A DNA stretch of 64,000 bases from Streptomyces sp. TSRI0107. Its GTDB lineage: Bacteria; Actinomycetota; Actinomycetes; Streptomycetales; Streptomycetaceae. Positions within the stretch are counted from its first letter, which is position 1. Each line of letters starts with the position of its first letter. Where the stretch lies: positions 1-64,000 of the forward strand of contig NZ_LIVZ01000016.1 of assembly GCF_001905845.1 (NCBI RefSeq), read 5' to 3'. A model generated the notes under the pieces. It was not told the DNA's origin. It saw only the letters and a list, made by a program, of their open reading frames with translations, and made no database searches. Positions 1 to 64,000 of the stretch are shown here, piece after piece. The position numbers and the translations under genes are program-made.

Positions 1-5
1 CGCCA

Positions 6-44
6 TGATCAAGCACTGACGAGTGTCAACAACGCTCGTGATCA
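6..44. repeat. small dyad at the window edge
   Basis: TGATCA occurs at 6-11 and 39-44, and ACGAG (19-23) pairs with CTCGT (35-39). The first 50 bases hold no coding sequence I can support. The dyad may be an operator or part of a terminator for a gene outside the window. Confidence 0.3.
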
Positions 45-50
45 ATACAC

Positions 51-135
51 CTAGGGGGTGTCTCGCCGATCATGCCGGGCTCGCGGCGTCTGGCACCGCT
101 CCCTGATCCGGCCTGATCGACGAGACACCCCCTAG
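51..135. repeat. 85-bp element with 22-bp terminal inverted repeats
   Basis: Positions 51-72 and 114-135 are inverted repeats that match at 21 of 22 positions and both end in CTAG. They enclose a 41-bp centre with no coding capacity. The right repeat overlaps the stop codon (132-134) of the surface-protein gene. The arrangement fits a MITE-like or IS-derived element with a CTAG/TA target; the 41-nt loop is large for an ordinary intrinsic terminator, but a terminator role is possible. I cannot name a parent IS. Confidence 0.5.
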
Positions 136-1454
136 CCCGCGACCGCCCCAGACCGCCGCCGCCCCCGCACCGTCCACACCGCCAGCCCCACCAGAATCAG
201 CGTCCCCGCGCCGAATCCGCCCGCCGCGACCGCCTTCATCGCGACGCCGTCTCCCCCGGCGCTGTCTGCCGAAGCCTCCCGCTCCCCCTCCGTGAGGTCG
301 AAGAGCCCTTCGGGCACGGACCGGTCGGCGTAGAGGGGACCGTCCTGGGGGTCACCCTTCACCCGCACCCGCAGCGTCAGCCCGAACGGCCCGGGGCCGA
401 CCTTCTCGGCGACCTGGGCGGCGAGGTGGACGACGAGGTAGTAGGAGCCGGCGAACCGCATGCCGCTCACCCGGTCTGCGGTGGCGTACCGATTGGCGAA
501 GTCGACGGGCGGCAGGGGATCGAGCGAGGCGGACTGCTGTCTGCCGTCGTAGCCGGTGCCGTCGTCGACGACGAGGGCACGCACGGGGTTGTGGAGGGCC
601 AGGTTCAGCGCGCCGACGGCGTAGTCGTGGCGGTCGTCGCCGCCCGCGCTGCCCAGTTCGGCGGTGGCCGACAGCTGTTGTCCCCAGTCGACGGGAACCT
701 CGTAGAACAGGGTCTGTCCGGGTTCGATCTCGGCGCTCCACCCGCCCTGCCCCACGGTCGCCGCCGTGTCGAACCCGGCACCGCCCGGTCGCCGCTCGGG
801 TTCGTCCGCGGGCGGCACGGGGGAGGCGGAGTCCCACGCCCGGGGCGCGTCGGTGGCGCCGGGCCGGGCCGGCTGGGGTTCGGTGACGACGGTGAGTTCC
901 AGCTCCCAGGGTTCCGGCGCCGAGCCGGCCGTGGCTCCACCGGGTCGGACGCGTTCGACGACGACGTAGTACGTCCCGGAGTCCGCGCACCGCGTTCCGC
1001 CCGTCTCACGCGCGCCCCAGGCGGTGATCGGACGCGGGCTGCGGGAGGAGCCGATGATCTTCCTGTCGTAGGAGCAGGAGCGGCCGTCGCCGTCCTGCAC
1101 GGACACGTCGACGCCGTCGGAGGCCGAGACGCCGGCGTCGGGGCCGGGTACGGCGGTGGCGGCGACGTACGCGTTCGATGTGGCGTCGAGGTCGAGTCGG
1201 TAGTAGGCGGTCCCGTCGGCGGGGAGGGTGCTGCGGTAGGTGCCGCCGGGGCGCAGAGGGGCCGCGCCGGTGGTGGTCGTCGCGCCGGGTACGCGCCGGG
1301 CGTCCTCCGCGAAGGCGTACGAGTGGTCGTCGGCATCGGCCGACGTGCGGGGAGCGGGGGAGGCGGGTGACGCCGTCAGTGCGGCCAGTGCCCCTAATAC
1401 CACTCCGGTGACGGTCACGCGCGCGCGTACCGCCGATGAACGACACCACCTCAC
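132..1454 (-). CDS. secreted, C-terminally membrane-anchored protein of unknown function
   Basis: 440 aa from a GTG preceded by AAGGGGG. Residues about 10-33 form a signal peptide (hydrophobic core VTGVVLGALAAL, then Ala/Pro-rich). The C-terminus has one membrane segment (about 408-430, GFGAGTLILVGLAVW) followed by RGRRRS, so the chain should face outward with a short cytoplasmic tail. Two similar stretches, each beginning near a 'G-x-T-x-x-Y/F-Y-x-(L/V)-x-(V/L)' motif (about 70-190 and 235-365), suggest two beta-sandwich domains of the kind found in extracellular binding proteins. I do not recognise the family. The gene ends inside the 51-135 inverted repeat and is not obviously in an operon. 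No enzymatic motif is visible. Confidence 0.75.
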   Translation of the reverse strand: MRWCRSSAVRARVTVTGVVLGALAALTASPASPAPRTSADADDHSYAFAEDARRVPGATTTTGAAPLRPGGTYRSTLPADGTAYYRLDLDATSNAYVAATAVPGPDAGVSASDGVDVSVQDGDGRSCSYDRKIIGSSRSPRPITAWGARETGGTRCADSGTYYVVVERVRPGGATAGSAPEPWELELTVVTEPQPARPGATDAPRAWDSASPVPPADEPERRPGGAGFDTAATVGQGGWSAEIEPGQTLFYEVPVDWGQQLSATAELGSAGGDDRHDYAVGALNLALHNPVRALVVDDGTGYDGRQQSASLDPLPPVDFANRYATADRVSGMRFAGSYYLVVHLAAQVAEKVGPGPFGLTLRVRVKGDPQDGPLYADRSVPEGLFDLTEGEREASADSAGGDGVAMKAVAAGGFGAGTLILVGLAVWTVRGRRRSGAVAG

Positions 1455-1494
1455 GCGGGCCCCCTTACCCAGGCGTCCTCACCGTCCACACACG

Positions 1495-1523
1495 AAACCC
1501 CGACCGCAACGGCGGCCGGGGTC
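1495..1523 (-). terminator. intrinsic terminator after the DLW-39 gene
   Basis: Read on the minus strand, GACCCCGGCCGCC and its complement form a strong GC stem followed by TTTCG. It lies about 60 bases beyond the DLW-39 stop and before the surface-protein start at 1454, so it separates the two transcription units. Confidence 0.6.
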
Positions 1524-1582
1524 TGTTCAGACTGTTCCGAGTGCTCGGGCTGTCCCGAGTGCCCGGAAGGGTATGTCGGTGG

Positions 1583-1711
1583 TCACGAACCCGTGGGCAC
1601 GGAGTCAGTCGCCTCCGTCCACAGATCCTGCTCGGCGCGATCCGCCTGGATCTGGCGGTACACGAGGAGCCCGCCGATGGCGGCCAGTGCGACCAGGAGA
1701 AGCTTCTTCAC
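1583..1711 (-). CDS. DLW-39 family micro-protein
   Basis: 42 aa from GTG at 1711. A GAGG ribosome site lies 5 bases upstream, which is better than the longer reading beginning at 1765. The protein has one N-terminal membrane helix (KKLLLVALAAIGGLLVY), then a charged helix RQIQADRAEQ and the motif DLW that gives the actinobacterial family its name. The family is usually found between gyrA/tRNA-Ile and downstream genes; here it is about 3.4 kb from tRNA-Ile because a tetR/MFS pair and a small secreted-protein gene lie between. The function is unknown; a single-pass inner-membrane peptide is the only safe statement. Confidence 0.8.
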   Translation of the reverse strand: MKKLLLVALAAIGGLLVYRQIQADRAEQDLWTEATDSVPTGS

Positions 1712-1764
1712 CGCGCGACCTCGTCTTTCCTTGACGTAGGGGACCTCTGGCGCCCGACTATACA

Positions 1765-1786
1765 CACCGACCGATATCGATCGGTG
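1765..1786. promoter_or_regulatory. palindromic operator-like site upstream of the DLW-39 gene
   Basis: A 22-bp palindrome, CACCGACC-GATATC-GATCGGTG, matches its complement at 20 of 22 positions. It lies 54-75 bases upstream of the DLW-39 start and is AT-richer than its surroundings. It looks like a repressor site for an unidentified regulator. Confidence 0.4.
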
Positions 1787-2060
1787 ACCTGCGCCCCGGG
1801 CTCAACTGCCGCCTGGGGTACCGCTTTAGAAGCGGACGCGGCCACTCCGATCCGAGGGTGATCACATCAGCACCGAGCGTCACACCTTGCCGCTTTTCGC
1901 AACTTTTCTTCCTCTATAGGGCTTCTTCTGAGCTCTTGCGCCCATTCGAGTGGTGTTGATCTGAACATCGCCGCGCCACGGGCGTCGGTCCACCACTTCG
2001 CGACCCTCATACACATCATGAGGAAAGTACGCAAATCGCCCGACCCGAAAGTGAGGGGCC

Positions 2061-2447
2061 ATGGCCCGCAACAAGGTCATGAATCTGTGGACCGCACTCG
2101 TCACCGCCTTCCTCGCGCTGTGCACGGCGCTCGGACTCATCACCACGACCGCCGCCGCGGCGGTACCGCAGACCGAGTCCAGCCGCAACAGCAGCGACGA
2201 CACGACCGCCCCGGTCACGACACCGGCGATGGCCCCCTGGTCCTGGTCCTGGTCCTACGCCAGGTCACTGCCCCCCACGATGAAGCAACGGATCCGGGCC
2301 GAGGCCCACGGAAAGTCCCCGAGCTGCCGGCACCGCCCCCTCGCTGACGCCGCCCCGGCGACCACCGACTGCGCCCCACCGGCCCCCGCGTCCCAGGCAG
2401 AACCGGCCGAACTGACCGAGCCCATCGCACCGCCACTGCAGCGCTGA
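2061..2447 (+). CDS. small secreted protein, probably DUF6344 family
   Basis: 128 aa from ATG with GAGGGG just upstream. Residues 1-34 are a signal peptide (LWTALVTAFLALCTALGL, then TTTAAAA). The rest is low complexity and rich in Pro, Ser and Trp (WSWSWS at about 60-65), with a conserved-looking core SLPPTMKQRIRAEAHGKSPSCRH. I associate this core with the Streptomyces protein now called DUF6344, by memory only. There are two Cys in the mature part (in SPSCRHR and TTDCAPP), which could form a disulfide. Its convergent neighbour is tetR, with a shared terminator at 2579-2620. The function is unknown. Confidence 0.7.
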   Translation: MARNKVMNLWTALVTAFLALCTALGLITTTAAAAVPQTESSRNSSDDTTAPVTTPAMAPWSWSWSYARSLPPTMKQRIRAEAHGKSPSCRHRPLADAAPATTDCAPPAPASQAEPAELTEPIAPPLQR

Positions 2448-2578
2448 GGGTGACCGCCGAACCCTCAGCCCAGCCCAGACCAGATCAGACCGAACAAAAC
2501 CCAATCCACCCCGTAAGGCCTGATCCTCCTTCCCCCCTGGATCCAACCTGTCAGAACGGCGAACTGCGTACACGCCCT

Positions 2579-2620
2579 CACGAAGTGGCCCGGTCACCCC
2601 TAGGTGGCCGGGCCTTCGTG
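2579..2620. terminator. bidirectional terminator between the DUF6344-like gene and tetR
   Basis: CACGAAGTGGCCCGGTCACC pairs with GGTGGCCGGGCCTTCGTG across a 4-base loop (CCTA) to form a long hairpin between two convergent genes. Confidence 0.75.
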
Positions 2621-2632
2621 CGCGTGTGTGCC

Positions 2633-3370
2633 CTACTGCGGGAGCCGCAGCGCCAGTCCGTCGAGGACGACCTCCAGGCCGTAGGCGAACTTGGTGTCGC
2701 GCAGGGCCACGGGGTCGCCGGCCGCCTCCATGGCCTTGCCGTACGAGGTCGACAGATGGTCGTGCTCGGAGGCCGCCTGCTGAGCGGCGGGCATGAGGCG
2801 GGCGATGAAGTCGGCCTCGCTCTCGCCGGACCGGGCCACGGTGACGAGCCAGGCGCTCTCCGTGGTGCTCATGCCGATGACGTACGACAGCACGGTGTCG
2901 ATGGCGCGGCTCGGCTCCGGGAAGCCGACGGCCGTGAACAGGGCGGCCAGGCGCTCGGAGAAGGACATCAGATTGGGGCCGAGGTAGGCCAGACCCGCCT
3001 GACCGAGCACGGACGACAGCCAGGGGTGGCGCAGGGAGGTCGCGCGGAAGGAGGTGGCGGCCTCGGTGACGGCGGCCCGCCAGTCGGCGCCACCGGCGGG
3101 CCGTACGTGGATCTCGGCGGCGACCTCGTCCACGGCCAGCTCCATCAGCTCGTCCTTGGTGGCGACATGCCGGTAGAGGGAGGTCGCGCCGGCGTTCAGG
3201 CGGGCGGCGAGCTTGCGCATGCTGAGCGCCTCGACACCCTCGGCGTCCAGCATCGCGACGGCCTCGCGGACGATCACCGCGCGGCTGAGGGCGGGCTGGT
3301 CGGGTTCGCTGCGGCGGCGGGCCCAGACTGAGGGGATCGGGTTCTCGTCCTGCTTGGACCTCGGGGCCAT
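2633..3370 (-). CDS. TetR/AcrR-family transcriptional repressor
   Basis: 245 aa. The start is ATG at 3370, preceded by GAGGAGAGCCC; an upstream in-frame start (3487) lies inside the operator array and is rejected. The N-terminal helix-turn-helix is at about residues 33-77 (AVAMLDAEGVEALSMRKLAARLNAGATSLYRHV in pieces), with the usual 'LYRH' recognition helix. The rest is an all-helical ligand domain of the tetracycline-repressor C-terminal type (HPWLSSVLGQ, GFPEPSRAIDTVLSYVIG). It is divergent from a 14-helix DHA2 efflux gene across 155 bp holding five operator-like repeats. The arrangement says it represses the pump and itself and is released by a pump substrate, which is unknown. Confidence 0.9.
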   Translation of the reverse strand: MAPRSKQDENPIPSVWARRRSEPDQPALSRAVIVREAVAMLDAEGVEALSMRKLAARLNAGATSLYRHVATKDELMELAVDEVAAEIHVRPAGGADWRAAVTEAATSFRATSLRHPWLSSVLGQAGLAYLGPNLMSFSERLAALFTAVGFPEPSRAIDTVLSYVIGMSTTESAWLVTVARSGESEADFIARLMPAAQQAASEHDHLSTSYGKAMEAAGDPVALRDTKFAYGLEVVLDGLALRLPQ

Positions 3371-3391
3371 GGGCTCTCCTCGCGCATCGAT

Positions 3392-3485
3392 GCGTACATC
3401 GTTCGCATCCAGCGTACAGAGTTCGACTCTTGCGCACACTGTTCCGCTCTGCGTACAGTGTTCGCAACGAAGGAACAGTGTTCGC
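3392..3485. promoter_or_regulatory. array of five 15-bp operator-like repeats, 20-bp phased
   Basis: Copies are GCGTACATCGTTCGC (3392), GCGTACAGAGTTCGA (3412), GCGCACACTGTTCCG (3432), GCGTACAGTGTTCGC (3451) and AGGAACAGTGTTCGC (3471). Starts are 20, 20, 19 and 20 bp apart. The best copy is a near-palindrome (GCG-T-ACA-G-TGT-T-CGC). They fill most of the tetR/MFS divergent region, starting 22 bases from the tetR start codon, and are the obvious candidate binding sites for the TetR protein. Confidence 0.75.
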
Positions 3486-3525
3486 AAGAGTTCGCAACGG
3501 ATGAGAACGCAGGGGGAGCAGCCTC

Positions 3526-5079
3526 ATGAACGCCCGCACCGAACAACCTCAGTCGCAGAGCCGCGACCCGCGCCGCTGGTGGATCCTCGTGGTGCTCTGC
3601 CTGAGCACGCTCGTCCTGGTCGTCGACAACATGGCGCTGACCGTCGCGGTGCCGGCGATGACCGAGGACATCGAGGCCACCGCCCAGGACACCCAGTGGA
3701 TCCTCGACTCCTACATCCTGGTCTTCGCGGGCCTCCTGCTGACCTCCGGCAGCCTCGGCGACCGCTTCGGCCGGCGGAAGGTGATGCTGATCGGCCTGCT
3801 CCTCTTCGGGGCGGCGTCACTGGGGGCGGTCTTCTGCTCCAGCCCCGGCGAGGTGATCGCCGTACGGGTCGCCATGGGTGTCGGCGGGGCGCTGATCATG
3901 CCGTCCACGCTGTCGATCCTCATCACCGTCTTCGACGAGGAGGAGCGCGGCAAGGCGATGGCCGCCTGGGGTTCGGTGTCGATGCTCGGCCTGGTCGGCA
4001 GCCCGGTCCTGGGCGGCGTCCTCATCGACCACTTCTCCTGGCAGTCGATCTTCCTGATCAACGTGCCGATCGTCGTCCTCGCCCTCATCGCCGGCCGCAC
4101 CCTGATGCCGGAGTCCAGGGCGCCCTGGCAGAAGCCCGATCCGCTCGGCGCGCTGCTGTCCGCCACCGGTATGACCGCGCTGGTCTGGTGGATCATCGAG
4201 ATCCCGCAGCACGGCGCGTTCGGCGGCGACTCCCTGATCACGTCGGCCGTCGCGGCGGTCGCGCTCATCTCCTTCGTGATCTGGGAGAACGTCACCTCGT
4301 CCCCGATGGTCCCGCTGGTCCTGTTCAAGCACCGCAACTTCAGCGGCGGCTCGCTCTCCCTGGCGCTCGTCCAGATCGGCAACGGCGGTCTGCTGCTGGT
4401 CCTCACCCAGTACCTGCAGTTCGTGCTCGGCTACTCGCCGGTCAAGGCCGGTCTGGCCTTCCTGCCGATGGCGGTCGCGGCCCTCGTCGGCAACGGCGGC
4501 GGAGTGAAGCTCGCGCAGAAGATCGGCAACCGGTTCGTCATCCTGGCCGGCATGCTCGTGATGGCGGGCTCCTTCGGCCTGCTGGCCACGGTCACCACCG
4601 ACTCCGGCTTCACCGTCCCGGCGGTGGCCCTGGGCCTGCTGGGCCTCGGCGCCGGCATGGCGATGCCGGCCGCGGTCGCCGCGCTGATGGGCACCATCCC
4701 GGCCGACAAGGCCGGCGTCGGCTCCGCCCTCAACGACACCATCCAGCAGGCGGGAACCGCCCTCGGCATCGCCATCCTCGGCTCGCTGCTGACCAGCTCC
4801 TACACCGCCGAGATGCCCTCCGACGCCCCTGAGCAGGCCAAGGAGTCCATCGCGGGCGCCCTGGCCGTCGCCGAACCCGACAGCGGCCTGCTGCCCGCCG
4901 CCCGCGAGGCCTTCACCACCTCTATGTCCACGACCTTCACCCTCAGCGCGATCGGCGTCCTCGCCGCCGCGGTCGTCGCCACCCTGGTGATGCGCGACAA
5001 CAAGCCCGAGCAGCCCGCCGAAGACGCCCCCGAGACCCCGGAGAAGAACCCGGAGAACACCCCGCAGCCGATCGCCTGA
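3526..5079 (+). CDS. DHA2-type (EmrB/QacA) MFS multidrug efflux transporter
   Basis: 517 aa from ATG with AGGGGGA upstream. A hydrophobicity pattern of about 14 membrane helices starts at residue 19 (WWILVVLCLSTLVLVVD). It carries the DHA motif near the end of helix 1 (LVVDNMALTVAVPAM), motif A between helices 2 and 3 (GSLGDRFGRRK) and motif C in helix 5 (GSPVLGGVL). This is a proton-driven exporter of drugs or toxic metabolites. The C-terminus is a hydrophilic Glu/Pro-rich tail. It is controlled by the divergent tetR and ends at a strong hairpin abutting tRNA-Ile. Its substrate cannot be read from sequence. Confidence 0.9.
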   Translation: MNARTEQPQSQSRDPRRWWILVVLCLSTLVLVVDNMALTVAVPAMTEDIEATAQDTQWILDSYILVFAGLLLTSGSLGDRFGRRKVMLIGLLLFGAASLGAVFCSSPGEVIAVRVAMGVGGALIMPSTLSILITVFDEEERGKAMAAWGSVSMLGLVGSPVLGGVLIDHFSWQSIFLINVPIVVLALIAGRTLMPESRAPWQKPDPLGALLSATGMTALVWWIIEIPQHGAFGGDSLITSAVAAVALISFVIWENVTSSPMVPLVLFKHRNFSGGSLSLALVQIGNGGLLLVLTQYLQFVLGYSPVKAGLAFLPMAVAALVGNGGGVKLAQKIGNRFVILAGMLVMAGSFGLLATVTTDSGFTVPAVALGLLGLGAGMAMPAAVAALMGTIPADKAGVGSALNDTIQQAGTALGIAILGSLLTSSYTAEMPSDAPEQAKESIAGALAVAEPDSGLLPAAREAFTTSMSTTFTLSAIGVLAAAVVATLVMRDNKPEQPAEDAPETPEKNPENTPQPIA

Positions 5080-5085
5080 CGACAC

Positions 5086-5121
5086 AGAAGACCCCCGATC
5101 CATCCGGACCGGGGGTCTTCT
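5086..5121. terminator. terminator after the DHA2 transporter gene
   Basis: AGAAGACCCCCG and CGGGGGTCTTCT form a perfect 12-bp stem 6 bases from the stop codon. Only 5 bases separate it from the tRNA-Ile 3' end, so it serves convergent transcription from both sides. Confidence 0.85.
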
Positions 5122-5126
5122 CGCTG

Positions 5127-5200
5127 TGGGGCTAACAGGATTTGAACCTGTGGCCTCATCCTTATCAGGGATGCGCTCTAACCAACTGAGCTATAGCCCC
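5127..5200 (-). tRNA. tRNA-Ile (anticodon GAU)
   Basis: On the minus strand the sequence folds into a cloverleaf: acceptor GGGGCTA/TAGCCCC with discriminator A, D-arm AGCTCAGTTGGTTAGAGC, anticodon loop CTGATAA (GAU at 5164-5166 on the complement) and T-arm CAGGTTCAAATCCTG. No CCA is encoded (ACAG follows), so the CCA-adding enzyme at 35396 is needed. It lies downstream of the DUF3566 gene in the gyrase cluster. Confidence 0.97.
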
Positions 5201-5240
5201 GCCGCGCTCTGCGGTGTGTGTCCCGCGCGCTGACTCCTGA

Positions 5241-5269
5241 AGATTAGCGCACGACCGGGGCAGTCCCAA
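5241..5269 (-). promoter_or_regulatory. putative tRNA-Ile promoter
   Basis: On the minus strand TTGGGA (5264-5269) and TAATCT (5241-5246) are separated by 17 bases. This gives a vegetative-type promoter whose start would be about 35 bases ahead of the mature tRNA. Confidence 0.5.
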
Positions 5270-5300
5270 AATCGATGGGGATTCGATGGGGACCGGCGGC

Positions 5301-6050
5301 TCACTCGTCCTCGGCGAGCGTCAGTTCCACACCGCCCACGAAGCCCGCGGAGAGGTTGTAGATGAACGCTCCGAGGGTGGCGAGGGCCGTCGCGAGGACG
5401 ACGTCGATGACCGCGATGATCGACGTGAAGAGCAGGACGTTCGGCAGGGACAGGAACGCCTGCAGGTCGAAGCCGTTCGACTCGTTGGAGCCGGTCGCCT
5501 CGGAGATGGTGCCGCCGACGGTCGAGAAGACGCCCATCGCGTCCATGACCATCCACAGCACGGCCGCCGCGACGATGGTGCAGATGCCCAGCGCGATCGA
5601 CAGCAGGAAGCTGACCTTCATCACCGACCACGGGTCGGCCTTGGCCACCCGCAGCCGTGCCTTGCGGACGCGCGGAGTGGTGCGCGCGCCGGTGCGCGGG
5701 CGGCGTACGGCACCGCCCGCCTGACCGCCCTGCCCCTGCGCGGGGTAGGCCTGCGGCGGGTGGTACGGCCCGGAGGGCTGCTGCGGCTGCCGTTCCCCGG
5801 GCAGCGGCGAGGCCCCCTGCTGCTGGGTCTGCGGGCCTCGGGTGTCCGTCACAGTTCCCCCCTGGGATCCATGAGTGTCAGGCGAGGGCGAGGGCTTCGT
5901 CTTCCGCTCCGACGGCTTGACCGCCTGGAGGTTGGTCGTGTGCGGATCCGTCGCCGGCGCGGCGGAGCCACGGGCGCCGCCGTCCGTTTCCTGACCGGTC
6001 GTACGACCCGTCGAGGTACCGGCCGATCCGGCGCCCGTGGCTCCGCTCAC
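5301..6050 (-). CDS. DUF3566 membrane protein, gyrA-linked
   Basis: 249 aa from GTG at 6050, with AGGAG 9-10 bases upstream and 18 bases after the gyrA stop, so it is likely co-transcribed with gyrB-gyrA. The first 130 residues are disordered (Gly, Pro, Gln and Thr rich). A basic stretch (RVRKARLRVAKADPWS) is followed by two membrane helices (about 145-172 and 207-235), the conserved DUF3566 region. The mycobacterial relative sits in the same place after gyrA, and its function is not established there either. The basic patch before helix 1 and the long N-terminal tail would face the cytoplasm. No enzymatic motif is visible. Confidence 0.85.
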   Translation of the reverse strand: MSGATGAGSAGTSTGRTTGQETDGGARGSAAPATDPHTTNLQAVKPSERKTKPSPSPDTHGSQGGTVTDTRGPQTQQQGASPLPGERQPQQPSGPYHPPQAYPAQGQGGQAGGAVRRPRTGARTTPRVRKARLRVAKADPWSVMKVSFLLSIALGICTIVAAAVLWMVMDAMGVFSTVGGTISEATGSNESNGFDLQAFLSLPNVLLFTSIIAVIDVVLATALATLGAFIYNLSAGFVGGVELTLAEDE

Positions 6051-6068
6051 GCTGACTCACTCCTCGTG

Positions 6069-8663
<2,595 letters not shown>

Positions 8664-8705
8664 TGCTGGTGAGGATCCTTCCTGGTGCGGTCAGCTGAGA
8701 CCGAC

Positions 8706-11261
<2,556 letters not shown>

Positions 11262-11810
11262 TCAGCCGTAGGTGTCGCCGGGCCCGGTGCTGCCCGGAGC
11301 GCGCAGGGGGCCGTAGCGGCGGGCGGGGCCACCCGGACCCAAGACCTTGATCATCCGGACCGTGCCGTGGCCCAGGTCCTCGTTCAGCCGGGCCACCAGC
11401 TGCGGGGCGAGCAGCCGCAGGTTCGTCGCCCAGGCCGTGGAGTCGCAGCGCACCACGAGCACCCGCTCGTCCTCGTCGTACCGGTCCGGCACGCAGTGCT
11501 TGGCCAGGTCCTCGCCGACGATCTCCGGCCAGCGGCCCATGACCCCGCCCACCGCGGCCGGCGCCTCCCAGCCGCGCTCGGTGAGCAGCCGGTTGATCGC
11601 CGCGCCGAGCGCCATCGGATCGCGGCCGTCGGCGCGCGCGCCGGAGCGCAGGCCACCGCCGCGCCGGGCCTGCTTCTTCTGCTGCGCCGCGTCCCCACGC
11701 GCGCGTGCCGCCTCCTTCGCCGCGCGCAGCGCCACGCGCGCGAGGTCGACGCCGGACGGCTCGGGCTGCTTCGGCCGCTCGGGGCCGTCGCGCTTGTCGG
11801 ACTCGTTCAT
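11262..11810 (-). CDS. dciA: DciA, DUF721 replicative-helicase loader/operator
   Basis: 182 aa. The DUF721/DciA domain is at about residues 60-155 ([53 protein letters not shown] in pieces), a KH-like fold. The N-terminus is basic and Ala/Arg rich (about 1-60). DciA is the ancestral partner that helps load DnaB at the origin in bacteria without DnaC or DnaI; dnaB is at 52197 in this window. The start ATG overlaps the recF stop (ATGA), so translation is coupled to recF. It was long annotated only as a DUF721 protein next to recF and gyrB. Confidence 0.93.
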
Positions 11811-12928
11811 ACGCGCTCCACCGTCCCGCCGGACACGGCGTACCGCGTCCCGGTCAGTACGCCGGGTACGTCGTCGTCGACCGCGGCCGTCACCAGCACC
11901 TGCTCCCCGGGCGCGACCAGCTCGGCCAGCCGCTCACGGCGGCGGGCGTCCAGCTCGGCGAACACGTCGTCCAGGATCAGCACCGGCTCGTTGCCCTCGG
12001 CGCGCAGCAGGTCATAGGAGGCGAGGCGCAGGGCCAGCGCGTACGACCAGGACTCGCCGTGCGAGGCGTAGCCCTTGGCGGGGAGTTCGCCGAGCTTGAG
12101 CAGCAGGTCGTCGCGGTGCGGGCCGACGAGAGTGACGCCCCGCTCGATCTCCTGCTTGCGGACGTCGGCGAGCGCCGCCATCAGCTGTTCGAACAGCGCC
12201 TCGCGGGTGTGGGCCTCGCCGGGGGCGGACGGCTTGTAGTCCAGGGTGATCGGGCCGCCGCCGGGAGCAAGCTGCTCGTACGCCTTGTCGGCGAGCGGCT
12301 GGATCGCGTTGATCAGATCGACGCGCTGGGCCAGCAGTTCGGCACCCGCGCGGGCGAGGTGCTGGTCCCAGACGTCGAGGGTGGACAGGTCCATGGACCG
12401 GCCGCCGTGCCGGCGGGCCAGCGCGGCCGTCTTCAGCAGGGTGTTGCGCTGCTTGAGGACCCGGTCGTAGTCCGAGCGCACACCGGCCATGCGCGGAGAG
12501 CGGGCGGTGATCAGCTCGTCGAGGAAGCGGCGCCGCTCACCGGGGTCGCCCTTCACCAGCGCCAGGTCCTCCGGCGCGAACAGGACGGTACGCAGGATGC
12601 CGAGCACATCGCGGGGCCTGACCTGCGACGACCGGTTGATGCGGGCGCGGTTGGCCTTGCCGGGGTTCAGCTCCAGCTCGACCAGCTGCTGCCGGTCGCC
12701 CTGCCGGACCTGGGCGCGGATGATCGCCCGCTCGGCGCCCATGCGGACCAAGGGTGCGTCGGAGGAGACGCGGTGGCTGCCGAGGGTCGCGAGATAGCCG
12801 ACGGCCTCGACGAGGTTCGTCTTGCCCTGGCCGTTGGGGCCGACGAACGCGGTGACGCCCGCGTCGAGCGGGACCTCGGCCCGGGCGTACGAGCGGAAGT
12901 CGGCCAGCGACAGATGCGTGACGTGCAT
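11807..12928 (-). CDS. recF: DNA replication/repair protein RecF
   Basis: 373 aa starting at [14 protein letters not shown] (ATG 12928). It is an SMC-like ATPase that helps load RecA at gaps with RecO and RecR. Visible are Walker [16 protein letters not shown] near residue 30, the RecF signature region (LVGPHRDDL) and Walker B/D-loop [11 protein letters not shown]. The ribosome site is weak (GGGGAGG lies 13 bases upstream), and the leader contains an unusual CCCGGG-rich stretch. Its stop overlaps the dciA start by four bases. The frame stays open upstream to 13585, antiparallel to nothing conserved and across gnd, so the longer version is rejected. Confidence 0.97.
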
Positions 12929-12959
12929 GGTCGTTTCGCCGACCTCCCCGGCGTGGTCT

Positions 12960-13043
12960 CCCCGGGTGGTACCCGGGGGTTCCCGGGTTTCCCCGGGCAG
13001 TGTGTCCCGGAGTTCCCCGGGACGTGCGTCCCGGGGTTTCCCC
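12960..13043. repeat. cluster of CCCGGG-type repeats between gnd and recF
   Basis: Seven CCCGG(G/A) blocks (12961, 12973, 12983, 12992, 13006, 13016 and 13030) alternate with GTT/TTT spacers in 84 bp. The repeats create alternative hairpins upstream of recF. Confidence 0.6.
13015..13036 (-). terminator. hairpin downstream of gnd
   Basis: CCCCGGGAC and GTCCCGGGG form a perfect 9-bp stem with a GTGC loop, 18 bases past the gnd stop. It is the strongest of several possible pairings in the CCCGGG cluster and may limit read-through into recF. Confidence 0.5.
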
Positions 13044-13053
13044 AGGGTGTGGA

Positions 13054-13929
13054 TTACTTCTTCTCGACCGCGTGGCCACCGAACTGGTTGCGCAGCGCGG
13101 CGATCATCTTCATCTGCGGCGAGTCGTCCTGACGCGAGGCGAACCGCGCGAACAGGGAGGCCGTGATCGCGGGCAGCGGCACGGCGTTGTCGATGGCGGC
13201 TTCCACAGTCCAGCGGCCCTCGCCGGAGTCCTGTGCATAACCGCGCAGCTCGTCCAGGTGCTCGTCCTCGTCGAGGGCGTTGACCGCCAGGTCCAGCAGC
13301 CAGGAACGGATGACCGTGCCCTCCTGCCAGGAGCGGAAGACCTCGCGGACGTTCTCCACGGAGTCGACCTTCTCCAGCAGCTCCCAGCCCTCGGCGTAGG
13401 CCTGCATCATGGCGTACTCGATGCCGTTGTGGACCATCTTCGCGAAGTGGCCCGCGCCGACCTTGCCGGCGTGCACCGCGCCGAAGTCGCCCTCCGGCTT
13501 CAGCGCGTCGAAGATCGGCTGCACCTTGGCGACGTGCTCGGCGTCGCCGCCGTACATCAGCGCGTAGCCGTTCTCCAGGCCCCACACACCGCCGGAGACG
13601 CCGCAGTCCACGAAACCGATGCCCTTGGCGGCCAGCTGGGCGGCGTGCTTCTCGTCGTCCGTCCAGCGCGAGTTGCCGCCGTCCACGACGATGTCACCGG
13701 GCTCCAGCAGCTCGGCGAGCTGGTCGACGGTCTGCTGGGTGGCCTCACCGGCCGGCACCATGACCCATACGACGCGCGGGCCCTTGAGCTTGCCCACAAG
13801 CTCTTCCAGGCTGTGGACATCGGCGAGGTCCGCATTGCGGTCGTATCCGACGACGGTGTGGCCCGCGCGGCGGATCCGCTCGCGCATGTTGCCGCCCATC
13901 TTGCCGAGGCCGACGAGACCGAGCTCCAT
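13054..13929 (-). CDS. gnd: 6-phosphogluconate dehydrogenase, short NAD-type
   Basis: 291 aa; oxidatively decarboxylates 6-phosphogluconate to ribulose 5-phosphate in the pentose phosphate pathway. The Rossmann motif [12 protein letters not shown] is at residues 4-15; the substrate signature is [14 protein letters not shown], and the catalytic Lys/Asn segment is [13 protein letters not shown]. At 291 aa it belongs to the short class, lacking the C-terminal extension of the roughly 470-aa enzyme; that class is often NAD-dependent (family knowledge). Start ATG at 13929 with AAGGA. It sits between dnaN and recF, a conserved Streptomyces interruption of the replication cluster. Confidence 0.95.
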
Positions 13930-13973
13930 CAGTTGTGTTCCTTAGGTGTCCGAGGTGGCGTGACGGCACGGCC

Positions 13974-14000
13974 GTGCCGGGCGGTTTCCCGCCCCGGCAC
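13974..14000 (-). terminator. terminator after dnaN
   Basis: GTGCCGGGCGG and CCCGCCCCGGCAC pair around TTT with a small bulge. A 16-bp perfect palindrome CGGCACGGCCGTGCCG (13964-13979) overlaps it. Both lie between the dnaN stop and the gnd start. Confidence 0.55.
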
Positions 14001-14121
14001 CGGCGTACCTGTGTCCGAGCCTAAACCCGGATTCTCGTGCACACCTGTGGGCATACGCGCTCATACGCACACATGCCCTGAGCTGCGGTTTCCCGCTGCC
14101 GCCGACCGCTGCCGAAGGCGA

Positions 14122-15252
14122 TCAGCCGCTGAGACGCACCGGCATGATCAGGTACTTGTAGGCCTCGTCCGCCTCCGCGTCCAGCGCCGGCTTGCCGCTG
14201 AGCAGCGCGGGCTTGGTGGACGTGGTGAAGGACAGCTGGGCCACCGGGGAGTCGATCGCGCTCAGACCGTCCAGCAGGAAGGTCGGGTTGAAGGCGATCG
14301 AGATGTCGTCGCCCTCCAGCTGGGCGTCGACCCTTTCCACAGCCTGTGCGTCGTCGCTGGATCCCGCCTCCAGGATCAGCACGCCCTGCTCGAAGCTGAG
14401 CCGCACCGGGGTGTTGCGCTCGGCGACCAGCGCCACACGCTTGACGGCCTCCACGAACGGGGCGGTCTCGATCACGGCGACGCTGTTGAACTCCGTCGGG
14501 AACAGCGTGCGGTACTTCGGGAGGTCACCCTCCAGCAGGCGGGTGGTCGTCCGCCGGCCCGCGCCCTCGAAACCGATCAGGCCCTCGCCCGCGCCGGAGC
14601 CGGAAAGCGCCAGGATGACGCTGTCGCCGCTGGTGAGCGCCTTGGCGGTGTCCAGGAGCGTCTTGGCGGGCACCAGGGCGACCGCGGAGGCGTCCGGGTT
14701 CTCCGGCTTCCACAGGAACTCGCGGACCGCGAAGCGGTAGCGGTCGGTGGAGGCCAGCGTGACCGTGTCGCCCTCGATCTCGATGCGCACACCGGTGAGC
14801 ACGGGCAGCGTGTCGTCACGGCCGGCCGCGATGGCCACCTGCTGCACGGCGGAGGCGAAGACCTCGCCGGGAACGGTGCCCGTGGCGTTCGGCATCTGCG
14901 GCAGCGACGGGTACTCCTCCACAGGCAGTGTGTGGAGGGTGAAGCGGGAGGAGCCGCAGACCACGGTCGCCCGTACACCGTCTGTGGAAATCTCCACCGG
15001 CCGGTTGGGGAGGGCGCGCGAGATGTCGGCGAGCAGGCGGCCGGAGACCAGGACCGTGCCCTCCTCCTCGACCTCGGCCTCGACGCTCACCCGCGCGGAG
15101 ACCTCGTAGTCGAAGCTCGACAGGCTCAGCTGACCGTCCTCGGCCTTCAGCAGCAGGCCGGCGAGGACAGGCGCCGGCGGACGGGCCGGGAGGCTGCGCG
15201 CCGCCCAGGCCACTGCCTCCGCGAGTACGTCGCGTTCCACCCGGATCTTCAC
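14122..15252 (-). CDS. dnaN: DNA polymerase III beta subunit (sliding clamp)
   Basis: 376 aa from GTG at 15252 with GGAGG 9-10 bases upstream. It forms the ring dimer that tethers the replicative polymerase to DNA. Three DnaN domains are visible in order (about 1-125, 130-250, 255-376), and the protein ends in YLIMPVRLSG, the family's C-terminal strand that forms the partner-binding pocket. Length and composition are normal. It is the first gene to the left of oriC and is transcribed away from it; dnaA lies on the other side of the origin on the same strand. Confidence 0.98.
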   Translation of the reverse strand: MKIRVERDVLAEAVAWAARSLPARPPAPVLAGLLLKAEDGQLSLSSFDYEVSARVSVEAEVEEEGTVLVSGRLLADISRALPNRPVEISTDGVRATVVCGSSRFTLHTLPVEEYPSLPQMPNATGTVPGEVFASAVQQVAIAAGRDDTLPVLTGVRIEIEGDTVTLASTDRYRFAVREFLWKPENPDASAVALVPAKTLLDTAKALTSGDSVILALSGSGAGEGLIGFEGAGRRTTTRLLEGDLPKYRTLFPTEFNSVAVIETAPFVEAVKRVALVAERNTPVRLSFEQGVLILEAGSSDDAQAVERVDAQLEGDDISIAFNPTFLLDGLSAIDSPVAQLSFTTSTKPALLSGKPALDAEADEAYKYLIMPVRLSG

Positions 15253-16134
15253 CGTAAGCCGCCTCCTGCTGTTGCCGGCGCTTCTCGCCCTGCTTCGCCT
15301 TCGTCGTCTGTCTCGGTGTCACCGGCCCCGGTGAGGGGAAGGACACCGGGGTCCAGTCTGACGCACCGCACTGACAGTAGGTGCCTCTCGGGGTCAAGTC
15401 GTGACGAGGGGCAGCCGGGCAGCGAAGAGCGAGTTGTGCACAGGGCCCTCTTCGAAACGAATTCCGCGCTCTCTCTAGTCGTTGGTAGTAGTAGGGCCTG
15501 TGGATACCGTGGATAACCACGTTTGCCCAGCTCAGCGCGGAGATTTTGTCCACGGGCCCTGTGGGTGGCGCCGGTGGACAACCAGCGGTCTCTGTGGAGA
15601 ACGGAAAGTTCTGCACACCCCGTGCACAGGCGAGGGCGAGTTCTCCCCAGCGCCGTCCCCAGCTTTACCCGCCTTTCCCACAGCCCAACCCGGCAGCTTT
15701 GTGTGACGGCTTTCACTCGACGCGGTGAGCAGGTGCGTCACGTTGCCGAACAGTGGACAGCCATGTGGAGAAGCTGGGGATCACTGGGGACAACCACCCC
15801 CAGCCTGTGGGTTGCCCGTGGACAACTTCGTGCACAGCTTGTGGACCGCCGCGTTGTCCACAAGCTGTGGAGATCGTTCGTCCACCAATCCACAAGCGGC
15901 TGACCTGGTCTGATCGTCTTTCAACAGGGTTGCCTGTGGACACGATCTGGACAACTCCGCAGTCCCCAGCGTGTGGACGGAAGAAAGTCACCGAATCTGT
16001 GGAGAGTGGCCGTAACCAGGCAGAAAATCGAACACCGGGTGACCGGCAGGAGCGGCGCTGAGCGGCGCCGGCATGACGAAGGGCGCCCCCGGATCGTCTC
16101 CAGGGGCGCCCTCGGTGCCGTACGGGTGGGCCTG
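15253..16134. other. oriC: chromosomal replication origin oriC
   Basis: An 882-bp non-coding stretch between dnaA and dnaN, packed with DnaA boxes like TTGTCCACA in both orientations. Boxes or one- to two-mismatch relatives start at 15499, 15508, 15546, 15573, 15593, 15752, 15764, 15785, 15817, 15840, 15854 (perfect), 15866, 15878, 15886, 15935, 15946, 15972 and 15998, with weaker ones besides. They form a left cluster (15499-15601) and a right cluster (15752-16006) separated by about 150 bp of weaker or AT-richer DNA (TTTACCC, TTTCCCA, CAGCTTTGTG). The two-cluster layout and about 19 boxes match the described Streptomyces origin. Confidence 0.95.
16081..16112 (-). terminator. terminator after dnaA
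   Basis: GGGCGCCCC and GGGGCGCCC form a perfect stem about 20 bases past the dnaA stop, shielding oriC from dnaA transcription. Confidence 0.8.
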
Positions 16135-18081
16135 TCAGCCGTTCTTGATGCGGTTGGTCAGCTCGGTGACCTGGTTGTAGATGGAGCGCCGCTCGGCCAT
16201 CAGATTGCGGATCTTGCGGTCGGCGTGCATCACGGTCGTGTGGTCGCGGCCGCCGAACAGCGCGCCGATCTTCGGCAGCGACAGGTCCGTCAGCTCACGG
16301 CACAGGTACATGGCGATCTGCCGCGCGGTGACCAGCGCGCGGCCGCGCGAGGTGCCGCACAGGTCCTCGACGGTCAGCCCGAAGTAGTCGGCCGTGGCGC
16401 TCATGATGGCCGTCGAGGTGATCTCGGGCGCCGAGTCCTCGCCACCGGGGATCAGGTCCTTGAGGACGATCTCCGTCAGGCCCAGGTCCACCGGCTGCCG
16501 GTTGAGCGACGCGAACGCCGTCACCCGGATCAGCGCGCCCTCCAGCTCGCGGATGTTGCGTGAGATGCGGGAGGCGATGAACTCCAGCACCTCCGGCGGC
16601 GCGTTCAGCTGCTCCTGGACCGCCTTCTTGCGCAGGATCGCGATCCGCGTCTCCAGCTCGGGCGGCTGGACGTCCGTGATCAGACCCCACTCGAAACGGT
16701 TCCTCAGCCGGTCCTCCAGGGTCACCAGCTGCTTGGGCGGCCGGTCGCTGGAGAGCACGATCTGCTTGTTGGCGTTGTGGAGCGTGTTGAAGGTGTGGAA
16801 GAACTCCTCCTGCGTCGACTCCTTGTCCGCCAGGAACTGGATGTCGTCGACGAGCAGGATGTCCATCTCGCGGTAGCGCTTGCGGAAGCTGTCGCCCTTG
16901 CCGTCGCGGATGGAGTTGATGAATTCGTTGGTGAACTCCTCCGAGCTCACGTACCGCACCCGCGTACCCGGGTAGAGGCTCCGCGCGTAGTGCCCGATCG
17001 CGTGCAGCAGGTGCGTCTTGCCGAGGCCGGACTCGCCGTAGATGAACAGCGGGTTGTACGCCTTCGCGGGCGCCTCGGCGACGGCCACCGCCGCCGCGTG
17101 GGCGAAACGGTTCGACGCGCCGATCACGAACGTGTCGAAGAGGTACTTCGGGTTCAGCCGCGCGGTCGGCTCGCCGGGGCCGGTCGCCGGGGCGGGCTGC
17201 GCGGCCAGCGGGCCGGGGGCGCCGCCCGCGGAGGGCGGCTGGACGCCGCCCGGACCGCGGTGCGCGGGGCCGCCGCCGGACGGCGGCTCGGGCAGCTCGC
17301 GCCGGGCGCCCTGCTGGTCGTAGTCGCCGCGGGACGGCTCGTAGTCGGAGCGCTGCTGCCGCTGGTCGTACGGCGGGCGGTCCATGCCCGGGCGGTCCAC
17401 GCCCGGCCGGTAGTCCTGGGACGGCGCGCCGTAGCTGTCACCGCCGGACGGCCCGTAGGTGTCGTTCCCGGAGGACCCGTACGACTCCTTGGCCGGCGGA
17501 CCGTAGGAGTCCTGGCCGTGGGAACGGTACGACTCCTGCGGCGGGGTCGCGTACGGGTCCCGGTCGGGGAAGCCCAGGCGCTGCTGCTGCCAGCCGTAGT
17601 CGTCCTGGGTGGGCCGCGGCCAGGCGCCCGGCTCGGGGCGCTGGTACTCCCCCGGGTAGGCCGGGCGGGCGGTGGGGAGCTGGTCGTCGGTGCCGGGGAG
17701 CGGCTCCGCGCGGTGGCGGCCGTAGCCCTCGTACTGGCCGGACGGGGGCTCGGGCTCCTCGTAGCGCTGCGGGGCGGGCGGCGCCGACGGGGCCGGGGGC
17801 TCGCCGGCGGAGTCGTCCACGGTGATCGCGATACGGATCGGGCGGCCGCACTCGCGGCTCAGCGTCTCGCTCACGATCGGCGCGAGGCGGCCTTCGAGCA
17901 CGCCTTTCGCAAACTCGTTCGGTACGGCCAGCAGCGCGGTGTCGGCGACCAGCGCGAGCGGCTGGCAGCGCCGGATCCAGTGCTCGTCCTTGGCCTCGAC
18001 ACCCTGTCCGCGGCCCTCACCGAGAAGCTGCTCGAGTACTCGTGGCCACACTGCGGCAAGATCGGCAGGTACGTCAGCCAC
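16135..18081 (-). CDS. dnaA: chromosomal replication initiator DnaA
   Basis: 648 aa from GTG at 18081. Domain I (about 1-100) is the DnaB/DnaA interaction module. Domain II is unusually long (about 105-300), rich in Pro, Gly, Tyr and Gln with many repeated DSYG-like units, a Streptomyces feature. Domain III is AAA+ with Walker A GESGLGKT (349), Walker B LLVDD (about 409) and the arginine finger region. Domain IV has the DnaA signature [12 protein letters not shown] (about 608-619), which reads the boxes in oriC. Two facing DnaA boxes in its own promoter region suggest autoregulation. E. coli DnaA is 467 aa; the extra length is all in domain II. Confidence 0.99.
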
Positions 18082-18476
18082 AGGGCACGCTCTCTCACAG
18101 GTCCCACGAACGTGTGGTTGTGGGACGGGTCGGGATGTAAATCGGGGTGGGTAGGGATAAGGGAACGAATCGGAGTCCAGTCACGGTAGTCAGGGCGACC
18201 CGTGCGGTTCAAGTTGTTGTCCCCAGCCTGTGGATAGTGTCCCTCAGGTGCTGTCGGTTTGACCGGATGGCGTAGCCCCGCGTACCGTAACCAGGTCGAG
18301 TTGTCGATGGCTGCTGCCGCCTGCCTCCGATGGGCACAGATCACGTCCCCGCCAGTGTGGGGGTAGTCCGGTGATCGGAAAGCGGTGCACTCGGGCGTAA
18401 CGCGAGCTACTCGTGGGCGCACGGTGACAGCCAGGACGGCACCCCGCCACCACCGATTCTTTTCTGGAGCCCCCGA
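18082..18476. promoter_or_regulatory. dnaA/rpmH divergent region with two facing DnaA boxes
   Basis: This 395-bp gap has no gene. TTGTCCCCA (18217-18225) and TGTGGATAG (18229-18237) are oppositely oriented DnaA boxes 3 bp apart, about 140 bp upstream of dnaA. Paired boxes are described for the Streptomyces dnaA promoter as sites where DnaA represses itself. The rpmH promoter must also lie here, but I cannot place it. Confidence 0.75.
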
Positions 18477-18614
18477 GTGAGCAAGCGCACCTTCCAGCCG
18501 AACAACCGTCGTCGCGCGAAGACCCACGGCTTCCGGCTGCGTATGCGCACCCGTGCCGGCCGCGCGATTCTCGCGTCCCGCCGTAGCAAGGGTCGCGCCC
18601 GTCTGTCCGCCTGA
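18477..18614 (+). CDS. rpmH: 50S ribosomal protein L34
   Basis: 45 aa from GTG at 18477 with GGAG upstream. The protein is very basic and carries the family signature [19 protein letters not shown] and a second arm [14 protein letters not shown]. It is a structural protein of the large subunit that threads into 23S rRNA. It heads the rpmH-rnpA-yidD-yidC-jag cluster, transcribed away from dnaA, and lies 21 bases ahead of rnpA. Confidence 0.98.
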
Positions 18615-18635
18615 TCCCGGTCAGGTCATGACGTC

Positions 18636-19007
18636 GTGCTGCCCACCGAGAACCGGCTGAGGCGGCGCGAGGACTTCGCGACCGCGGTACGACGAGGGCG
18701 CCGGGCCGGACGCCCGCTCCTCGTCGTCCACCTTCGAAGCGGTGCCACGGACCCGCACGCGCCTGGGGAGAGCGCTCCCCCGACGCGTGCGGGTTTCGTC
18801 GTGAGCAAGGCCGTGGGCGGTGCGGTCGTGCGCAACAAGGTGAAGCGCAGACTTCGCCATCTGATGCGCGACCGAGTCGCTCAGGTTCCCCCCGGTAGCC
18901 TGGTAGTCGTACGAGCGTTGCCCGGTGCGGGTGACGCCGAATACGCCCAACTGGCCCGAGACCTGGACGCCGCCCTTCAGCGGCTGCTGGGAGGGGGCGC
19001 GCGATGA
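18636..19007 (+). CDS. rnpA: ribonuclease P protein component
   Basis: 123 aa from GTG at 18636. It assists the RNase P RNA in trimming tRNA 5' leaders. The RNase P motif is visible as [23 protein letters not shown] (in pieces about 58-80), the conserved basic helix that binds leader and RNA, with the N-terminal [20 protein letters not shown]. The gene overlaps yidD by four bases (ATGA), so the two are translationally coupled. The RNase P RNA gene itself is not in this window. Confidence 0.96.
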
Positions 19008-19372
19008 AGTACCCGCTGCTGGCGCTGATCAAGCTCTACCAGTGGACCATCAGCCCGCTGCTCGGGCCGGTGTGCAAGTACTACCCGTCGTGTTCCCACT
19101 ACGGCTACACGGCCATCGACCGGCACGGGGCTCTCAAGGGCACCGCACTCACGGCCTGGCGCATCCTGCGTTGCAATCCGTGGTCACTGGGCGGCGTGGA
19201 CCATGTCCCGCCGCGCAAGCGTCCGCGGTGGCACGAAATGCTGCGCAACGCCTGGAGCGCACGCAAGGGCGGGCCCTCCGCCGCCGAAACGGCCACCGAA
19301 GAGAATGCTCCTCGGAGCAACGCCCCTTCGAGCCCGGCCGCAGAGACCCCGTCCCATGCCCAAGGAGCATGA
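19004..19372 (+). CDS. yidD: membrane protein insertion efficiency factor YidD
   Basis: 122 aa. Family features are the amphipathic N-terminus ([15 protein letters not shown]), the [19 protein letters not shown] core with its conserved cysteines, and [14 protein letters not shown]. It is a peripheral inner-membrane protein that assists YidC. The C-terminal 40 residues are a Ser/Ala/Glu-rich extension beyond the usual ~80-aa domain. It overlaps rnpA (ATGA) and is followed 3 bases later by yidC, so the three are made together. Confidence 0.95.
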
Positions 19373-19375
19373 TTA

Positions 19376-20644
19376 GTGGACACGATTGCCAGCCTCTTCA
19401 GCTTCATCACCACACCCGTCTCGTGGGTCATCGTCCAGTTCCACTCGCTGTACGGTGCGATCTTCGGCCCTGACACGGGCTGGGCCTGGGGCCTGTCCAT
19501 CGTGTCTCTGGTGATCCTGATCCGCATCTGCCTGATCCCGCTCTTCGTGAAGCAGATCAAGGCGACGCGAGCCATGCAGACGCTCCAGCCGGAGATGAAG
19601 AAGATCCAGGAGCGCTACAAGAACGACCGGCAGCGCCAGTCCGAAGAGATGATGAAGCTCTACAAGGACACGGGCACCAACCCGCTGTCCTCGTGCCTTC
19701 CCATCCTGGCGCAGTCGCCGTTCTTCTTCGCCCTCTACCACGTGCTCAACAGCATCGCGTCGAACGACACCATCGGTGTGATCAACGAGCGGCTGCTGGA
19801 GAGCGCGCAGAAGGCCCACATCTTCGGCGCCCCGCTCGCCGCGAAGTTCACCGACAGCTCCGAGAAGGTCGAAGCGCTCGGTTCCACCATCACGGACGTG
19901 CGGGTCGTCACCGCGCTCATGATCGTCCTGATGTCGCTGTCGCAGTTCTACACGCAGCGCCAGCTGATGATGAAGAACGTCGACACGACGGTGAAGACGC
20001 CCTTCATGCAGCAGCAGAAGATGCTGATGTACGTCTTCCCGGTGATCTTCGCCGTCTTCGGCATCAACTTCCCGGTCGGTGTCCTCGTCTACTGGCTGAC
20101 CACCAACGTGTGGACCATGGGCCAGCAGATGTACGTCATCCACAACAACCCGACCCCGGGTTCCAAGGCCCAGGCCGCGTACCTGGAGCGCCTGTACAAG
20201 CACGTCACCCACCACGGCAAGACCCGCAACCGCCGTGAGCGCGCCATCGTCAAGGCCATCGTCGCCAAGGGCCGTGACCGCAACGAGCACGAGCGCAAGT
20301 TCATCAACGGCCTCAGCAAGGCCGGGCTCGCGGCTCAGGCCGACGGCACCGTGGTGAAGGGCGAGAGCACCGTCGTCGCCGAGAACGAGGACGGTACGAC
20401 CACCACCACCGCGGCCGGCAGGCGGCAGCAGCCCAAGCGGCAGACGAAGGCCCAGCGGCAGACCGGCGGCCCCAAGCCGGCGGGCGGCGGCGAGAAGACC
20501 TCGCTGAGCAAGTCCGACGAACCGCAGGACAGCGAGGCCGGGGAATCCACCGGCAAGGCGCCCAAGTCCGGCGGCACCCGCAGCCGGGCCCAGTCCGGCC
20601 AGCGCAAGGGTCCGCAGCGGCCCAAGTCCCCGTCCAAGAAGTAA
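19376..20644 (+). CDS. yidC: membrane protein insertase YidC/Oxa1
   Basis: 422 aa from GTG at 19376, with AAGGAG just before the yidD stop. It inserts membrane proteins with or without SecYEG. An N-terminal helix (about 5-60, with [23 protein letters not shown]-like hydrophobicity) is followed by the conserved core ([28 protein letters not shown] in pieces; [24 protein letters not shown]; the helices near 175-260). There is no lipobox and no large periplasmic P1 domain, as in other actinomycetes. The C-terminal 130 residues are a basic, low-complexity Lys/Gln/Thr tail that may bind ribosomes (inference). Confidence 0.96.
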
Positions 20645-20659
20645 GAAGGAGTCCATCCC

Positions 20660-21172
20660 GTGACGGAAGGCACCACCTCCGCCGCTGCCGAGGGTGCAGA
20701 CACCCTGTCCCGCCTGGAGCAGGAAGGCGAGATCGCGGCGGACTACCTCGAGGGTCTGCTGGACATCGCCGACCTCGACGGCGATATCGACATGGACGTC
20801 GAGGGCGACCGCGCCTCTGTCTCGATCATCAGCGACAGCGGCAGCCGCGATCTGCAGAAGCTGGTCGGCCGGGACGGCGAGGTGCTGGAGGCGCTCCAGG
20901 AGCTCACCCGCCTGGCCGTGCACCGGGAGACCGGCGACCGCAGCCGGCTGATGCTGGACATCGCGGGCTACCGGGCCAAGAAGCGCGCCGAGCTGTCCGA
21001 GCTGGGCGCCAAGGCCGCCGCTGAGGCGAAGAGCAGCGGTTCCCCGGTCAAGATGAAGCCGATGACGCCGTTCGAGCGCAAGGTCGTGCACGACGCGGTC
21101 AAGGCCGCCGGTCTGCGCAGCGAATCCGAGGGCGAGGAGCCGCAGCGCTTCGTCGTCGTGTTGCCCAACTGA
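20660..21172 (+). CDS. jag: Jag/KhpB, KH-R3H RNA-binding protein
   Basis: 170 aa from GTG at 20660 with AGAAGGAG. A KH-II-like domain (about 55-125) with the loop GRDGEVLEALQ is followed by an R3H domain (PMTPFERKVVHDAVKAA, about 135-155). The protein ends in RFVVVLPN. The family binds RNA and affects cell division and envelope in Gram-positives; the yidC-jag link is conserved widely. The very acidic N-terminus (1-50) is usual in actinomycetes. It is the last gene of the rpmH cluster, followed by a hairpin at 21194. Confidence 0.93.
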   Translation: MTEGTTSAAAEGADTLSRLEQEGEIAADYLEGLLDIADLDGDIDMDVEGDRASVSIISDSGSRDLQKLVGRDGEVLEALQELTRLAVHRETGDRSRLMLDIAGYRAKKRAELSELGAKAAAEAKSSGSPVKMKPMTPFERKVVHDAVKAAGLRSESEGEEPQRFVVVLPN

Positions 21173-21193
21173 TTCGGTAAGCACATTTCCTCC

Positions 21194-21220
21194 GGCCCCG
21201 TCTGTTGCGCAGGCGGGGCC
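21194..21220 (+). terminator. terminator after jag
   Basis: GGCCCCGTCTG pairs with CAGGCGGGGCC around a TTGCG loop, followed by GAACTTTG. It ends the rpmH-jag unit ahead of rsmG. Confidence 0.7.
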
Positions 21221-21291
21221 GAACTTTGTCAGCCTGGTAGTTCTGGAGGTCGGCGCTCGTCGCGCCGATGCGGTACGGAAGGACGGTCCCC

Positions 21292-22008
21292 GTGACGGAG
21301 GCAGCTGAGCTCCCCCCTGCGCCCGAACAGGCTCGTGACGTATTCGGCGATCGCTTCACCGACGCGGTCCGGTACGCGGAGCTGCTGGCCGATGCAGGAG
21401 TGCAGCGGGGGCTCATCGGCCCGCGTGAAGTGCCTCGCCTGTGGGAGAGGCACCTGCTGAACTGCGCGGTGCTCTCCGAGGTGGTGCCCGAGGGGGTGAC
21501 GGTGTGCGACGTCGGGTCGGGTGCCGGCCTGCCCGGTATCCCGTTGGCTCTGGTCCGGGAGGACCTGAAGATCACGCTCCTGGAGCCGCTGCTGCGGCGG
21601 ACGAACTTCCTCACGGAGGTCGTGGAACTGCTGGGTCTTGACCATGTGACCGTCGTCCGCGGCCGCGCCGAGGAGGTCATGGGCAAGCTGCCCCCGGTCC
21701 ACGTGGTGACGGCCCGCGCCGTGGCGCCGCTCGACCGGCTGGCCACCTGGGGCATCCCGCTGCTGCGTCCCTACGGCGAGATGCTGGCCCTGAAGGGCGA
21801 CACCGCCGAGGAGGAGCTGAAGGCCGCGGCGACGGCCCTGAGCAAGCTCGGTGCTGTGGAGACCTCGATCCTGCATGTGGGAGAAGGGGTCGTCGACCCG
21901 CTGTCGACCGTCGTGCGGGTGGAGGTCGGGGAGAGCCCCGGCGGTGTGCGCTTCGCGGCCAAGCGGGCCAAGGCGGCCCGGACGGGGCGTGCTCGCCGCC
22001 GGCGCTGA
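21292..22008 (+). CDS. rsmG: 16S rRNA (guanine527-N7)-methyltransferase RsmG
   Basis: 238 aa from GTG at 21292, chosen because GGAAGGA lies 8 bases upstream; the ATG at 21268 has no well-placed site. It methylates G527 of 16S rRNA with S-adenosylmethionine, and loss gives low-level streptomycin resistance and in Streptomyces can raise antibiotic output (established). The SAM motif VCDVGSGAGLPGIPLAL is at about 75-91, with the conserved VTARAVAPLDRLATW further on. The tail is basic (KRAKAARTGRARRRR). It lies between jag and parA as in many actinobacteria. Confidence 0.96.
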   Translation: MTEAAELPPAPEQARDVFGDRFTDAVRYAELLADAGVQRGLIGPREVPRLWERHLLNCAVLSEVVPEGVTVCDVGSGAGLPGIPLALVREDLKITLLEPLLRRTNFLTEVVELLGLDHVTVVRGRAEEVMGKLPPVHVVTARAVAPLDRLATWGIPLLRPYGEMLALKGDTAEEELKAAATALSKLGAVETSILHVGEGVVDPLSTVVRVEVGESPGGVRFAAKRAKAARTGRARRRR

Positions 22009-22099
22009 TCACCGCGCAACAACGCCTACTCCACACAAGGTGCCAAACCTACGCATGCCGGAGTGTCGCGGCAGTTCGGCCTCGGCCGCTGTGCATCGT

Positions 22100-22113
22100 G
22101 TTTCACGTGAAAC
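22100..22113. other. parS: parS site upstream of parA
   Basis: A perfect 14-bp GTTTCACGTGAAAC. It lies about 200 bp before the preferred parA start and overlaps the first codons of the longest possible parA frame (MFHVK). Confidence 0.95.
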
Positions 22114-22307
22114 GTCGCTCACTGCTGCACGGCATCATCAGCCGGGGCCGCGCCGCGGCCGAACCCCGCGACCGTAAGCCTCTCGGGTCTCTTGGCGAGG
22201 CTCCCGATCTCCCCGACGCCTCATCCCTCGGGAGTGGCACGAAGTTGTCCACAGAGGTGGATTTCTCCACAGAAGACCAGGCCTCACTGGTTCACGACCC
22301 CGAAGGC

Positions 22308-23381
22308 ATGGGAGGCTCTGTTCATTGCGAGCCTGAAGTCGAGGAGAGTGAATCCTTGCGGTCCGACGCCAACATCGCGGGACCGATGACCGATCCGGTC
22401 CCCGGTCCCCGTACCGAGTCGACGGGGGCGGATGTTTCACGTGAAACACCGCCTCCGATGGACGACACTCCCATCGGTCGTGCTGCCCAACTGGCGGTGG
22501 AGGCTCTGGGCCGCGCCGGTGAAGGCCTGCCACGGCCTGAGCAGACGCGAGTCATCGTGGTCGCCAACCAGAAGGGCGGCGTGGGCAAGACGACGACCAC
22601 CGTCAACCTTGCCGCCTCGCTGGCTCTGCACGGTGCCCGGGTTCTGGTGATCGACCTCGATCCGCAGGGCAACGCCTCCACTGCTCTGGGCATCGACCAT
22701 CACGCCGAGGTTCCGTCCATCTACGACGTCCTGGTCGACAGCAAGCCGCTCTCGGAGGTCGTCCAGCCGGTCCCCGATGTCGAAGGTCTCTTCTGTGCCC
22801 CCGCCACGATCGATCTCGCCGGTGCGGAGATCGAGCTGGTGTCCCTGGTGGCACGAGAGAGCCGTCTGCAGCGGGCGATCCAGGCTTATGAGCAGCCGCT
22901 GGACTACATCCTCATCGACTGCCCGCCCTCACTCGGTCTGCTGACGGTCAACGCGCTGGTCGCCGGGCAGGAAGTCCTGATCCCGATCCAGTGCGAGTAC
23001 TACGCGCTGGAGGGGCTGGGCCAGCTGCTGCGCAATGTCGATCTGGTGCGGGGGCACCTCAACCCCGTCCTGCATGTATCGACGATTCTGCTCACCATGT
23101 ACGACGGCCGGACGCGACTTGCGTCCCAGGTCGCCGAAGAGGTGCGCACCCACTTCGGTGACGAGGTGCTGCGGACGAGCATCCCCCGCTCGGTCCGTAT
23201 CTCCGAGGCGCCGAGCTATGGGCAGACGGTGCTGACCTACGATCCGGGATCGAGCGGTGCCCTCTCCTATCTTGAGGCGGCACGGGAAATCGCGCTGAGG
23301 GGTGTGGGCATCAGCTATGACGGGATGCACGGCCACGTCGGCGCTCAGAACGACCAGAGCATGGTGGAGGGGATCCAGTGA
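22308..23381 (+). CDS. parA: chromosome-partitioning ATPase ParA
   Basis: 357 aa from ATG at 22308 (preferred). It binds DNA non-specifically in its ATP form and positions ParB-parS complexes during sporulation septation. Deviant Walker A is [12 protein letters not shown], followed by VIDLDPQGN and the ADP-binding and DNA-binding regions ([27 protein letters not shown]). An extended acidic N-terminus of about 80 residues precedes the ATPase and includes V-S-R-E-T, encoded by a parS site. The open frame reaches back to 22098, inside another parS, with no ribosome site, so the true start is uncertain. It overlaps parB by GTGA. Confidence 0.93.
22434..22447. other. parS: parS site inside parA
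   Basis: A perfect GTTTCACGTGAAAC within the N-terminal coding part of parA, where it encodes D-V-S-R-E-T-P. Confidence 0.95.
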
Positions 23382-24478
23382 GTGAGCGACGGAGGGGGCT
23401 GGGCCGCGGTCTCGGCGCACTGATCCCTGCGGCCCCGACCGAGAAGACGCCGGCGCAGGCCGCGGTGGGGGGTGCCGCGTCGACGTCTCCCACGGCGGTG
23501 CCGGTACTCACCACCGACCGCGGGGTGGCCGCTGCGAAGGTGGCCACGCTGCCGCCTGTTTCACGTGAAACCGAAGAGCCGTCGATCAACGGCGCCGTGG
23601 ACGTGCCCGCTCCTCCCATGGGCGCCCACTTCGCCGAGATCCCGCTCGATGCCATCAAGCCGAACCCGCGGCAGCCGCGTGAGGTCTTCGACGAGGACGC
23701 GCTGGCCGAGCTGGTCACCTCCATCAAGGAGGTCGGGCTGCTCCAGCCGGTCGTGGTGCGGCAGCTGGGCGCCGGGCGTTACGAGCTCATCATGGGTGAG
23801 CGGCGCTGGCGTGCCTGTCGCGAGGCCGGCCTGGAAGCGATCCCGGCGATCGTGCGGGCGACCGAGGACGAGAAGCTCCTCCTGGACGCGCTGCTGGAGA
23901 ACCTGCACCGGGCCCAGCTGAACCCGCTGGAGGAGGCGGCTGCCTACGATCAGCTGCTGAAGGACTTCAACTGCACGCACGACCAGCTGGCGGACCGTAT
24001 CGGCCGGTCCCGCCCGCAGGTCTCCAACACGCTGCGTCTGCTGAAGCTCTCCCCGGCGGTCCAGCGCCGGGTGGCCGCGGGGGTGCTCTCCGCCGGTCAT
24101 GCCCGGGCTCTGCTCTCGGTCGAGGACTCGGAGGAGCAGGACCGGCTGGCTCACCGGATCGTGGCCGAGGGGCTGTCCGTGCGGGCCGTCGAGGAGATCG
24201 TGACCCTGATGGGATCTCACCCTAAGACCGCTCAGCGGCCGAAGGGCCCTCGGGCCGGCTCGCTGGTGTCCCCGGCGCTGAATGATCTCGCGACCCGGTT
24301 GTCCGATCGCTTCGAGACGCGGGTGAAGGTCGACCTCGGTCAGAAGAAGGGCAAGATCACCGTCGAGTTCGCCTCGGTGGAGGACCTTGAGCGGATCCTC
24401 GGCACGCTGGCTCCGGGTGAGGGACCGGTGCTGCAGAAGAGCCTGCTGGAGAGCGACGACGAGGAGTCGGAGGCCTGA
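23378..24478 (+). CDS. parB: chromosome-partitioning protein ParB
   Basis: 366 aa from GTG at 23378, overlapping the parA stop (GTGA). It is a CTP-dependent clamp that loads at parS and spreads. The order is N-terminal ParA-activating peptide ([14 protein letters not shown]), a linker with V-S-R-E-T imposed by an internal parS, the CTP-binding domain ([59 protein letters not shown]), the helix-turn-helix DNA-binding domain ([17 protein letters not shown]) and the C-terminal dimer domain (about 305-360). Target sites in this window are the 14 parS listed. Confidence 0.98.
23558..23571. other. parS: parS site inside parB
   Basis: A perfect GTTTCACGTGAAAC in the parB linker-coding region, encoding P-V-S-R-E-T-E. 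Confidence 0.95.
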
Positions 24479-24510
24479 GCCTTCGCCAAGTGCGTTCTTT
24501 GATCGTGCGC

Positions 24511-24561
24511 GTGCGGGCCGTGTCCGGTGTGTACCGGAACACGGCCCGCACTTTGCTTTTT
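24511..24561 (+). terminator. strong terminator after parB
   Basis: GTGCGGGCCGTGT pairs with ACACGGCCCGCAC (24511-24551), with an inner CCGG/CCGG pairing, followed by TTTGCTTTTT. It lies inside the long frame that runs into the next gene, which supports the later start of that gene at 24629. Confidence 0.9.
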
Positions 24562-24628
24562 GGCGGTATCGATGGAATCGCTTCGTGGATACGATGCGTT
24601 CGGGTATAGGAAGCGAGGAACAGCCTTC

Positions 24629-25246
24629 ATGGGGCGTCGGCTCGTACCGCTCACGCTGGACAACCTTCAGGATCTTCCCCAGCGCTGCCGCACGTGTGTC
24701 TTCTGGGAGTTGGACCCGGTCAGCGGCGAGGCCGCGGTCAGGGCGGGTACCGCCGCGACGGAGAAGGAGTCCTGGATCTCCGCGGTCCTGCTGGACTGGG
24801 GCTCCTGCGGCCGGGTCGTGTATGTCGACGACGTTCCGGTGGGCTACGTGCTCTACGCGCCTCCGGCCTATGTGCCCCGCTCCACGGCCTTCCCCACCAG
24901 CCCGGTGTCGCCTGACGCGGTGCAGCTGATGACGGCGTTCATCATGCCGGGCTACCAGGGGCAGGGGCTGGGCCGGGTGATGGTGCAGACGGTGGCCAAG
25001 GATCTGCTGAGACGCGGCTTCAAGGCGATCGAGGCGTTCGGTGACGCGCGCTGGAAGGAGCCGGCCTGTCTCCTGCCCGCCGACCATCTTCTGGCCGTGG
25101 GCTTCAAGACCGTCCGGCCGCACCCCGCGCATCCCCGGCTGCGGCTGGAGCTGAGGACGACGCTCTCCTGGAAGGAAGACGTGGAGATGGCGTTGGACCG
25201 GCTTCTGGGGGCCGTACAGAAGGAGCCGGTGCTGAGGCCGTTGTAG
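24629..25246 (+). CDS. GNAT-family N-acetyltransferase
   Basis: 205 aa from ATG at 24629 with GAGGAA 8 bases upstream; the frame opens at 24527 but that lies in the parB terminator. A GNAT fold is indicated by the acetyl-CoA motif PGYQGQGLGRVMVQTVAKDLLRRG (about 110-135) and the preceding strand. Two Cys at CRTCVFWE near residue 20 and a C-terminal 'ERP-type' helix (SWKEDVEMALDRLLG) make it a distinctive parB-linked subfamily in Streptomyces. The substrate is unknown. It is convergent with trxA across a hairpin and a parS. Confidence 0.85.
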   Translation: MGRRLVPLTLDNLQDLPQRCRTCVFWELDPVSGEAAVRAGTAATEKESWISAVLLDWGSCGRVVYVDDVPVGYVLYAPPAYVPRSTAFPTSPVSPDAVQLMTAFIMPGYQGQGLGRVMVQTVAKDLLRRGFKAIEAFGDARWKEPACLLPADHLLAVGFKTVRPHPAHPRLRLELRTTLSWKEDVEMALDRLLGAVQKEPVLRPL

Positions 25247-25292
25247 GGCGGGCTCCCGACGGGGGGCTTCTCTCAGCGGTGCTTCGACCATA

Positions 25293-25326
25293 CGAATGGG
25301 CCAGCCCTTTCGGGCTGGCCCATTCG
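25293..25326. terminator. bidirectional terminator with adjacent parS
   Basis: CGAATGGGCCAGCCC and GGGCTGGCCCATTCG form a perfect 15-bp stem with a TTTC loop between convergent genes. A parS starts 2 bases after it. Confidence 0.9.
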
Positions 25327-25327
25327 T

Positions 25328-25341
25328 GTTTCACGTGAAAC
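25328..25341. other. parS: parS site between the GNAT gene and trxA
   Basis: A perfect GTTTCACGTGAAAC adjacent to the terminator stem, 21 bases from the trxA stop. Confidence 0.95.
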
Positions 25342-25362
25342 GTCGCTCGTTCCCGTGGGAGG

Positions 25363-25695
25363 TCACTCGGCGATGAAGTCCTCGAGGTCGCGGATGATCG
25401 CGGCCTTCGGCTTGGCGCCGACGATGGTCTTGGCGACCTCGCCGCCCTGGTAGACGTTCAGGGTCGGGATCGACATGACGCCGTACTTGGCCGCCGTACC
25501 CGGGTTCTCGTCGATGTTGAGCTTGACGACCTCGATCTTGTCGCCGTACTCGGCGGCGATCGCCTCAAGGGACGGGGCGATCTGGCGGCACGGACCGCAC
25601 CAGGCGGCCCAGAAGTCCACCAGGACGGGCTTGTCGTTCTTGAGGACGTCCTGCTCGAAGGAGTCGTCGGTCACGTTCTTGAGGGTGCCGGCCAC
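25363..25695 (-). CDS. trxA: thioredoxin
   Basis: 110 aa from GTG at 25695, with AAGGAG upstream. The disulfide motif WCGPC has Cys33 and Cys36. The cis-proline segment MSIPTLNVYQGGE and the FWAAWC context are typical of small soluble thioredoxins. It reduces cytoplasmic disulfides with electrons from TrxB, the gene just upstream (37 bases). A longer reading to 25887 runs through trxB and is rejected. Both are expected to be induced by disulfide stress through the promoter before trxB. Confidence 0.97.
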   Translation of the reverse strand: MAGTLKNVTDDSFEQDVLKNDKPVLVDFWAAWCGPCRQIAPSLEAIAAEYGDKIEVVKLNIDENPGTAAKYGVMSIPTLNVYQGGEVAKTIVGAKPKAAIIRDLEDFIAE

Positions 25696-25732
25696 GGCGG
25701 GCTCCTTAACTGATTGTGCGTGGGGATGAGGG

Positions 25733-26704
25733 TCAGACAGTGGTCTTCTCGGGCTCGGCCTGCTGCTCGGTGTCCGCGAGGGCGGCCAGGAAGCGCTCGG
25801 CGTCGAGGGCGGCGGAGCAGCCGGTGCCGGCCGCGGTGATCGCCTGGCGGTAGGTGTGGTCCACCACGTCACCGGCGCCGAAGACACCGGTGAGGTTGGT
25901 CCGGGTGGACGGAGCGTCCACCTTCAGGTAGCCCTCCTCGTCCAGGTCGAGCTGGCCCTTGAACAGCTCCGTTCGCGGGTCGTGGCCGATCGCGATGAAC
26001 AGGCCGGTCACCGGCAGGTCCGAGAGCTCGCCGGTCTTGACGTTGCGCAGCTTCAGGCCGGACAGCTTCTGGTCGCCCTGGACCTCGGCGACCTCGCTGT
26101 CCCAGACGAACGTGATCTTCGGGTCGGCGAAGGCGCGCTCCTGCATCGCCTTGGAGGCGCGCAGGGTGTCCCGGCGGTGGACGATCGTCACGGACTTGGC
26201 GAAGCGCGACAGGAAGGTGGCCTCCTCCATCGCGGTGTCGCCGCCGCCGATGACGGCGATGTCCTGGTCCTTGAAGAAGAAGCCGTCACAGGTGGCGCAC
26301 CAGGAGACACCGCGGCCGGAGAGCGCGTCCTCGTTGGGCAGCCCGAGCTTGCGGTGCTGGGAGCCGGTGGCGACGATGACGGCCTTCGCCTGGTGGACCG
26401 TACCGGCGGTGTCGGTGACGGTCTTGATCTCACCGGTCAGGTCGACGGAGACGATGTCGTCCGGGACGAGCTCGGCGCCGAAGCGCTCGGCCTGGGCGCG
26501 CATGTTGTCCATGAGCTCAGGGCCCATGATGCCGTCCTGGAAGCCCGGGAAGTTCTCCACCTCGGTGGTGTTCATCAGCGCACCGCCCGCGGTGACGGCG
26601 CCCTCGAAGACCAGCGGCTTCAGCGACGCGCGCGCGGTGTACAGCGCCGCGGTGTAGCCGGCGGGCCCCGAGCCGATGATGATCACGTTACGGACGTCGC
26701 TCAC
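25733..26704 (-). CDS. trxB: thioredoxin-disulfide reductase
   Basis: 323 aa from GTG at 26704 with GAGGAA upstream. It is an NADPH- and FAD-dependent reductase of thioredoxin. The FAD-binding motif is [16 protein letters not shown] (11-26), the redox pair is CATC (Cys136/Cys139), the NADPH-binding motif is [12 protein letters not shown] (about 155-166), and the second FAD motif is GVFGAGDV near the C-terminus. It is first in the trxB-trxA unit. A sigma-R type promoter lies 72-98 bases upstream. Its place between trxA and the anti-sigma gene matches the mycobacterial parB-trxC-trxB2-sigM region. Confidence 0.98.
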
Positions 26705-26775
26705 GGCTTGATTCCTCGTCTCTGGACGGCGTCGTTTGACCGGTGGGAGCTCCTTTCAGAACTCTCACCCCACCC

Positions 26776-26802
26776 AACGGATCCTAAGGGGCGCGCATTC
26801 CC
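26776..26802 (-). promoter_or_regulatory. sigma-R-type promoter of trxB-trxA
   Basis: On the minus strand GGGAAT (26797-26802) and GTT (26776-26778) are separated by exactly 18 bases, the known S. coelicolor sigma-R consensus. The start of transcription would fall about 65 bases before the trxB GTG. In Streptomyces trxBA is an established thiol-stress target of sigma-R/RsrA. Confidence 0.8.
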
Positions 26803-26889
26803 GTTGTGTCCGGGCACACGGGCGGGTGACCGCTATACGAGACGGGCTCCACGAGCCGTGAAGATCAGGGCCGTGTGGAGCAGTGGACG

Positions 26890-27837
26890 TCAGGAACGCT
26901 CGTAGGAGTGCTCCAGCAGGACCTTCGCCGTGGCCGGTGAAGGCTGGTCCACACAGGTGGACTCCACGATGTAGGCGGTCACCCGTGAGGAGTCGCCGGG
27001 GTCGGTCAGGACGACGAGGAGGACGTCCGTCCCCTTGTAGACGCCTGGCTTGCTCGCCAGGGCCGGCTCGTCGCGTCCGATGCCCTGCTGGACGCACTCG
27101 GGGACGTCGACCGTGGGCTTCTTGAGGACACGGGGCTGCTCGGAGCCGGGGGCCGACGCGACGCCCCACTCCGGAGTGCGGGAGCCGTCCCGCGGCGTGT
27201 GCTTCTGCGTCAGGAGATCGGCGACCTGGTTCTCCAGCCGTCCCTCGGAGAAGGTGTCCACGGCGGTGGTCTGCCGTTCCTGGGCAGGCGTGTCCGGCTG
27301 GGTACCGGTCAGCGAAGTCCACAGCACGGAGCCCAAACCGAGAGCAGCCGCCGAGAGGACGGCGCCCAGGGCAACGGTCCTGCGACGGCCGCTCCGCTTG
27401 CGTTCCTTGCGGCCCGGACCTGTGGAGGCGGCGCGGGCGCGCCCGGCCGGACGGTCTGCCGCTGCCGATGTTTCACGTGAAACATGGGTGCTGCCATCGG
27501 CCTCGGACGGGCCGTGAGGCACGTCCACCGCCTCCTGCTGTGCAGCGCTGCTGCCGGCTTCCTCGGGTGCTTCGGACGCCGTGGCGCTGAGCAGTGCCTC
27601 CGCGGCGAGGGCGGCATCGATCCGGCCGGCGACATCCGCGGGCATGCGCGGAGGCCCCGGCAGCGTGCCGAGCAGACCCCGGATCTCCTCCAGGGAGGCG
27701 TAGACGTCGGCACACAGCTCGCAGTCGTCCAGATGCCGTCGGACGTCCGTTGTGCGGGACGGGGGGAGCAGGCCTTCGGCGAGGTCGGAGATCTCGGTGA
27801 CGTCCGGGTGCCCGGCCGTGTCCGTCGTTGATGTCAC
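26890..27837 (-). CDS. zinc-finger anti-sigma factor, membrane-anchored, partner of SigM
   Basis: 315 aa from GTG at 27837, overlapping the sigM stop (GTGA). The cytoplasmic N-terminus has the anti-sigma signature H35-x3-C39-x2-C42 (RRHLDDCELC). A disordered linker (about 85-150) includes V-S-R-E-T at 119-123, encoded by a parS. One membrane helix follows (about 154-176). The outer domain (180-315) has two Cys (VPECVQQG and ESTCVDQP) that could form a disulfide and sense the envelope. It is the counterpart of the small mycobacterial anti-SigM protein by position. The redox or envelope signal is inferred. It is co-expressed and coupled with sigM. Confidence 0.88.
   Translation of the reverse strand: MTSTTDTAGHPDVTEISDLAEGLLPPSRTTDVRRHLDDCELCADVYASLEEIRGLLGTLPGPPRMPADVAGRIDAALAAEALLSATASEAPEEAGSSAAQQEAVDVPHGPSEADGSTHVSRETSAAADRPAGRARAASTGPGRKERKRSGRRRTVALGAVLSAAALGLGSVLWTSLTGTQPDTPAQERQTTAVDTFSEGRLENQVADLLTQKHTPRDGSRTPEWGVASAPGSEQPRVLKKPTVDVPECVQQGIGRDEPALASKPGVYKGTDVLLVVLTDPGDSSRVTAYIVESTCVDQPSPATAKVLLEHSYERS
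27470..27483. other. parS: parS site inside the anti-sigma gene
   Basis: A perfect GTTTCACGTGAAAC in the linker region, encoding H-V-S-R-E-T-S on the minus strand. Confidence 0.95.
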
Positions 27838-28553
27838 GCTCGCCCACCTCCGCCCTTCACAGCAGCTGAATCGCTCGGCCCGGCATCCTGTGGTCCCGCA
27901 TCGTGCGGTCCCGCTGCCGGTGGGACGGATGTCCCCTGCGTCCGGTTCCGCTCCTCACCCGGTTGCCTGCCGGAACCGGTGTTTTCCGGCCTCAGATGGG
28001 TGAGCAGCGGCAGAAGTCTCGCTCTGCCACGAGCACAGCGGCTCTTCACCGTGCCGGTCGGCACATCGAGGACGCGGGCCGCCTCGGCGACCGGGTAGCC
28101 CTGCATGTCGACGAGGACGAGGGCGGCCCGCTGCTCGGCGGGGAGCGTGCCGAGTGCCTCCAGGAGCTGGCGGTGCAGATCGTTGCGCTCCGCCGGTTCC
28201 GAGGCCGACTCGTGCGGCTCCAGCAGTTGCTCCAGCCGCTCGGTGTCGTCGACAGGAGCGGTCTTGCGTGAGGCGGCCTTGCGGACGCGGTCCAGGCAGG
28301 CGTTCACCGTGATCCGGTGCAGCCAGGTCGTGACGGCCGACTTGCCCTGGAAGGTGTGGGCGGCCCGGAAGGCGGAGACGAGGGCGTCCTGCACCGCGTC
28401 GGCCGCCTCCTCGCGGTCGCCCAGGGTGCGCAGGGCTACAGCCCACAGCCGGTCACGGTGGCGGCGGACGAGCTCGCCGAAGGCGTCGGGGTCGCCGGCG
28501 ACGTGACGCGCCAGGAGGACCTCGTCAGGTGCATCGTGATGGTCGCTCTGCAC
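27834..28553 (-). CDS. sigM: ECF RNA polymerase sigma factor, SigM type
   Basis: 239 aa from GTG at 28553. Region 2 is at about 12-90 (DAFGELVRRHRDRLWAVALRTLGDREEAADAVQDALVSAF in pieces; TWLHRITVNACLDRVRK), and region 4 at about 125-180 (LPAEQRAALVLVDMQGYPVAEAARVLDVPTGTVKSRCARGRARL in pieces). A C-terminal tail of about 55 residues (GPHDAGPQDAGPSDSAA) is disordered and unusual for ECF factors. The family name rests on position beside trxB and murJ as in Mycobacterium. It starts 18 bases after the pseudokinase stop and is coupled to its anti-sigma partner. Confidence 0.92.
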   Translation of the reverse strand: MQSDHHDAPDEVLLARHVAGDPDAFGELVRRHRDRLWAVALRTLGDREEAADAVQDALVSAFRAAHTFQGKSAVTTWLHRITVNACLDRVRKAASRKTAPVDDTERLEQLLEPHESASEPAERNDLHRQLLEALGTLPAEQRAALVLVDMQGYPVAEAARVLDVPTGTVKSRCARGRARLLPLLTHLRPENTGSGRQPGEERNRTQGTSVPPAAGPHDAGPQDAGPSDSAAVKGGGGRA

Positions 28554-28571
28554 GCCCCCGCCCCCGCCCTT

Positions 28572-30278
28572 TCAGCTGGTCACCTTGATGTCGACGACCC
28601 TGCCGCGGTACTCGCCGGTGTCCGCCTGGAGCGGCAGCTCGGTCAGCCAGACCAGCAGGTACCGGGACTCGAGCTTCTTGTCCGGCTTCAGCTGGACCGT
28701 GGTGCCGGTGCCGTCGGCGACCTTCGTGTAACCGTCGAAGCTCTGCGGCTGCGTCTCCCCGTCCGCGGCGCGCAGTTCGACCGACGTGCTGCCCACGAAG
28801 GTGACGGTGACGTTCCCGACCTCCTGGACCTTGCCGAGGTCGAGGATGACGCCGACGCCGGACTTCAGGTTGCCGAACTTGGCGCCCAGGTAGTAGTCCG
28901 TCTGCCAGTAGGTGCCGGAAGCGCTGTCGTAGACCTTGCCTATGTCGCCGGGCTTCTCGGAACCGTCGGAGCCGAACGGGTCGAAGTCCTTGGCGCCCTG
29001 GATCGCGATGGGCTGCGGCTTCTTCGGCTTCTCGACGTTGTTGTCGTCGCCGTCCGTGGTCTGTGTCTGGTTCGGGTCGTCGGCCTTGCCGCCCTGGTCC
29101 ATCAGGGCGTCCGCGAGCTGCCAGCTGCCCAGTCCCAGGGCGGCGATCAGCAGGGCCGAGACGGCCCACTTCAGCGCCTTTCCGGTACGGCTCTGCAGCG
29201 GGGGCGGCGGGGCGGGGACCGGCTGGGTGACGCCCGGGTGCGGCGCGGTGCGGCCGTACGTGCCCTGCTGGTAGGTCGTCCGCTGGTACTCGGGCGGCGC
29301 GGTGAACGCCGGCTCCGGCGGGCGGATGCGAGGCATCTCGCTGATCGCCTTGACCAGTTCCTCGGGCGTGGTGCAGGGCGACTCGTGCCGGGACGCGGTC
29401 GCGCCGTCGTTGGCGAGCGCGCGCATGGCGAGCTCCGACAGGCCGCGGTGGACACCGGCGCGCACCTGGTCCGGCGGGATCAGCCCGATGTCCTTGGGCA
29501 GCCCGGACAGGCCGTAGGCGTCGCTCTCGTACGGCCAGCGCTGGGTGAGCGTGGCGTACAGAAGGGCGCCGATGGCCTCGGTGTCGGAGCGCTGCGGGGT
29601 GTCGGAGCTGATGCCGCGCAGGGCGGCGTTCACGGCGAGGCCGCGGATGCGCCACTGCCCGGTGGACGTGCGCAGCACGGCGTTCGGGTTCAGGCGCAGA
29701 TGGGCGAGGCCCTCGCGGTGCGCGGCGGCCATGGCCGAGGAGAGCTGGCTGACCATCTGGTACGCGTCGTGCGGCTCCAGCGGTCCGGCGGAGAGCAGCG
29801 TGGTCAGCTCCGTCGCGTCGGGCAGCCATTCATGGACGACGTAGACGAGATCGTTCTCCTCGACGGCGTCCAGGACCTGGACGAACCGGGGGTCGCCCAG
29901 CAGGGCGGAGGAGCGGGCGGCGGCCAGGACGGAACGGGCCCGTGTGTGGTCCGCGGGCAGCACGTGAACGCCGACGGCTCGGCGAAGTTTCTCGTCGACC
30001 GCGCGCCAGCTGCTGAAACCGTCCAGTCGGGTGACGCACTCCTCCAGCCGGTAGCGTCTGGCGAGCTTGTGGCCGCTGTGCAGCTCGGGCGGCGAGGCCT
30101 TCTTCCCGGGACCCTCGGTCCCTCCACTCCCCTGTGCCTCGTCCGGTTCCGTGTTCCGCTCCCGCTTCTGGGCCACCCCGTCGGCCGTGGACTGGTCCGC
30201 CTGGTCCGCCTTGGCGGTCAGCGACTCTTCGCCGCTGTTGTCTGCCACGTCGACGGCAGCCGTGCTCCGTTCCGCCAC
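28572..30278 (-). CDS. membrane pseudokinase with extracellular carbohydrate-binding-like domain
   Basis: 568 aa from GTG at 30278, chosen for AGGAACG just upstream; the frame extends to 30374 without a site. A Ser/Thr-kinase-like fold spans about 75-295. The catalytic loop, where HRD...N is expected, reads HLRLNPNAVLR, and the DFG position reads RGL, so phosphotransfer is not expected. A Pro-rich linker (about 320-365) precedes one membrane helix (about 371-392). An outer C-terminal beta domain (about 430-568) resembles galactose-binding/discoidin folds. In Mycobacterium the same pieces are fused to MurJ (Rv3910), where the phosphorylated pseudokinase recruits FhaA. Here they form a separate gene just downstream of murJ. 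Confidence 0.85.
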   Translation of the reverse strand: MAERSTAAVDVADNSGEESLTAKADQADQSTADGVAQKRERNTEPDEAQGSGGTEGPGKKASPPELHSGHKLARRYRLEECVTRLDGFSSWRAVDEKLRRAVGVHVLPADHTRARSVLAAARSSALLGDPRFVQVLDAVEENDLVYVVHEWLPDATELTTLLSAGPLEPHDAYQMVSQLSSAMAAAHREGLAHLRLNPNAVLRTSTGQWRIRGLAVNAALRGISSDTPQRSDTEAIGALLYATLTQRWPYESDAYGLSGLPKDIGLIPPDQVRAGVHRGLSELAMRALANDGATASRHESPCTTPEELVKAISEMPRIRPPEPAFTAPPEYQRTTYQQGTYGRTAPHPGVTQPVPAPPPPLQSRTGKALKWAVSALLIAALGLGSWQLADALMDQGGKADDPNQTQTTDGDDNNVEKPKKPQPIAIQGAKDFDPFGSDGSEKPGDIGKVYDSASGTYWQTDYYLGAKFGNLKSGVGVILDLGKVQEVGNVTVTFVGSTSVELRAADGETQPQSFDGYTKVADGTGTTVQLKPDKKLESRYLLVWLTELPLQADTGEYRGRVVDIKVTS

Positions 30279-30416
30279 CGTCGTTCCTGCCTCCCCATCC
30301 ATCGCGCGCCGTACGACCCCGTGCGCGCCGTCCGACGCCGAAACCAATTGTGCCCACAGTCCGCCGCTATGCACGACACACGGCGGCGGACGATGGTTGT
30401 GCGCGTACCCCCCGTC

Positions 30417-32693
30417 TCAGCGGCCCAGGCGTCCGCGCACCATGCCGACCAGCGAGTTCAGCTCCTCGATGCGCATCCGGCGGGCACCGATGTAGAAGAT
30501 CCCGAGCAGGACGGCTCCGCCGGCCAGCAGCGCGGCGAACGAGCCGAGGACGCCCTGACCGAGGACCTGGGTGATGCCGTAGCAGGCCGCGCCGCTGAGC
30601 AGCGCCGCCGGGACCGAGGCGATGCTCAGCCGGGCGTAGGTCCGCAGCACGCGCGAGCCGTCCAGGTCGCCGCCCAGCCGCTTGCGCAGCCGCCGCCAGG
30701 CGACGCCGACGCCGATGACGTAGGCCAGGCCGTACGAGGCGGCCATGCCGACCACCGCCCATCGGGCGGGCAGCAGCAGGTAGCAGAGCGCGGACGCGCT
30801 CGCGTTGACCGCGGCGACGATGACCGTGTTGTAGAAGGGCGTGCGGGTGTCCTCGTAGGCGTAGAAGGCCCGCAGGACGACGTACTGCACCGAGTACGGG
30901 ATCAGGCCGAGGCCGAACGCCATCAGCATGTAGCCCATGTTCGTGGCCGCGCTCGTGCCCGAGGTGCCGAAGATCAGGGTGCACATCGGGACGCCGAGGG
31001 CGACGAAGCCGAAGGCGATGGGCACGATCGCGACGGCGGTCGTGCGCAGGCCCTGGGAGATGTCGTCGCGGATGGCGCCGCTGTCGTTCTCGACCGCCGA
31101 GCGGGAGATCCGCGGCAGCAGCGCGGCCATGAGGGAGACGGTGATGATGGCCTGCGGCAGGCCCCAGATCAGCTGTGCGTTGGCGTAGGCGCTGAAGCCG
31201 GTGCCGTCGATCTTGGTGTCCACGACCGAGGCGGTGGCCAGCTGGGTGACGACCAGGGCGCCCGCCTGGTTGGCGAGGACGAACAGGATGGTCCACTTGG
31301 CGAGCATCGCGGCCTTGCCGAGGCCGTGTCCCCGCCAGTCGAAGCGCAGGCGCAGCCTGAACCCGGTCTCCCGCAGGTACGGGATCATCGCGAGGGCCTG
31401 GACGACGAGGCCGAGCAGGACGCCGATGCCCAGCAGGCGGACGCCCTGCGGCGGGATGTTCTCGACGGTCATGCCGGAGTGCTCGGCGGTGCCGTACACC
31501 CACAGGAACAGGGCCAGCGTGACGATGATGACGATGTTGTTCAGGACCGGGGTCCACATCATCGCGCCGAAGCGGCCCCGGACGTTGAGGATCTGGCCCA
31601 TCACCACGTGGATGCCCATGAAGAAGATCGAGGGCAGGAAGTACCGGGTGAAGGTGACGGCGGTGTCGAACGCGGCGGGGTCCGAGGCCAGCGGGTTCGA
31701 CAGCGCGCGGACGAGCAGCGGGGCGCCGAGCATCGCCAGGCCGGTGAGGACTCCGAGGCTCACCATGACCAGGGTCAGCAGCCGGTTGGCGTAGGCCTCG
31801 CCGCCGTCCTCGTCGTTCTTCATGGCCCGCACGAGCTGCGGCACGAACACCGAGTTGAGGCCGCCGCCGACGGTCAGGACGTAGATCATCGTCGGCAGCT
31901 GGTAGGCCACCTGGAAGGACTCGCCGAGGAGCATCAGGCCCAGCGCCGAGACGATCATCGCGGAGCGGATGAAGCCGGTGAGGCGGGAGACCATCGTGCC
32001 CGCCGCCATCACGGCGCTCGACTTCAGCAGGCCGGCCGCGCGGCCGCCCTTCTTCTGGGCCGGTGCCGGCGGAGTCTCGGGCTCGGGCGCCTGCTCCTCG
32101 TGGCGCGGGTACTGCTCCGTGGGCTCCTGGTGGTGCCCGGGCGCGGCGTACTGCTGTGCCGGTGCGTGGCCCATGGCCGGCGCGGCGGCCGGACCCGGCA
32201 CCGCGGGGTGGTCCATCGCGGGGGCGCCGGTGTGCTGCTGGTCGCGGAAGAGGTGCGCGAACGCGTCGTGCTGCGGGGCCTCCTCGCCGGCCTGGGTGAC
32301 CAGGTCGTCGACGCCCACGTAGTGGGTGGTGCGCGGGTCGTCGCCGTAGGGCAGGTACTGGGTGGCGCCGTCCGGCTCGGGGGCCGGGGGCTGCGCCCAG
32401 ACCTGCGGGTCGGGGGCGTACGGCGACTGCGGCGGCTGGGCGTACAGCGGCTGCTGGGGCGGGTAGGTGCCCGGAGGGGGCGGGGGGTGCGCGGCACGGT
32501 CGTACAGCGCCTCGGCGACCGGGTCCTGGGCGGTGAGGTCCTGTGCCCGGTAGGGGTCCTGGTCGTAGGCGTCCTGGAGGTACATGTCCGCGGGGTGCTG
32601 CGGCGGCACCTGGCCGTGCTCGGGCGGCGGGCCCTCGGGGTAGCCCGAGCTGCCCACGGCCTGGCCGTGGTCACCGTCATACGGCGCGTTCAT
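30417..32693 (-). CDS. murJ: lipid II flippase MurJ (MviN)
   Basis: 758 aa from ATG at 32693 with GAGGTGGGG upstream. It flips lipid II across the membrane for peptidoglycan synthesis. The first 225 residues are a cytoplasmic, Pro/Gln/Tyr-rich tail, followed by about 14 membrane helices. The MurJ start signature is MAAGTMVSRLTGFIRSAMI, and the conserved arginines of the flippase cavity lie in the SRLTGFIR and VRALSNP contexts. The C-terminus ends in a short basic tail with no pseudokinase; that function is in the next gene. The gap to the pseudokinase start is 138 bases, and DUF6049 lies 44 bases upstream, so the three are likely one operon. Confidence 0.96.
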   Translation of the reverse strand: MNAPYDGDHGQAVGSSGYPEGPPPEHGQVPPQHPADMYLQDAYDQDPYRAQDLTAQDPVAEALYDRAAHPPPPPGTYPPQQPLYAQPPQSPYAPDPQVWAQPPAPEPDGATQYLPYGDDPRTTHYVGVDDLVTQAGEEAPQHDAFAHLFRDQQHTGAPAMDHPAVPGPAAAPAMGHAPAQQYAAPGHHQEPTEQYPRHEEQAPEPETPPAPAQKKGGRAAGLLKSSAVMAAGTMVSRLTGFIRSAMIVSALGLMLLGESFQVAYQLPTMIYVLTVGGGLNSVFVPQLVRAMKNDEDGGEAYANRLLTLVMVSLGVLTGLAMLGAPLLVRALSNPLASDPAAFDTAVTFTRYFLPSIFFMGIHVVMGQILNVRGRFGAMMWTPVLNNIVIIVTLALFLWVYGTAEHSGMTVENIPPQGVRLLGIGVLLGLVVQALAMIPYLRETGFRLRLRFDWRGHGLGKAAMLAKWTILFVLANQAGALVVTQLATASVVDTKIDGTGFSAYANAQLIWGLPQAIITVSLMAALLPRISRSAVENDSGAIRDDISQGLRTTAVAIVPIAFGFVALGVPMCTLIFGTSGTSAATNMGYMLMAFGLGLIPYSVQYVVLRAFYAYEDTRTPFYNTVIVAAVNASASALCYLLLPARWAVVGMAASYGLAYVIGVGVAWRRLRKRLGGDLDGSRVLRTYARLSIASVPAALLSGAACYGITQVLGQGVLGSFAALLAGGAVLLGIFYIGARRMRIEELNSLVGMVRGRLGR

Positions 32694-32737
32694 GCTTACC
32701 CCACCTCATCGTCCCGGGCCCACCGGCCACGACATCC

Positions 32738-35137
32738 TCAACGGTCCACTCTCTCACCCGTGCCGGACGGGTCTGCGTTTTCCGCTGCGGTGTCCGGTGT
32801 CGGGTCACTCGGCTGCTCCGGGTCGTCTTCCCCGGGCCGGTTGCCGGACTCTTCAGTGAGACGGTCGTCGGGGTCTTCTGGGTTCTCGGACGCGTCGGCG
32901 GGCTTCTCGGCGTCGGCCGGCCCGTCGTTCCCGTGCGGGCCGTCCTCCTCGGCTTCCCGGGCCGCCGCGCGCTTGCGCTGGGTGTACATCCGGAAGCCGG
33001 CGAGGACCAGCAGCAGGACACCGCCGCCGATGACGAGCATCACGGTGGCCGTGATCTCGGTGACCTTCACGTCGAACGTGACGGCCTCACCGTATGGCTG
33101 CCCGTCCTCCGTGAACAGCTGGGCGATCACCGTGACCCGGCCGTTGGCGTTGGCGGACGTGTCGAACTTCACCGACTGGCTGTGCCCGCCGGAGACGGAC
33201 ACGGGCTGCTCGTCGTAGGTCTTGCCGCCGATCTCCAGACGGGTCGGGCTGGTGGAGGTGAGGCGCAGCACCAGGTTGTCGACGCCCTGCACCAGGTTGT
33301 TCTGGACGGTCACCGGGATGGTCGCGCTGCGGCCGGAGAGCTTCGTCTCCGACTTCTCGATCAGCTTGACCTGCTCGGCCAGCTCGTCGAGGTAGCCCTC
33401 CACCCCGTTGCGGTAGCTCTGCGCCTCGGCGGAGCGGCCGTGCCACGACGTGGACATCTCACGGTTTATGGCCCGCCCGAAGGGGGTCACCACGCGCAGC
33501 GGGAAGCTGAGGATCACCTTGAAGTCGTCCAGCTTGTCCTGCGTGGTCGCGATCTGCTCGAAGGCCTCGCGGGGCAGCTCCCGCTTGCGCAGCGCGGAGG
33601 GGTACGCGGAGGCCGGCGGGACCTTGGTGGTGGCGGCGGAGTCCGGCTTGGCCTCCGCGGCGGCCGACAGCTCCTGGGTCTCGGTCCAGGTGCCGCCCTG
33701 GAGGGCCGTGACCGCCTCCGCCATCGCCTGGGCCTGGCTCGCGGTCGGCATGCGCTGCGGGGCGACGACGATGCTGCGCTGCTTGCCCGTCTGGAGGTTC
33801 AGGGCGAGGCTCTGGGCGAGGAACCGCTGCACGGCGAGCGTGCTCGCGGACGCCTTCGTCAGATCACCCTCGAACGCCGTCGACAGCCGTTCGTCAGCGA
33901 CCACCGCGGTGGTGCCGCTGCCGATGGGACGGGCAGCGGACGGCGTGTACGGCAGGCCGCTGGTCTCCTGGAGGCTGTCGCTGCGCGCGATCACCTTGTC
34001 GGCGCCCGCGGAGGTGGCCACCTTCACGATCGACGGATCGACCGCCCCGTCGATCGGCCAGGCGAAGTCGGTGTTCGGCTGCACATGGAGGATCGCGTCG
34101 ACGGTGGTGGCGGCGACCTCCGTGGCCGCCTTGAACTGGTTCAGCGAGCCGGTGACATCCGTGCCGTTGTGCGCCAGGGAGGCCAGATCCGGGTCGGCGA
34201 AGGGCAGTGCGACGACCTCCTCGCCGGCCACTGCGCGCTGCAGGTCGGCGAGCCACTGCCGGGCGACCTGCTGGTGGCCGCCCGGCCTGGTGTCGTCTCC
34301 GTCCCGCACCTCGTAGCCACGGGTCATGGCGTCGACGGACGCCAGCAGGTCCGGGTCGATGACCCAGGTGATGTCGAGGTCCTTGCCGAGCGCGACCATC
34401 TGCGCCAGGCGGCCGCCCGGCGAGATCTCCTTGGCGAGGTCGCGGTCGTCGAGGAAGACCGGCGTCTGCTGCTCGTTGGATCCCGTCTCCGCCGTCATAT
34501 GAGCGGAGGAGACCAGCGGCCACATGACCGTCGTCTTCGTCGCCGGGTCCGCATCGTCGGGCTGCCACGGCAGGAGGGTCCGCTGGAAGCCCAGCACCTG
34601 CTCCCAGGACTGCGCGGAGGTCTCACCGCTCAGGGCGACCGTGAACGGGTAGACGCCGTCGCCGCCGAGGTCCAGCTCGTCGACCGGCACGGAGATGCTG
34701 AAGTGCTGGGCGACGCCCGGGGCGAGCTTGTCGAACTCCTGCGTGTAGTCGTCGCCGACCACGGTGCCGTCGACGTAGCCGGTGTTCTTGGCGGCGTCGT
34801 CGATCGCCGAGCGGGTGTTCAGCTCGGGGCCGACACGCAGATCCACATGGGCGTCGGTGACCGTGTCCTTGCCGTTGTTGGTCACCGTGCCCGAGACGGT
34901 CAGGGTGTCGCCGTCCGTCGGGACGGCGGGGCTGAACGAGTCGAGAGCGACCGCCACCGAGCCGGAGCCGGAGTCCGCCTTCGCGGAGGTCCGCCCGGCG
35001 GCGTCCGCGGCCGGCGCGGCGGGCAGCTGGAACAGCCCGGCCAGCAGGGGTGCCCCCGCCAGCAGCGCTCCGGTGCGCAGCAGCCACCGGCGGGCAGGTG
35101 AGGGACACGTCCCCTGGAAGTCTGCCGCCTCGGCCAC
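32738..35137 (-). CDS. DUF6049 family secreted, membrane-anchored protein
   Basis: 799 aa from GTG at 35137. A basic N-terminus and signal peptide (about 17-47, RRWLLRTGALLAGAPLLAGLF in pieces) lead into a first beta-rich domain (about 55-185, VSGTVTNNGKDTVTDAHVDLRV), a large middle domain (about 185-520) and an immunoglobulin-like domain (about 590-690). One membrane helix follows near residue 700 (ITATVMLVIGGGVLLLVLAGF), then an acidic cytoplasmic tail of about 80 residues. It is the counterpart of mycobacterial Rv3909, always next to murJ. Activity is unknown, but position implies a role in cell-wall export or anchoring. Confidence 0.85.
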   Translation of the reverse strand: MAEAADFQGTCPSPARRWLLRTGALLAGAPLLAGLFQLPAAPAADAAGRTSAKADSGSGSVAVALDSFSPAVPTDGDTLTVSGTVTNNGKDTVTDAHVDLRVGPELNTRSAIDDAAKNTGYVDGTVVGDDYTQEFDKLAPGVAQHFSISVPVDELDLGGDGVYPFTVALSGETSAQSWEQVLGFQRTLLPWQPDDADPATKTTVMWPLVSSAHMTAETGSNEQQTPVFLDDRDLAKEISPGGRLAQMVALGKDLDITWVIDPDLLASVDAMTRGYEVRDGDDTRPGGHQQVARQWLADLQRAVAGEEVVALPFADPDLASLAHNGTDVTGSLNQFKAATEVAATTVDAILHVQPNTDFAWPIDGAVDPSIVKVATSAGADKVIARSDSLQETSGLPYTPSAARPIGSGTTAVVADERLSTAFEGDLTKASASTLAVQRFLAQSLALNLQTGKQRSIVVAPQRMPTASQAQAMAEAVTALQGGTWTETQELSAAAEAKPDSAATTKVPPASAYPSALRKRELPREAFEQIATTQDKLDDFKVILSFPLRVVTPFGRAINREMSTSWHGRSAEAQSYRNGVEGYLDELAEQVKLIEKSETKLSGRSATIPVTVQNNLVQGVDNLVLRLTSTSPTRLEIGGKTYDEQPVSVSGGHSQSVKFDTSANANGRVTVIAQLFTEDGQPYGEAVTFDVKVTEITATVMLVIGGGVLLLVLAGFRMYTQRKRAAAREAEEDGPHGNDGPADAEKPADASENPEDPDDRLTEESGNRPGEDDPEQPSDPTPDTAAENADPSGTGERVDR

Positions 35138-35381
35138 GCGCTCGCCCGTCCCTCGTCGTCGTCAGTGGTCGTCGGAATGTGCGTCCACGCATGGTAACGA
35201 GGTGCGCTGAGAGTAAGTGCCGCGGACTGCGCCACAAGATCGGGGGACTCCGCTCCGCCGCCCCGTATGTGCACGTATAAAGGGGAGCGGTGGAATACGT
35301 CACAAGGGCTGGCCTTGGGCAGGTATCGGCGGAGAGATCGTCGCGGTGTTTATCGGGGCGCCCGAGGCCGTCCGGGGCACG

Positions 35382-35398
35382 TACCCTCTTCTGTTGTG
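35382..35398 (+). promoter_or_regulatory. leaderless start of the CCA-adding enzyme gene
   Basis: TACCCT (35382-35387) fits the TANNNT -10 pattern and ends 8 bases before GTG at 35396. No ribosome site precedes the codon, so transcription probably begins at the start codon. Confidence 0.55.
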
Positions 35399-36838
35399 CC
35401 GAACGCCAACGAAGAAACCACCAGCGCCCTCAGCCAGGAGAAGCACCGCGCGGTGAGCGAGCCGCTGCGGGTCGCCCCTGTCGCCGACGACCTCGCCCGC
35501 CGCTTCCAGGAGGCCGGGTTCTCACTCGCCCTGGTCGGCGGTTCGGTCCGGGACGCGCTGCTCGGCCGGCTCGGCAACGATCTGGACTTCACGACGGATG
35601 CCCGCCCCGAGGACGTGCTGAAGATCGTACGGCCGTGGGCCGACGCCGTATGGGACGTCGGTATCGCCTTCGGTACGGTCGGCGCGCAGAAGGACGGCTA
35701 CCAGATCGAGGTGACCACCTACCGGTCGGAGGCCTACGACCGGACCTCGCGCAAGCCGGAGGTGTCGTACGGCGACTCCATCGAGGAAGACCTCGTCCGG
35801 CGTGACTTCACGGTGAACGCGATGGCGGTGGCCCTGCCGGAGAAGAAGTTCATCGATCCGCACGGCGGTCTCGACGATCTCGCGGCACGGATACTGCGCA
35901 CCCCGGGCACGCCCGAGGACTCCTTCTCGGACGATCCGCTGCGGATGATGCGTGCGGCGAGGTTCGCCGCACAGCTCGACTTCGAGGTGGCCCCCGAGGT
36001 CGTCACCGCGATGACGGAGATGGCTGGGCGGGTCGAGATCGTCTCGGCCGAGCGGGTCCGGGACGAGCTGAACAAGCTGCTTCTGTCCGCGAACCCCCGC
36101 AAGGGACTGACGCTGCTGGTCGACACCGGGCTGGCCCGGCATGTCCTGCCCGAGCTGCCGGCCCTCCGTCTGGAGCGGGACGAGCACCACCGCCACAAGG
36201 ACGTCTACGAGCACACGCTGATCGTCCTGGAGCAGGCGATCGCGCTGGAGCAGGAAGGCCCCGACCTGACGCTCCGCCTGGCCGCGCTGCTGCACGACAT
36301 CGGCAAGCCGCGCACCCGCCGCTTCGAGAAGGACGGCCGGGTCTCGTTCCACCACCACGAGGTGGTCGGGGCGAAGATGACCAAGAAGCGCATGACAGCG
36401 CTGAAGTACTCCAACGAGCTGGTCAAGGACGTCTCCCGCCTCGTCGAGCTGCATCTGCGTTTTCACGGCTACGGCACCGGCGAGTGGACGGACTCCGCGG
36501 TGCGCCGTTACGTCCGGGACGCGGGCCCGCTCCTTGACCGGCTGCACAAGCTGACCCGCTCGGACTGCACCACGCGGAACAAGCGCAAGGCGGCCGCGCT
36601 CTCCCGGGCGTACGACGGTCTGGAGGACCGCATCGCCCAGCTGAAGGAGCAGGAAGAGCTGGACTCCATCCGGCCCGACCTCGATGGCAACCAGATCATG
36701 GAGATCCTGGGCATCAAGCCGGGCCCGGAGGTCGGCCAGGCCTACAAGCACATGCTGGAGCTGCGGCTCGAGAACGGGCCGATGGGGCACGACGAGGCGG
36801 TCGCGGCGCTCAAGGAGTGGTGGGCCGCGCAGGGCTGA
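35396..36838 (+). CDS. cca: CCA tRNA nucleotidyltransferase
   Basis: 480 aa. It adds or repairs the 3' CCA end of tRNAs; the tRNA-Ile in this window has none encoded. The nucleotidyltransferase head has LVGGSVRDALLGRLGNDLDFTTDA (about 40-63), the template-forming motif EEDLVRRDFTVNAMA, and an RNA-binding arm. An HD domain (LLHDIGKPRTRR about 295) follows and then the C-terminal body. The family was also called pcnA; the actinobacterial enzyme acts as CCA-adding. GTG at 35396 is preferred; a second GTG at 35453 has AGGAG but poor spacing. Its 3' end lies in a parS-containing palindrome. Confidence 0.95.
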   Translation: MPNANEETTSALSQEKHRAVSEPLRVAPVADDLARRFQEAGFSLALVGGSVRDALLGRLGNDLDFTTDARPEDVLKIVRPWADAVWDVGIAFGTVGAQKDGYQIEVTTYRSEAYDRTSRKPEVSYGDSIEEDLVRRDFTVNAMAVALPEKKFIDPHGGLDDLAARILRTPGTPEDSFSDDPLRMMRAARFAAQLDFEVAPEVVTAMTEMAGRVEIVSAERVRDELNKLLLSANPRKGLTLLVDTGLARHVLPELPALRLERDEHHRHKDVYEHTLIVLEQAIALEQEGPDLTLRLAALLHDIGKPRTRRFEKDGRVSFHHHEVVGAKMTKKRMTALKYSNELVKDVSRLVELHLRFHGYGTGEWTDSAVRRYVRDAGPLLDRLHKLTRSDCTTRNKRKAAALSRAYDGLEDRIAQLKEQEELDSIRPDLDGNQIMEILGIKPGPEVGQAYKHMLELRLENGPMGHDEAVAALKEWWAAQG

Positions 36839-36848
36839 GCGTGTGAAA

Positions 36849-36882
36849 CAGGGGTCATGTTTCACGTGAAACATGGCCCCTG
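36849..36882. terminator. cca terminator built around parS
   Basis: A 34-bp palindrome, CAGGGGTCAT + parS + ATGGCCCCTG, with one mismatch. The parS forms its exact centre. It is 10 bases from the cca stop and can fold as an intrinsic terminator. Confidence 0.8.
36859..36872. other. parS: parS site in the cca terminator
   Basis: A perfect GTTTCACGTGAAAC at the centre of the 36849-36882 palindrome. Confidence 0.95.
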
Positions 36883-36912
36883 CACGAGGCTCGCGGGGAC
36901 TCCCGGATGTGA

Positions 36913-36948
36913 AGAGGGGCGATGTTTCACGTGAAACATCGCCCCTCT
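36913..36948. terminator. LppU-like gene terminator built around parS
   Basis: A perfect 36-bp palindrome: AGAGGGGCGAT + parS + ATCGCCCCTCT. It is 11 bases past the stop of the minus-strand gene at 36960. Confidence 0.8.
36924..36937. other. parS: parS site in the LppU-like gene terminator
   Basis: A perfect GTTTCACGTGAAAC at the centre of the 36913-36948 palindrome, 51 bases from the previous parS. Confidence 0.95.
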
Positions 36949-36959
36949 CGCTGTCTGCC

Positions 36960-37454
36960 TTACTTCTTGTAGTCCTTCAGGCAGAGCAGGAAGTCGCTGC
37001 CGTCGCCGGACTCCGTGTACGAGTACTGGAAGTCCTTGGCCTCCTCGGCGCACTTGGACTCGGCCGTCAGCGCGGAGTACGAACCCTCGACCTTGGCCAG
37101 CACCACGTACTCGGCCTTGGAGTCGGTGCAGTCGACGACCTCCAGGTCCGGGTTGTTGTCGTCGGAGCTGCCGCGGTGCATGCAGTCGCCGACCGCGGCG
37201 GTGTTGGCGTCGTCACGGCTGGCTATGAAACCGCCGATGGCCGCGGTGGCGACCGCGATCACGATGACGATGTTCTTGATCGTCTTGAAGCTGAGCTTGC
37301 GACGGGGCTGGGCCGGCGCGGGGGCGTACGCACCCTGCTGCGGGAAGCCCGGCTGCTGGCCGTGCGGGGCCTGGGGCTGCCCCTGGGCGAACGGGTTCTG
37401 GCCCTGCGGCTGGCCCTGCGCGAACGGGTTGCCCTGGGGCGGCGGAGTGGTCAC
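36960..37454 (-). CDS. LppU/SCO3897-type membrane protein
   Basis: 164 aa from GTG at 37454 with GGGGGACC upstream. The first 50 residues are Pro/Gln/Gly repeats (NPFAQGQPQ twice), then RRKLSFKTIKNIV and one membrane helix (about 58-78). The outer part (80-164) has four Cys (GDCMH, VDCTD, SKCAE, LLCLK) placed like two disulfides. I recognise the layout of the LppU/SCO3897 family; no catalytic motif is seen and the role is unknown. It is convergent with cca, with two parS in the shared 3' region. Confidence 0.85.
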   Translation of the reverse strand: MTTPPPQGNPFAQGQPQGQNPFAQGQPQAPHGQQPGFPQQGAYAPAPAQPRRKLSFKTIKNIVIVIAVATAAIGGFIASRDDANTAAVGDCMHRGSSDDNNPDLEVVDCTDSKAEYVVLAKVEGSYSALTAESKCAEEAKDFQYSYTESGDGSDFLLCLKDYKK

Positions 37455-37510
37455 TTGGGGGTCCCCCTAGAAACTGGGTGCGTGACGCGGAAGAACGACG
37501 CGCATAAAGA

Positions 37511-37536
37511 TCCGATAAGACCCACGTAAGTTATCG
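37511..37536. promoter_or_regulatory. small hairpin upstream of the LppU-like gene
   Basis: CCGATAA (37511-37517) and TTATCGG (37530-37536) form an AT-containing dyad 57-82 bases before the start codon. It may be an operator or an mRNA hairpin. Confidence 0.3.
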
Positions 37537-37575
37537 GCCCCCACTGACATCGCCGCACCCGGGAGCCGGTCTGTG

Positions 37576-38853
37576 TCACTGATGTGACACTTGCCGTCGC
37601 TCAAAGCGGGCCATAGCCATCGCAACCGCCGCGTAGATCAAGGCCACGACGACCACCAGCGCGGCCGACCGGCCGTCCGGCGGCAGCATCAGCGCCGCCA
37701 CTCCGGCCGCGCCCACGAAGGCGACGTTGAACAGGACGTCGTAGACGGCGAAGGTGCGCCCGCGGAAGCCGTCCTCGACCGAGGACTGCACGACGGTGTC
37801 CGTGGCGATCTTGGCGCCCTGCGTGGTCAGTCCCAGCACGAAGGCCGCCACGAGGAGCGGGGCGGTGGCGAAGGGCAGCCCCAGGGCCGGTTCCAGCACG
37901 GCGGCAACCGCCGCGCACACCGCGATCCAGCGGCCGGGGCCGAGGCGTCCGGCCGCCCAGGGCGTCACCACGGCCGCGACGAAGAACCCGGCGCCGGACA
38001 CGCCCAGCGCCAGCCCCAGCAGGGCGAGCCCGTCGTCGGGGTCCGAGGTCAGGGCGTATCGGCAGAGCATGAGCAGCATGACGGTGAGGGCGCCGTAGCA
38101 GAACCGCATCAGCGTCATCGACGTCAGCGCCCAGGCGGCCTCCCGGCGCGGTGGCGAGGCGAGGTGGCGTACCCCCGCCACCAGATCGCGGGCGGTACCG
38201 GACAGCGCCGACGCCAGCCGCGGCCGTACCAGCTCGGGGTCCGGTCCCAGCAGCTCCCGGGGCATGCGGAGGGACGCTGCGGCTCCGCACAGGTACAGGG
38301 CGGCACCCAGCAGCACCACCGCGGCGTCGGAGTCGGACACGAGCAGCCGTACGACGAAGGCGAGGCCCCCGCCGGCGGTCGCGGCCAGGGTTCCGGCGGT
38401 CGGCGAGAGGGAGTTGGCGACCACCAGGCGCTCGGCGTCCACGACGCGCGGCAGCGCGGCGGACAGGCCGGACAGCACGAAGCGGTTGACCGCGGTGACG
38501 CAGAGGGCGGAGACGTAGAAGAGCCAGTCCGGGACGTGACTGACCATCAACAGGGCGGTGACCGTGGCCAGCAGGGCGCGCAGCAGGTTGCCGTGTACGA
38601 GGACCTGGCGGCGCCGCCAGCGGTCGAGCAGGACACCGGCGAAGGGGCCGACGAGGGAGTACGGGAGCAGCAGGACCGCCATGGCGGAGGCGATCGCGGT
38701 GGGCGAGGTCTGTTTCTCCGGCGAGAAGACGACGTAGGTGGCGAGTCCGACCTGGTAGACGCCGTCGGCGCCCTGGGACAGCAGCCGTACGGCGAGCAGG
38801 CGCCGGAAGTCCCGGAAGCGGAGCAGGACGCGCAGATCACGTACGACGGCCAT
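37576..38853 (-). CDS. MFS transporter
   Basis: 425 aa from ATG at 38853 with GAGG 9 bases upstream; 19 more codons are open upstream but lie in the ino1 terminator. About 12 membrane helices are visible. Motif A-like sequence between helices 2 and 3 is LLDRWRRRQVLVHGN. It resembles the entS/enterobactin-exporter-like or tetracycline-resistance MFS group (family knowledge), but no specific substrate can be given. It lies 100 bases after ino1 on the same strand, with a hairpin between. The order matches the conserved Streptomyces block here. Confidence 0.88.
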   Translation of the reverse strand: MAVVRDLRVLLRFRDFRRLLAVRLLSQGADGVYQVGLATYVVFSPEKQTSPTAIASAMAVLLLPYSLVGPFAGVLLDRWRRRQVLVHGNLLRALLATVTALLMVSHVPDWLFYVSALCVTAVNRFVLSGLSAALPRVVDAERLVVANSLSPTAGTLAATAGGGLAFVVRLLVSDSDAAVVLLGAALYLCGAAASLRMPRELLGPDPELVRPRLASALSGTARDLVAGVRHLASPPRREAAWALTSMTLMRFCYGALTVMLLMLCRYALTSDPDDGLALLGLALGVSGAGFFVAAVVTPWAAGRLGPGRWIAVCAAVAAVLEPALGLPFATAPLLVAAFVLGLTTQGAKIATDTVVQSSVEDGFRGRTFAVYDVLFNVAFVGAAGVAALMLPPDGRSAALVVVVALIYAAVAMAMARFERRQVSHQ

Positions 38854-38874
38854 GGGGCCAGCCTCACATATGGG

Positions 38875-38908
38875 GAGGGTCCCCGGGCGCAATGCCTCGG
38901 GGACCCTC
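38875..38908 (-). terminator. terminator after ino1
   Basis: GAGGGTCCCCG and CGGGGACCCTC form a perfect 11-bp stem about 46 bases past the ino1 stop. Confidence 0.8.
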
Positions 38909-38954
38909 AACAGCCCAGGGAGAGCGGAGCCTTGGTGCGCGGCGCCGTGTCCGG

Positions 38955-40037
38955 CTAGCGCTCGACCTCGCCCTTGATGAACTTCTCGACGTTCTCGCGG
39001 GCCTCGTCGTCGAAGTACTGGACCGGCGGGGACTTCATGAAGTACGAGGACGCCGACAGGATCGGGCCGCCGATGCCCCGGTCCTTGGCGATCTTCGCGG
39101 CGCGCAGGGCGTCGATGATGACACCCGCGGAGTTCGGGGAGTCCCAGACCTCGAGCTTGTACTCCAGGTTCAGCGGGACGTCACCGAAGGCGCGGCCCTC
39201 GAGGCGGACGTAGGCCCACTTGCGGTCGTCGAGCCATGCGACGTAGTCGGACGGGCCGATGTGGACGTTCTTCTCGCCGAGCTCCCGGTCGGGGATCTGC
39301 GAGGTGACGGCCTGCGTCTTGGAGATCTTCTTGGACTCCAGGCGGTCGCGCTCGAGCATGTTCTTGAAGTCCATGTTGCCGCCGACGTTCAGCTGCATCG
39401 TGCGGTCCAGGATGACCCCGCGGTCCTCGAACAGCTTCGCCATGACGCGGTGCGTGATGGTGGCGCCGACCTGGGACTTGATGTCGTCGCCGACGATCGG
39501 GACGCCCGCCTCGGTGAACTTGTCCGCCCACTCCTTGGTGCCGGCGATGAAGACCGGGAGGGCGTTGACGAAGGCGACCTTGGCGTCGATGGCGCACTGG
39601 GCGTAGTACTTCGCCGCGTCCTCGGAGCCGACGGGCAGGTAGCAGACGAGAACGTCGACCTGCTTGTCCTTGAGGACCTGGACGATGTCGACCGGCTCCT
39701 CGGCGGACTCCTCGATGGTCTCGCGGTAGTACTTGCCGAGGCCGTCGAGGGTGTGGCCGCGCTGCACGGTCACGCCGGTGCTGGGCACGTCGCAGATCTT
39801 GATGGTGTTGTTCTCGGAGGCGCCGATGGCGTCCGCGAGGTCGAGACCGACCTTCTTCGCGTCGACATCGAACGCGGCGACGAACTCCACGTCACGGACG
39901 TGGTAGTCGCCGAACTGGACGTGCATCAGGCCGGGGACCTTGGACGCCGGGTCGGCGTCCTTGTAGTACTCGACTCCCTGCACCAGCGACGCGGCGCAGT
40001 TGCCCACGCCGACGATGGCTACGCGAACCGAACCCAT
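38955..40037 (-). CDS. ino1: myo-inositol-1-phosphate synthase
   Basis: 360 aa from ATG at 40037 with AGGGAG upstream. It converts glucose 6-phosphate to inositol 1-phosphate with NAD+, feeding phosphatidylinositol, mycothiol and inositol phosphates. The NAD-binding motif is [16 protein letters not shown] (6-21), and the conserved family segments are [14 protein letters not shown] and [12 protein letters not shown]. It is of actinobacterial length (about 360 aa). It lies 45 bases after padR in the same direction, so PadR likely controls it through the 27-bp operator at 40815. Confidence 0.96.
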
Positions 40038-40082
40038 TCCGGTTGCTCCCTGTGTGTACTCGGTGAGGCCCTGACGGGAGCC

Positions 40083-40766
40083 TCACGTGGCGGTGTCGCC
40101 GGGCGTATCCGGCCGGGTGTCGTCCCCGGGCCGGGGCAGGCCGCCCGTCGCTCCAGATGTGGTGTCCTGCTGAGCGGTCTCCCCGGAGGCGGAACCCCGG
40201 AGGTCCCGCCCGGCCCGCTCGCTCTCGATGAGCTCGTTCAGCCAGCGCACTTCGCGCTCCACGGACTCCATTCCGTGGCGCTGGAGCTCGAGGGTGTAGT
40301 CGTCGAGGCGCTCTCGGGTGCGCGCCAGGGAGGCGCGCATCTTCTCGAGGCGCTCCTCCAGCCGGCTGCGGCGGCCCTCCAGCACGCGCATGCGTACATC
40401 GCGCGACGTCTGCCCGAAGAAGGCGAACCGCGCGGCGAAGTGCTCGTCCTCGTACGCGTCGGGGCCGGTCTGCGAGAGCAGCTGCTCGAAGTGCTCCTTA
40501 CCCGCGGCCGTCAACCGGTAGACGATCTTGGCGCGGCGCCCCGCGAGCGCGGTGGCCGGCGCCTCCTCGGCGCTTTGGCCCGGCTCTTCGATCAACCAGC
40601 CGTTTGCGACCAGCGTCTTGAGGCACGGGTAGAGCGTCCCGTAGCTGAACGCACGGAACACACCCAGTGACGTATTGAGTCGTTTGCGCAGCTCATAGCC
40701 GTGCATCGGAGATTCGCGGAGCAGGCCGAGTACGGCGAACTCAAGGATGCCGGAACGCCGGCTCAT
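40083..40766 (-). CDS. PadR-family transcriptional regulator
   Basis: 227 aa from ATG at 40766 with GAGGAGG upstream. The winged-helix DNA-binding domain is at the N-terminus (LEFAVLGLLRESPMHGYELRKRL, with SYGTLYPCLKTLVANGWL in the recognition region). A long coiled-coil C-terminal dimerisation region follows (about 130-195, ERRSRLEERLEKMRASL), of the s-long PadR class, with a disordered acidic tail. It is first in a unit with ino1. A perfect 27-bp palindrome sits 49-75 bases upstream, so it is most likely an autorepressor of padR-ino1. The effector is unknown; inositol or its phosphate is a reasonable guess only. Confidence 0.9.
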   Translation of the reverse strand: MSRRSGILEFAVLGLLRESPMHGYELRKRLNTSLGVFRAFSYGTLYPCLKTLVANGWLIEEPGQSAEEAPATALAGRRAKIVYRLTAAGKEHFEQLLSQTGPDAYEDEHFAARFAFFGQTSRDVRMRVLEGRRSRLEERLEKMRASLARTRERLDDYTLELQRHGMESVEREVRWLNELIESERAGRDLRGSASGETAQQDTTSGATGGLPRPGDDTRPDTPGDTAT

Positions 40767-40814
40767 GGTCGCCTCCTCTCTTCCGCGGTCGTGCCGTCAC
40801 GGTCTTTATGTCGC

Positions 40815-40841
40815 GCTGATGTATCGACTCGATACATCAGC
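40815..40841. promoter_or_regulatory. perfect 27-bp PadR-type operator
   Basis: GCTGATGTATCGA - C - TCGATACATCAGC is a perfect palindrome around one base. It contains ATGT...ACAT ends typical of PadR sites, and lies just ahead of padR. Confidence 0.85.
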
Positions 40842-41048
40842 ACGATAGAACGGCCCCCTGCCTGCGACAAGAGGGGGAATCGTGAACGGCGTCACATCAC
40901 CGATTCGTTGGATGCGAGTTGCCTGTTTTGGGGTGAACTTCAGGGCTCGGTGGGTTTTGGCGCTGCGTAGTCTGTGCGGCATGCACACCACCGGGAACCG
41001 AGTTGCGTCTGGGGGCGTCCCTGTCCCTGGTGCAGTACGGGTGAATGC

Positions 41049-41071
41049 GGAACCGACCACATCCGTACTTC
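41049..41071 (+). promoter_or_regulatory. ECF sigma-E-like promoter candidate before the PBP gene
   Basis: GGAAC (41049-41053) and TC (41070-41071) are spaced as AAC-N16-TC, the pattern reported for the Streptomyces cell-envelope sigma factor SigE. A start near 41080 would leave a 60-base leader before the PBP ATG. The match is short, so it is tentative. Confidence 0.35.
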
Positions 41072-41140
41072 GGGGGGACCGGAAACCAGCCGCCGTTTCC
41101 AGGCGCGCAAGGGTGCGCCTGCCCGAGGAGTAGTCGTTCG

Positions 41141-43783
41141 ATGAGCGAGCACCGTCGCAAACCGCCGCAGCCGCAGGGAGGCGGACGTGCCGCGGCCCGA
41201 CGCGGCCAGTCCGGCTCGTCCTCCGGCCGCCGAGCGGCACCGCGAGGCGCCACTGGGTCTCCTTCCGACGCATTTGGGTCGGGTTCCCACGGGGCGGAAG
41301 GAGAACAGTCGTACGGCGGCCGCGCCGAGGCGCGCCGGGCCGCCCAGAGAAGTGCCGGCGGCCGCCGCAGAGTGGCCGAGAACGGCCGCCGAGGTCCCGG
41401 CGGTCCGAGCGGTCCCGGACGGGGCCGCGGGCGGGCCGACACCTCCGGCCGGAAGCGGTTCATCGACTACCCGCGCGCCGGCAAGTACGGCTGGCAGCGA
41501 TGGGTGCCCTCCTGGAAGTTCGTCTCCGGTCTGTTCCTGGCGTTCTTCGGCAGCCTGGTCGCCATCGCCGGCATCGGCTACGCCATGGTGGGCGTCCCCA
41601 GCGAGGAGAACGCCGCGGCGCTGTCGCAGAACAACGTCTACTACTGGGCGGACGGCACCCAGATGGTGGCGACGGGCGCGGGAGAGAACCGCCAGAACGT
41701 CACCATCGAGCAGATCCCCAAGCACATGCGGTTCGCGGTGATCTCGGCCGAGAACAAGACGTTCTACGACGACTCCGGCGTGGACCCCATGGGCATCGTC
41801 CGTGCTCTGGGCAACATGGCGACCGGCGGTGACACGCAGGGCGGTTCGACGATCACCCAGCAGTTCGTCAAGAACACCTACCTGTCCCAGGAGCAGACCG
41901 TCTCCCGGAAGTTCAAGGAGATGTTCATCTCGATCAAGGTGGGCAACGAGCTCACCAAGGACGAGATCCTGCAGGGCTACCTGAACACCTCGTACTACGG
42001 GCGGGGCGCGTACGGCATCCAGGCCGCGGCCCAGACGTACTACAGCAAGGACGCGGTCGACCTCACCGCCAGTGAGTCCGCCTTCCTCGCGGCACTGCTG
42101 AAGGGCCCGACGTACTACGACCCGGCGGGCAACGAGGGCATCGACAAGACGGCGACCCGAGACGCCAACCGCGAGCGTTCCGAGAAGCGGTGGCGCTGGA
42201 TCCTCGGCGAGATGAACAAGGACGGGCACCTCTCGGACGCCGCGTACCAGAAGGCCGTCAGCAAGTACCCCGAGCCTGACGACCGCAAGGCGATCAAGGG
42301 GATGACCGGCCAGGTCAGCTACCTGGTCGACACCGCCAAGAAGTACGTGCTGGCCCACTCCGACATCACGGAGGCCAAGTTCGACCAGGGCGGCTACCAG
42401 ATCTACACGACCTTCGAGAAGAAGAAGGTCGACGCCCTGGCCAAGGCCGTCAAGAAGGTCGAGAAGGAGCACATCGACCCGGAGAACCGGGAGCTGGACA
42501 AGCACGTCCAGTTCGGCGCCGCGTCGGTGCGGCCCAACGACGGCGCGATCGTCGCGCTCTACGGCGGCGCGGGCTACGAGAACGGCCACTTCACCAACAA
42601 CGCCGACACCGCCGGTGTCCCCGTCGGTTCGACCTGGAAGCCGTTCGTGCTCGCCGCGGCCATGCAGTACGGCACGTACAAGAGCGACGGCGTCGGCGTC
42701 TCGCCGATGAGCAAGTACAACGGCAACGACCACCTCAAGGTCCAGAAGCCGGACGGCACCTACTACCTCAAGAAGGACAACTCGCTCTTCTATCAGGAGA
42801 ACGAGAGCGACCATCCCTGGGGCTACATCACCCTGCACAAGGCGATGGAGCAGTCCGTCAACACGCCGTTCGTGCAGCTCGGCGTCGATGTCGGCATGGA
42901 GAAGGTGCGGGACGTCGCCAAGGAGGCGGGCATCCTGGACCAGAGCTTCTCCGACATCAACCCGTCGTTCGCGCTCGGCACCTCGACGCCCAGTGCGATC
43001 CGCATGGCCGACGCCTACGCGACGTTCGCGGCGTCCGGCAAGCAGGCCGACCCGTACTCGGTGAAGGAGGTCAAGGAGGGCGGGCAGCCGCTGTCCGGCT
43101 TCGACAAGCCGAAGGTCGCGCAGGCCATGCCCGACAACGTGGCCAACAACGTCACGAAGGTCCTCGAGAACGTCATCGAGAACGGCACGGGTAAGAACGC
43201 CAAGGCCCTGGGGCGGACGGCGGCCGGCAAGACCGGTACCACCGATGAGAACAAGTCCGCCTGGTTCGTCGGTTACACCCAGCAGCTGTCGACCTCGATC
43301 GCGATGTTCCGTGAGAACCCCAAGAGCCATGCGCTGCTCTCCATGAACGGCACGGCCGGTGTGGACTCCATCCACGGTGGTGACATCCCGACCCAGGTGT
43401 GGACCGAGTACATGAAGGTCGCGCTGAAGGGGAAGTCCGACCCCGGCTTCCCGGAGCCCACTCCGATCGGAGACGTCTTCGACCAGGTGGGCGCCCCGTC
43501 GCCGACGCCGTCCGTCACCGTGGAGCCCAGCGAGACCGAGACGGAGGAGGCGACCCCGTCGCCCAGCGCGTCCGAGACGTCGCCCACTCCCAGTCCCTCG
43601 GAGAGCAAGGAGTGCCGTCCGTTCGAGTGGTGCGGTGACGACGGCGGAACGGACACGGGGGGCACAGGCGGCGATGTGACGCCGACACCCACGGCCACCG
43701 TGCCGACCGACACCGGCGGCAACGGCAACGGCAACGGTGGCAATGGGAACGGCGGAATCTTCGGAGGAACCTCAGCCGAGTGA
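41141..43783 (+). CDS. class A penicillin-binding protein (GT51 transglycosylase/transpeptidase)
   Basis: 880 aa from ATG at 41141 with GAGGAG upstream. A basic, disordered cytoplasmic N-terminus (about 1-120) precedes one membrane helix (about 124-148). The GT51 domain has catalytic Glu204 in SAENKTFY and the GGSTITQQFVKN motif at 234-245. The transpeptidase has S497-T-W-K500, S572-V-N574 and K697-T-G-T700, all intact. The C-terminal 100 residues are Pro/Ser/Thr/Gly-rich with a Cys pair (ECRPFEWCG). It polymerises and crosslinks peptidoglycan. Its 3' end lies in a hairpin with two parS. Confidence 0.96.
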   Translation: MSEHRRKPPQPQGGGRAAARRGQSGSSSGRRAAPRGATGSPSDAFGSGSHGAEGEQSYGGRAEARRAAQRSAGGRRRVAENGRRGPGGPSGPGRGRGRADTSGRKRFIDYPRAGKYGWQRWVPSWKFVSGLFLAFFGSLVAIAGIGYAMVGVPSEENAAALSQNNVYYWADGTQMVATGAGENRQNVTIEQIPKHMRFAVISAENKTFYDDSGVDPMGIVRALGNMATGGDTQGGSTITQQFVKNTYLSQEQTVSRKFKEMFISIKVGNELTKDEILQGYLNTSYYGRGAYGIQAAAQTYYSKDAVDLTASESAFLAALLKGPTYYDPAGNEGIDKTATRDANRERSEKRWRWILGEMNKDGHLSDAAYQKAVSKYPEPDDRKAIKGMTGQVSYLVDTAKKYVLAHSDITEAKFDQGGYQIYTTFEKKKVDALAKAVKKVEKEHIDPENRELDKHVQFGAASVRPNDGAIVALYGGAGYENGHFTNNADTAGVPVGSTWKPFVLAAAMQYGTYKSDGVGVSPMSKYNGNDHLKVQKPDGTYYLKKDNSLFYQENESDHPWGYITLHKAMEQSVNTPFVQLGVDVGMEKVRDVAKEAGILDQSFSDINPSFALGTSTPSAIRMADAYATFAASGKQADPYSVKEVKEGGQPLSGFDKPKVAQAMPDNVANNVTKVLENVIENGTGKNAKALGRTAAGKTGTTDENKSAWFVGYTQQLSTSIAMFRENPKSHALLSMNGTAGVDSIHGGDIPTQVWTEYMKVALKGKSDPGFPEPTPIGDVFDQVGAPSPTPSVTVEPSETETEEATPSPSASETSPTPSPSESKECRPFEWCGDDGGTDTGGTGGDVTPTPTATVPTDTGGNGNGNGGNGNGGIFGGTSAE

Positions 43784-43826
43784 CGCCGGTCGTCACGGCT
43801 CGTCCTGACCGTGGCGGAGTGCCCCT

Positions 43827-43840
43827 GTTTCACGTGAAAC
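43827..43840. other. parS: parS site in the PBP terminator (first copy)
   Basis: A perfect GTTTCACGTGAAAC, 5 bases from the second copy. Confidence 0.95.
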
Positions 43841-43845
43841 CCTTC

Positions 43846-43859
43846 GTTTCACGTGAAAC
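43846..43859. other. parS: parS site in the PBP terminator (second copy)
   Basis: A perfect GTTTCACGTGAAAC. Its centre is 19 bp from that of the first copy. Confidence 0.95.
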
Positions 43860-43928
43860 AGGGGCACTTTTCTTGTCGTGGGCCGACGTCACCGTGGACT
43901 CTCAGCCGCGTACGGCAGGATGTGCCCC

Positions 43929-45431
43929 ATGCCCAGTGCAGAAACGACGCAGACGAGCGCGCACGAGCAGGACCGGGTACGGCCGACGAAGGCCGATGAG
44001 GTCGCCGCAGCCGGCAGCGAGCTGATCGGCGGCCCCGTCGGACGGCACGCCCTGCTGGGGACGTCCTGGTGGACTCCCGTACGAGTGATCGCGCTCGTGG
44101 CGATCGGTGTGTTCGCCCTCGGCCTGGTCCAGAAGGCGCCCTGCTACGACGGCGCCTGGTTCTTCGGCGCCAGCTCCCAGTACACGCACGCGTGCTACTC
44201 GGACATCCCGCACCTCTACCAGGGCCGCGGCTTCGCCGACGGGCTGGTGCCGTACTTCGACCGGCTGCCCGGCGACATGGAGTACCTGGAGTATCCGGTG
44301 CTGACCGGAGTCTTCATGGAGGTCGCCGCGTGGCTCACCACGGGCAGCGGCAGCATCCAGCACCAGGAGCAGTGGTACTGGATGGTCAACGCCGGGATGC
44401 TGATGGTCTGCGCGGCCGTCATCGCCGTGTGCGTGACCCGGACACACGCCCGTCGCCCCTGGGACGGCCTGCTCGTCGCCCTCGCGCCCGCCTTCGCGCT
44501 GACGGCCACCATCAACTGGGACCTGCTGGCCGTCGCCCTGACGGCCGCGGCCATGCTGATGTGGGCCCGTGGCCGCTCCCTCGCCTTCGGCGTCCTCCTG
44601 GGGCTCGCCACGGCCGCCAAGCTCTACCCCTTCCTGCTGCTCGGCCCGCTGCTCGTGCTGTGCTGGCGCGCCGGCAGATGGCGGGACTTCGGGAAGGCCG
44701 TGGGCGGCGCCGTCGTCGCCTGGGTCGTCGTGAACGGGCCGGTGATGCTCTTCGCCTTCGAGGGCTGGTCGAAGTTCTACCGCTTCAGCCAGGAACGCGG
44801 GGTCGACTTCGGCTCCTTCTGGCTGATCATGGCGCAGAACTCCAGCGACCCGCTCGACACCGAGACGGTCAACACCCTCGCCACCCTGCTGATGGCGCTG
44901 TGCTGCGTGGGCGTCGCGGCCCTCGCCCTCACCGCCCCGCGCCGTCCGCGCTTCGCCCAGCTGGCCTTCCTGATCGTCGCGGCGTTCATCGTCACCAACA
45001 AGGTCTACTCGCCGCAGTACGTGCTGTGGCTGGTGCCGCTGGCCGCACTGGCCCGGCCCCGGTGGCGGGACTTCCTGATCTGGCAGGCGTGCGAGGTCAT
45101 GTACTTCCTGGGCATCTGGATGTACCTCGCGTACACGACCAGCGGGGACGCCCACAAGGGGCTGCCGACCGACGGTTACCACTGGGCGATCGGCCTGCAC
45201 CTGGTGGGGACGCTGTACCTGTGCGCCATCGTCGTACGCGACATCCTCATGCCGGAACGGGACGTGGTGCGCCGCGACGGTGACGACGACCCCTCCGGGG
45301 GTGTGCTCGACGGGGCGGAGGACGTCTTCGTCCTCGGCGCCGCGGCTCATCCGGCGCACCACACGGCCGACTTCGAGGGGCCGCAGGTGGAGTGGGGCGC
45401 TTCGAAGGCGGAGGGTTCGGGGGGTTCGTAG
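43929..45431 (+). CDS. GT87-type polyprenol-dependent glycosyltransferase
   Basis: 500 aa from ATG at 43929 with AGGA upstream. About 10-11 membrane helices begin near residue 50 (VRVIALVAIGVFALGLV). The first outer loop carries conserved-looking acidic and aromatic residues (YDGAWFFGASSQYTHACYSDIPHLY; DRLPGDMEYLEYPVLTG), as in GT-C enzymes with a catalytic Asp in loop 1. The family includes actinobacterial mannosyl- and arabinosyltransferases that use lipid-linked sugar donors. It lies right after the class A PBP on the same strand, in an envelope context. The donor and acceptor are unknown. A hydrophilic Asp/Glu-rich C-tail (450-500) faces the cytoplasm. Confidence 0.85.
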   Translation: MPSAETTQTSAHEQDRVRPTKADEVAAAGSELIGGPVGRHALLGTSWWTPVRVIALVAIGVFALGLVQKAPCYDGAWFFGASSQYTHACYSDIPHLYQGRGFADGLVPYFDRLPGDMEYLEYPVLTGVFMEVAAWLTTGSGSIQHQEQWYWMVNAGMLMVCAAVIAVCVTRTHARRPWDGLLVALAPAFALTATINWDLLAVALTAAAMLMWARGRSLAFGVLLGLATAAKLYPFLLLGPLLVLCWRAGRWRDFGKAVGGAVVAWVVVNGPVMLFAFEGWSKFYRFSQERGVDFGSFWLIMAQNSSDPLDTETVNTLATLLMALCCVGVAALALTAPRRPRFAQLAFLIVAAFIVTNKVYSPQYVLWLVPLAALARPRWRDFLIWQACEVMYFLGIWMYLAYTTSGDAHKGLPTDGYHWAIGLHLVGTLYLCAIVVRDILMPERDVVRRDGDDDPSGGVLDGAEDVFVLGAAAHPAHHTADFEGPQVEWGASKAEGSGGS

Positions 45432-45472
45432 GCAGAGGGTTCGCCCTGAGCGAACGCGAGGAAGAGGCGTCA

Positions 45473-45515
45473 TGCAGAAGGCCGTACGCGGGGGTACCGC
45501 GTACGGCCTTCTGCA
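45473..45515. terminator. terminator between the GT87 gene and the alanine-racemase-like gene
   Basis: GCAGAAGGCCGTACGCG and CGCGTACGGCCTTCTGC form a perfect 17-bp stem between convergent genes. A 16-codon reading frame with GAGGAAGAGG upstream lies on it and is probably chance. Confidence 0.85.
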
Positions 45516-45547
45516 CGACTGAGGACTGAGGGGCGCGCCCCGCCAGG

Positions 45548-46579
45548 TCAGCGGTCGACGATCCGGTCGAACTGCGTGGTGGTGTGCCGCAGATGGGCCA
45601 CCAGCTCGTCGCCGACCTGCGGCTCCGTGGCGTCGGACGGCACGAAGAGGATGGACACCTGCATGTGCGGCGGCTCCGCGAACCAGCGCTGCTTGCCTGC
45701 CCAGACGAACGGAGAAAGGTTCCGGTTGACCGTGGCGAGGCCGGCCCGGGCGACGCCCTTGGCGCGCGGCATGACGCCGTGCAGCGCCTTGGGGGCCTCC
45801 AGACCCACCCCGTGCGACGTTCCGCCCGCCACGACCACCAGGAAGCCGTCGGAGGCGGCCTTCTGCTGCCGGTAGCCGAAGCGGTCGCCCTTGGCGACCC
45901 GGGTCACGTCCAGCACCGCGCCGCGGTACTCCGTGGCCTCGTGGTCGCCGAGCCACAGCCGCGTGCCGATGCGCGCACGGAACCGGGTCTGCGGGAACTG
46001 CTGCTGGAGCCGGGCCAGTTCGTCGGCCTTGAGGTGGCTGACGAACATGGTGTGCAGCGGCAGCCGGGCCGCGCGCAGCCGGTCCATCCAGCCGATGACC
46101 TCCTCGACGGCGTCCGAGCCGTCGGTGCGGTCCAGCGGCAGGTGCATCGCGAAGCCCTCGAGGCGGACGTTCTCGATGGCCGCGTGCAGCTGCGGCAGGT
46201 CCTGCTCGCTGATGCCGTGCCGCTTCATCGAGGACATCACCTCGATGACGACCCGGGCGCCCACGAGGCCGTACACGCCGTCGATCGACGACACCGAGCG
46301 GATGACGCGGTCGGGCAGCGGTACGGGCTCCTCGCCGCGCCGGTAGGGCGTGAGCACCAGCAGGTCACCGCCGAACCAGTCCTTGATCCGCGCGGCCTCG
46401 TACGTGGTGCCGACGGCCAGCATGTCGGAGCCCAGCCGGGTGGCCTCCTCCGCGAGCCGCTCGTGCCCGAAGCCGTAGCCGTTGCCCTTGCAGACCGGGA
46501 CCAGCCCCGGGAACTGCTCCTGCACGTGCTTGTGGTGCGCCCGCCAGCGCGCGGTGTCGACGTAGAGCGTGAGCGCCAT
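45548..46579 (-). CDS. alanine-racemase-like PLP protein, divergent active site
   Basis: 343 aa from ATG at 46579. The N-terminal PLP barrel is recognisable: the cofactor lysine is K31 in VCKGNGYGFG, the divergent equivalent of VVKADAYGHG, with conserved later barrel strands. The C-terminal domain lacks the clear GYADG tyrosine motif of true alanine racemases (the segment reads DRFGYRQQKAASDGF). It is followed after 83 bases by femX in the opposite order of transcription, femX first. It is annotated as alanine racemase in relatives; I think racemase activity is unproven and a role in supplying an envelope amino acid is only inferred. Confidence 0.8.
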   Translation of the reverse strand: MALTLYVDTARWRAHHKHVQEQFPGLVPVCKGNGYGFGHERLAEEATRLGSDMLAVGTTYEAARIKDWFGGDLLVLTPYRRGEEPVPLPDRVIRSVSSIDGVYGLVGARVVIEVMSSMKRHGISEQDLPQLHAAIENVRLEGFAMHLPLDRTDGSDAVEEVIGWMDRLRAARLPLHTMFVSHLKADELARLQQQFPQTRFRARIGTRLWLGDHEATEYRGAVLDVTRVAKGDRFGYRQQKAASDGFLVVVAGGTSHGVGLEAPKALHGVMPRAKGVARAGLATVNRNLSPFVWAGKQRWFAEPPHMQVSILFVPSDATEPQVGDELVAHLRHTTTQFDRIVDR

Positions 46580-46662
46580 GGCCGGACCTGGAACCTTTCT
46601 CGTGGCTGCGGTGTGTCAGAGGTATGGAAGCTGTCGGAGCTATCGAAGCAAACGCCCCGGGC

Positions 46663-47784
46663 TCAGCGGCGCGACATGTAGATGTCGAGTGCCTTGTGGA
46701 GCAGCTTGTTCAGCGGGAAGTCCCACTCGCCGAGGTACTCGGCGGCCTGGCCGCCCGTGCCCACCTTGAACTGGATCAGACCGAAGAGGTGGTCGGACTC
46801 GTCCAGCGAGTCGGAGATGCCTCGCAGGTCGTAGACGGTCGCGCCGAGCGCGTAGGCGTCGCGCAGCATCCGCCACTGCATCGCGTTCGAGGGCCGGACC
46901 TCACGACCGATGTTGTCGGAGGCGCCGTAGGAGTACCAGACGTGTCCGCCGACGATCAGCATCGTCGCCGCCGAAAGGTTCACCCCGTTGTGCCGGGCGA
47001 AGTACAGCCGCATGCGGTTGGGGTCCTCGCTGTTGAGGGCCGTCCACATGCGCTGGAAGTAGGACAGCGGGCGGGGCCGGAAGTGGTCGCGCACAGCGGT
47101 GATCTCGTACAGCCGCTGCCACTCCTCCAGGTCGTGGTATCCGCCCTGGACGACCTCGACCCCGGCCTTCTCGGCCTTCTTGATGTTGCGGCGCCACAAC
47201 TGGTTGAAGTTCTTGTGCACCTCTTCCAGGGAGCGGTTGGCCAGCGGCACCTGGAAGACATAGCGGGGCTGCACGTCGCCGAAGCCGGCGCCGCCGTCCT
47301 CGCCCTGCTGCCAGCCCATACGGCGGAGCTTGTCGGCCACCTCGAAGGCGCGCGGCTCGATGAAGTCGGCCTCGATGTCGCGCAGGCGCTTCACGTCCGG
47401 GTTCTGGATGCCCTGCTTGATGGACGAGGCGTCCCAGCGCCGGATGATGACCGGCGGGCCCATCTTCACCGAGAAGGCACCCTGCTGCTTCAGGTGCGCC
47501 AGCATCGGCTGCATCCAGTCCTCGAGGTTCGGCGCGAACCAGTTGATGACCGGACCCTCGGGCAGATAGGCGAGGTAACGCTTGATCTTCGGCAGCTGGC
47601 GGTACAGCACGAGGCCCGCGCCGACCAGCTCGCCGGTCCGGTCGTCGAACCAGCCCAGGTTCTCCGACCGCCACTCCGCCTTGACGTCAGCCCATGCCGG
47701 GACCTGCATGTGACTCGCCGCCGGCAGGCTCTGGATGTACGCCAGATGCTGCTCGCGACTGATGGTCCTCAGGGTCAGGCTCAT
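46663..47784 (-). CDS. femX: FemX, peptidoglycan interpeptide-bridge aminoacyltransferase
   Basis: 373 aa from ATG at 47784 with GAGGAGCG upstream. Two GNAT-like FemAB domains are separated by a helical arm (about 220-245). Conserved segments are AYLPEGPVINWFAP, LWRRNIKKAEKAGVEV, YSYGASDNIGREVRPSNAMQWRMLRDA and YDLRGISD. It transfers glycine from Gly-tRNA to the L,L-diaminopimelate side chain of lipid II in Streptomyces, which makes the first bridge residue; the S. coelicolor homologue is described as needed for viability (knowledge of that work, not seen here). Co-directional with the alanine-racemase-like gene. Confidence 0.94.
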   Translation of the reverse strand: MSLTLRTISREQHLAYIQSLPAASHMQVPAWADVKAEWRSENLGWFDDRTGELVGAGLVLYRQLPKIKRYLAYLPEGPVINWFAPNLEDWMQPMLAHLKQQGAFSVKMGPPVIIRRWDASSIKQGIQNPDVKRLRDIEADFIEPRAFEVADKLRRMGWQQGEDGGAGFGDVQPRYVFQVPLANRSLEEVHKNFNQLWRRNIKKAEKAGVEVVQGGYHDLEEWQRLYEITAVRDHFRPRPLSYFQRMWTALNSEDPNRMRLYFARHNGVNLSAATMLIVGGHVWYSYGASDNIGREVRPSNAMQWRMLRDAYALGATVYDLRGISDSLDESDHLFGLIQFKVGTGGQAAEYLGEWDFPLNKLLHKALDIYMSRR

Positions 47785-47958
47785 TCGGGGCGCTCCTCGG
47801 GCTGGTGTGTCCCCATGGGTCAGGGGCTCCGGCTCTAGCGCCGAAGCCTACTGCGCCCGCAGAGCGGCCAGGCTGGGCGTACGGCACCTTGGCCACGGCC
47901 TGCCGGCCGCCGGGGTGGGGACGAGCTGTGTGGGCCCGGCGGCCGGGTGGGTGTCGTG

Positions 47959-48261
47959 TCAGCCGAAGAGGCCGCCGCGCGCCATACCGAGGAAGAAGCC
48001 GACGCCGGAGGCACCGAGGCCCAGGATCAGTCCGAAGCGTTCGCGGGTCGTTTCCGAGATCCACTGGCCGTACGCGCCGGTGAAGATCCCCGCCAGACCG
48101 GTCCAGGAAGCCAGCAGATGCAGGCTGTCGAACTGCGCCGTGACGAAGGAGACCACTCCGAGTACCAGGGTCACCACCATCAGTGTGTCCTGGACGGGGT
48201 GGGACCTGCCGTCGGTGGCCAAGAGGGAACCGGCGGTGTTGGGTCGCAATGCCTGTGCCAT
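47959..48261 (-). CDS. small membrane protein of unknown function
   Basis: 100 aa from ATG at 48261 with a strong GGAGGTG site. The first 22 residues are hydrophilic, then three hydrophobic segments follow (about 27-44 TLMVVTLVLGVVSFVTAQF, 47-63 LLASWTGLAGIFTGAYG, 76-95 LGLILGLGASGVGFFLG). Between segments 2 and 3 is the charged loop WISETTRERFG. I do not recognise a named family; it occupies the position between femX and rpsF that is conserved in Streptomyces. It is likely an integral membrane protein. No enzymatic residues are visible. Confidence 0.75.
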   Translation of the reverse strand: MAQALRPNTAGSLLATDGRSHPVQDTLMVVTLVLGVVSFVTAQFDSLHLLASWTGLAGIFTGAYGQWISETTRERFGLILGLGASGVGFFLGMARGGLFG

Positions 48262-48548
48262 GAGGCACCTCCTTGCGGAAGGCGGCGCACTGTAGCGCCA
48301 TACACACCCGATGTGTACAGATTGACGGCCTTCGCGGCCGGATTTCAACCGGAAGCTCGTGTGCGGGTACTCTGTACCGTCTGCACCGGTGTCTGCTCAG
48401 GCACGGCTGGGGGATAACGCCAGACCCACCTGGGACGTCGCTCACCGACCTCTGATTGTCAGTGGCGGCCGATACCGTTGCGTACGCATCACAACCCTCC
48501 TGCCACGGAACGACCGTGGCCGCTGAGTCCAAAGGAGGTGGGTTCCAC

Positions 48549-48839
48549 ATGCGTCACTACGAGGTGATGGTCATCCTCGACCCCGATCTCGAGGAGCGCG
48601 CTGTCTCCCCGCTGATCGAGAACTTCCTTTCTGTCGTCCGTGACGGCGGCGGAAAGGTCGAGAAGGTCGACACCTGGGGCCGTCGTCGTCTCGCGTACGA
48701 GATCAAGAAGAAGCCCGAGGGCATCTACTCGGTCATCGACCTGCAGGCCGAGCCTGCGGTCGTCAAGGAGCTCGACCGCCAGATGAACCTGAACGAGTCG
48801 GTCCTCCGGACCAAGGTCCTCCGCCCCGAGACCCACTGA
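48549..48839 (+). CDS. rpsF: 30S ribosomal protein S6
   Basis: 96 aa from ATG at 48549, with AAAGGAGGTGG upstream; the open frame reaches 48456 but without a site. Family signatures are [37 protein letters not shown] and [14 protein letters not shown]. It binds S18 and 16S rRNA in the platform of the small subunit. First gene of the rpsF-ssb-rpsR-rplI operon. The C-terminus is short, without the acidic extension of the E. coli protein. Confidence 0.98.
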
Positions 48840-48912
48840 GCTCTCCCGCTCAGCTGATCTCGGGAAACGAGTAGCACCACCAGCAGCCCGCAAACCCGCC
48901 GAGAGGTTCCCC

Positions 48913-49491
48913 ATGGCAGGCGAGACCGTCATCACGGTCATCGGCAATCTTGTCGACGACCCCGAGCTGCGCTTCACCCCCTCCGGTGCGGCGGTCGCGA
49001 AGTTCCGTGTCGCGTCCACTCCCCGCACCTTCGACCGTCAGACCAACGAGTGGAAGGACGGCGAGAGCCTCTTCCTGACCTGCTCGGTCTGGCGTCAGGC
49101 GGCGGAGAACGTCGCCGAGTCGCTTCAGCGAGGCATGCGCGTCATCGTGCAGGGCCGTCTGAAGCAGCGGTCCTACGAGGACCGTGAGGGTGTCAAGCGC
49201 ACGGTCTTCGAGCTGGACGTCGAGGAAGTCGGCCCGAGCCTCCGCAACGCCACGGCCAAGGTCACCAAGACCAGCGGCCGAGGCGGCCAGGGTGGCCAGG
49301 GTGGTTACGGCGGCGGCGGCCAGCAGGGCGGCGGCTGGGGCGGTGGCCCCGGCGGCGGCCAGCAGGGTGGCGGCGCTCCCGCCGACGACCCGTGGGCGAC
49401 CGGCGCTCCCGCCGGTGGCAACCAGGGTGGCGGCGGCTGGGGCGGCGGCTCCGGTGGCGGTGGCGGCTACTCGGACGAGCCTCCCTTCTAA
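48913..49491 (+). CDS. ssb: single-stranded DNA-binding protein
   Basis: 192 aa from ATG at 48913. The OB fold (about 1-110) includes [26 protein letters not shown] and [23 protein letters not shown] Gly-rich linker (about 118-185) has [20 protein letters not shown]-type repeats. The protein ends in YSDEPPF, the acidic protein-interaction tip used by SSB to recruit repair and replication partners. It is the essential paralogue located with ribosomal genes; a second ssb elsewhere in Streptomyces serves sporulation. Gly/Gln codon repeats in the linker are prone to slippage. Confidence 0.98.
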
Positions 49492-49536
49492 GGGCGGGCT
49501 CGCACCCCAACTTCTTGATCACACAGGAGAAACACC

Positions 49537-49773
49537 ATGGCGAAGCCGCCTGTGCGCAAGCCGAAGAAGAAGGTCTGCGCGTTCTGCAAGGACAAGGTCA
49601 CGTACGTGGACTACAAGGACACGAACATGCTGCGGAAGTTCATTTCCGACCGCGGCAAGATCCGTGCCCGCCGCGTGACCGGCAACTGCACGCAGCACCA
49701 GCGTGACGTCGCCACGGCCGTCAAGAACAGCCGTGAGATGGCGCTGCTGCCCTACACGTCCACCGCGCGCTAA
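49537..49773 (+). CDS. rpsR: 30S ribosomal protein S18, zinc-binding (C+) form
   Basis: 78 aa from ATG at 49537 with AGGAG 7 bases upstream. It carries C14-x2-C17 (VCAFCKD) and C51-x2-H54 (NCTQHQ), the zinc-ribbon pattern of the C+ type. Streptomyces also has a zinc-free S18 elsewhere that is made when zinc is scarce (family knowledge). It partners S6 in the platform of the small subunit. Third gene of the operon, 45 bases after ssb. Confidence 0.97.
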
Positions 49774-49791
49774 GGGAAGGGTGACCGACTA

Positions 49792-50238
49792 ATGAAGATC
49801 ATCCTCACCCACGAGGTCTCCGGCCTCGGTGCCGCCGGCGACGTCGTCGACGTCAAGGACGGCTACGCTCGCAACTACCTGATCCCGCGGAAGTTCGCGA
49901 TCCGCTGGACCAAGGGTGGCGAGAAGGACGTCGAGCAGATCCGTCGTGCTCGCAAGATCCACGAGATCCAGACCATCGAGCAGGCCAACGCTGTGAAGGC
50001 CCAGCTCGAGGGCGTCAAGGTCCGCCTGGCCGTTCGGTCCGGCGATGCCGGCCGTCTCTTCGGTTCCGTCACCCCGGCCGACGTCGCTTCGGCGATCAAG
50101 GCCGCCGGCGGTCCCGAGGTCGACAAGCGCCGCATCGAGCTCGGCGCGCCGATCAAGACCCTGGGCGCCCACGAGACGTCCGTGCGTCTGCACCCCGAGG
50201 TTGCCGCCAAGGTCAACATCGAGGTCGTCGCGGCCTGA
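49792..50238 (+). CDS. rplI: 50S ribosomal protein L9
   Basis: 148 aa from ATG at 49792 with AAGGG upstream. The N-terminal domain ([36 protein letters not shown] in pieces) is the L9 signature, followed by a long helix (about 40-75) and the C-terminal RNA-binding domain ([21 protein letters not shown]). It ends the rpsF operon and is followed by a strong terminator at 50266. Confidence 0.98.
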
Positions 50239-50265
50239 TCGCCGCGCTCGGCTTGAACAGCTGAG

Positions 50266-50299
50266 AGAGGGGCCGCACCCTGCTGGGTGCGGCCCCTCT
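50266..50299 (+). terminator. terminator of the rpsF-rplI operon
   Basis: AGAGGGGCCGCACCC and GGGTGCGGCCCCTCT form a perfect 15-bp stem with a TGCT loop. A parS-like site and a perfect parS follow within 45 bases, between convergent rplI and MATE genes. Confidence 0.9.
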
Positions 50300-50310
50300 T
50301 CGTATGTGCC

Positions 50311-50324
50311 GTTTCACGTGGAAC
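50311..50324. other. parS: parS-like site, one mismatch
   Basis: GTTTCACGTGGAAC, one base off the consensus, 5 bases before a perfect copy. Confidence 0.75.
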
Positions 50325-50328
50325 GACG

Positions 50329-50342
50329 GTTTCACGTGAAAC
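50329..50342. other. parS: parS site between rplI and the MATE gene
   Basis: A perfect GTTTCACGTGAAAC; its centre is 18 bp from that of the variant copy beside it. Just beyond it are three copies of a GTCCGGTC-type repeat (50356-50385). Confidence 0.95.
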
Positions 50343-50398
50343 GGTCGGTGGCCGTGCGTCCGGTCGCGTCCGGTCGCGTCCGGTCGTTTCCGGCAGTG

Positions 50399-51736
50399 TC
50401 AGCGGGCGGCCCCCGTGACGACCCAGCGGCCCGAGCGGGCTCGCCACCACAGGGTCGCCATCCGCGTGATCATCATCAGCGTCATCGCGATCCACAGGGC
50501 GGTGAGTCCGCCGCCGAATGCGGGGATCAGCAGGGCCACCGGAGTGAAGACGGCCAGCGTGAGGACCATCGCCCAGGCCAGATACGGTCCGTCGCCCGCG
50601 CCCATCAGGACACCGTCCAGGACGAAGACCACGCCGCTGATCGGCTGCGAGAGTGCCACCACGAGCAGAGCGGGCAGCGCCGCGTCCTTCACGGCGAAGT
50701 CGCTGGTGAAGAGCGGGAGGAAGAGCGGCCGGGACACGATCACCAGAACACCCAGCAGGATGCCGACGGCGATGCCCCACTGCACCATGCGGCGGCAGAC
50801 GTCCCGGGCACCCTGCCCGTCACCGGCGCCCAGATAGCGGCCGATGATGGCCTGCCCGGCGATGGCGATGGCGTCGAGTGCGAAGGCCAGCAGGCTCCAC
50901 AACGACAGGATGATCTGGTGGGCGGCGATGTCCGCGTCACCGAGTCGGGCCGCGACAGCGGTGGCGATCATCAGGATCGCTCGCAGGGAGAGCGTGCGCA
51001 CCAGCAGCGGGACGCCCGCCTGGGCGGAGGCCTTGATGCCGGCGGCGTCGGGTCGCAGAGAGGCTCCGTGCCGGCGGGCTCCGCGGACGACGACCACGAG
51101 GTAGGCGGCGGCCATGGCGCACTGGGCCAGCACGGTTCCCCAGGCGGAGCCGGCGATGCCGAGGTCGGCGCCGTAGACGAGACCCGCGTTGAGAGCGCCG
51201 TTGGCGACGAAGCCCGCGATGGCGACGTAGAGCGGTGTCTTGGTGTCCTGCAGTCCGCGCAGTACTCCGGTCGCCGCGAGGACGACGAGCATGGCGGGTA
51301 TGCCCAGCGCCGAGATGCGCAGATAGGTGGTCGCGTAGGGGGCGGCTGTGTCCGACGCTCCGAACAGTTCGACCAGGGCGGGTGCCGTGGGCAGGACGAC
51401 GGCGATCACGCCGGCGCCCAGGAGCAGGGCCAGCCAGATGCCGTCCATACCCTGCCGGATGGCGGCCTGGAGTTCGCCGGCGCCGACGCGGCGGGCCACG
51501 GCCGCGGTGGTGGCGTAGGCCAGGAAGACGAAGACGCTCACCGCCGTCATCAGGAGGGCGGAGGCGACGCCCAGACCGGCGAGTTGCGCCGTGCCCAGGT
51601 GGCCGACGATCGCGCTGTCGGCCATGACGAACAGGGGCTCGGCGACCAGTGCGCCGAAGGCCGGTACGGCCAGCGCGACGATCTCCCGATCGTGCCGTCG
51701 TGCGGTAGCTGCGGGGGTCGCGGGAGCCTGTGTCAT
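50399..51736 (-). CDS. MATE-family (DinF-type) exporter
   Basis: 445 aa from ATG at 51736. Twelve membrane helices fall in two MatE halves (about 20-220, 235-435). N-lobe features include FVMADSAIVGHLGTAQLAGLG, and the conserved LRGLQDTKTPLYVA is in the loop between helices 4 and 5. The family exports cationic drugs or metabolites with Na+ or H+. No ribosome site precedes the ATG, but TTGCAT-N18-TAGATT places transcription at the start codon, so it appears leaderless. It is convergent with the ribosomal operon. The substrate is unknown. Confidence 0.9.
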   Translation of the reverse strand: MTQAPATPAATARRHDREIVALAVPAFGALVAEPLFVMADSAIVGHLGTAQLAGLGVASALLMTAVSVFVFLAYATTAAVARRVGAGELQAAIRQGMDGIWLALLLGAGVIAVVLPTAPALVELFGASDTAAPYATTYLRISALGIPAMLVVLAATGVLRGLQDTKTPLYVAIAGFVANGALNAGLVYGADLGIAGSAWGTVLAQCAMAAAYLVVVVRGARRHGASLRPDAAGIKASAQAGVPLLVRTLSLRAILMIATAVAARLGDADIAAHQIILSLWSLLAFALDAIAIAGQAIIGRYLGAGDGQGARDVCRRMVQWGIAVGILLGVLVIVSRPLFLPLFTSDFAVKDAALPALLVVALSQPISGVVFVLDGVLMGAGDGPYLAWAMVLTLAVFTPVALLIPAFGGGLTALWIAMTLMMITRMATLWWRARSGRWVVTGAAR

Positions 51737-51743
51737 GAGCACC

Positions 51744-51773
51744 AATCTAATCGTCCACAGGTAAGAGATGCAA
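51744..51773 (-). promoter_or_regulatory. promoter of the leaderless MATE gene
   Basis: On the minus strand TTGCAT (51768-51773) and TAGATT (51744-51749) are separated by 18 bases, and 7 bases remain before the ATG. This is a standard vegetative promoter driving leaderless transcription. Confidence 0.7.
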
Positions 51774-52196
51774 AGGCAATGCGCCCCTTACTGTGAGTCT
51801 CGTCGCGCGCGGTTCTGTGCACCGTGTGAAGTGATCTTGATCCGACTGAGGAAGTTTTTCTTCTGCACAGCCGGTGGATGGTAAAGCCGCTGGTCAGAGC
51901 CGCTTGCCGGGGCCGCGCGAGTTCTTGTTCACAGGGCTGTCCACCGTGTCGTGCACAGGTTTCGGGCAGTTCTCCACAGCATCGGGCCCGTCGTCCACAT
52001 GGCCTGTGGATAACCAGATTGGCTGACGGTGCCCGGGGCCCTACCGTGGTCCGGCGCCCACTCCACCCGCCGACCGGGAAACCGTCACAAAACAGGCGGG
52101 CCAGAACCGGAGTTGGGCCTCTCGTTTTGTCAGTGCCGTGCCGTAGAAAAGAGAGGCGCGGCGAGGTCCGCTCCGCGGACGGGAGGAGGTGGCTCG
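51774..52196. promoter_or_regulatory. dnaB upstream region with a DnaA-box-like cluster
   Basis: About 420 bp without a gene. DnaA-box-like 9-mers are CTGTCCACC (51937), TTCTCCACA (51970), TCGTCCACA (51991) and TGTGGATAA (52005, inverse orientation), all within 77 bp. It also holds the dnaB promoter, which I cannot place. The cluster could let DnaA modulate dnaB or titrate DnaA. Confidence 0.55.
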
Positions 52197-53672
52197 GTGA
52201 GCATTTCCGAGCCCTTGGACGATCCGTGGGCCGACAGTGGTCCCAGCGATCGCCTGCCCTCCCGTCGCCGTCCCGACGCCGGCCGGGGGCGCGACGAGCA
52301 GCACGACCGCGGCAGTGAGAACGGTGCCTGGGACGGCGGAGGCTCGGCCTTCGAGCGGGTGCCGCCGCAGGACCTGAACGCCGAACAGTCCGTGCTCGGC
52401 GGCATGCTGCTGTCCAAGGACGCCATCGCCGACGTCGTCGAGATCCTCAAGGGCCACGACTTCTACAAGCCCGCCCACGAGACGATCTACCAGGCCATCC
52501 TCGACGTCTACGCCAAGGGTGAGCCGGCCGACCCCATCACCATCGCCGCCGAACTGACCAAGCGCGGCGAGATCAACAAGGTCGGCGGCGCCGCTTATCT
52601 GCACACCCTCGTCCAGACGGTGCCGACGGCGGCGAACGCCGAGTACTACGCGGAGATCGTCCACGAGCGCGCGGTCCTGCGCCGCCTGGTCGAGGCCGGC
52701 ACCCGGATCACCCAGATGGGATACGCCGCGGACGACGACGTCGACGAGATCGTCAACCGCGCCCAGGCCGAGATCTACGCGGTCACCGAGCAGCGCACCA
52801 GCGAGGACTACCTGCCGCTCGGCGACATCATGGAGGGCGCGCTTGACGAGATCGAGGCGATCGGCTCGCGCAGCGGCGAGATGACCGGTGTCCCCACCGG
52901 CTTCACCGACTTCGACTCGCTGACCAACGGCCTGCACCCGGGCCAGATGATCGTCATCGCCGCGCGTCCCGCCATGGGTAAGTCGACGCTGGCGCTGGAC
53001 TTCGCCCGGGCCGCGTCGATCAAGCACAACCTGCCCAGCGTGATCTTCTCCCTCGAGATGGGCCGCAACGAGATCGCGATGCGTCTGCTGTCCGCCGAGG
53101 CCCGGGTCGCGCTGCACCACATGCGGTCCGGCACGATGACCGACGAGGACTGGACCCGCCTGGCCCGCCGGATGCCCGACGTCTCCGCGGCGCCGCTCTA
53201 CATCGACGACTCCCCGAACCTGTCGATGATGGAGATCCGCGCCAAGTGCCGCCGCCTCAAGCAGCGCAACGACCTCCGGCTGGTCGTCATCGACTACCTC
53301 CAACTGATGCAGTCCGGCGGTTCGAAGCGGGCCGAGAGCCGGCAGCAGGAGGTCTCGGACATGTCCCGTAACCTCAAGCTCCTCGCCAAGGAGCTGGAGA
53401 TCCCGGTCATCGCGCTCTCCCAGCTGAACCGTGGCCCCGAGCAGCGCACCGACAAGAAGCCGATGGTCTCGGACCTCCGGGAGTCCGGCTCCATCGAGCA
53501 GGACGCCGACATGGTCATCCTGCTGCACCGCGAGGACGCCTACGAGAAGGAGTCGCCCCGCGCGGGCGAGGCCGACCTGATCGTCGCCAAGCACCGAAAC
53601 GGCCCCACGGCGACGATCACCGTCGCCTTCCAGGGCCACTACTCGCGATTCGTGGACATGGCACAGACCTGA
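52197..53672 (+). CDS. dnaB: replicative DNA helicase DnaB
   Basis: 491 aa from GTG at 52197 with GGAGGAGGTGG upstream; the frame runs back to 52029 without a site. A disordered 50-residue N-terminus precedes the N-terminal DnaB domain (PPQDLNAEQSVLGGMLL, about 57-160). The RecA-like motor has Walker A ARPAMGKST (256-264), Walker B LVVIDYLQLMQ, and the arginine finger region GPEQRTDKKPMVSDLRESG. It unwinds DNA ahead of the replisome. No intein is present, although actinobacterial dnaB genes sometimes carry one. The gene lies in the rpsF-rplI-dnaB neighbourhood typical of actinobacteria. Confidence 0.98.
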   Translation: MSISEPLDDPWADSGPSDRLPSRRRPDAGRGRDEQHDRGSENGAWDGGGSAFERVPPQDLNAEQSVLGGMLLSKDAIADVVEILKGHDFYKPAHETIYQAILDVYAKGEPADPITIAAELTKRGEINKVGGAAYLHTLVQTVPTAANAEYYAEIVHERAVLRRLVEAGTRITQMGYAADDDVDEIVNRAQAEIYAVTEQRTSEDYLPLGDIMEGALDEIEAIGSRSGEMTGVPTGFTDFDSLTNGLHPGQMIVIAARPAMGKSTLALDFARAASIKHNLPSVIFSLEMGRNEIAMRLLSAEARVALHHMRSGTMTDEDWTRLARRMPDVSAAPLYIDDSPNLSMMEIRAKCRRLKQRNDLRLVVIDYLQLMQSGGSKRAESRQQEVSDMSRNLKLLAKELEIPVIALSQLNRGPEQRTDKKPMVSDLRESGSIEQDADMVILLHREDAYEKESPRAGEADLIVAKHRNGPTATITVAFQGHYSRFVDMAQT

Positions 53673-53719
53673 TCCACGCGCGGGTGAAGAATTCTGTACC
53701 CATAGGTCAAGAAGCGTGT

Positions 53720-53735
53720 TAGTGTCCTGAGCATG
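53720..53735 (+). promoter_or_regulatory. leaderless start of the second tetR gene
   Basis: TAGTGT (53720-53725) fits the TANNNT -10 pattern and lies 7 bases before ATG at 53733. There is no ribosome site. Confidence 0.5.
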
Positions 53736-54311
53736 GGAAGGCCCAAGCAGTTCGACCCTGATGCCGCCGTCGAGCAGGCCATGGAGGTGTTCTGGCGCAA
53801 GGGTTATGCCGGAACGACCCCCCAGGACCTCGTCGACGCGCTCGGCATCGGCAAGGGCAGTCTCTACAACGCCTTCGGCAGCAAGCACGCGCTCTTCGAG
53901 CAGGCCCTGCGGCGCTATCGCGACAGCCAGGCCGTCGCTCTGATCCAGATGCTGGAAGAACCGGGGCCGGTCAAGGCGCGCCTGCGCAAGGCGTTGGAAC
54001 TCCTCGCCCGCATGGACCTCGCCGACCCGTACCGCCGGGGCTGCATGGCCGTCAACACGGCTGCGGAGCTGGCCGGAACCGACGAGTCGGCGACCGAACT
54101 CGTCCGCCGCATGTTCGACCGCACGGAAGACGCCCTCCGTGCCCTGGTCGAGGAAGGTCAGCGTGCCGGGGAGATCGCACCGGAGCGGGACCCGGCGGCC
54201 CTGGCCAGCCTGCTCCTGAACACGCTCGTGGGTCTGCGTCTCATGGCGCGCGTCACGGAAGGGCCTGAGAGGATCGCCCGAGTGATCGACGCGGTCATCG
54301 ACTCCCTCTGA
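53733..54311 (+). CDS. TetR-family regulator paired with an SDR gene
   Basis: 192 aa from ATG at 53733, without a Shine-Dalgarno site. The N-terminal helix-turn-helix is VFWRKGYAGTTPQDLVDALGIGKGSLYNAFGSKHALF (in pieces, about 19-55). The 'GKGSLYNAF' form is that of AcrR-type regulators of the YxaF/LmrA group. The C-terminal domain has CMAVNTAAELAG and AGEIAPERDPAALASLLLNTLVGLRLMAR, the TetR_C type with a Cys near the middle that often regulates reductase genes (family knowledge). The SDR gene follows 94 bases later on the same strand and is its likely target. The effector is unknown. Confidence 0.9.
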   Translation: MGRPKQFDPDAAVEQAMEVFWRKGYAGTTPQDLVDALGIGKGSLYNAFGSKHALFEQALRRYRDSQAVALIQMLEEPGPVKARLRKALELLARMDLADPYRRGCMAVNTAAELAGTDESATELVRRMFDRTEDALRALVEEGQRAGEIAPERDPAALASLLLNTLVGLRLMARVTEGPERIARVIDAVIDSL

Positions 54312-54405
54312 CCGACGCGTACCCCGCAAGACACGGACACGGCGCACCTCACCCTGATCGCCTGCCGCACATGTTTTGTACTTCGAGTTAAAGAACTGGA
54401 GTGTC

Positions 54406-55188
54406 ATGAACCTCGACCTCGCGTCCAAGACAGCCGTCGTCACCGGAGCCAGCCGGGGCATCGGGCTTGCCACGGTCCGGACCCTGATGGCCGAAGGCGT
54501 CCGCGTTGTCGGAGCAGCCCGGAACATCACCCCCGAACTGAAGGAAACCGGCGCTCGCGCGGTGTCCGCCGACCTGAGCACCGCCGCCGGTGTCGCCACC
54601 CTCATGGACACCGCTCTCGCCGAACTCGGCGGCATCGACCTGCTGGTGAACAACGTCGGAGGCGGGGACGACGTTCAGCCCGTCGGCTTCCTGGACACCG
54701 ACGACACCCAGTGGGCGCGCATCTTCGATGTCAATCTGCTCAGCGCCGTCCGGGCCAGCCGCGCGGCGCTGCCCAGCCTCGTCGAACGTCGCGGAGCGAT
54801 CGTCAACGTCTCGTCCATCAACTCCCGGCTGCCCGCCGCCGGCCCCGTCGCCTACAGCGCGGCCAAGGCGGCCCTCGCCGCGCTGGGGAAGTCCCTGGCC
54901 GAGGAGTTCGGGCCGCGGGGCGTGCGTGTGAACACCGTCTCGCCCGGAGTGGTCCGCACCGCCATCTGGGAGGACCCCGACGGCTTCGGCGGCAAGGTGG
55001 CGGCGAGCGCCGGTGCGGAGCACGCCGCGTTCCTCCAGCAGATCCCGCAGGCCTTCGCCATCACCACCGGTCGCATCACCGAGCCCGAGGAGGTGGCGGC
55101 CCTGATCGCGTTCCTCCTCTCCGATGTCGCAGGCAACATCACCGGCGCCGACTACGTCATCGACGGAGGCACAGTGAAGACGCTCTGA
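54406..55188 (+). CDS. SDR-family oxidoreductase
   Basis: 260 aa from ATG at 54406 with GGAG upstream. The NAD(P)-binding motif is TGASRGIG (13-20) and the inner-strand motif is NNVGG (82-86) in place of the usual NNAG. The catalytic set is S137, Y150 and K154 (YSAAK). The terminal motif is GADYVIDGGTVKTL, the classical SDR C-end. These enzymes act on alcohols or ketones; the Arg after the Gly motif (SRGIG) suggests NADP preference. It lies after the TetR gene, and an AT-rich region (TTTTGTACTTCGAGTTAA) in between may be the operator/promoter. Confidence 0.92.
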   Translation: MNLDLASKTAVVTGASRGIGLATVRTLMAEGVRVVGAARNITPELKETGARAVSADLSTAAGVATLMDTALAELGGIDLLVNNVGGGDDVQPVGFLDTDDTQWARIFDVNLLSAVRASRAALPSLVERRGAIVNVSSINSRLPAAGPVAYSAAKAALAALGKSLAEEFGPRGVRVNTVSPGVVRTAIWEDPDGFGGKVAASAGAEHAAFLQQIPQAFAITTGRITEPEEVAALIAFLLSDVAGNITGADYVIDGGTVKTL

Positions 55189-55267
55189 GCCGGGAGGCCG
55201 CCGAAGAGCCCGCCCGGAACGCGGAAATCAACTCGACCCCTGGTCCCGCGCGGTATGGACTGGGCGC

Positions 55268-56653
55268 ATGACGACAACTCAGGAAGAGCTCCTGCCCGGC
55301 ACACAGCGGGCGCTGTTGCACCGGATCGCCGTGGCGCAGGCCGAAGGGCGGACTCCGTCGCTGGTGGCGGCCGTGGTCAGGGGCGGGCGGGTCGTGTGGC
55401 ACGGGGCGCGGACCTCGGTGGACGGGCACGCGCCGGACGAGAACGTGCAGTACCGGATCGGTTCGATCACCAAGACCTTCACCGCGGTCCTCGTCCTCCG
55501 GCTGCGTGACGAGGGCGTGCTCGACCTCGGTGACCCGCTGGAGAAGCACCTGCCGGGCACCGGCGCGGGGGAGGCCACCATCGCCGAACTCCTGGCGCAC
55601 ACCAGTGGCCTGGCCGCCGAGAGCCCCGCGCCCTGGTGGGAACGGACCCCCGGATCACTGCGCCCCGAACTCTCGGACGTCCTCGGCGACCAGCCCTTCC
55701 GGCATCCGGTCGGCCGCCGCCACCACTACTCGAATCCCGGCTACACCGTGCTCGGCGCACTCGTGGAGAAACTGCGCGGTGCGACCTGGGAGGACGTGCT
55801 GCGGCGGGAGGTGCTCGAGCCCCTGGGGCTGAACCGGACGAGCGCCCAGCCGTCCGCCCCGCACGCCGGTGGCTGGGCGGTACATCCATGGGCCGACGTG
55901 CTGCTGCCGGAGCCTTTGGAGGATCTGGGCCGGATGGCCGCGGCCGGGCAACTGTGGTCCACGACCGGTGACTTGGCCAAGTTCGCCGCCTTCCTGATGT
56001 ACGGCGACGAGCGGGTGCTGAGTGCGGAGAGCGTACGGGAGATGCGGGCGCCCGCGGCCCCGGCGGAGCCCGCGGACGTCGCCGACGGGGTCACGTACGG
56101 CCTCGGACTGCAGATCCAGCACCGGGACGGCCGACTGCTGGCGGGCCACTCGGGCTCGCTGCCGGGCTTCCTGGCCAACCTCACCATGAGCGTGGACGAC
56201 GACGTGGCGGCGGTGGTGCTGACCAACTGCACCTCCGGGCCGCTGCCAGGCTCCGTGGGAGCCGATCTCGTACGCATCGTCGCCGAGGCGGAGCCGAGGA
56301 TCCCCGAGCCCTGGCGTCCGCTGCCCGAAGTCGACCCGTCCGTGCTGGAGCTGGCGGGCCAGTGGTACTGGGGGACGCAGGTGTTCGCCCTGCGGCTCAC
56401 CGCCGACGGCGGGGTCTCACTGGGCCCGCTGACTGCCGCAGGCCGCCGTTCGCGGTTCCGGGCGAACGGCGACGGCACCTGGACCGGGCTGGAGGGCTAC
56501 TACGCGGGCGAGCTGCTGCGGGCCGTACGGCGGCCGGACGGGTCGGTGAGCCATCTGGACCTCGGCTCGTTCGTCTTCACGCGTCAGCCGTACGACGAGA
56601 CGGCCGATGTGCCGGGCGGCGTGGACCCCGAAGGCTGGCGAGGGATCAAGTAG
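55268..56653 (+). CDS. serine hydrolase of the beta-lactamase/DD-peptidase (class C-like) family
   Basis: 461 aa from ATG at 55268. The catalytic triplets of the penicillin-recognising fold are S66-I-T-K69, Y154-S-N156 and H294-S-G296, all intact. Motif HTSGL at about 111-115 is typical. The C-terminal 130 residues (about 330-461) form the extra beta domain seen in esterase-like members. There is no signal peptide, so it is probably cytoplasmic and more likely an esterase or peptidase than a beta-lactamase (family inference). It has no ribosome site, only TATGGA 8 bases upstream, so it may be leaderless. Its 3' end is a parS-centred palindrome. Confidence 0.88.
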   Translation: MTTTQEELLPGTQRALLHRIAVAQAEGRTPSLVAAVVRGGRVVWHGARTSVDGHAPDENVQYRIGSITKTFTAVLVLRLRDEGVLDLGDPLEKHLPGTGAGEATIAELLAHTSGLAAESPAPWWERTPGSLRPELSDVLGDQPFRHPVGRRHHYSNPGYTVLGALVEKLRGATWEDVLRREVLEPLGLNRTSAQPSAPHAGGWAVHPWADVLLPEPLEDLGRMAAAGQLWSTTGDLAKFAAFLMYGDERVLSAESVREMRAPAAPAEPADVADGVTYGLGLQIQHRDGRLLAGHSGSLPGFLANLTMSVDDDVAAVVLTNCTSGPLPGSVGADLVRIVAEAEPRIPEPWRPLPEVDPSVLELAGQWYWGTQVFALRLTADGGVSLGPLTAAGRRSRFRANGDGTWTGLEGYYAGELLRAVRRPDGSVSHLDLGSFVFTRQPYDETADVPGGVDPEGWRGIK

Positions 56654-56690
56654 GCACCGGAGAGAGGCGCCGACGAAGAAGGGCACCAAG

Positions 56691-56732
56691 GGAGAAGGGG
56701 TTCTGTTTCACGTGAAACAGAACCCCTTCTCC
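56691..56732. terminator. 42-bp perfect palindrome with parS at its centre
   Basis: GGAGAAGGGGTTCT + parS + AGAACCCCTTCTCC. The whole 42 bp is its own complement without mismatch, centred at 56711.5. It lies between convergent hydrolase and GNAT genes and can act as a bidirectional terminator. Confidence 0.9.
56705..56718. other. parS: parS site in the hydrolase/GNAT terminator
   Basis: A perfect GTTTCACGTGAAAC, the centre of the 42-bp palindrome. Confidence 0.95.
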
Positions 56733-56750
56733 GTTCAGTGGTTCAGTCGT

Positions 56751-57203
56751 TCAGAGCTGCAGTTTGAAGCCCACGTGGGACCCCGTGAAGCCCAGCCGTT
56801 CGTAGAAGCGGTGCGCGTCCGCACGTGAGGCGTCGGACGTCAGCTGCACCAGCCGGCAGCCCTCGCTGCGGGACTTCTCGATGGCCCACTGGATGAGCTG
56901 GGTCCCCAGCCCGCTTCCGCGTTCCTCGGCGTGAACGCGGACGGCCTCGATGATCGACCTGATGGTGCCGCGCCGGGAGAGGCCCGGGATGATCGAGAGC
57001 TGCAGCGTGCCCACCACCTTGCCCTCTCGGACGGCCACCACCAGGTGCTGGTTCGGGTCGGCGGCGAGCCGGTCCAGCGCGGTCAGGTACGGGGTCATGT
57101 CGTCCAGGGACTCGCGCTGGGCGCCCAGCGGGTCGTCCGCGAGCATGGCGACGATCGCGGGGACGTCCTCGGCGGCTGCGGCACGTATCTCAAGATCTCC
57201 CAT
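56751..57203 (-). CDS. GNAT-family N-acetyltransferase
   Basis: 150 aa from ATG at 57203. The acetyl-CoA loop is EERGSGLGTQLIQWAIEKSRSEGC (about 95-118), with the preceding strand GTIRSIIEAVRVH and the Tyr of the active site in HRFYERLGF (about 132-140). The form resembles the MarR-linked phosphinothricin/amino-acid acetyltransferase group; no substrate can be assigned. TAGGGT lies 6 bases before the ATG, which can be read either as a leaderless promoter or as a weak ribosome site. It starts 9 bases after the MarR stop, so it is downstream in the same transcript. Confidence 0.88.
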   Translation of the reverse strand: MGDLEIRAAAAEDVPAIVAMLADDPLGAQRESLDDMTPYLTALDRLAADPNQHLVVAVREGKVVGTLQLSIIPGLSRRGTIRSIIEAVRVHAEERGSGLGTQLIQWAIEKSRSEGCRLVQLTSDASRADAHRFYERLGFTGSHVGFKLQL

Positions 57204-57212
57204 GCCCGCACC

Positions 57213-57671
57213 CTATGCGGGCACGTTCAGCGACTCCACGACTCGCACGAACGGAGCCAGCTCGGGGTTCTCGGCGGCTTCGTCCAGCGCCTCGCGCAGC
57301 GCGGCGTCATTGGTCGGCCGCGCTTCCTCCAGCAGCTTCAGGCCGGTCTCGGTGACGTTGGTGTAGATCCCGCGGCGGTCGGTGGGGCACAGGTAGCGCT
57401 CCAGCAGCCCGCGGGCCTCGAGCCGTGTGACCAGGCGGGTGGTGGCGCTCTGGCTGAGTACTACCGCGTCGGCGACCTGCTTCATCTGAAGGTGCCCGCC
57501 CTCCCCATCGTGCTGTCGGCTGAGCACGTTGAGCAGGGAGTACTCGCGCACGCTCAGTCCGTGCCCGGCCTGCAGGGCGCGCTCGATGTGCGCCTCGATA
57601 CGGCCGTGGAGCAAGGAGAGGGCGCACCAGCCCTGGGTGAGGGCGGTGAGTGCGGGGTCCGTCGCTGTCAT
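57213..57671 (-). CDS. MarR-family transcriptional regulator
   Basis: 152 aa from ATG at 57671 with GGAGGAAACG upstream; the frame opens at 57758 but that reaches into the promoter. The winged helix is LSVREYSLLNVLSRQ and QMKQVADAVVLSQSATTRLVTRLEARGLLERY, with the wing CPTDRRGIYTNVTETG. It is divergent from an MFS transporter gene, with TTGCA-rich repeats between the two starts. It most likely represses the MFS gene and itself, and is released by a ligand exported by that pump. The inducer is unknown. Confidence 0.9.
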   Translation of the reverse strand: MTATDPALTALTQGWCALSLLHGRIEAHIERALQAGHGLSVREYSLLNVLSRQHDGEGGHLQMKQVADAVVLSQSATTRLVTRLEARGLLERYLCPTDRRGIYTNVTETGLKLLEEARPTNDAALREALDEAAENPELAPFVRVVESLNVPA

Positions 57672-57723
57672 TGGCGTTTCCTCCGTCCCGGAGCGGCTGA
57701 ATCCCAGGATAGAGCAGGCCTGC

Positions 57724-57765
57724 AAATGCCTGCGATTGCATTTAACCCGCGCTTGCAACTATTGT
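57724..57765 (+). promoter_or_regulatory. MFS promoter overlapped by a MarR operator-like repeat
   Basis: TTGCAT (57736-57741) and TATTGT (57760-57765) are spaced 18 bases apart. Overlapping it, AAATGC (57724-57729) and GCATTT (57738-57743) form a dyad, and TTGCA/TGCAA occurs four times in this stretch (57721-57780). Binding of MarR there would block the promoter. Confidence 0.6.
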
Positions 57766-57814
57766 GGACGCACGCAAAGCGCTCCTGCAATCTTCTGGGA
57801 AGGTGTACCCACCC

Positions 57815-59023
57815 ATGCCTCTCGCGCTTCTGGCCCTCGCGATCGGGGCCTTCGGGATCGGAACGACCGAGTTCGTGATCATGGGCTTGCTGCCCGAGGT
57901 CGCGAGCGACTACGGGGTCTCCATCCCAACCGCCGGCTACCTGGTGACCGGCTACGCCCTCGGCGTGATGTTCGGCGCCCCGCTGATGACCGTGCTCGGC
58001 ACCAAGGTCTCCCGCAAGCGGATGCTGATGCTGCTGATGGGCCTGTTCATCGTCGGCAACCTGCTGTCCGCCGTCGCCCCCGTCTTCGGTGTCATGCTGA
58101 TCGGCCGGATCGTCGCCTCACTCGCCCACGGCGCCTTCTTCGGCATCGGCTCCGTCGTCGCCGCCGATCTGGTCGCCCCGGACAAGAAGGCCGGCGCCAT
58201 CGCGATGATGTTCACCGGTCTGACCGTCGCCAATGTCGTAGGCGTCCCCCTGGGCACCCTCGTCGGCCAGTCCGTCGGCTGGCGCGTCACCTTCGCCATC
58301 GTTGCCGCGCTCGGTGTCGTCGGCCTGGCGGGCATCGCCAAGCTCGTGCCCGACATGCCCAAGCAGGAGGGCGTGCATCTGCGCCACGAACTGGCCGCCT
58401 TCAAGAACGTCCAGGTCCTGCTCGCCATGGCGATGACCGTCCTCGGCTTCGGCGGCGTCTTCGCGGCCATCACCTACATCGCGCCGATGATGACCCACGT
58501 CGCCGGCTTCGCCGACGGCTCCGTCACGTGGCTGCTGGTCCTCTTCGGCCTCGGCATGGTCGGCGGCAACCTCGTCGGCGGCAAGTTCGCCGACCGCGCG
58601 CTGATGCCCATGCTCTACGTCTCCCTGGGCGCCCTCGCCGTCGTGCTCGCGCTGTTCACGCTCACCGCGCACAGCAAGATCCTCGCGGCCGTCACCATCG
58701 CCCTGATCGGTGCACTGGGCTTCGCCACCGTCCCGCCGCTCCAGAAGCGCGTTCTCGACCAGGCGCACGGTGCCCCGACGCTGGCCTCCGCCGTGAACAT
58801 CGGCGCCTTCAACCTGGGCAACGCCCTCTCCGCCTGGCTCGGCGGACTGGTGATCTCGGCCGGCCTCGGCTACACCGCCCCGAACTGGGTGGGCGCCCTG
58901 CTGGCCGCCGCCGCCCTGGTCCTGGCGTTCGTCTCCGCCGGCCTGGAGCGCCGTGAGAAGGCCTCCGCCGCCGTCCCGGCGTCCGAGACCGTCGCGCCGC
59001 AGCCGGCCGCCGTCCACCACTGA
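57815..59023 (+). CDS. MFS transporter of the AraJ/sugar-efflux-like group
   Basis: 402 aa from ATG at 57815. The longer start at 57764 overlaps the promoter -10 and is rejected. Twelve membrane helices are visible from residue 2. Motif FGIGTTEFVIMGLLPEVASDYGVSI at the N-terminus and the helix-5 motif are those of the DHA1 AraJ/YdhP group. The loop GTKVSRKRMLML is the motif A equivalent. It is divergent from marR and followed by a GlcG-like gene 147 bases downstream. It is likely a drug or sugar exporter; specificity is unknown. Confidence 0.9.
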   Translation: MPLALLALAIGAFGIGTTEFVIMGLLPEVASDYGVSIPTAGYLVTGYALGVMFGAPLMTVLGTKVSRKRMLMLLMGLFIVGNLLSAVAPVFGVMLIGRIVASLAHGAFFGIGSVVAADLVAPDKKAGAIAMMFTGLTVANVVGVPLGTLVGQSVGWRVTFAIVAALGVVGLAGIAKLVPDMPKQEGVHLRHELAAFKNVQVLLAMAMTVLGFGGVFAAITYIAPMMTHVAGFADGSVTWLLVLFGLGMVGGNLVGGKFADRALMPMLYVSLGALAVVLALFTLTAHSKILAAVTIALIGALGFATVPPLQKRVLDQAHGAPTLASAVNIGAFNLGNALSAWLGGLVISAGLGYTAPNWVGALLAAAALVLAFVSAGLERREKASAAVPASETVAPQPAAVHH

Positions 59024-59170
59024 CCGATCCGGGCGTCATGCGGCCAGGGCCGTCCCCGTGACGTCACCCGGGTCACCGTTCAACCAGACGCGGGCCGCAT
59101 CCCCGCGGGGCCAGGGCCGTCCCCGCGGCCGTCGGTCCGACAACAACCCCTCACAAGGAGAAACCCCCTG

Positions 59171-59593
59171 ATGAGCACCACCACCGCCGTCGCCCCCCTG
59201 ACCACCCAGGACGCCGAGACCCTGGTCGCGGTGGCCTCCCGTGCCGCCGAGGCCGCCGGAGTCACCGTCAGCGTCACCGTCCTGGACGCCGGCGGCCATC
59301 TGCTGGCCTTCCGGCGGGACGACCGCGCTGTCCTGATCTCCGGGGAGACCAGCACCCGCAAGGCGTACACCGCTCTCCAGCTCAACACTGCGACCGCCGA
59401 CGTCGTCGACGCGGTCAAGCCTGACGGGCCGTTCCACAGCCTCCCGACCGCGCTCAACCAGCCGCTGCTGTTCATCGCGGGTGGCGTGCCCGTGCACCGC
59501 GACGGCCGGCTGATCGGCGCGATCGGTGTCGGCGGCGGCGCGCCGGAGCAGGACCACACCTTCGCGACCACCGCCGTGGAAAGCCTCGCCTGA
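59171..59593 (+). CDS. GlcG/HbpS-like (heme-binding-like) protein
   Basis: 140 aa from ATG at 59171 with AAGGAG upstream. It matches the GlcG/HbpS family: an N-terminal helix, then VSVTVLDAGGHLLAFRRDD (about 33-51), TSTRKAYTALQ (about 61-71), LPTALNQPLLFIAGGVPVHRDGRLIGAIGVGGG (in pieces, about 94-122) and a final helix. It lacks a signal peptide, unlike HbpS, which is extracellular and binds heme. The family members in MFS-linked operons have no proven function. Likely co-transcribed with the MFS gene. The 3' end with the stop codon is tandemly duplicated (59582-59624). Confidence 0.85.
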   Translation: MSTTTAVAPLTTQDAETLVAVASRAAEAAGVTVSVTVLDAGGHLLAFRRDDRAVLISGETSTRKAYTALQLNTATADVVDAVKPDGPFHSLPTALNQPLLFIAGGVPVHRDGRLIGAIGVGGGAPEQDHTFATTAVESLA

Positions 59594-59624
59594 CCCCCCC
59601 ACAGCCTCGCCTGACACCCCCCAC
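59582..59624. repeat. tandem duplication of the GlcG-like gene 3' end
   Basis: A roughly 21-bp unit starting AGCCTCGCCTGAC, with the last codons and the stop, is repeated directly with a few differences (59582-59602 and 59603-59624). The second copy is outside the frame. Confidence 0.75.
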
Positions 59625-59627
59625 AGA

Positions 59628-59662
59628 GAAGACGCCGGTTCCCGACGGGGACCGGCGTCTTC
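59628..59662. terminator. terminator between the GlcG-like gene and GNAT2
   Basis: GAAGACGCCGGT and ACCGGCGTCTTC form a perfect 12-bp stem between convergent genes, 15 bases from the GNAT stop. Confidence 0.85.
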
Positions 59663-59676
59663 GGTGTCCGGATGCC

Positions 59677-60543
59677 TCAGCCCGCGGCCACCGTCAGCGG
59701 AGCGAAGCGGCGGCTCCAGTCGCCGGGCAGCTCCTCGATGCCATACGTCATCACCGCGTTGAAGGCGACGGACGCGAGCCCTCGCTCCTTGGCCCAGGTC
59801 AGCAGTTCTTCGTGCCGTACGTCGATGTCGGTGCGCAGCGGCCGGTCGGTGTGGGCGGCGAGAGACGTGATGAGCGCCTTAGCGGTCTCCGTGTCCCGGG
59901 CGATCAGCGGGCCCACCACATGGGTGTCCATGTTCGGCCACGCGGCCGTGTAGCCGATGATCCGGCCGTCCTCCTCGGCCACCCGCAGCTGATCGGCGAA
60001 GGCGGGCAGCCGCGTGATGATGTGCGTGCGGTCGGCGCCGAACACCTCCTCGTCGAGCCGCAGGATCGCCGGCAGGTCCTCCGCCGTGGCGGGCCGGGTC
60101 GCGATGCGGGATGTCGGCCCACCCGGCAGGAAGCGGCCCAGCAGCATCTCGGCCCGGCCGGTGACCTTGAAGCCGAGCTCTTCGTAGAGCGGGCGGCCGT
60201 ACGGCGTGGCGTGCAGTGTCAGCGGGGTGGTGCCCATCGCGGAGACGATGTGGCGCATCAGCCGGCGTCCGATGCCCTGACGGGCGTGCCGGTCGGCGAC
60301 CAGCACCATGCCGATGGCCGCGAGGTCGGGCCGGTCGTGGGGGCCGTACTCGGTGACGGCACAGGCGCTGACGAGTCCGCCGTCGGGGTCGTCGATGCCG
60401 TACCCCTTCCCTGCGGTGAGGAGGAAGCCCCACTTGTGCTCCTCGCGTGGCCACCCCCGGTTCTCGGACAGGTCGGCGCAGGCGGTGAGATCGCGAAGCG
60501 TCAGACGGCGGATGGGCAGAGCGGCGAGGGAAGGAGTGGGCAC
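59677..60543 (-). CDS. two-domain GNAT acetyltransferase
   Basis: 288 aa from GTG at 60543 (preferred); a longer form from ATG at 60615 is possible, as both lack ribosome sites. Two acetyltransferase-like halves are seen: the first (about 10-140) has a clear acetyl-CoA loop VLVADRHARQGIGRRLMRHIVSA, and the second (about 150-288) keeps the fold but has a degenerate loop. The layout resembles the Eis/two-domain acetyltransferases. The substrate is unknown. CAGCCT ends 7 bases before the GTG, compatible with leaderless expression. Divergent from a HAD phosphatase gene, with parS (60657) between them. Confidence 0.82.
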   Translation of the reverse strand: MPTPSLAALPIRRLTLRDLTACADLSENRGWPREEHKWGFLLTAGKGYGIDDPDGGLVSACAVTEYGPHDRPDLAAIGMVLVADRHARQGIGRRLMRHIVSAMGTTPLTLHATPYGRPLYEELGFKVTGRAEMLLGRFLPGGPTSRIATRPATAEDLPAILRLDEEVFGADRTHIITRLPAFADQLRVAEEDGRIIGYTAAWPNMDTHVVGPLIARDTETAKALITSLAAHTDRPLRTDIDVRHEELLTWAKERGLASVAFNAVMTYGIEELPGDWSRRFAPLTVAAG

Positions 60544-60583
60544 GCAGGTCAGGCTGTCCGACGGGTGCCCTCGGCGTCCAGCC

Positions 60584-60597
60584 GTTTCAGGTGAGAC
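60584..60597. other. degenerate parS-like sequence
   Basis: GTTTCAGGTGAGAC has two differences from parS and lies 60 bases from a perfect copy. It is probably a decayed or weak site. Confidence 0.3.
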
Positions 60598-60656
60598 GTA
60601 CGTCCTTTTGGCCATGTCGCGGCCCGGTGCACGGCACCGGAGGACGGGGACGAGGC

Positions 60657-60670
60657 GTTTCACGTGAAAC
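60657..60670. other. parS: parS site between GNAT2 and the HAD gene
   Basis: A perfect GTTTCACGTGAAAC upstream of both divergent genes. Confidence 0.95.
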
Positions 60671-60753
60671 ATCGGCGAACGGTGGGCGTAGCCCTGATGC
60701 GCCGGCGTCCGAGTGCCGTGGCCGGGGAACGAGCGCCGGTAGCCTCCAGGCCC

Positions 60754-61386
60754 ATGGCGAGACTGCATCTCTTCGACCTGGACGGCACGTTGCTCCACGG
60801 GACCTCCGCGCCGGTGGAGATCTCACGACAACTCGGGCTGGAGGCGGAGGCGGTGGCGCTCGACCGGGCGATCTCGGCCGGGGAGATAGACCCGCTCGAG
60901 TACGCGCGGCGGGTCCACACACTCTGGGCGAAGCTGACGGAGGCGCATGTGGCGGCCGCCTTCGACGGGGCTCCCTGGCTGGCCCGCATCCGGGACGTCT
61001 GGGCGGAGATCAGAGCGCGGGGCGACTACTGCGCCGTCGTCTCGCTGTCACCCTCGTTCTTCGTGGAACGGCTCACGGGATGGGGAGCGCACGCGGCGCA
61101 CGGCTCGCGCTTTCCCGCCGTGCCGTTCACCAAGCCCGTCGATCCGGCAGGGGTGCTCAGCGCGGCGGCCAAGGTGCTGATCGCGGACCGGCTGTGCCAG
61201 GAGTTCGGGGTGACGCGAGCGGACTGTGTCGCCTATGGGGACTCACTGTCGGACAAGGATCTGTTCGCTGCCGTACCGGTTTCCGTCGCGGTCAACGCGG
61301 ACCGTCATCTGACCGGGATCGCCACCCATGCCTATGAGGGGAAGGATCTGTGGGATGCCTATGAATTGGTGCGCAGCGACCGGTAA
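60754..61386 (+). CDS. HAD-superfamily phosphatase, SerB-like
   Basis: 210 aa from ATG at 60754. HAD motif I is LFDLDGTLL with nucleophile Asp8 and general acid Asp10; motif II is the Ser in VVSLSPSFF; motif III is the Lys in AAAKVLIADRL or nearby; motif IV is AYGDSLSDKDLF. The helical cap (about 15-80) and length fit the phosphoserine-phosphatase/HAD-IB group. The substrate could be phosphoserine or another small phosphate and cannot be fixed. TAGCCT lies 8 bases before the ATG and no ribosome site is present, so it may be leaderless. It is divergent from the two-domain GNAT gene. Confidence 0.88.
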   Translation: MARLHLFDLDGTLLHGTSAPVEISRQLGLEAEAVALDRAISAGEIDPLEYARRVHTLWAKLTEAHVAAAFDGAPWLARIRDVWAEIRARGDYCAVVSLSPSFFVERLTGWGAHAAHGSRFPAVPFTKPVDPAGVLSAAAKVLIADRLCQEFGVTRADCVAYGDSLSDKDLFAAVPVSVAVNADRHLTGIATHAYEGKDLWDAYELVRSDR

Positions 61387-61442
61387 TTGAAGGAACCGCT
61401 GGTTCGCCCCAGGGGTGGATCGATGACGGTCGCAGGGGGTAC

Positions 61443-61470
61443 TTGTGTGCGGTGCGGTGGCCGGTATGGT
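61443..61470 (+). promoter_or_regulatory. putative flavohaemoglobin promoter
   Basis: TTGTGT (61443-61448) and TATGGT (61465-61470) are separated by 16 bases, about 165 bases before the gene. No NsrR-like palindrome is seen. Confidence 0.35.
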
Positions 61471-61633
61471 CGAGTCCGGTTCGCGCCCGTGAAGAGACGG
61501 AACGGGGTGGATGGGGCCGTATCGGACGCGGCAGCACGTGAGGGAAAGCAAGCCCTCCGTGGGGGGAGGCAGGCACCTTCCACGGTGAGGCGAGTGCGCA
61601 GACCGACCGAGAGATGTCGAGGCGAGGCACAGC

Positions 61634-62887
61634 ATGGACGCTCCGGCCACCACGTCGGCCGACAACGGCACTTCCTACGGCGGCGGCTGGTTCACCCCCG
61701 CCCCCACCCCCGTCTCCGCCGACGCCGCGACGCCGTCCTCACCGGCACAGGAGGCCTCGTCGGCACAGGAGGCTTCACCGGACGCCGTCCTCGTCCGGCG
61801 GACCATGGCGGAGATCACCCCGGTCGCCGACGAGGTCACCTCCTACTTCTACGCGCTGCTCTTCGTGCGCCACCCCGAGCTGAGGCCGCTCTTCCCGCCC
61901 GCGATGGACATTCAGCGGGACCGGCTGCTCAAGGCGCTCCTCACCGCCGCCGAGCACATCGACAACACCCCCGTGCTCGTCGCCTACCTGCAGAACCTGG
62001 GCCGGGGGCACCGCAAGTACGGCACCCGTCCGGAGCACTATCCGGCCCTCGGGGAATGCCTGATCGGCGCGCTGAGCCGGTACGCAGACGCGGTCTGGGG
62101 CCCGGAGACGGAAGCGGCCTGGGTCCGGACGTACACGACGATCTCGCAGGTCATGATCGACGCAGCGGCCGCGGACGAACTGCGCGCTCCGGCATGGTGG
62201 TACGCCGAGTTGGTCTCACACGAGCTGCGGACCCCGGACATCGCGGTCCTCACGGTCCGCCCGGACCAGCCCTACCCCTTCCTGGCCGGTCAGTACACGA
62301 GCGTGGAGACACCGTGGTGGCCGCGGATCTGGCGGCACTACTCCTTCGCCTCGGCTCCGCGCTCCGACGGCCTGCTCACGTTCCACGTGAAGGCCGTCCC
62401 CGCGGGCTGGGTCTCCAACGCCCTGGTGCATCGCGCCCGGCCCGGCGACGTCATCCGGCTCGGCCCGCCGACGGGCTCCATGACCGTCGATCACGGCACC
62501 GGCAGCGGACTGCTCTGTCTGGGCGGCGGCACCGGCATCGCCCCGATCAAGGCGCTCGTCGAGGACATCGCCGAGCACGGTGAGCGGCGGACGGTCGAGG
62601 TCTTCTACGGCGCCCGCACCGACCAGGACCTGTACGACATCGACACGATGCTCCGACTCCAGCAGAGCCACCCCTGGCTCTCGGTCCGCGCGATCACCGA
62701 CCAGCAGGCGCATCGCCGGCTCCCCGACGCCATCCGCGAGTACGGGCCGTGGAACGAGTACGACGCCTACCTCTCGGGCCCGCCCGGCATGATCCGCAGT
62801 GGTGTCGACGTCCTCCGGCACGCCGGCATCCCGTCGGACCGCATACGGCATGACTCGCTGGAGGATCTGGTCGCCGCGAACAGCTGA
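61634..62887 (+). CDS. flavohaemoglobin-like protein (globin + FAD/NAD reductase)
   Basis: 417 aa from ATG at 61634. A 48-residue Ala/Ser/Pro-rich N-terminus carries a small duplication (AQEAS twice). The globin (about 50-185) has FYALLFVRHPELRPLFPP with the CD-corner Phe and the proximal His in GRGHRKYG. The FAD domain has RHYSFASAP (about 235), and the NAD domain has GGGTGIAPIKAL (about 297) and SGPPGMI near the C-terminus. Such proteins detoxify nitric oxide to nitrate using NADH and oxygen, although the actinobacterial type II forms can have other roles. It is monocistronic here. Confidence 0.9.
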   Translation: MDAPATTSADNGTSYGGGWFTPAPTPVSADAATPSSPAQEASSAQEASPDAVLVRRTMAEITPVADEVTSYFYALLFVRHPELRPLFPPAMDIQRDRLLKALLTAAEHIDNTPVLVAYLQNLGRGHRKYGTRPEHYPALGECLIGALSRYADAVWGPETEAAWVRTYTTISQVMIDAAAADELRAPAWWYAELVSHELRTPDIAVLTVRPDQPYPFLAGQYTSVETPWWPRIWRHYSFASAPRSDGLLTFHVKAVPAGWVSNALVHRARPGDVIRLGPPTGSMTVDHGTGSGLLCLGGGTGIAPIKALVEDIAEHGERRTVEVFYGARTDQDLYDIDTMLRLQQSHPWLSVRAITDQQAHRRLPDAIREYGPWNEYDAYLSGPPGMIRSGVDVLRHAGIPSDRIRHDSLEDLVAANS

Positions 62888-62919
62888 GGCCGGGCAGCCG
62901 ATGTCGAGCAGCCGGCGGT

Positions 62920-63402
62920 TCAGCCCAGGTCCGGCGCGTGCATGGCCCGTACGCCCTCGATGTTCCCGTCGAGGTAGTGCCGCAGCGACAGCGGCACGAG
63001 ATGGACGGACGCGATGCCGACACGGGTGAAGGGCACCCGCACGATCTCGTACTCGCCCGCGGGCTGGTCCACCTCCGGGCCGTGGCGCAGCGCCGGGTCC
63101 ATGGACTCCAGCCGGCAGACGAAGAAGTGCTGCACCTTCACACCGGTCGCGCCGCCGTCCTCGCCGATGTGCTCGACGGTGTCCACGAAGCACGGCACCA
63201 CATCGACGATCTTGGCGCCCAGCTCCTCGTACACCTCGCGGTGCAGGGCGTCGACGACGGTCGGGTCTTCGGGTTCGACACCGCCGCCGGGAGTGACCCA
63301 GTAAGGGTCCACGCCGGGCTTGGTGCGCTTGATCAGGATCAGGTCGTCACCGTCCAGCAGAACGGCGCGGGCGGTGCGCTTGACCACGGGTCGGACGGTC
63401 AT
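62920..63402 (-). CDS. NUDIX hydrolase
   Basis: 160 aa from ATG at 63402. The Nudix box is GGGVEPEDPTVVDALHREVYEELGA, in two parts at about 40-64, with all catalytic Glu of REVYEELG present. The N-terminal VVKRTARAVLLDGDDLILIKRTKPG fits the MutT-like group. It hydrolyses a nucleoside diphosphate linked to another group; the exact substrate is unknown. The ATG has no ribosome site, and CACATT lies 6 bases upstream. A parS variant sits 22 bases before the start. It is not the murJ-linked NUDIX of Mycobacterium (Rv3908), which has no counterpart beside cca here. Confidence 0.88.
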   Translation of the reverse strand: MTVRPVVKRTARAVLLDGDDLILIKRTKPGVDPYWVTPGGGVEPEDPTVVDALHREVYEELGAKIVDVVPCFVDTVEHIGEDGGATGVKVQHFFVCRLESMDPALRHGPEVDQPAGEYEIVRVPFTRVGIASVHLVPLSLRHYLDGNIEGVRAMHAPDLG

Positions 63403-63423
63403 GGGTGAAATGTGGCCCGGCTG

Positions 63424-63437
63424 GTTCCACGTGAAAC
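63424..63437. other. parS: parS-like site, one mismatch
   Basis: GTTCCACGTGAAAC, one base off the consensus, upstream of the NUDIX gene. Confidence 0.65.
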
Positions 63438-63501
63438 ATCGCGAAATGTGACCGATGGGGCTCATGGAGTAACGCTGCGGCCGTGGTCAGGGCCGATGCG
63501 C

Positions 63502-64000
63502 TCAGCACCAGTCGGACGCCGCCCGCTGAAGCCACTCGTGGGCCCGCGCGATGTGCGGCATCGCCAGCGTCCCGGTGCGGACCACCAGGAAATACGTGCG
63601 CAGCGGCGGCACCGCGGGCTCGTGCAGGGCGACGACCTCACCGCGCTCCAGCGCGGTCGTACACAGATAACGGGGCAGCACGGCGAGCCCGGCACCCGCG
63701 GCCGCGCATCCGAGCACCGCGCGCAGATCGGGGACGATCACCGTGCCGGAGGCGGTCGGACGGGAATCGAAGACGGAGGCCCAGTAACGGGAGACGAAGG
63801 GGAGCGACTCGTGCACTTCGACGACGGGCAGGCGCTCCAGGGCGGCCGCGTCCTTGAGGGGCAGCTCGCCGAGGCCGGCGCGTTCGGCCCAGCGGGGGGA
63901 GGCGACCAGGACGTGCTCCTCGTCGCAGAGGGGAGTCGCGGTGAGCAGGGCGCCGCGGGGCCGGGCGGTGCTGATGGCCAGATCGTGATGCCCGGCGGCC
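63502..64000 (-). CDS. LysR-family regulator, C-terminal part (cut by window end)
   Basis: The minus-strand frame runs from the window end to the stop at 63502; at least 166 codons are visible and no start or helix-turn-helix lies inside. The visible part is the effector-binding domain: HHDLAISTARPRGALLTATPLCDEE, then VASPRWAERAG and, near the end, RAVLGCAAAGAGLAVLPRYL, the conserved LysR substrate-domain elements. The N-terminal DNA-binding half must lie beyond 64000. The next gene in this direction is the NUDIX gene, 99 bases later. The regulated target is probably outside the window. Confidence 0.85.
   Translation of the reverse strand, partial: AAGHHDLAISTARPRGALLTATPLCDEEHVLVASPRWAERAGLGELPLKDAAALERLPVVEVHESLPFVSRYWASVFDSRPTASGTVIVPDLRAVLGCAAAGAGLAVLPRYLCTTALERGEVVALHEPAVPPLRTYFLVVRTGTLAMPHIARAHEWLQRAASDWC

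Follow-up and report, generated by a model that had tools for sequence, protein, structure and literature searches.

Between a tetR gene and the gene of a predicted efflux pump, which share one divergent control region, five near-copies of a short palindrome follow each other at an almost constant step. The locus thus raises the question of what these repeats are, and why there are so many of them at so regular a pitch. The window, i.e. the whole stretch of 64,000 nucleotides of Streptomyces sp. TSRI0107 DNA that was analysed, contains the following features at this place, with a gap of 155 bp separating the two genes.

2633 to 3370, reverse strand: tetR gene, 245 aa, Pfam domains TetR_N and TetR_C_1, N-terminal arm of about 28 residues
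3391 to 3407, unstranded: putative operator site 1, TGCGTACATCGTTCGCA, over the predicted tetR start point, conserved at register -59
3411 to 3427, unstranded: putative operator site 2, AGCGTACAGAGTTCGAC, left half kept, right half degenerate, holds the predicted tetR -10
3431 to 3447, unstranded: putative operator site 3, TGCGCACACTGTTCCGC, over the predicted pump -35
3450 to 3466, unstranded: putative operator site 4, TGCGTACAGTGTTCGCA, over the predicted pump -10, strongest and most conserved
3470 to 3486, unstranded: putative operator site 5, AAGGAACAGTGTTCGCA, in the predicted pump 5′ leader
3526 to 5079, forward strand: gene of a predicted MFS (DHA2-like) efflux pump, 517 aa, Pfam MFS_1 1.3e-54

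Five palindromes between tetR and the pump gene

The consensus TGCGnACAnTGTnCGCA is an imperfect palindrome of 17 bp, which occurs five times between tetR and the pump gene. The first-pass annotation had described five 15-bp near-copies spaced by 20, 20, 19 and 20 bp, and these were recovered where it had placed them; their starts (3392, 3412, 3432, 3451 and 3471) mark the cores of 17-bp palindromes that start at 3391, 3411, 3431, 3450 and 3470, with the same spacing. It had also claimed that the array fills the region between the genes. The sites are present, but they cover 3391 to 3486 of the 155-bp gap. Compared with TGCGTACAGTGTTCGCA, sites 1 to 5 match at 15, 13, 12, 17 and 13 of 17 positions, respectively. 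An additional right half-site, GAGTTCGCA, lies at 3488 to 3496, 10 bp past the right half of site 5, and is not kept in the orthologs.

To obtain a background, we shuffled the 155-bp region 2000 times in a dinucleotide-preserving manner. The maximum chain length of 17-mers that matched at steps of 19–21 bp was one in 1770 shuffles, two in 228 and three in 2, versus five in the observed sequence. When the whole genome was searched, a perfect three-site array was found at this locus only. Perfect two-site pairs occur twice at this locus and once each at two other places, and a perfect single site was found elsewhere just once, on a different contig, with a similar site 24 bp away. A large regulon in this genome was rejected, because the array is unique there. 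At L162:1477-1517 of the same genome (contig C6, near 121298), GGCGTACGGTGTACGCG and TGCGTACGGCGTACGCA lie 24 bp apart, upstream of the ATG that opens a TetR-like reading frame.

The neighbouring genes

The adjacent regulator is a SimR/ActR-like TetR protein with a TetR_N helix-turn-helix, a TetR_C_1 domain and a SimR fold. Both Pfam matches exceed their gathering scores (TetR_C_1 9.8e-15, TetR_N 7.1e-8). The nearest solved structures by sequence are SimR (3.3e-31), PamR2 (2.1e-29) and ActR (4.6e-18), and SimR is also the best fold match of the AlphaFold model (mean pLDDT 82), including the DNA-bound form 3zql. Residues 11–18 of the N-terminal arm, around PIPSVWAR, are nearly invariant among the orthologs; the arm has low confidence in the AlphaFold model. 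The flexible arm of SimR is described as binding the minor groove in a title cited in PMC5812520.

For the pump, the best NCBIfam match is LfrA (1.2e-82), followed by QacA/B and SmvA, all of them under their cut-offs (LfrA 278 of 825 bits, QacA/B 251 of 900, and the EmrB subfamily 225.7 of 230.2). As the MFS_1 threshold is reached and the cut-offs of the named pumps are missed, we refer to it as a predicted DHA2-like pump. Positions 2061 to 2447, adjoining tetR, encode a small protein that matches DUF6344 and has a hydrophobic N-terminus. A sequence on the reverse strand (5130 to 5205) resembles a tRNA gene, as judged by its appearance. A gyrA-like gene (6069 to 8663) lies downstream of the tetR/pump pair, which is therefore near gyrase genes.

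Conservation of the array

Regions with the same gene pair were gathered from about 100 genomes and yielded 98 distinct intergenic regions from Streptomyces, Kitasatospora and another family of the order. The first-pass annotation had proposed to look for the same array beside the orthologous pair in other Streptomyces; it was found there, and a position weight matrix detected at least three sites in 97 of the 98 regions, with a range from three to eight. Five sites are most common (53 regions), followed by four (23), six (9), three (6), seven (4) and eight (2). Successive spacings are 18 bp in 3 cases, 19 bp in 126, 20 bp in 179 and 21 bp in 27, with few others, i.e. 335 of 377 lie between 18 and 21 bp. 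A further 31 are 39–41 bp long, representing one weak site that is skipped. Site 4 is nearly invariant, with a median matrix score of 27.4 (87 regions).

The matrix was trained on the same orthologous regions that it scored, and therefore the matrix-free column conservation and a pattern search matter. The column-wise information content peaks at every site and falls off in the linkers and past +36. When a fixed pattern was searched for, with tetR absent from the query, 53 of 296 Streptomyces genomes had a three-site array, as did only 6 of 396 genomes from the phylum as a whole; most of these arrays adjoin this tetR/MFS pair or a tetR relative. The reversed pattern, used as a control, was found in 2 Streptomyces genomes versus 53 for the true pattern. 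In the 61 Streptomyces genomes that both searches covered, the array and the tetR ortholog co-occur (10/13 versus 2/48 genomes, Fisher 1.9e-7).

The association extends to more distant relatives. In the other family of the order, with TetR proteins 42–49% alike, most regions also have five sites, and in a further family of the class two genomes carry arrays with a 20–21 bp pitch beside a TetR (39–40%) and an MFS protein (49–50%). Sister TetRs (51–57%) have one to four sites at 18–20 bp, in one case beside an MMPL transporter. Streptomyces griseus NRRL WC-3645 (L055:3933-3968) offers a natural control: its tetR ortholog (82%) has no divergent pump gene and a metalloprotease-like neighbour, and keeps two sites only, 19 bp apart. 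For 20 TetR_C_1 paralogs (32–41% alike), a motif-free test gave no convincing array of at least four sites; one of them, L183, has three sites at 18 bp. This test led us to reject the array as a general trait of all TetR_C_1 paralogs. A distinct 21-bp array, GTACRNYGTAC, is present near 3845 in L113, L116, L120, L124 and L156, where it adjoins a 32% TetR relative and a DrrA-like ABC transporter.

The first-pass reading of the repeats as operators of the adjacent TetR in front of an efflux pump gains from these results, i.e. from conservation in about 100 species with the pair, from the arrays beside tetR relatives in the tetR-free search, and from the two sites at the pump-less tetR. The repeats are very probably operators of the adjacent TetR that lie over both promoters, and the comparison of sequences makes this protein the well-supported putative repressor of the array.

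Predicted promoters within the sites

Three promoter elements were predicted.

3411 to 3416, reverse strand: predicted tetR -10, TACGCT, inside site 2, kept in 86 of 87 regions
3430 to 3435, forward strand: predicted pump -35, TTGCGC; TTGCGN-N18-TACRGT kept in 93 of 98 regions
3454 to 3459, forward strand: predicted pump -10, TACAGT; TTGCGC-18-TACAGT spans sites 3 and 4

Both promoters are predicted to be embedded in the operator sites, with start points that are likewise predicted, near 3466 for the pump and near 3404 for tetR. The pattern TTGCGN-N18-TACRGT, present in 93 of the 98 regions, occurs in none of the shuffled regions, and the T at 3430, outside site 3, is still 99% conserved. On the tetR side, 86 of 87 regions have AGCGTA at a constant distance ahead of TTGCG. 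The first base of site 2 is A rather than T in 90% of the regions, whereas the other sites mostly start with TGCG, so that the reverse complement TACGCT is a plausible tetR -10. A scan of the locus for consensus sigma-70 promoters found none, and no tetR -35 was recognisable; the evidence for the promoters is therefore their conservation. In the resulting layout, the tetR start would lie under site 1, the tetR -10 under site 2, the pump -35 under site 3 and the pump -10 under site 4, with the pump leader under site 5 and any further sites. Such a layout would account for the variability of the right half of site 2.

Geometry of the array

The even spacing had been taken to place all sites on one face of the DNA. 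With 10.5 bp per turn, 20 bp are not exactly two turns: a step of 20 bp turns the next site by -34 degrees and a step of 19 bp by -69 degrees, each base of spacing variation corresponding to 34 degrees. Sites 1 and 5 are 79 bp or 7.5 turns apart, so that site 5 is rotated by about 171 degrees from site 1 and the two lie on nearly opposite faces. The same-face claim therefore stands for neighbouring sites and fails for the array as a whole, for which this arithmetic rules out strict phasing. SimR-type repressors bind as one dimer per 17-bp operator (PMC4150764), and a 20-bp pitch is therefore equivalent to close packing. An edge-to-edge arrangement of 17-bp footprints accounts for the pitch no less well than strict phasing does, and the array is best seen as a series of dimers placed edge to edge, each slightly turned.

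Proposed mechanism and alternatives

We favour, with a probability of roughly 60%, an operator array over both promoters on which TetR dimers assemble cooperatively. From the biology of SimR, ActR and TetR, we infer that the protein would bind the sites, repress, and be released by a ligand that the pump exports. The geometry suggests that neighbouring dimers touch, which would give cooperativity and a steep switch. In the absence of inducer, occupation by dimers would begin at site 4, the strongest one, which overlies the pump -10, and would spread to the adjacent sites; with a 17-bp footprint every 19–21 bp, the dimers would lie edge to edge in a short, slowly winding row. This row would cover both promoters and both start points, with the pump tightly repressed and tetR repressing itself. 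A drug-like ligand bound to TetR would free the row, and both genes would be induced. Most orthologs retain only one half of site 2, and some have a weak site 5 or none, so that not all sites would need to be bound.

The same operators and the same repressor might also act through independent sites, packed closely only to fit the footprints over two overlapping promoters; their multiplicity would raise the local repressor density, tune autoregulation and add redundancy. We consider this somewhat unlikely. It would agree with 19–21 bp being about the tightest packing for a 17-bp footprint, with spacings that differ by one base, with SimR, of which one dimer binds per 17-bp operator (PMC4150764), and with ActR and SCO7222, whose shifted complexes equal the number of their sites (PMC3511530). 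However, wider spacings are seldom seen even past +20 in the leader, where no promoter overlap forces packing, and the weak site 2 is held at the exact pitch.

It is improbable that only sites 3 and 4, and perhaps 1, operate, and that sites 2 and 5–8 are promoter- or duplication-derived copies of little function. In favour of this reading, conservation of site 2 is mainly confined to the half that also serves as the predicted tetR -10, one clade has a weak site 5 or lacks it, and sites 5–8 have a common variant of the left half. Yet the scores of sites 1 and 5 are far above background in most orthologs, and downstream sites were repeatedly gained and lost while their palindrome core was kept. 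A different or global regulator binding to the repeats, or a structural element unrelated to this TetR, is highly improbable, given that the array co-occurs with this tetR clade, is unique in the genome and persists as a two-site remnant at the pump-less tetR. A chance or low-complexity similarity, for which nothing speaks beyond the high G+C content, has a negligible probability: none of the 2000 shuffles reached four copies, and conservation in about 100 species led to the same rejection.

Variation in site number and a possible second target

The TetR tree requires at least nine changes in the presence or absence of sites downstream of +30, and such added sites almost always keep the register, lying at +40 to +44 and +62. 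The left half GGAAC is common to sites 5–8, so that some downstream sites may stem from tandem duplication. The in-register gains may in part reflect such duplication, which preserves the pitch without selection.

The same cassette, TTGCGN-N18-TACAGT within two to four sites, precedes a gene of the beta-lactamase fold (PF00144) in four Streptomyces genomes.

L150:3936-4011: hydrolase cassette
L153:4009-4044: hydrolase cassette
L145:3982-4037: hydrolase cassette
L148:4036-4090: hydrolase cassette

The four PF00144 proteins are 74–89% identical to each other, and all four genomes hold a TetR that is 53–71% identical to the one described here. Judged from these sequences, the hydrolase gene is perhaps a second target, regulated in trans. 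No hydrolase-type array was found in the genome of the window, which contains only a 35% relative of the hydrolase. We tentatively propose, as a possibility rather than a probability, that in this TetR clade three to eight dimers assemble cooperatively into a left-winding row, that the row lengthens in evolution by units of 20 bp, that its length sets the tightness or steepness of efflux induction, and that the operator-promoter cassette was reused in trans at the hydrolase gene.

In the literature surveyed, characterised TetR repressors have one to three operators. Orthologs with three to eight sites at a fixed pitch thus represent a natural series for the effects of operator number, in which leakiness, steepness and inducer threshold could be tested, as well as the formation of an ordered row of TetR dimers on DNA. 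The motif and the promoter cassette are well defined and can be used for finding the regulon, and the locus offers a repressor with a probably drug-like ligand.

Comparison with known systems

Among the closest known systems is simR-simX of Streptomyces antibioticus, in which SimR has two operators (PMC5812520). SimR is the nearest solved structure by sequence and fold, the divergent tetR/MFS exporter pair with a shared control region is the same, and 17-bp operators and the N-terminal arm are common to both (PMC5812520, PMC4150764). In contrast, the SimR operators are two separate ones, versus five contiguous ones here and three to eight in the orthologs, and the proteins have about 36% identity in a structural alignment. 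ActR (actR-actA) and SCO7222 of S. coelicolor are also TetR-family repressors of divergent genes with several operators. Each has three, giving three shifted complexes, but with other operator sequences, and the accessible text of PMC3511530 reports no conserved 20-bp pitch.

SGR3979 of S. griseus, a footprinted regulator with two 17-bp operators (PMC3511530), shares related half-sites (TGCGTA-N5-TACGCA) and differs in having two sites and the core ATGCT instead of CAGTG. Genomes with the first SGR3979 operator have two sites 21 bp apart, beside a distant TetR relative; the TetR of that locus is about 27–40% alike to this TetR over part of its length.

A control region bound by more than one dimer is also known for QacR, CprB and CgmR, and binding is cooperative for QacR and CprB (PMC4150764). 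There, two dimers share one site of 22–32 bp, in CprB on opposite sides of the DNA (PMC4150764), whereas here separate 17-bp palindromes follow every 19–21 bp. EthR of Mycobacterium tuberculosis, likewise a TetR-family repressor, octamerises cooperatively on its operator, according to a title in the reference list of PMC5517500; no array of distinct palindromes is claimed for it.

A partial search of the literature, with few subscription papers, gave no published TetR array with five to eight operators and, in the same papers, no match to the operator sequence as text. The first-pass annotation had held that this array has more operators than usual TetR pairs, and the characterised relatives agree with it, with two for SimR (PMC5812520) and three for ActR and SCO7222 (PMC3511530). 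The predicted promoters within the sites and the arrays of up to eight sites in relatives go beyond what that annotation had described. The array is a long, conserved variant of the familiar TetR repressor/efflux switch.
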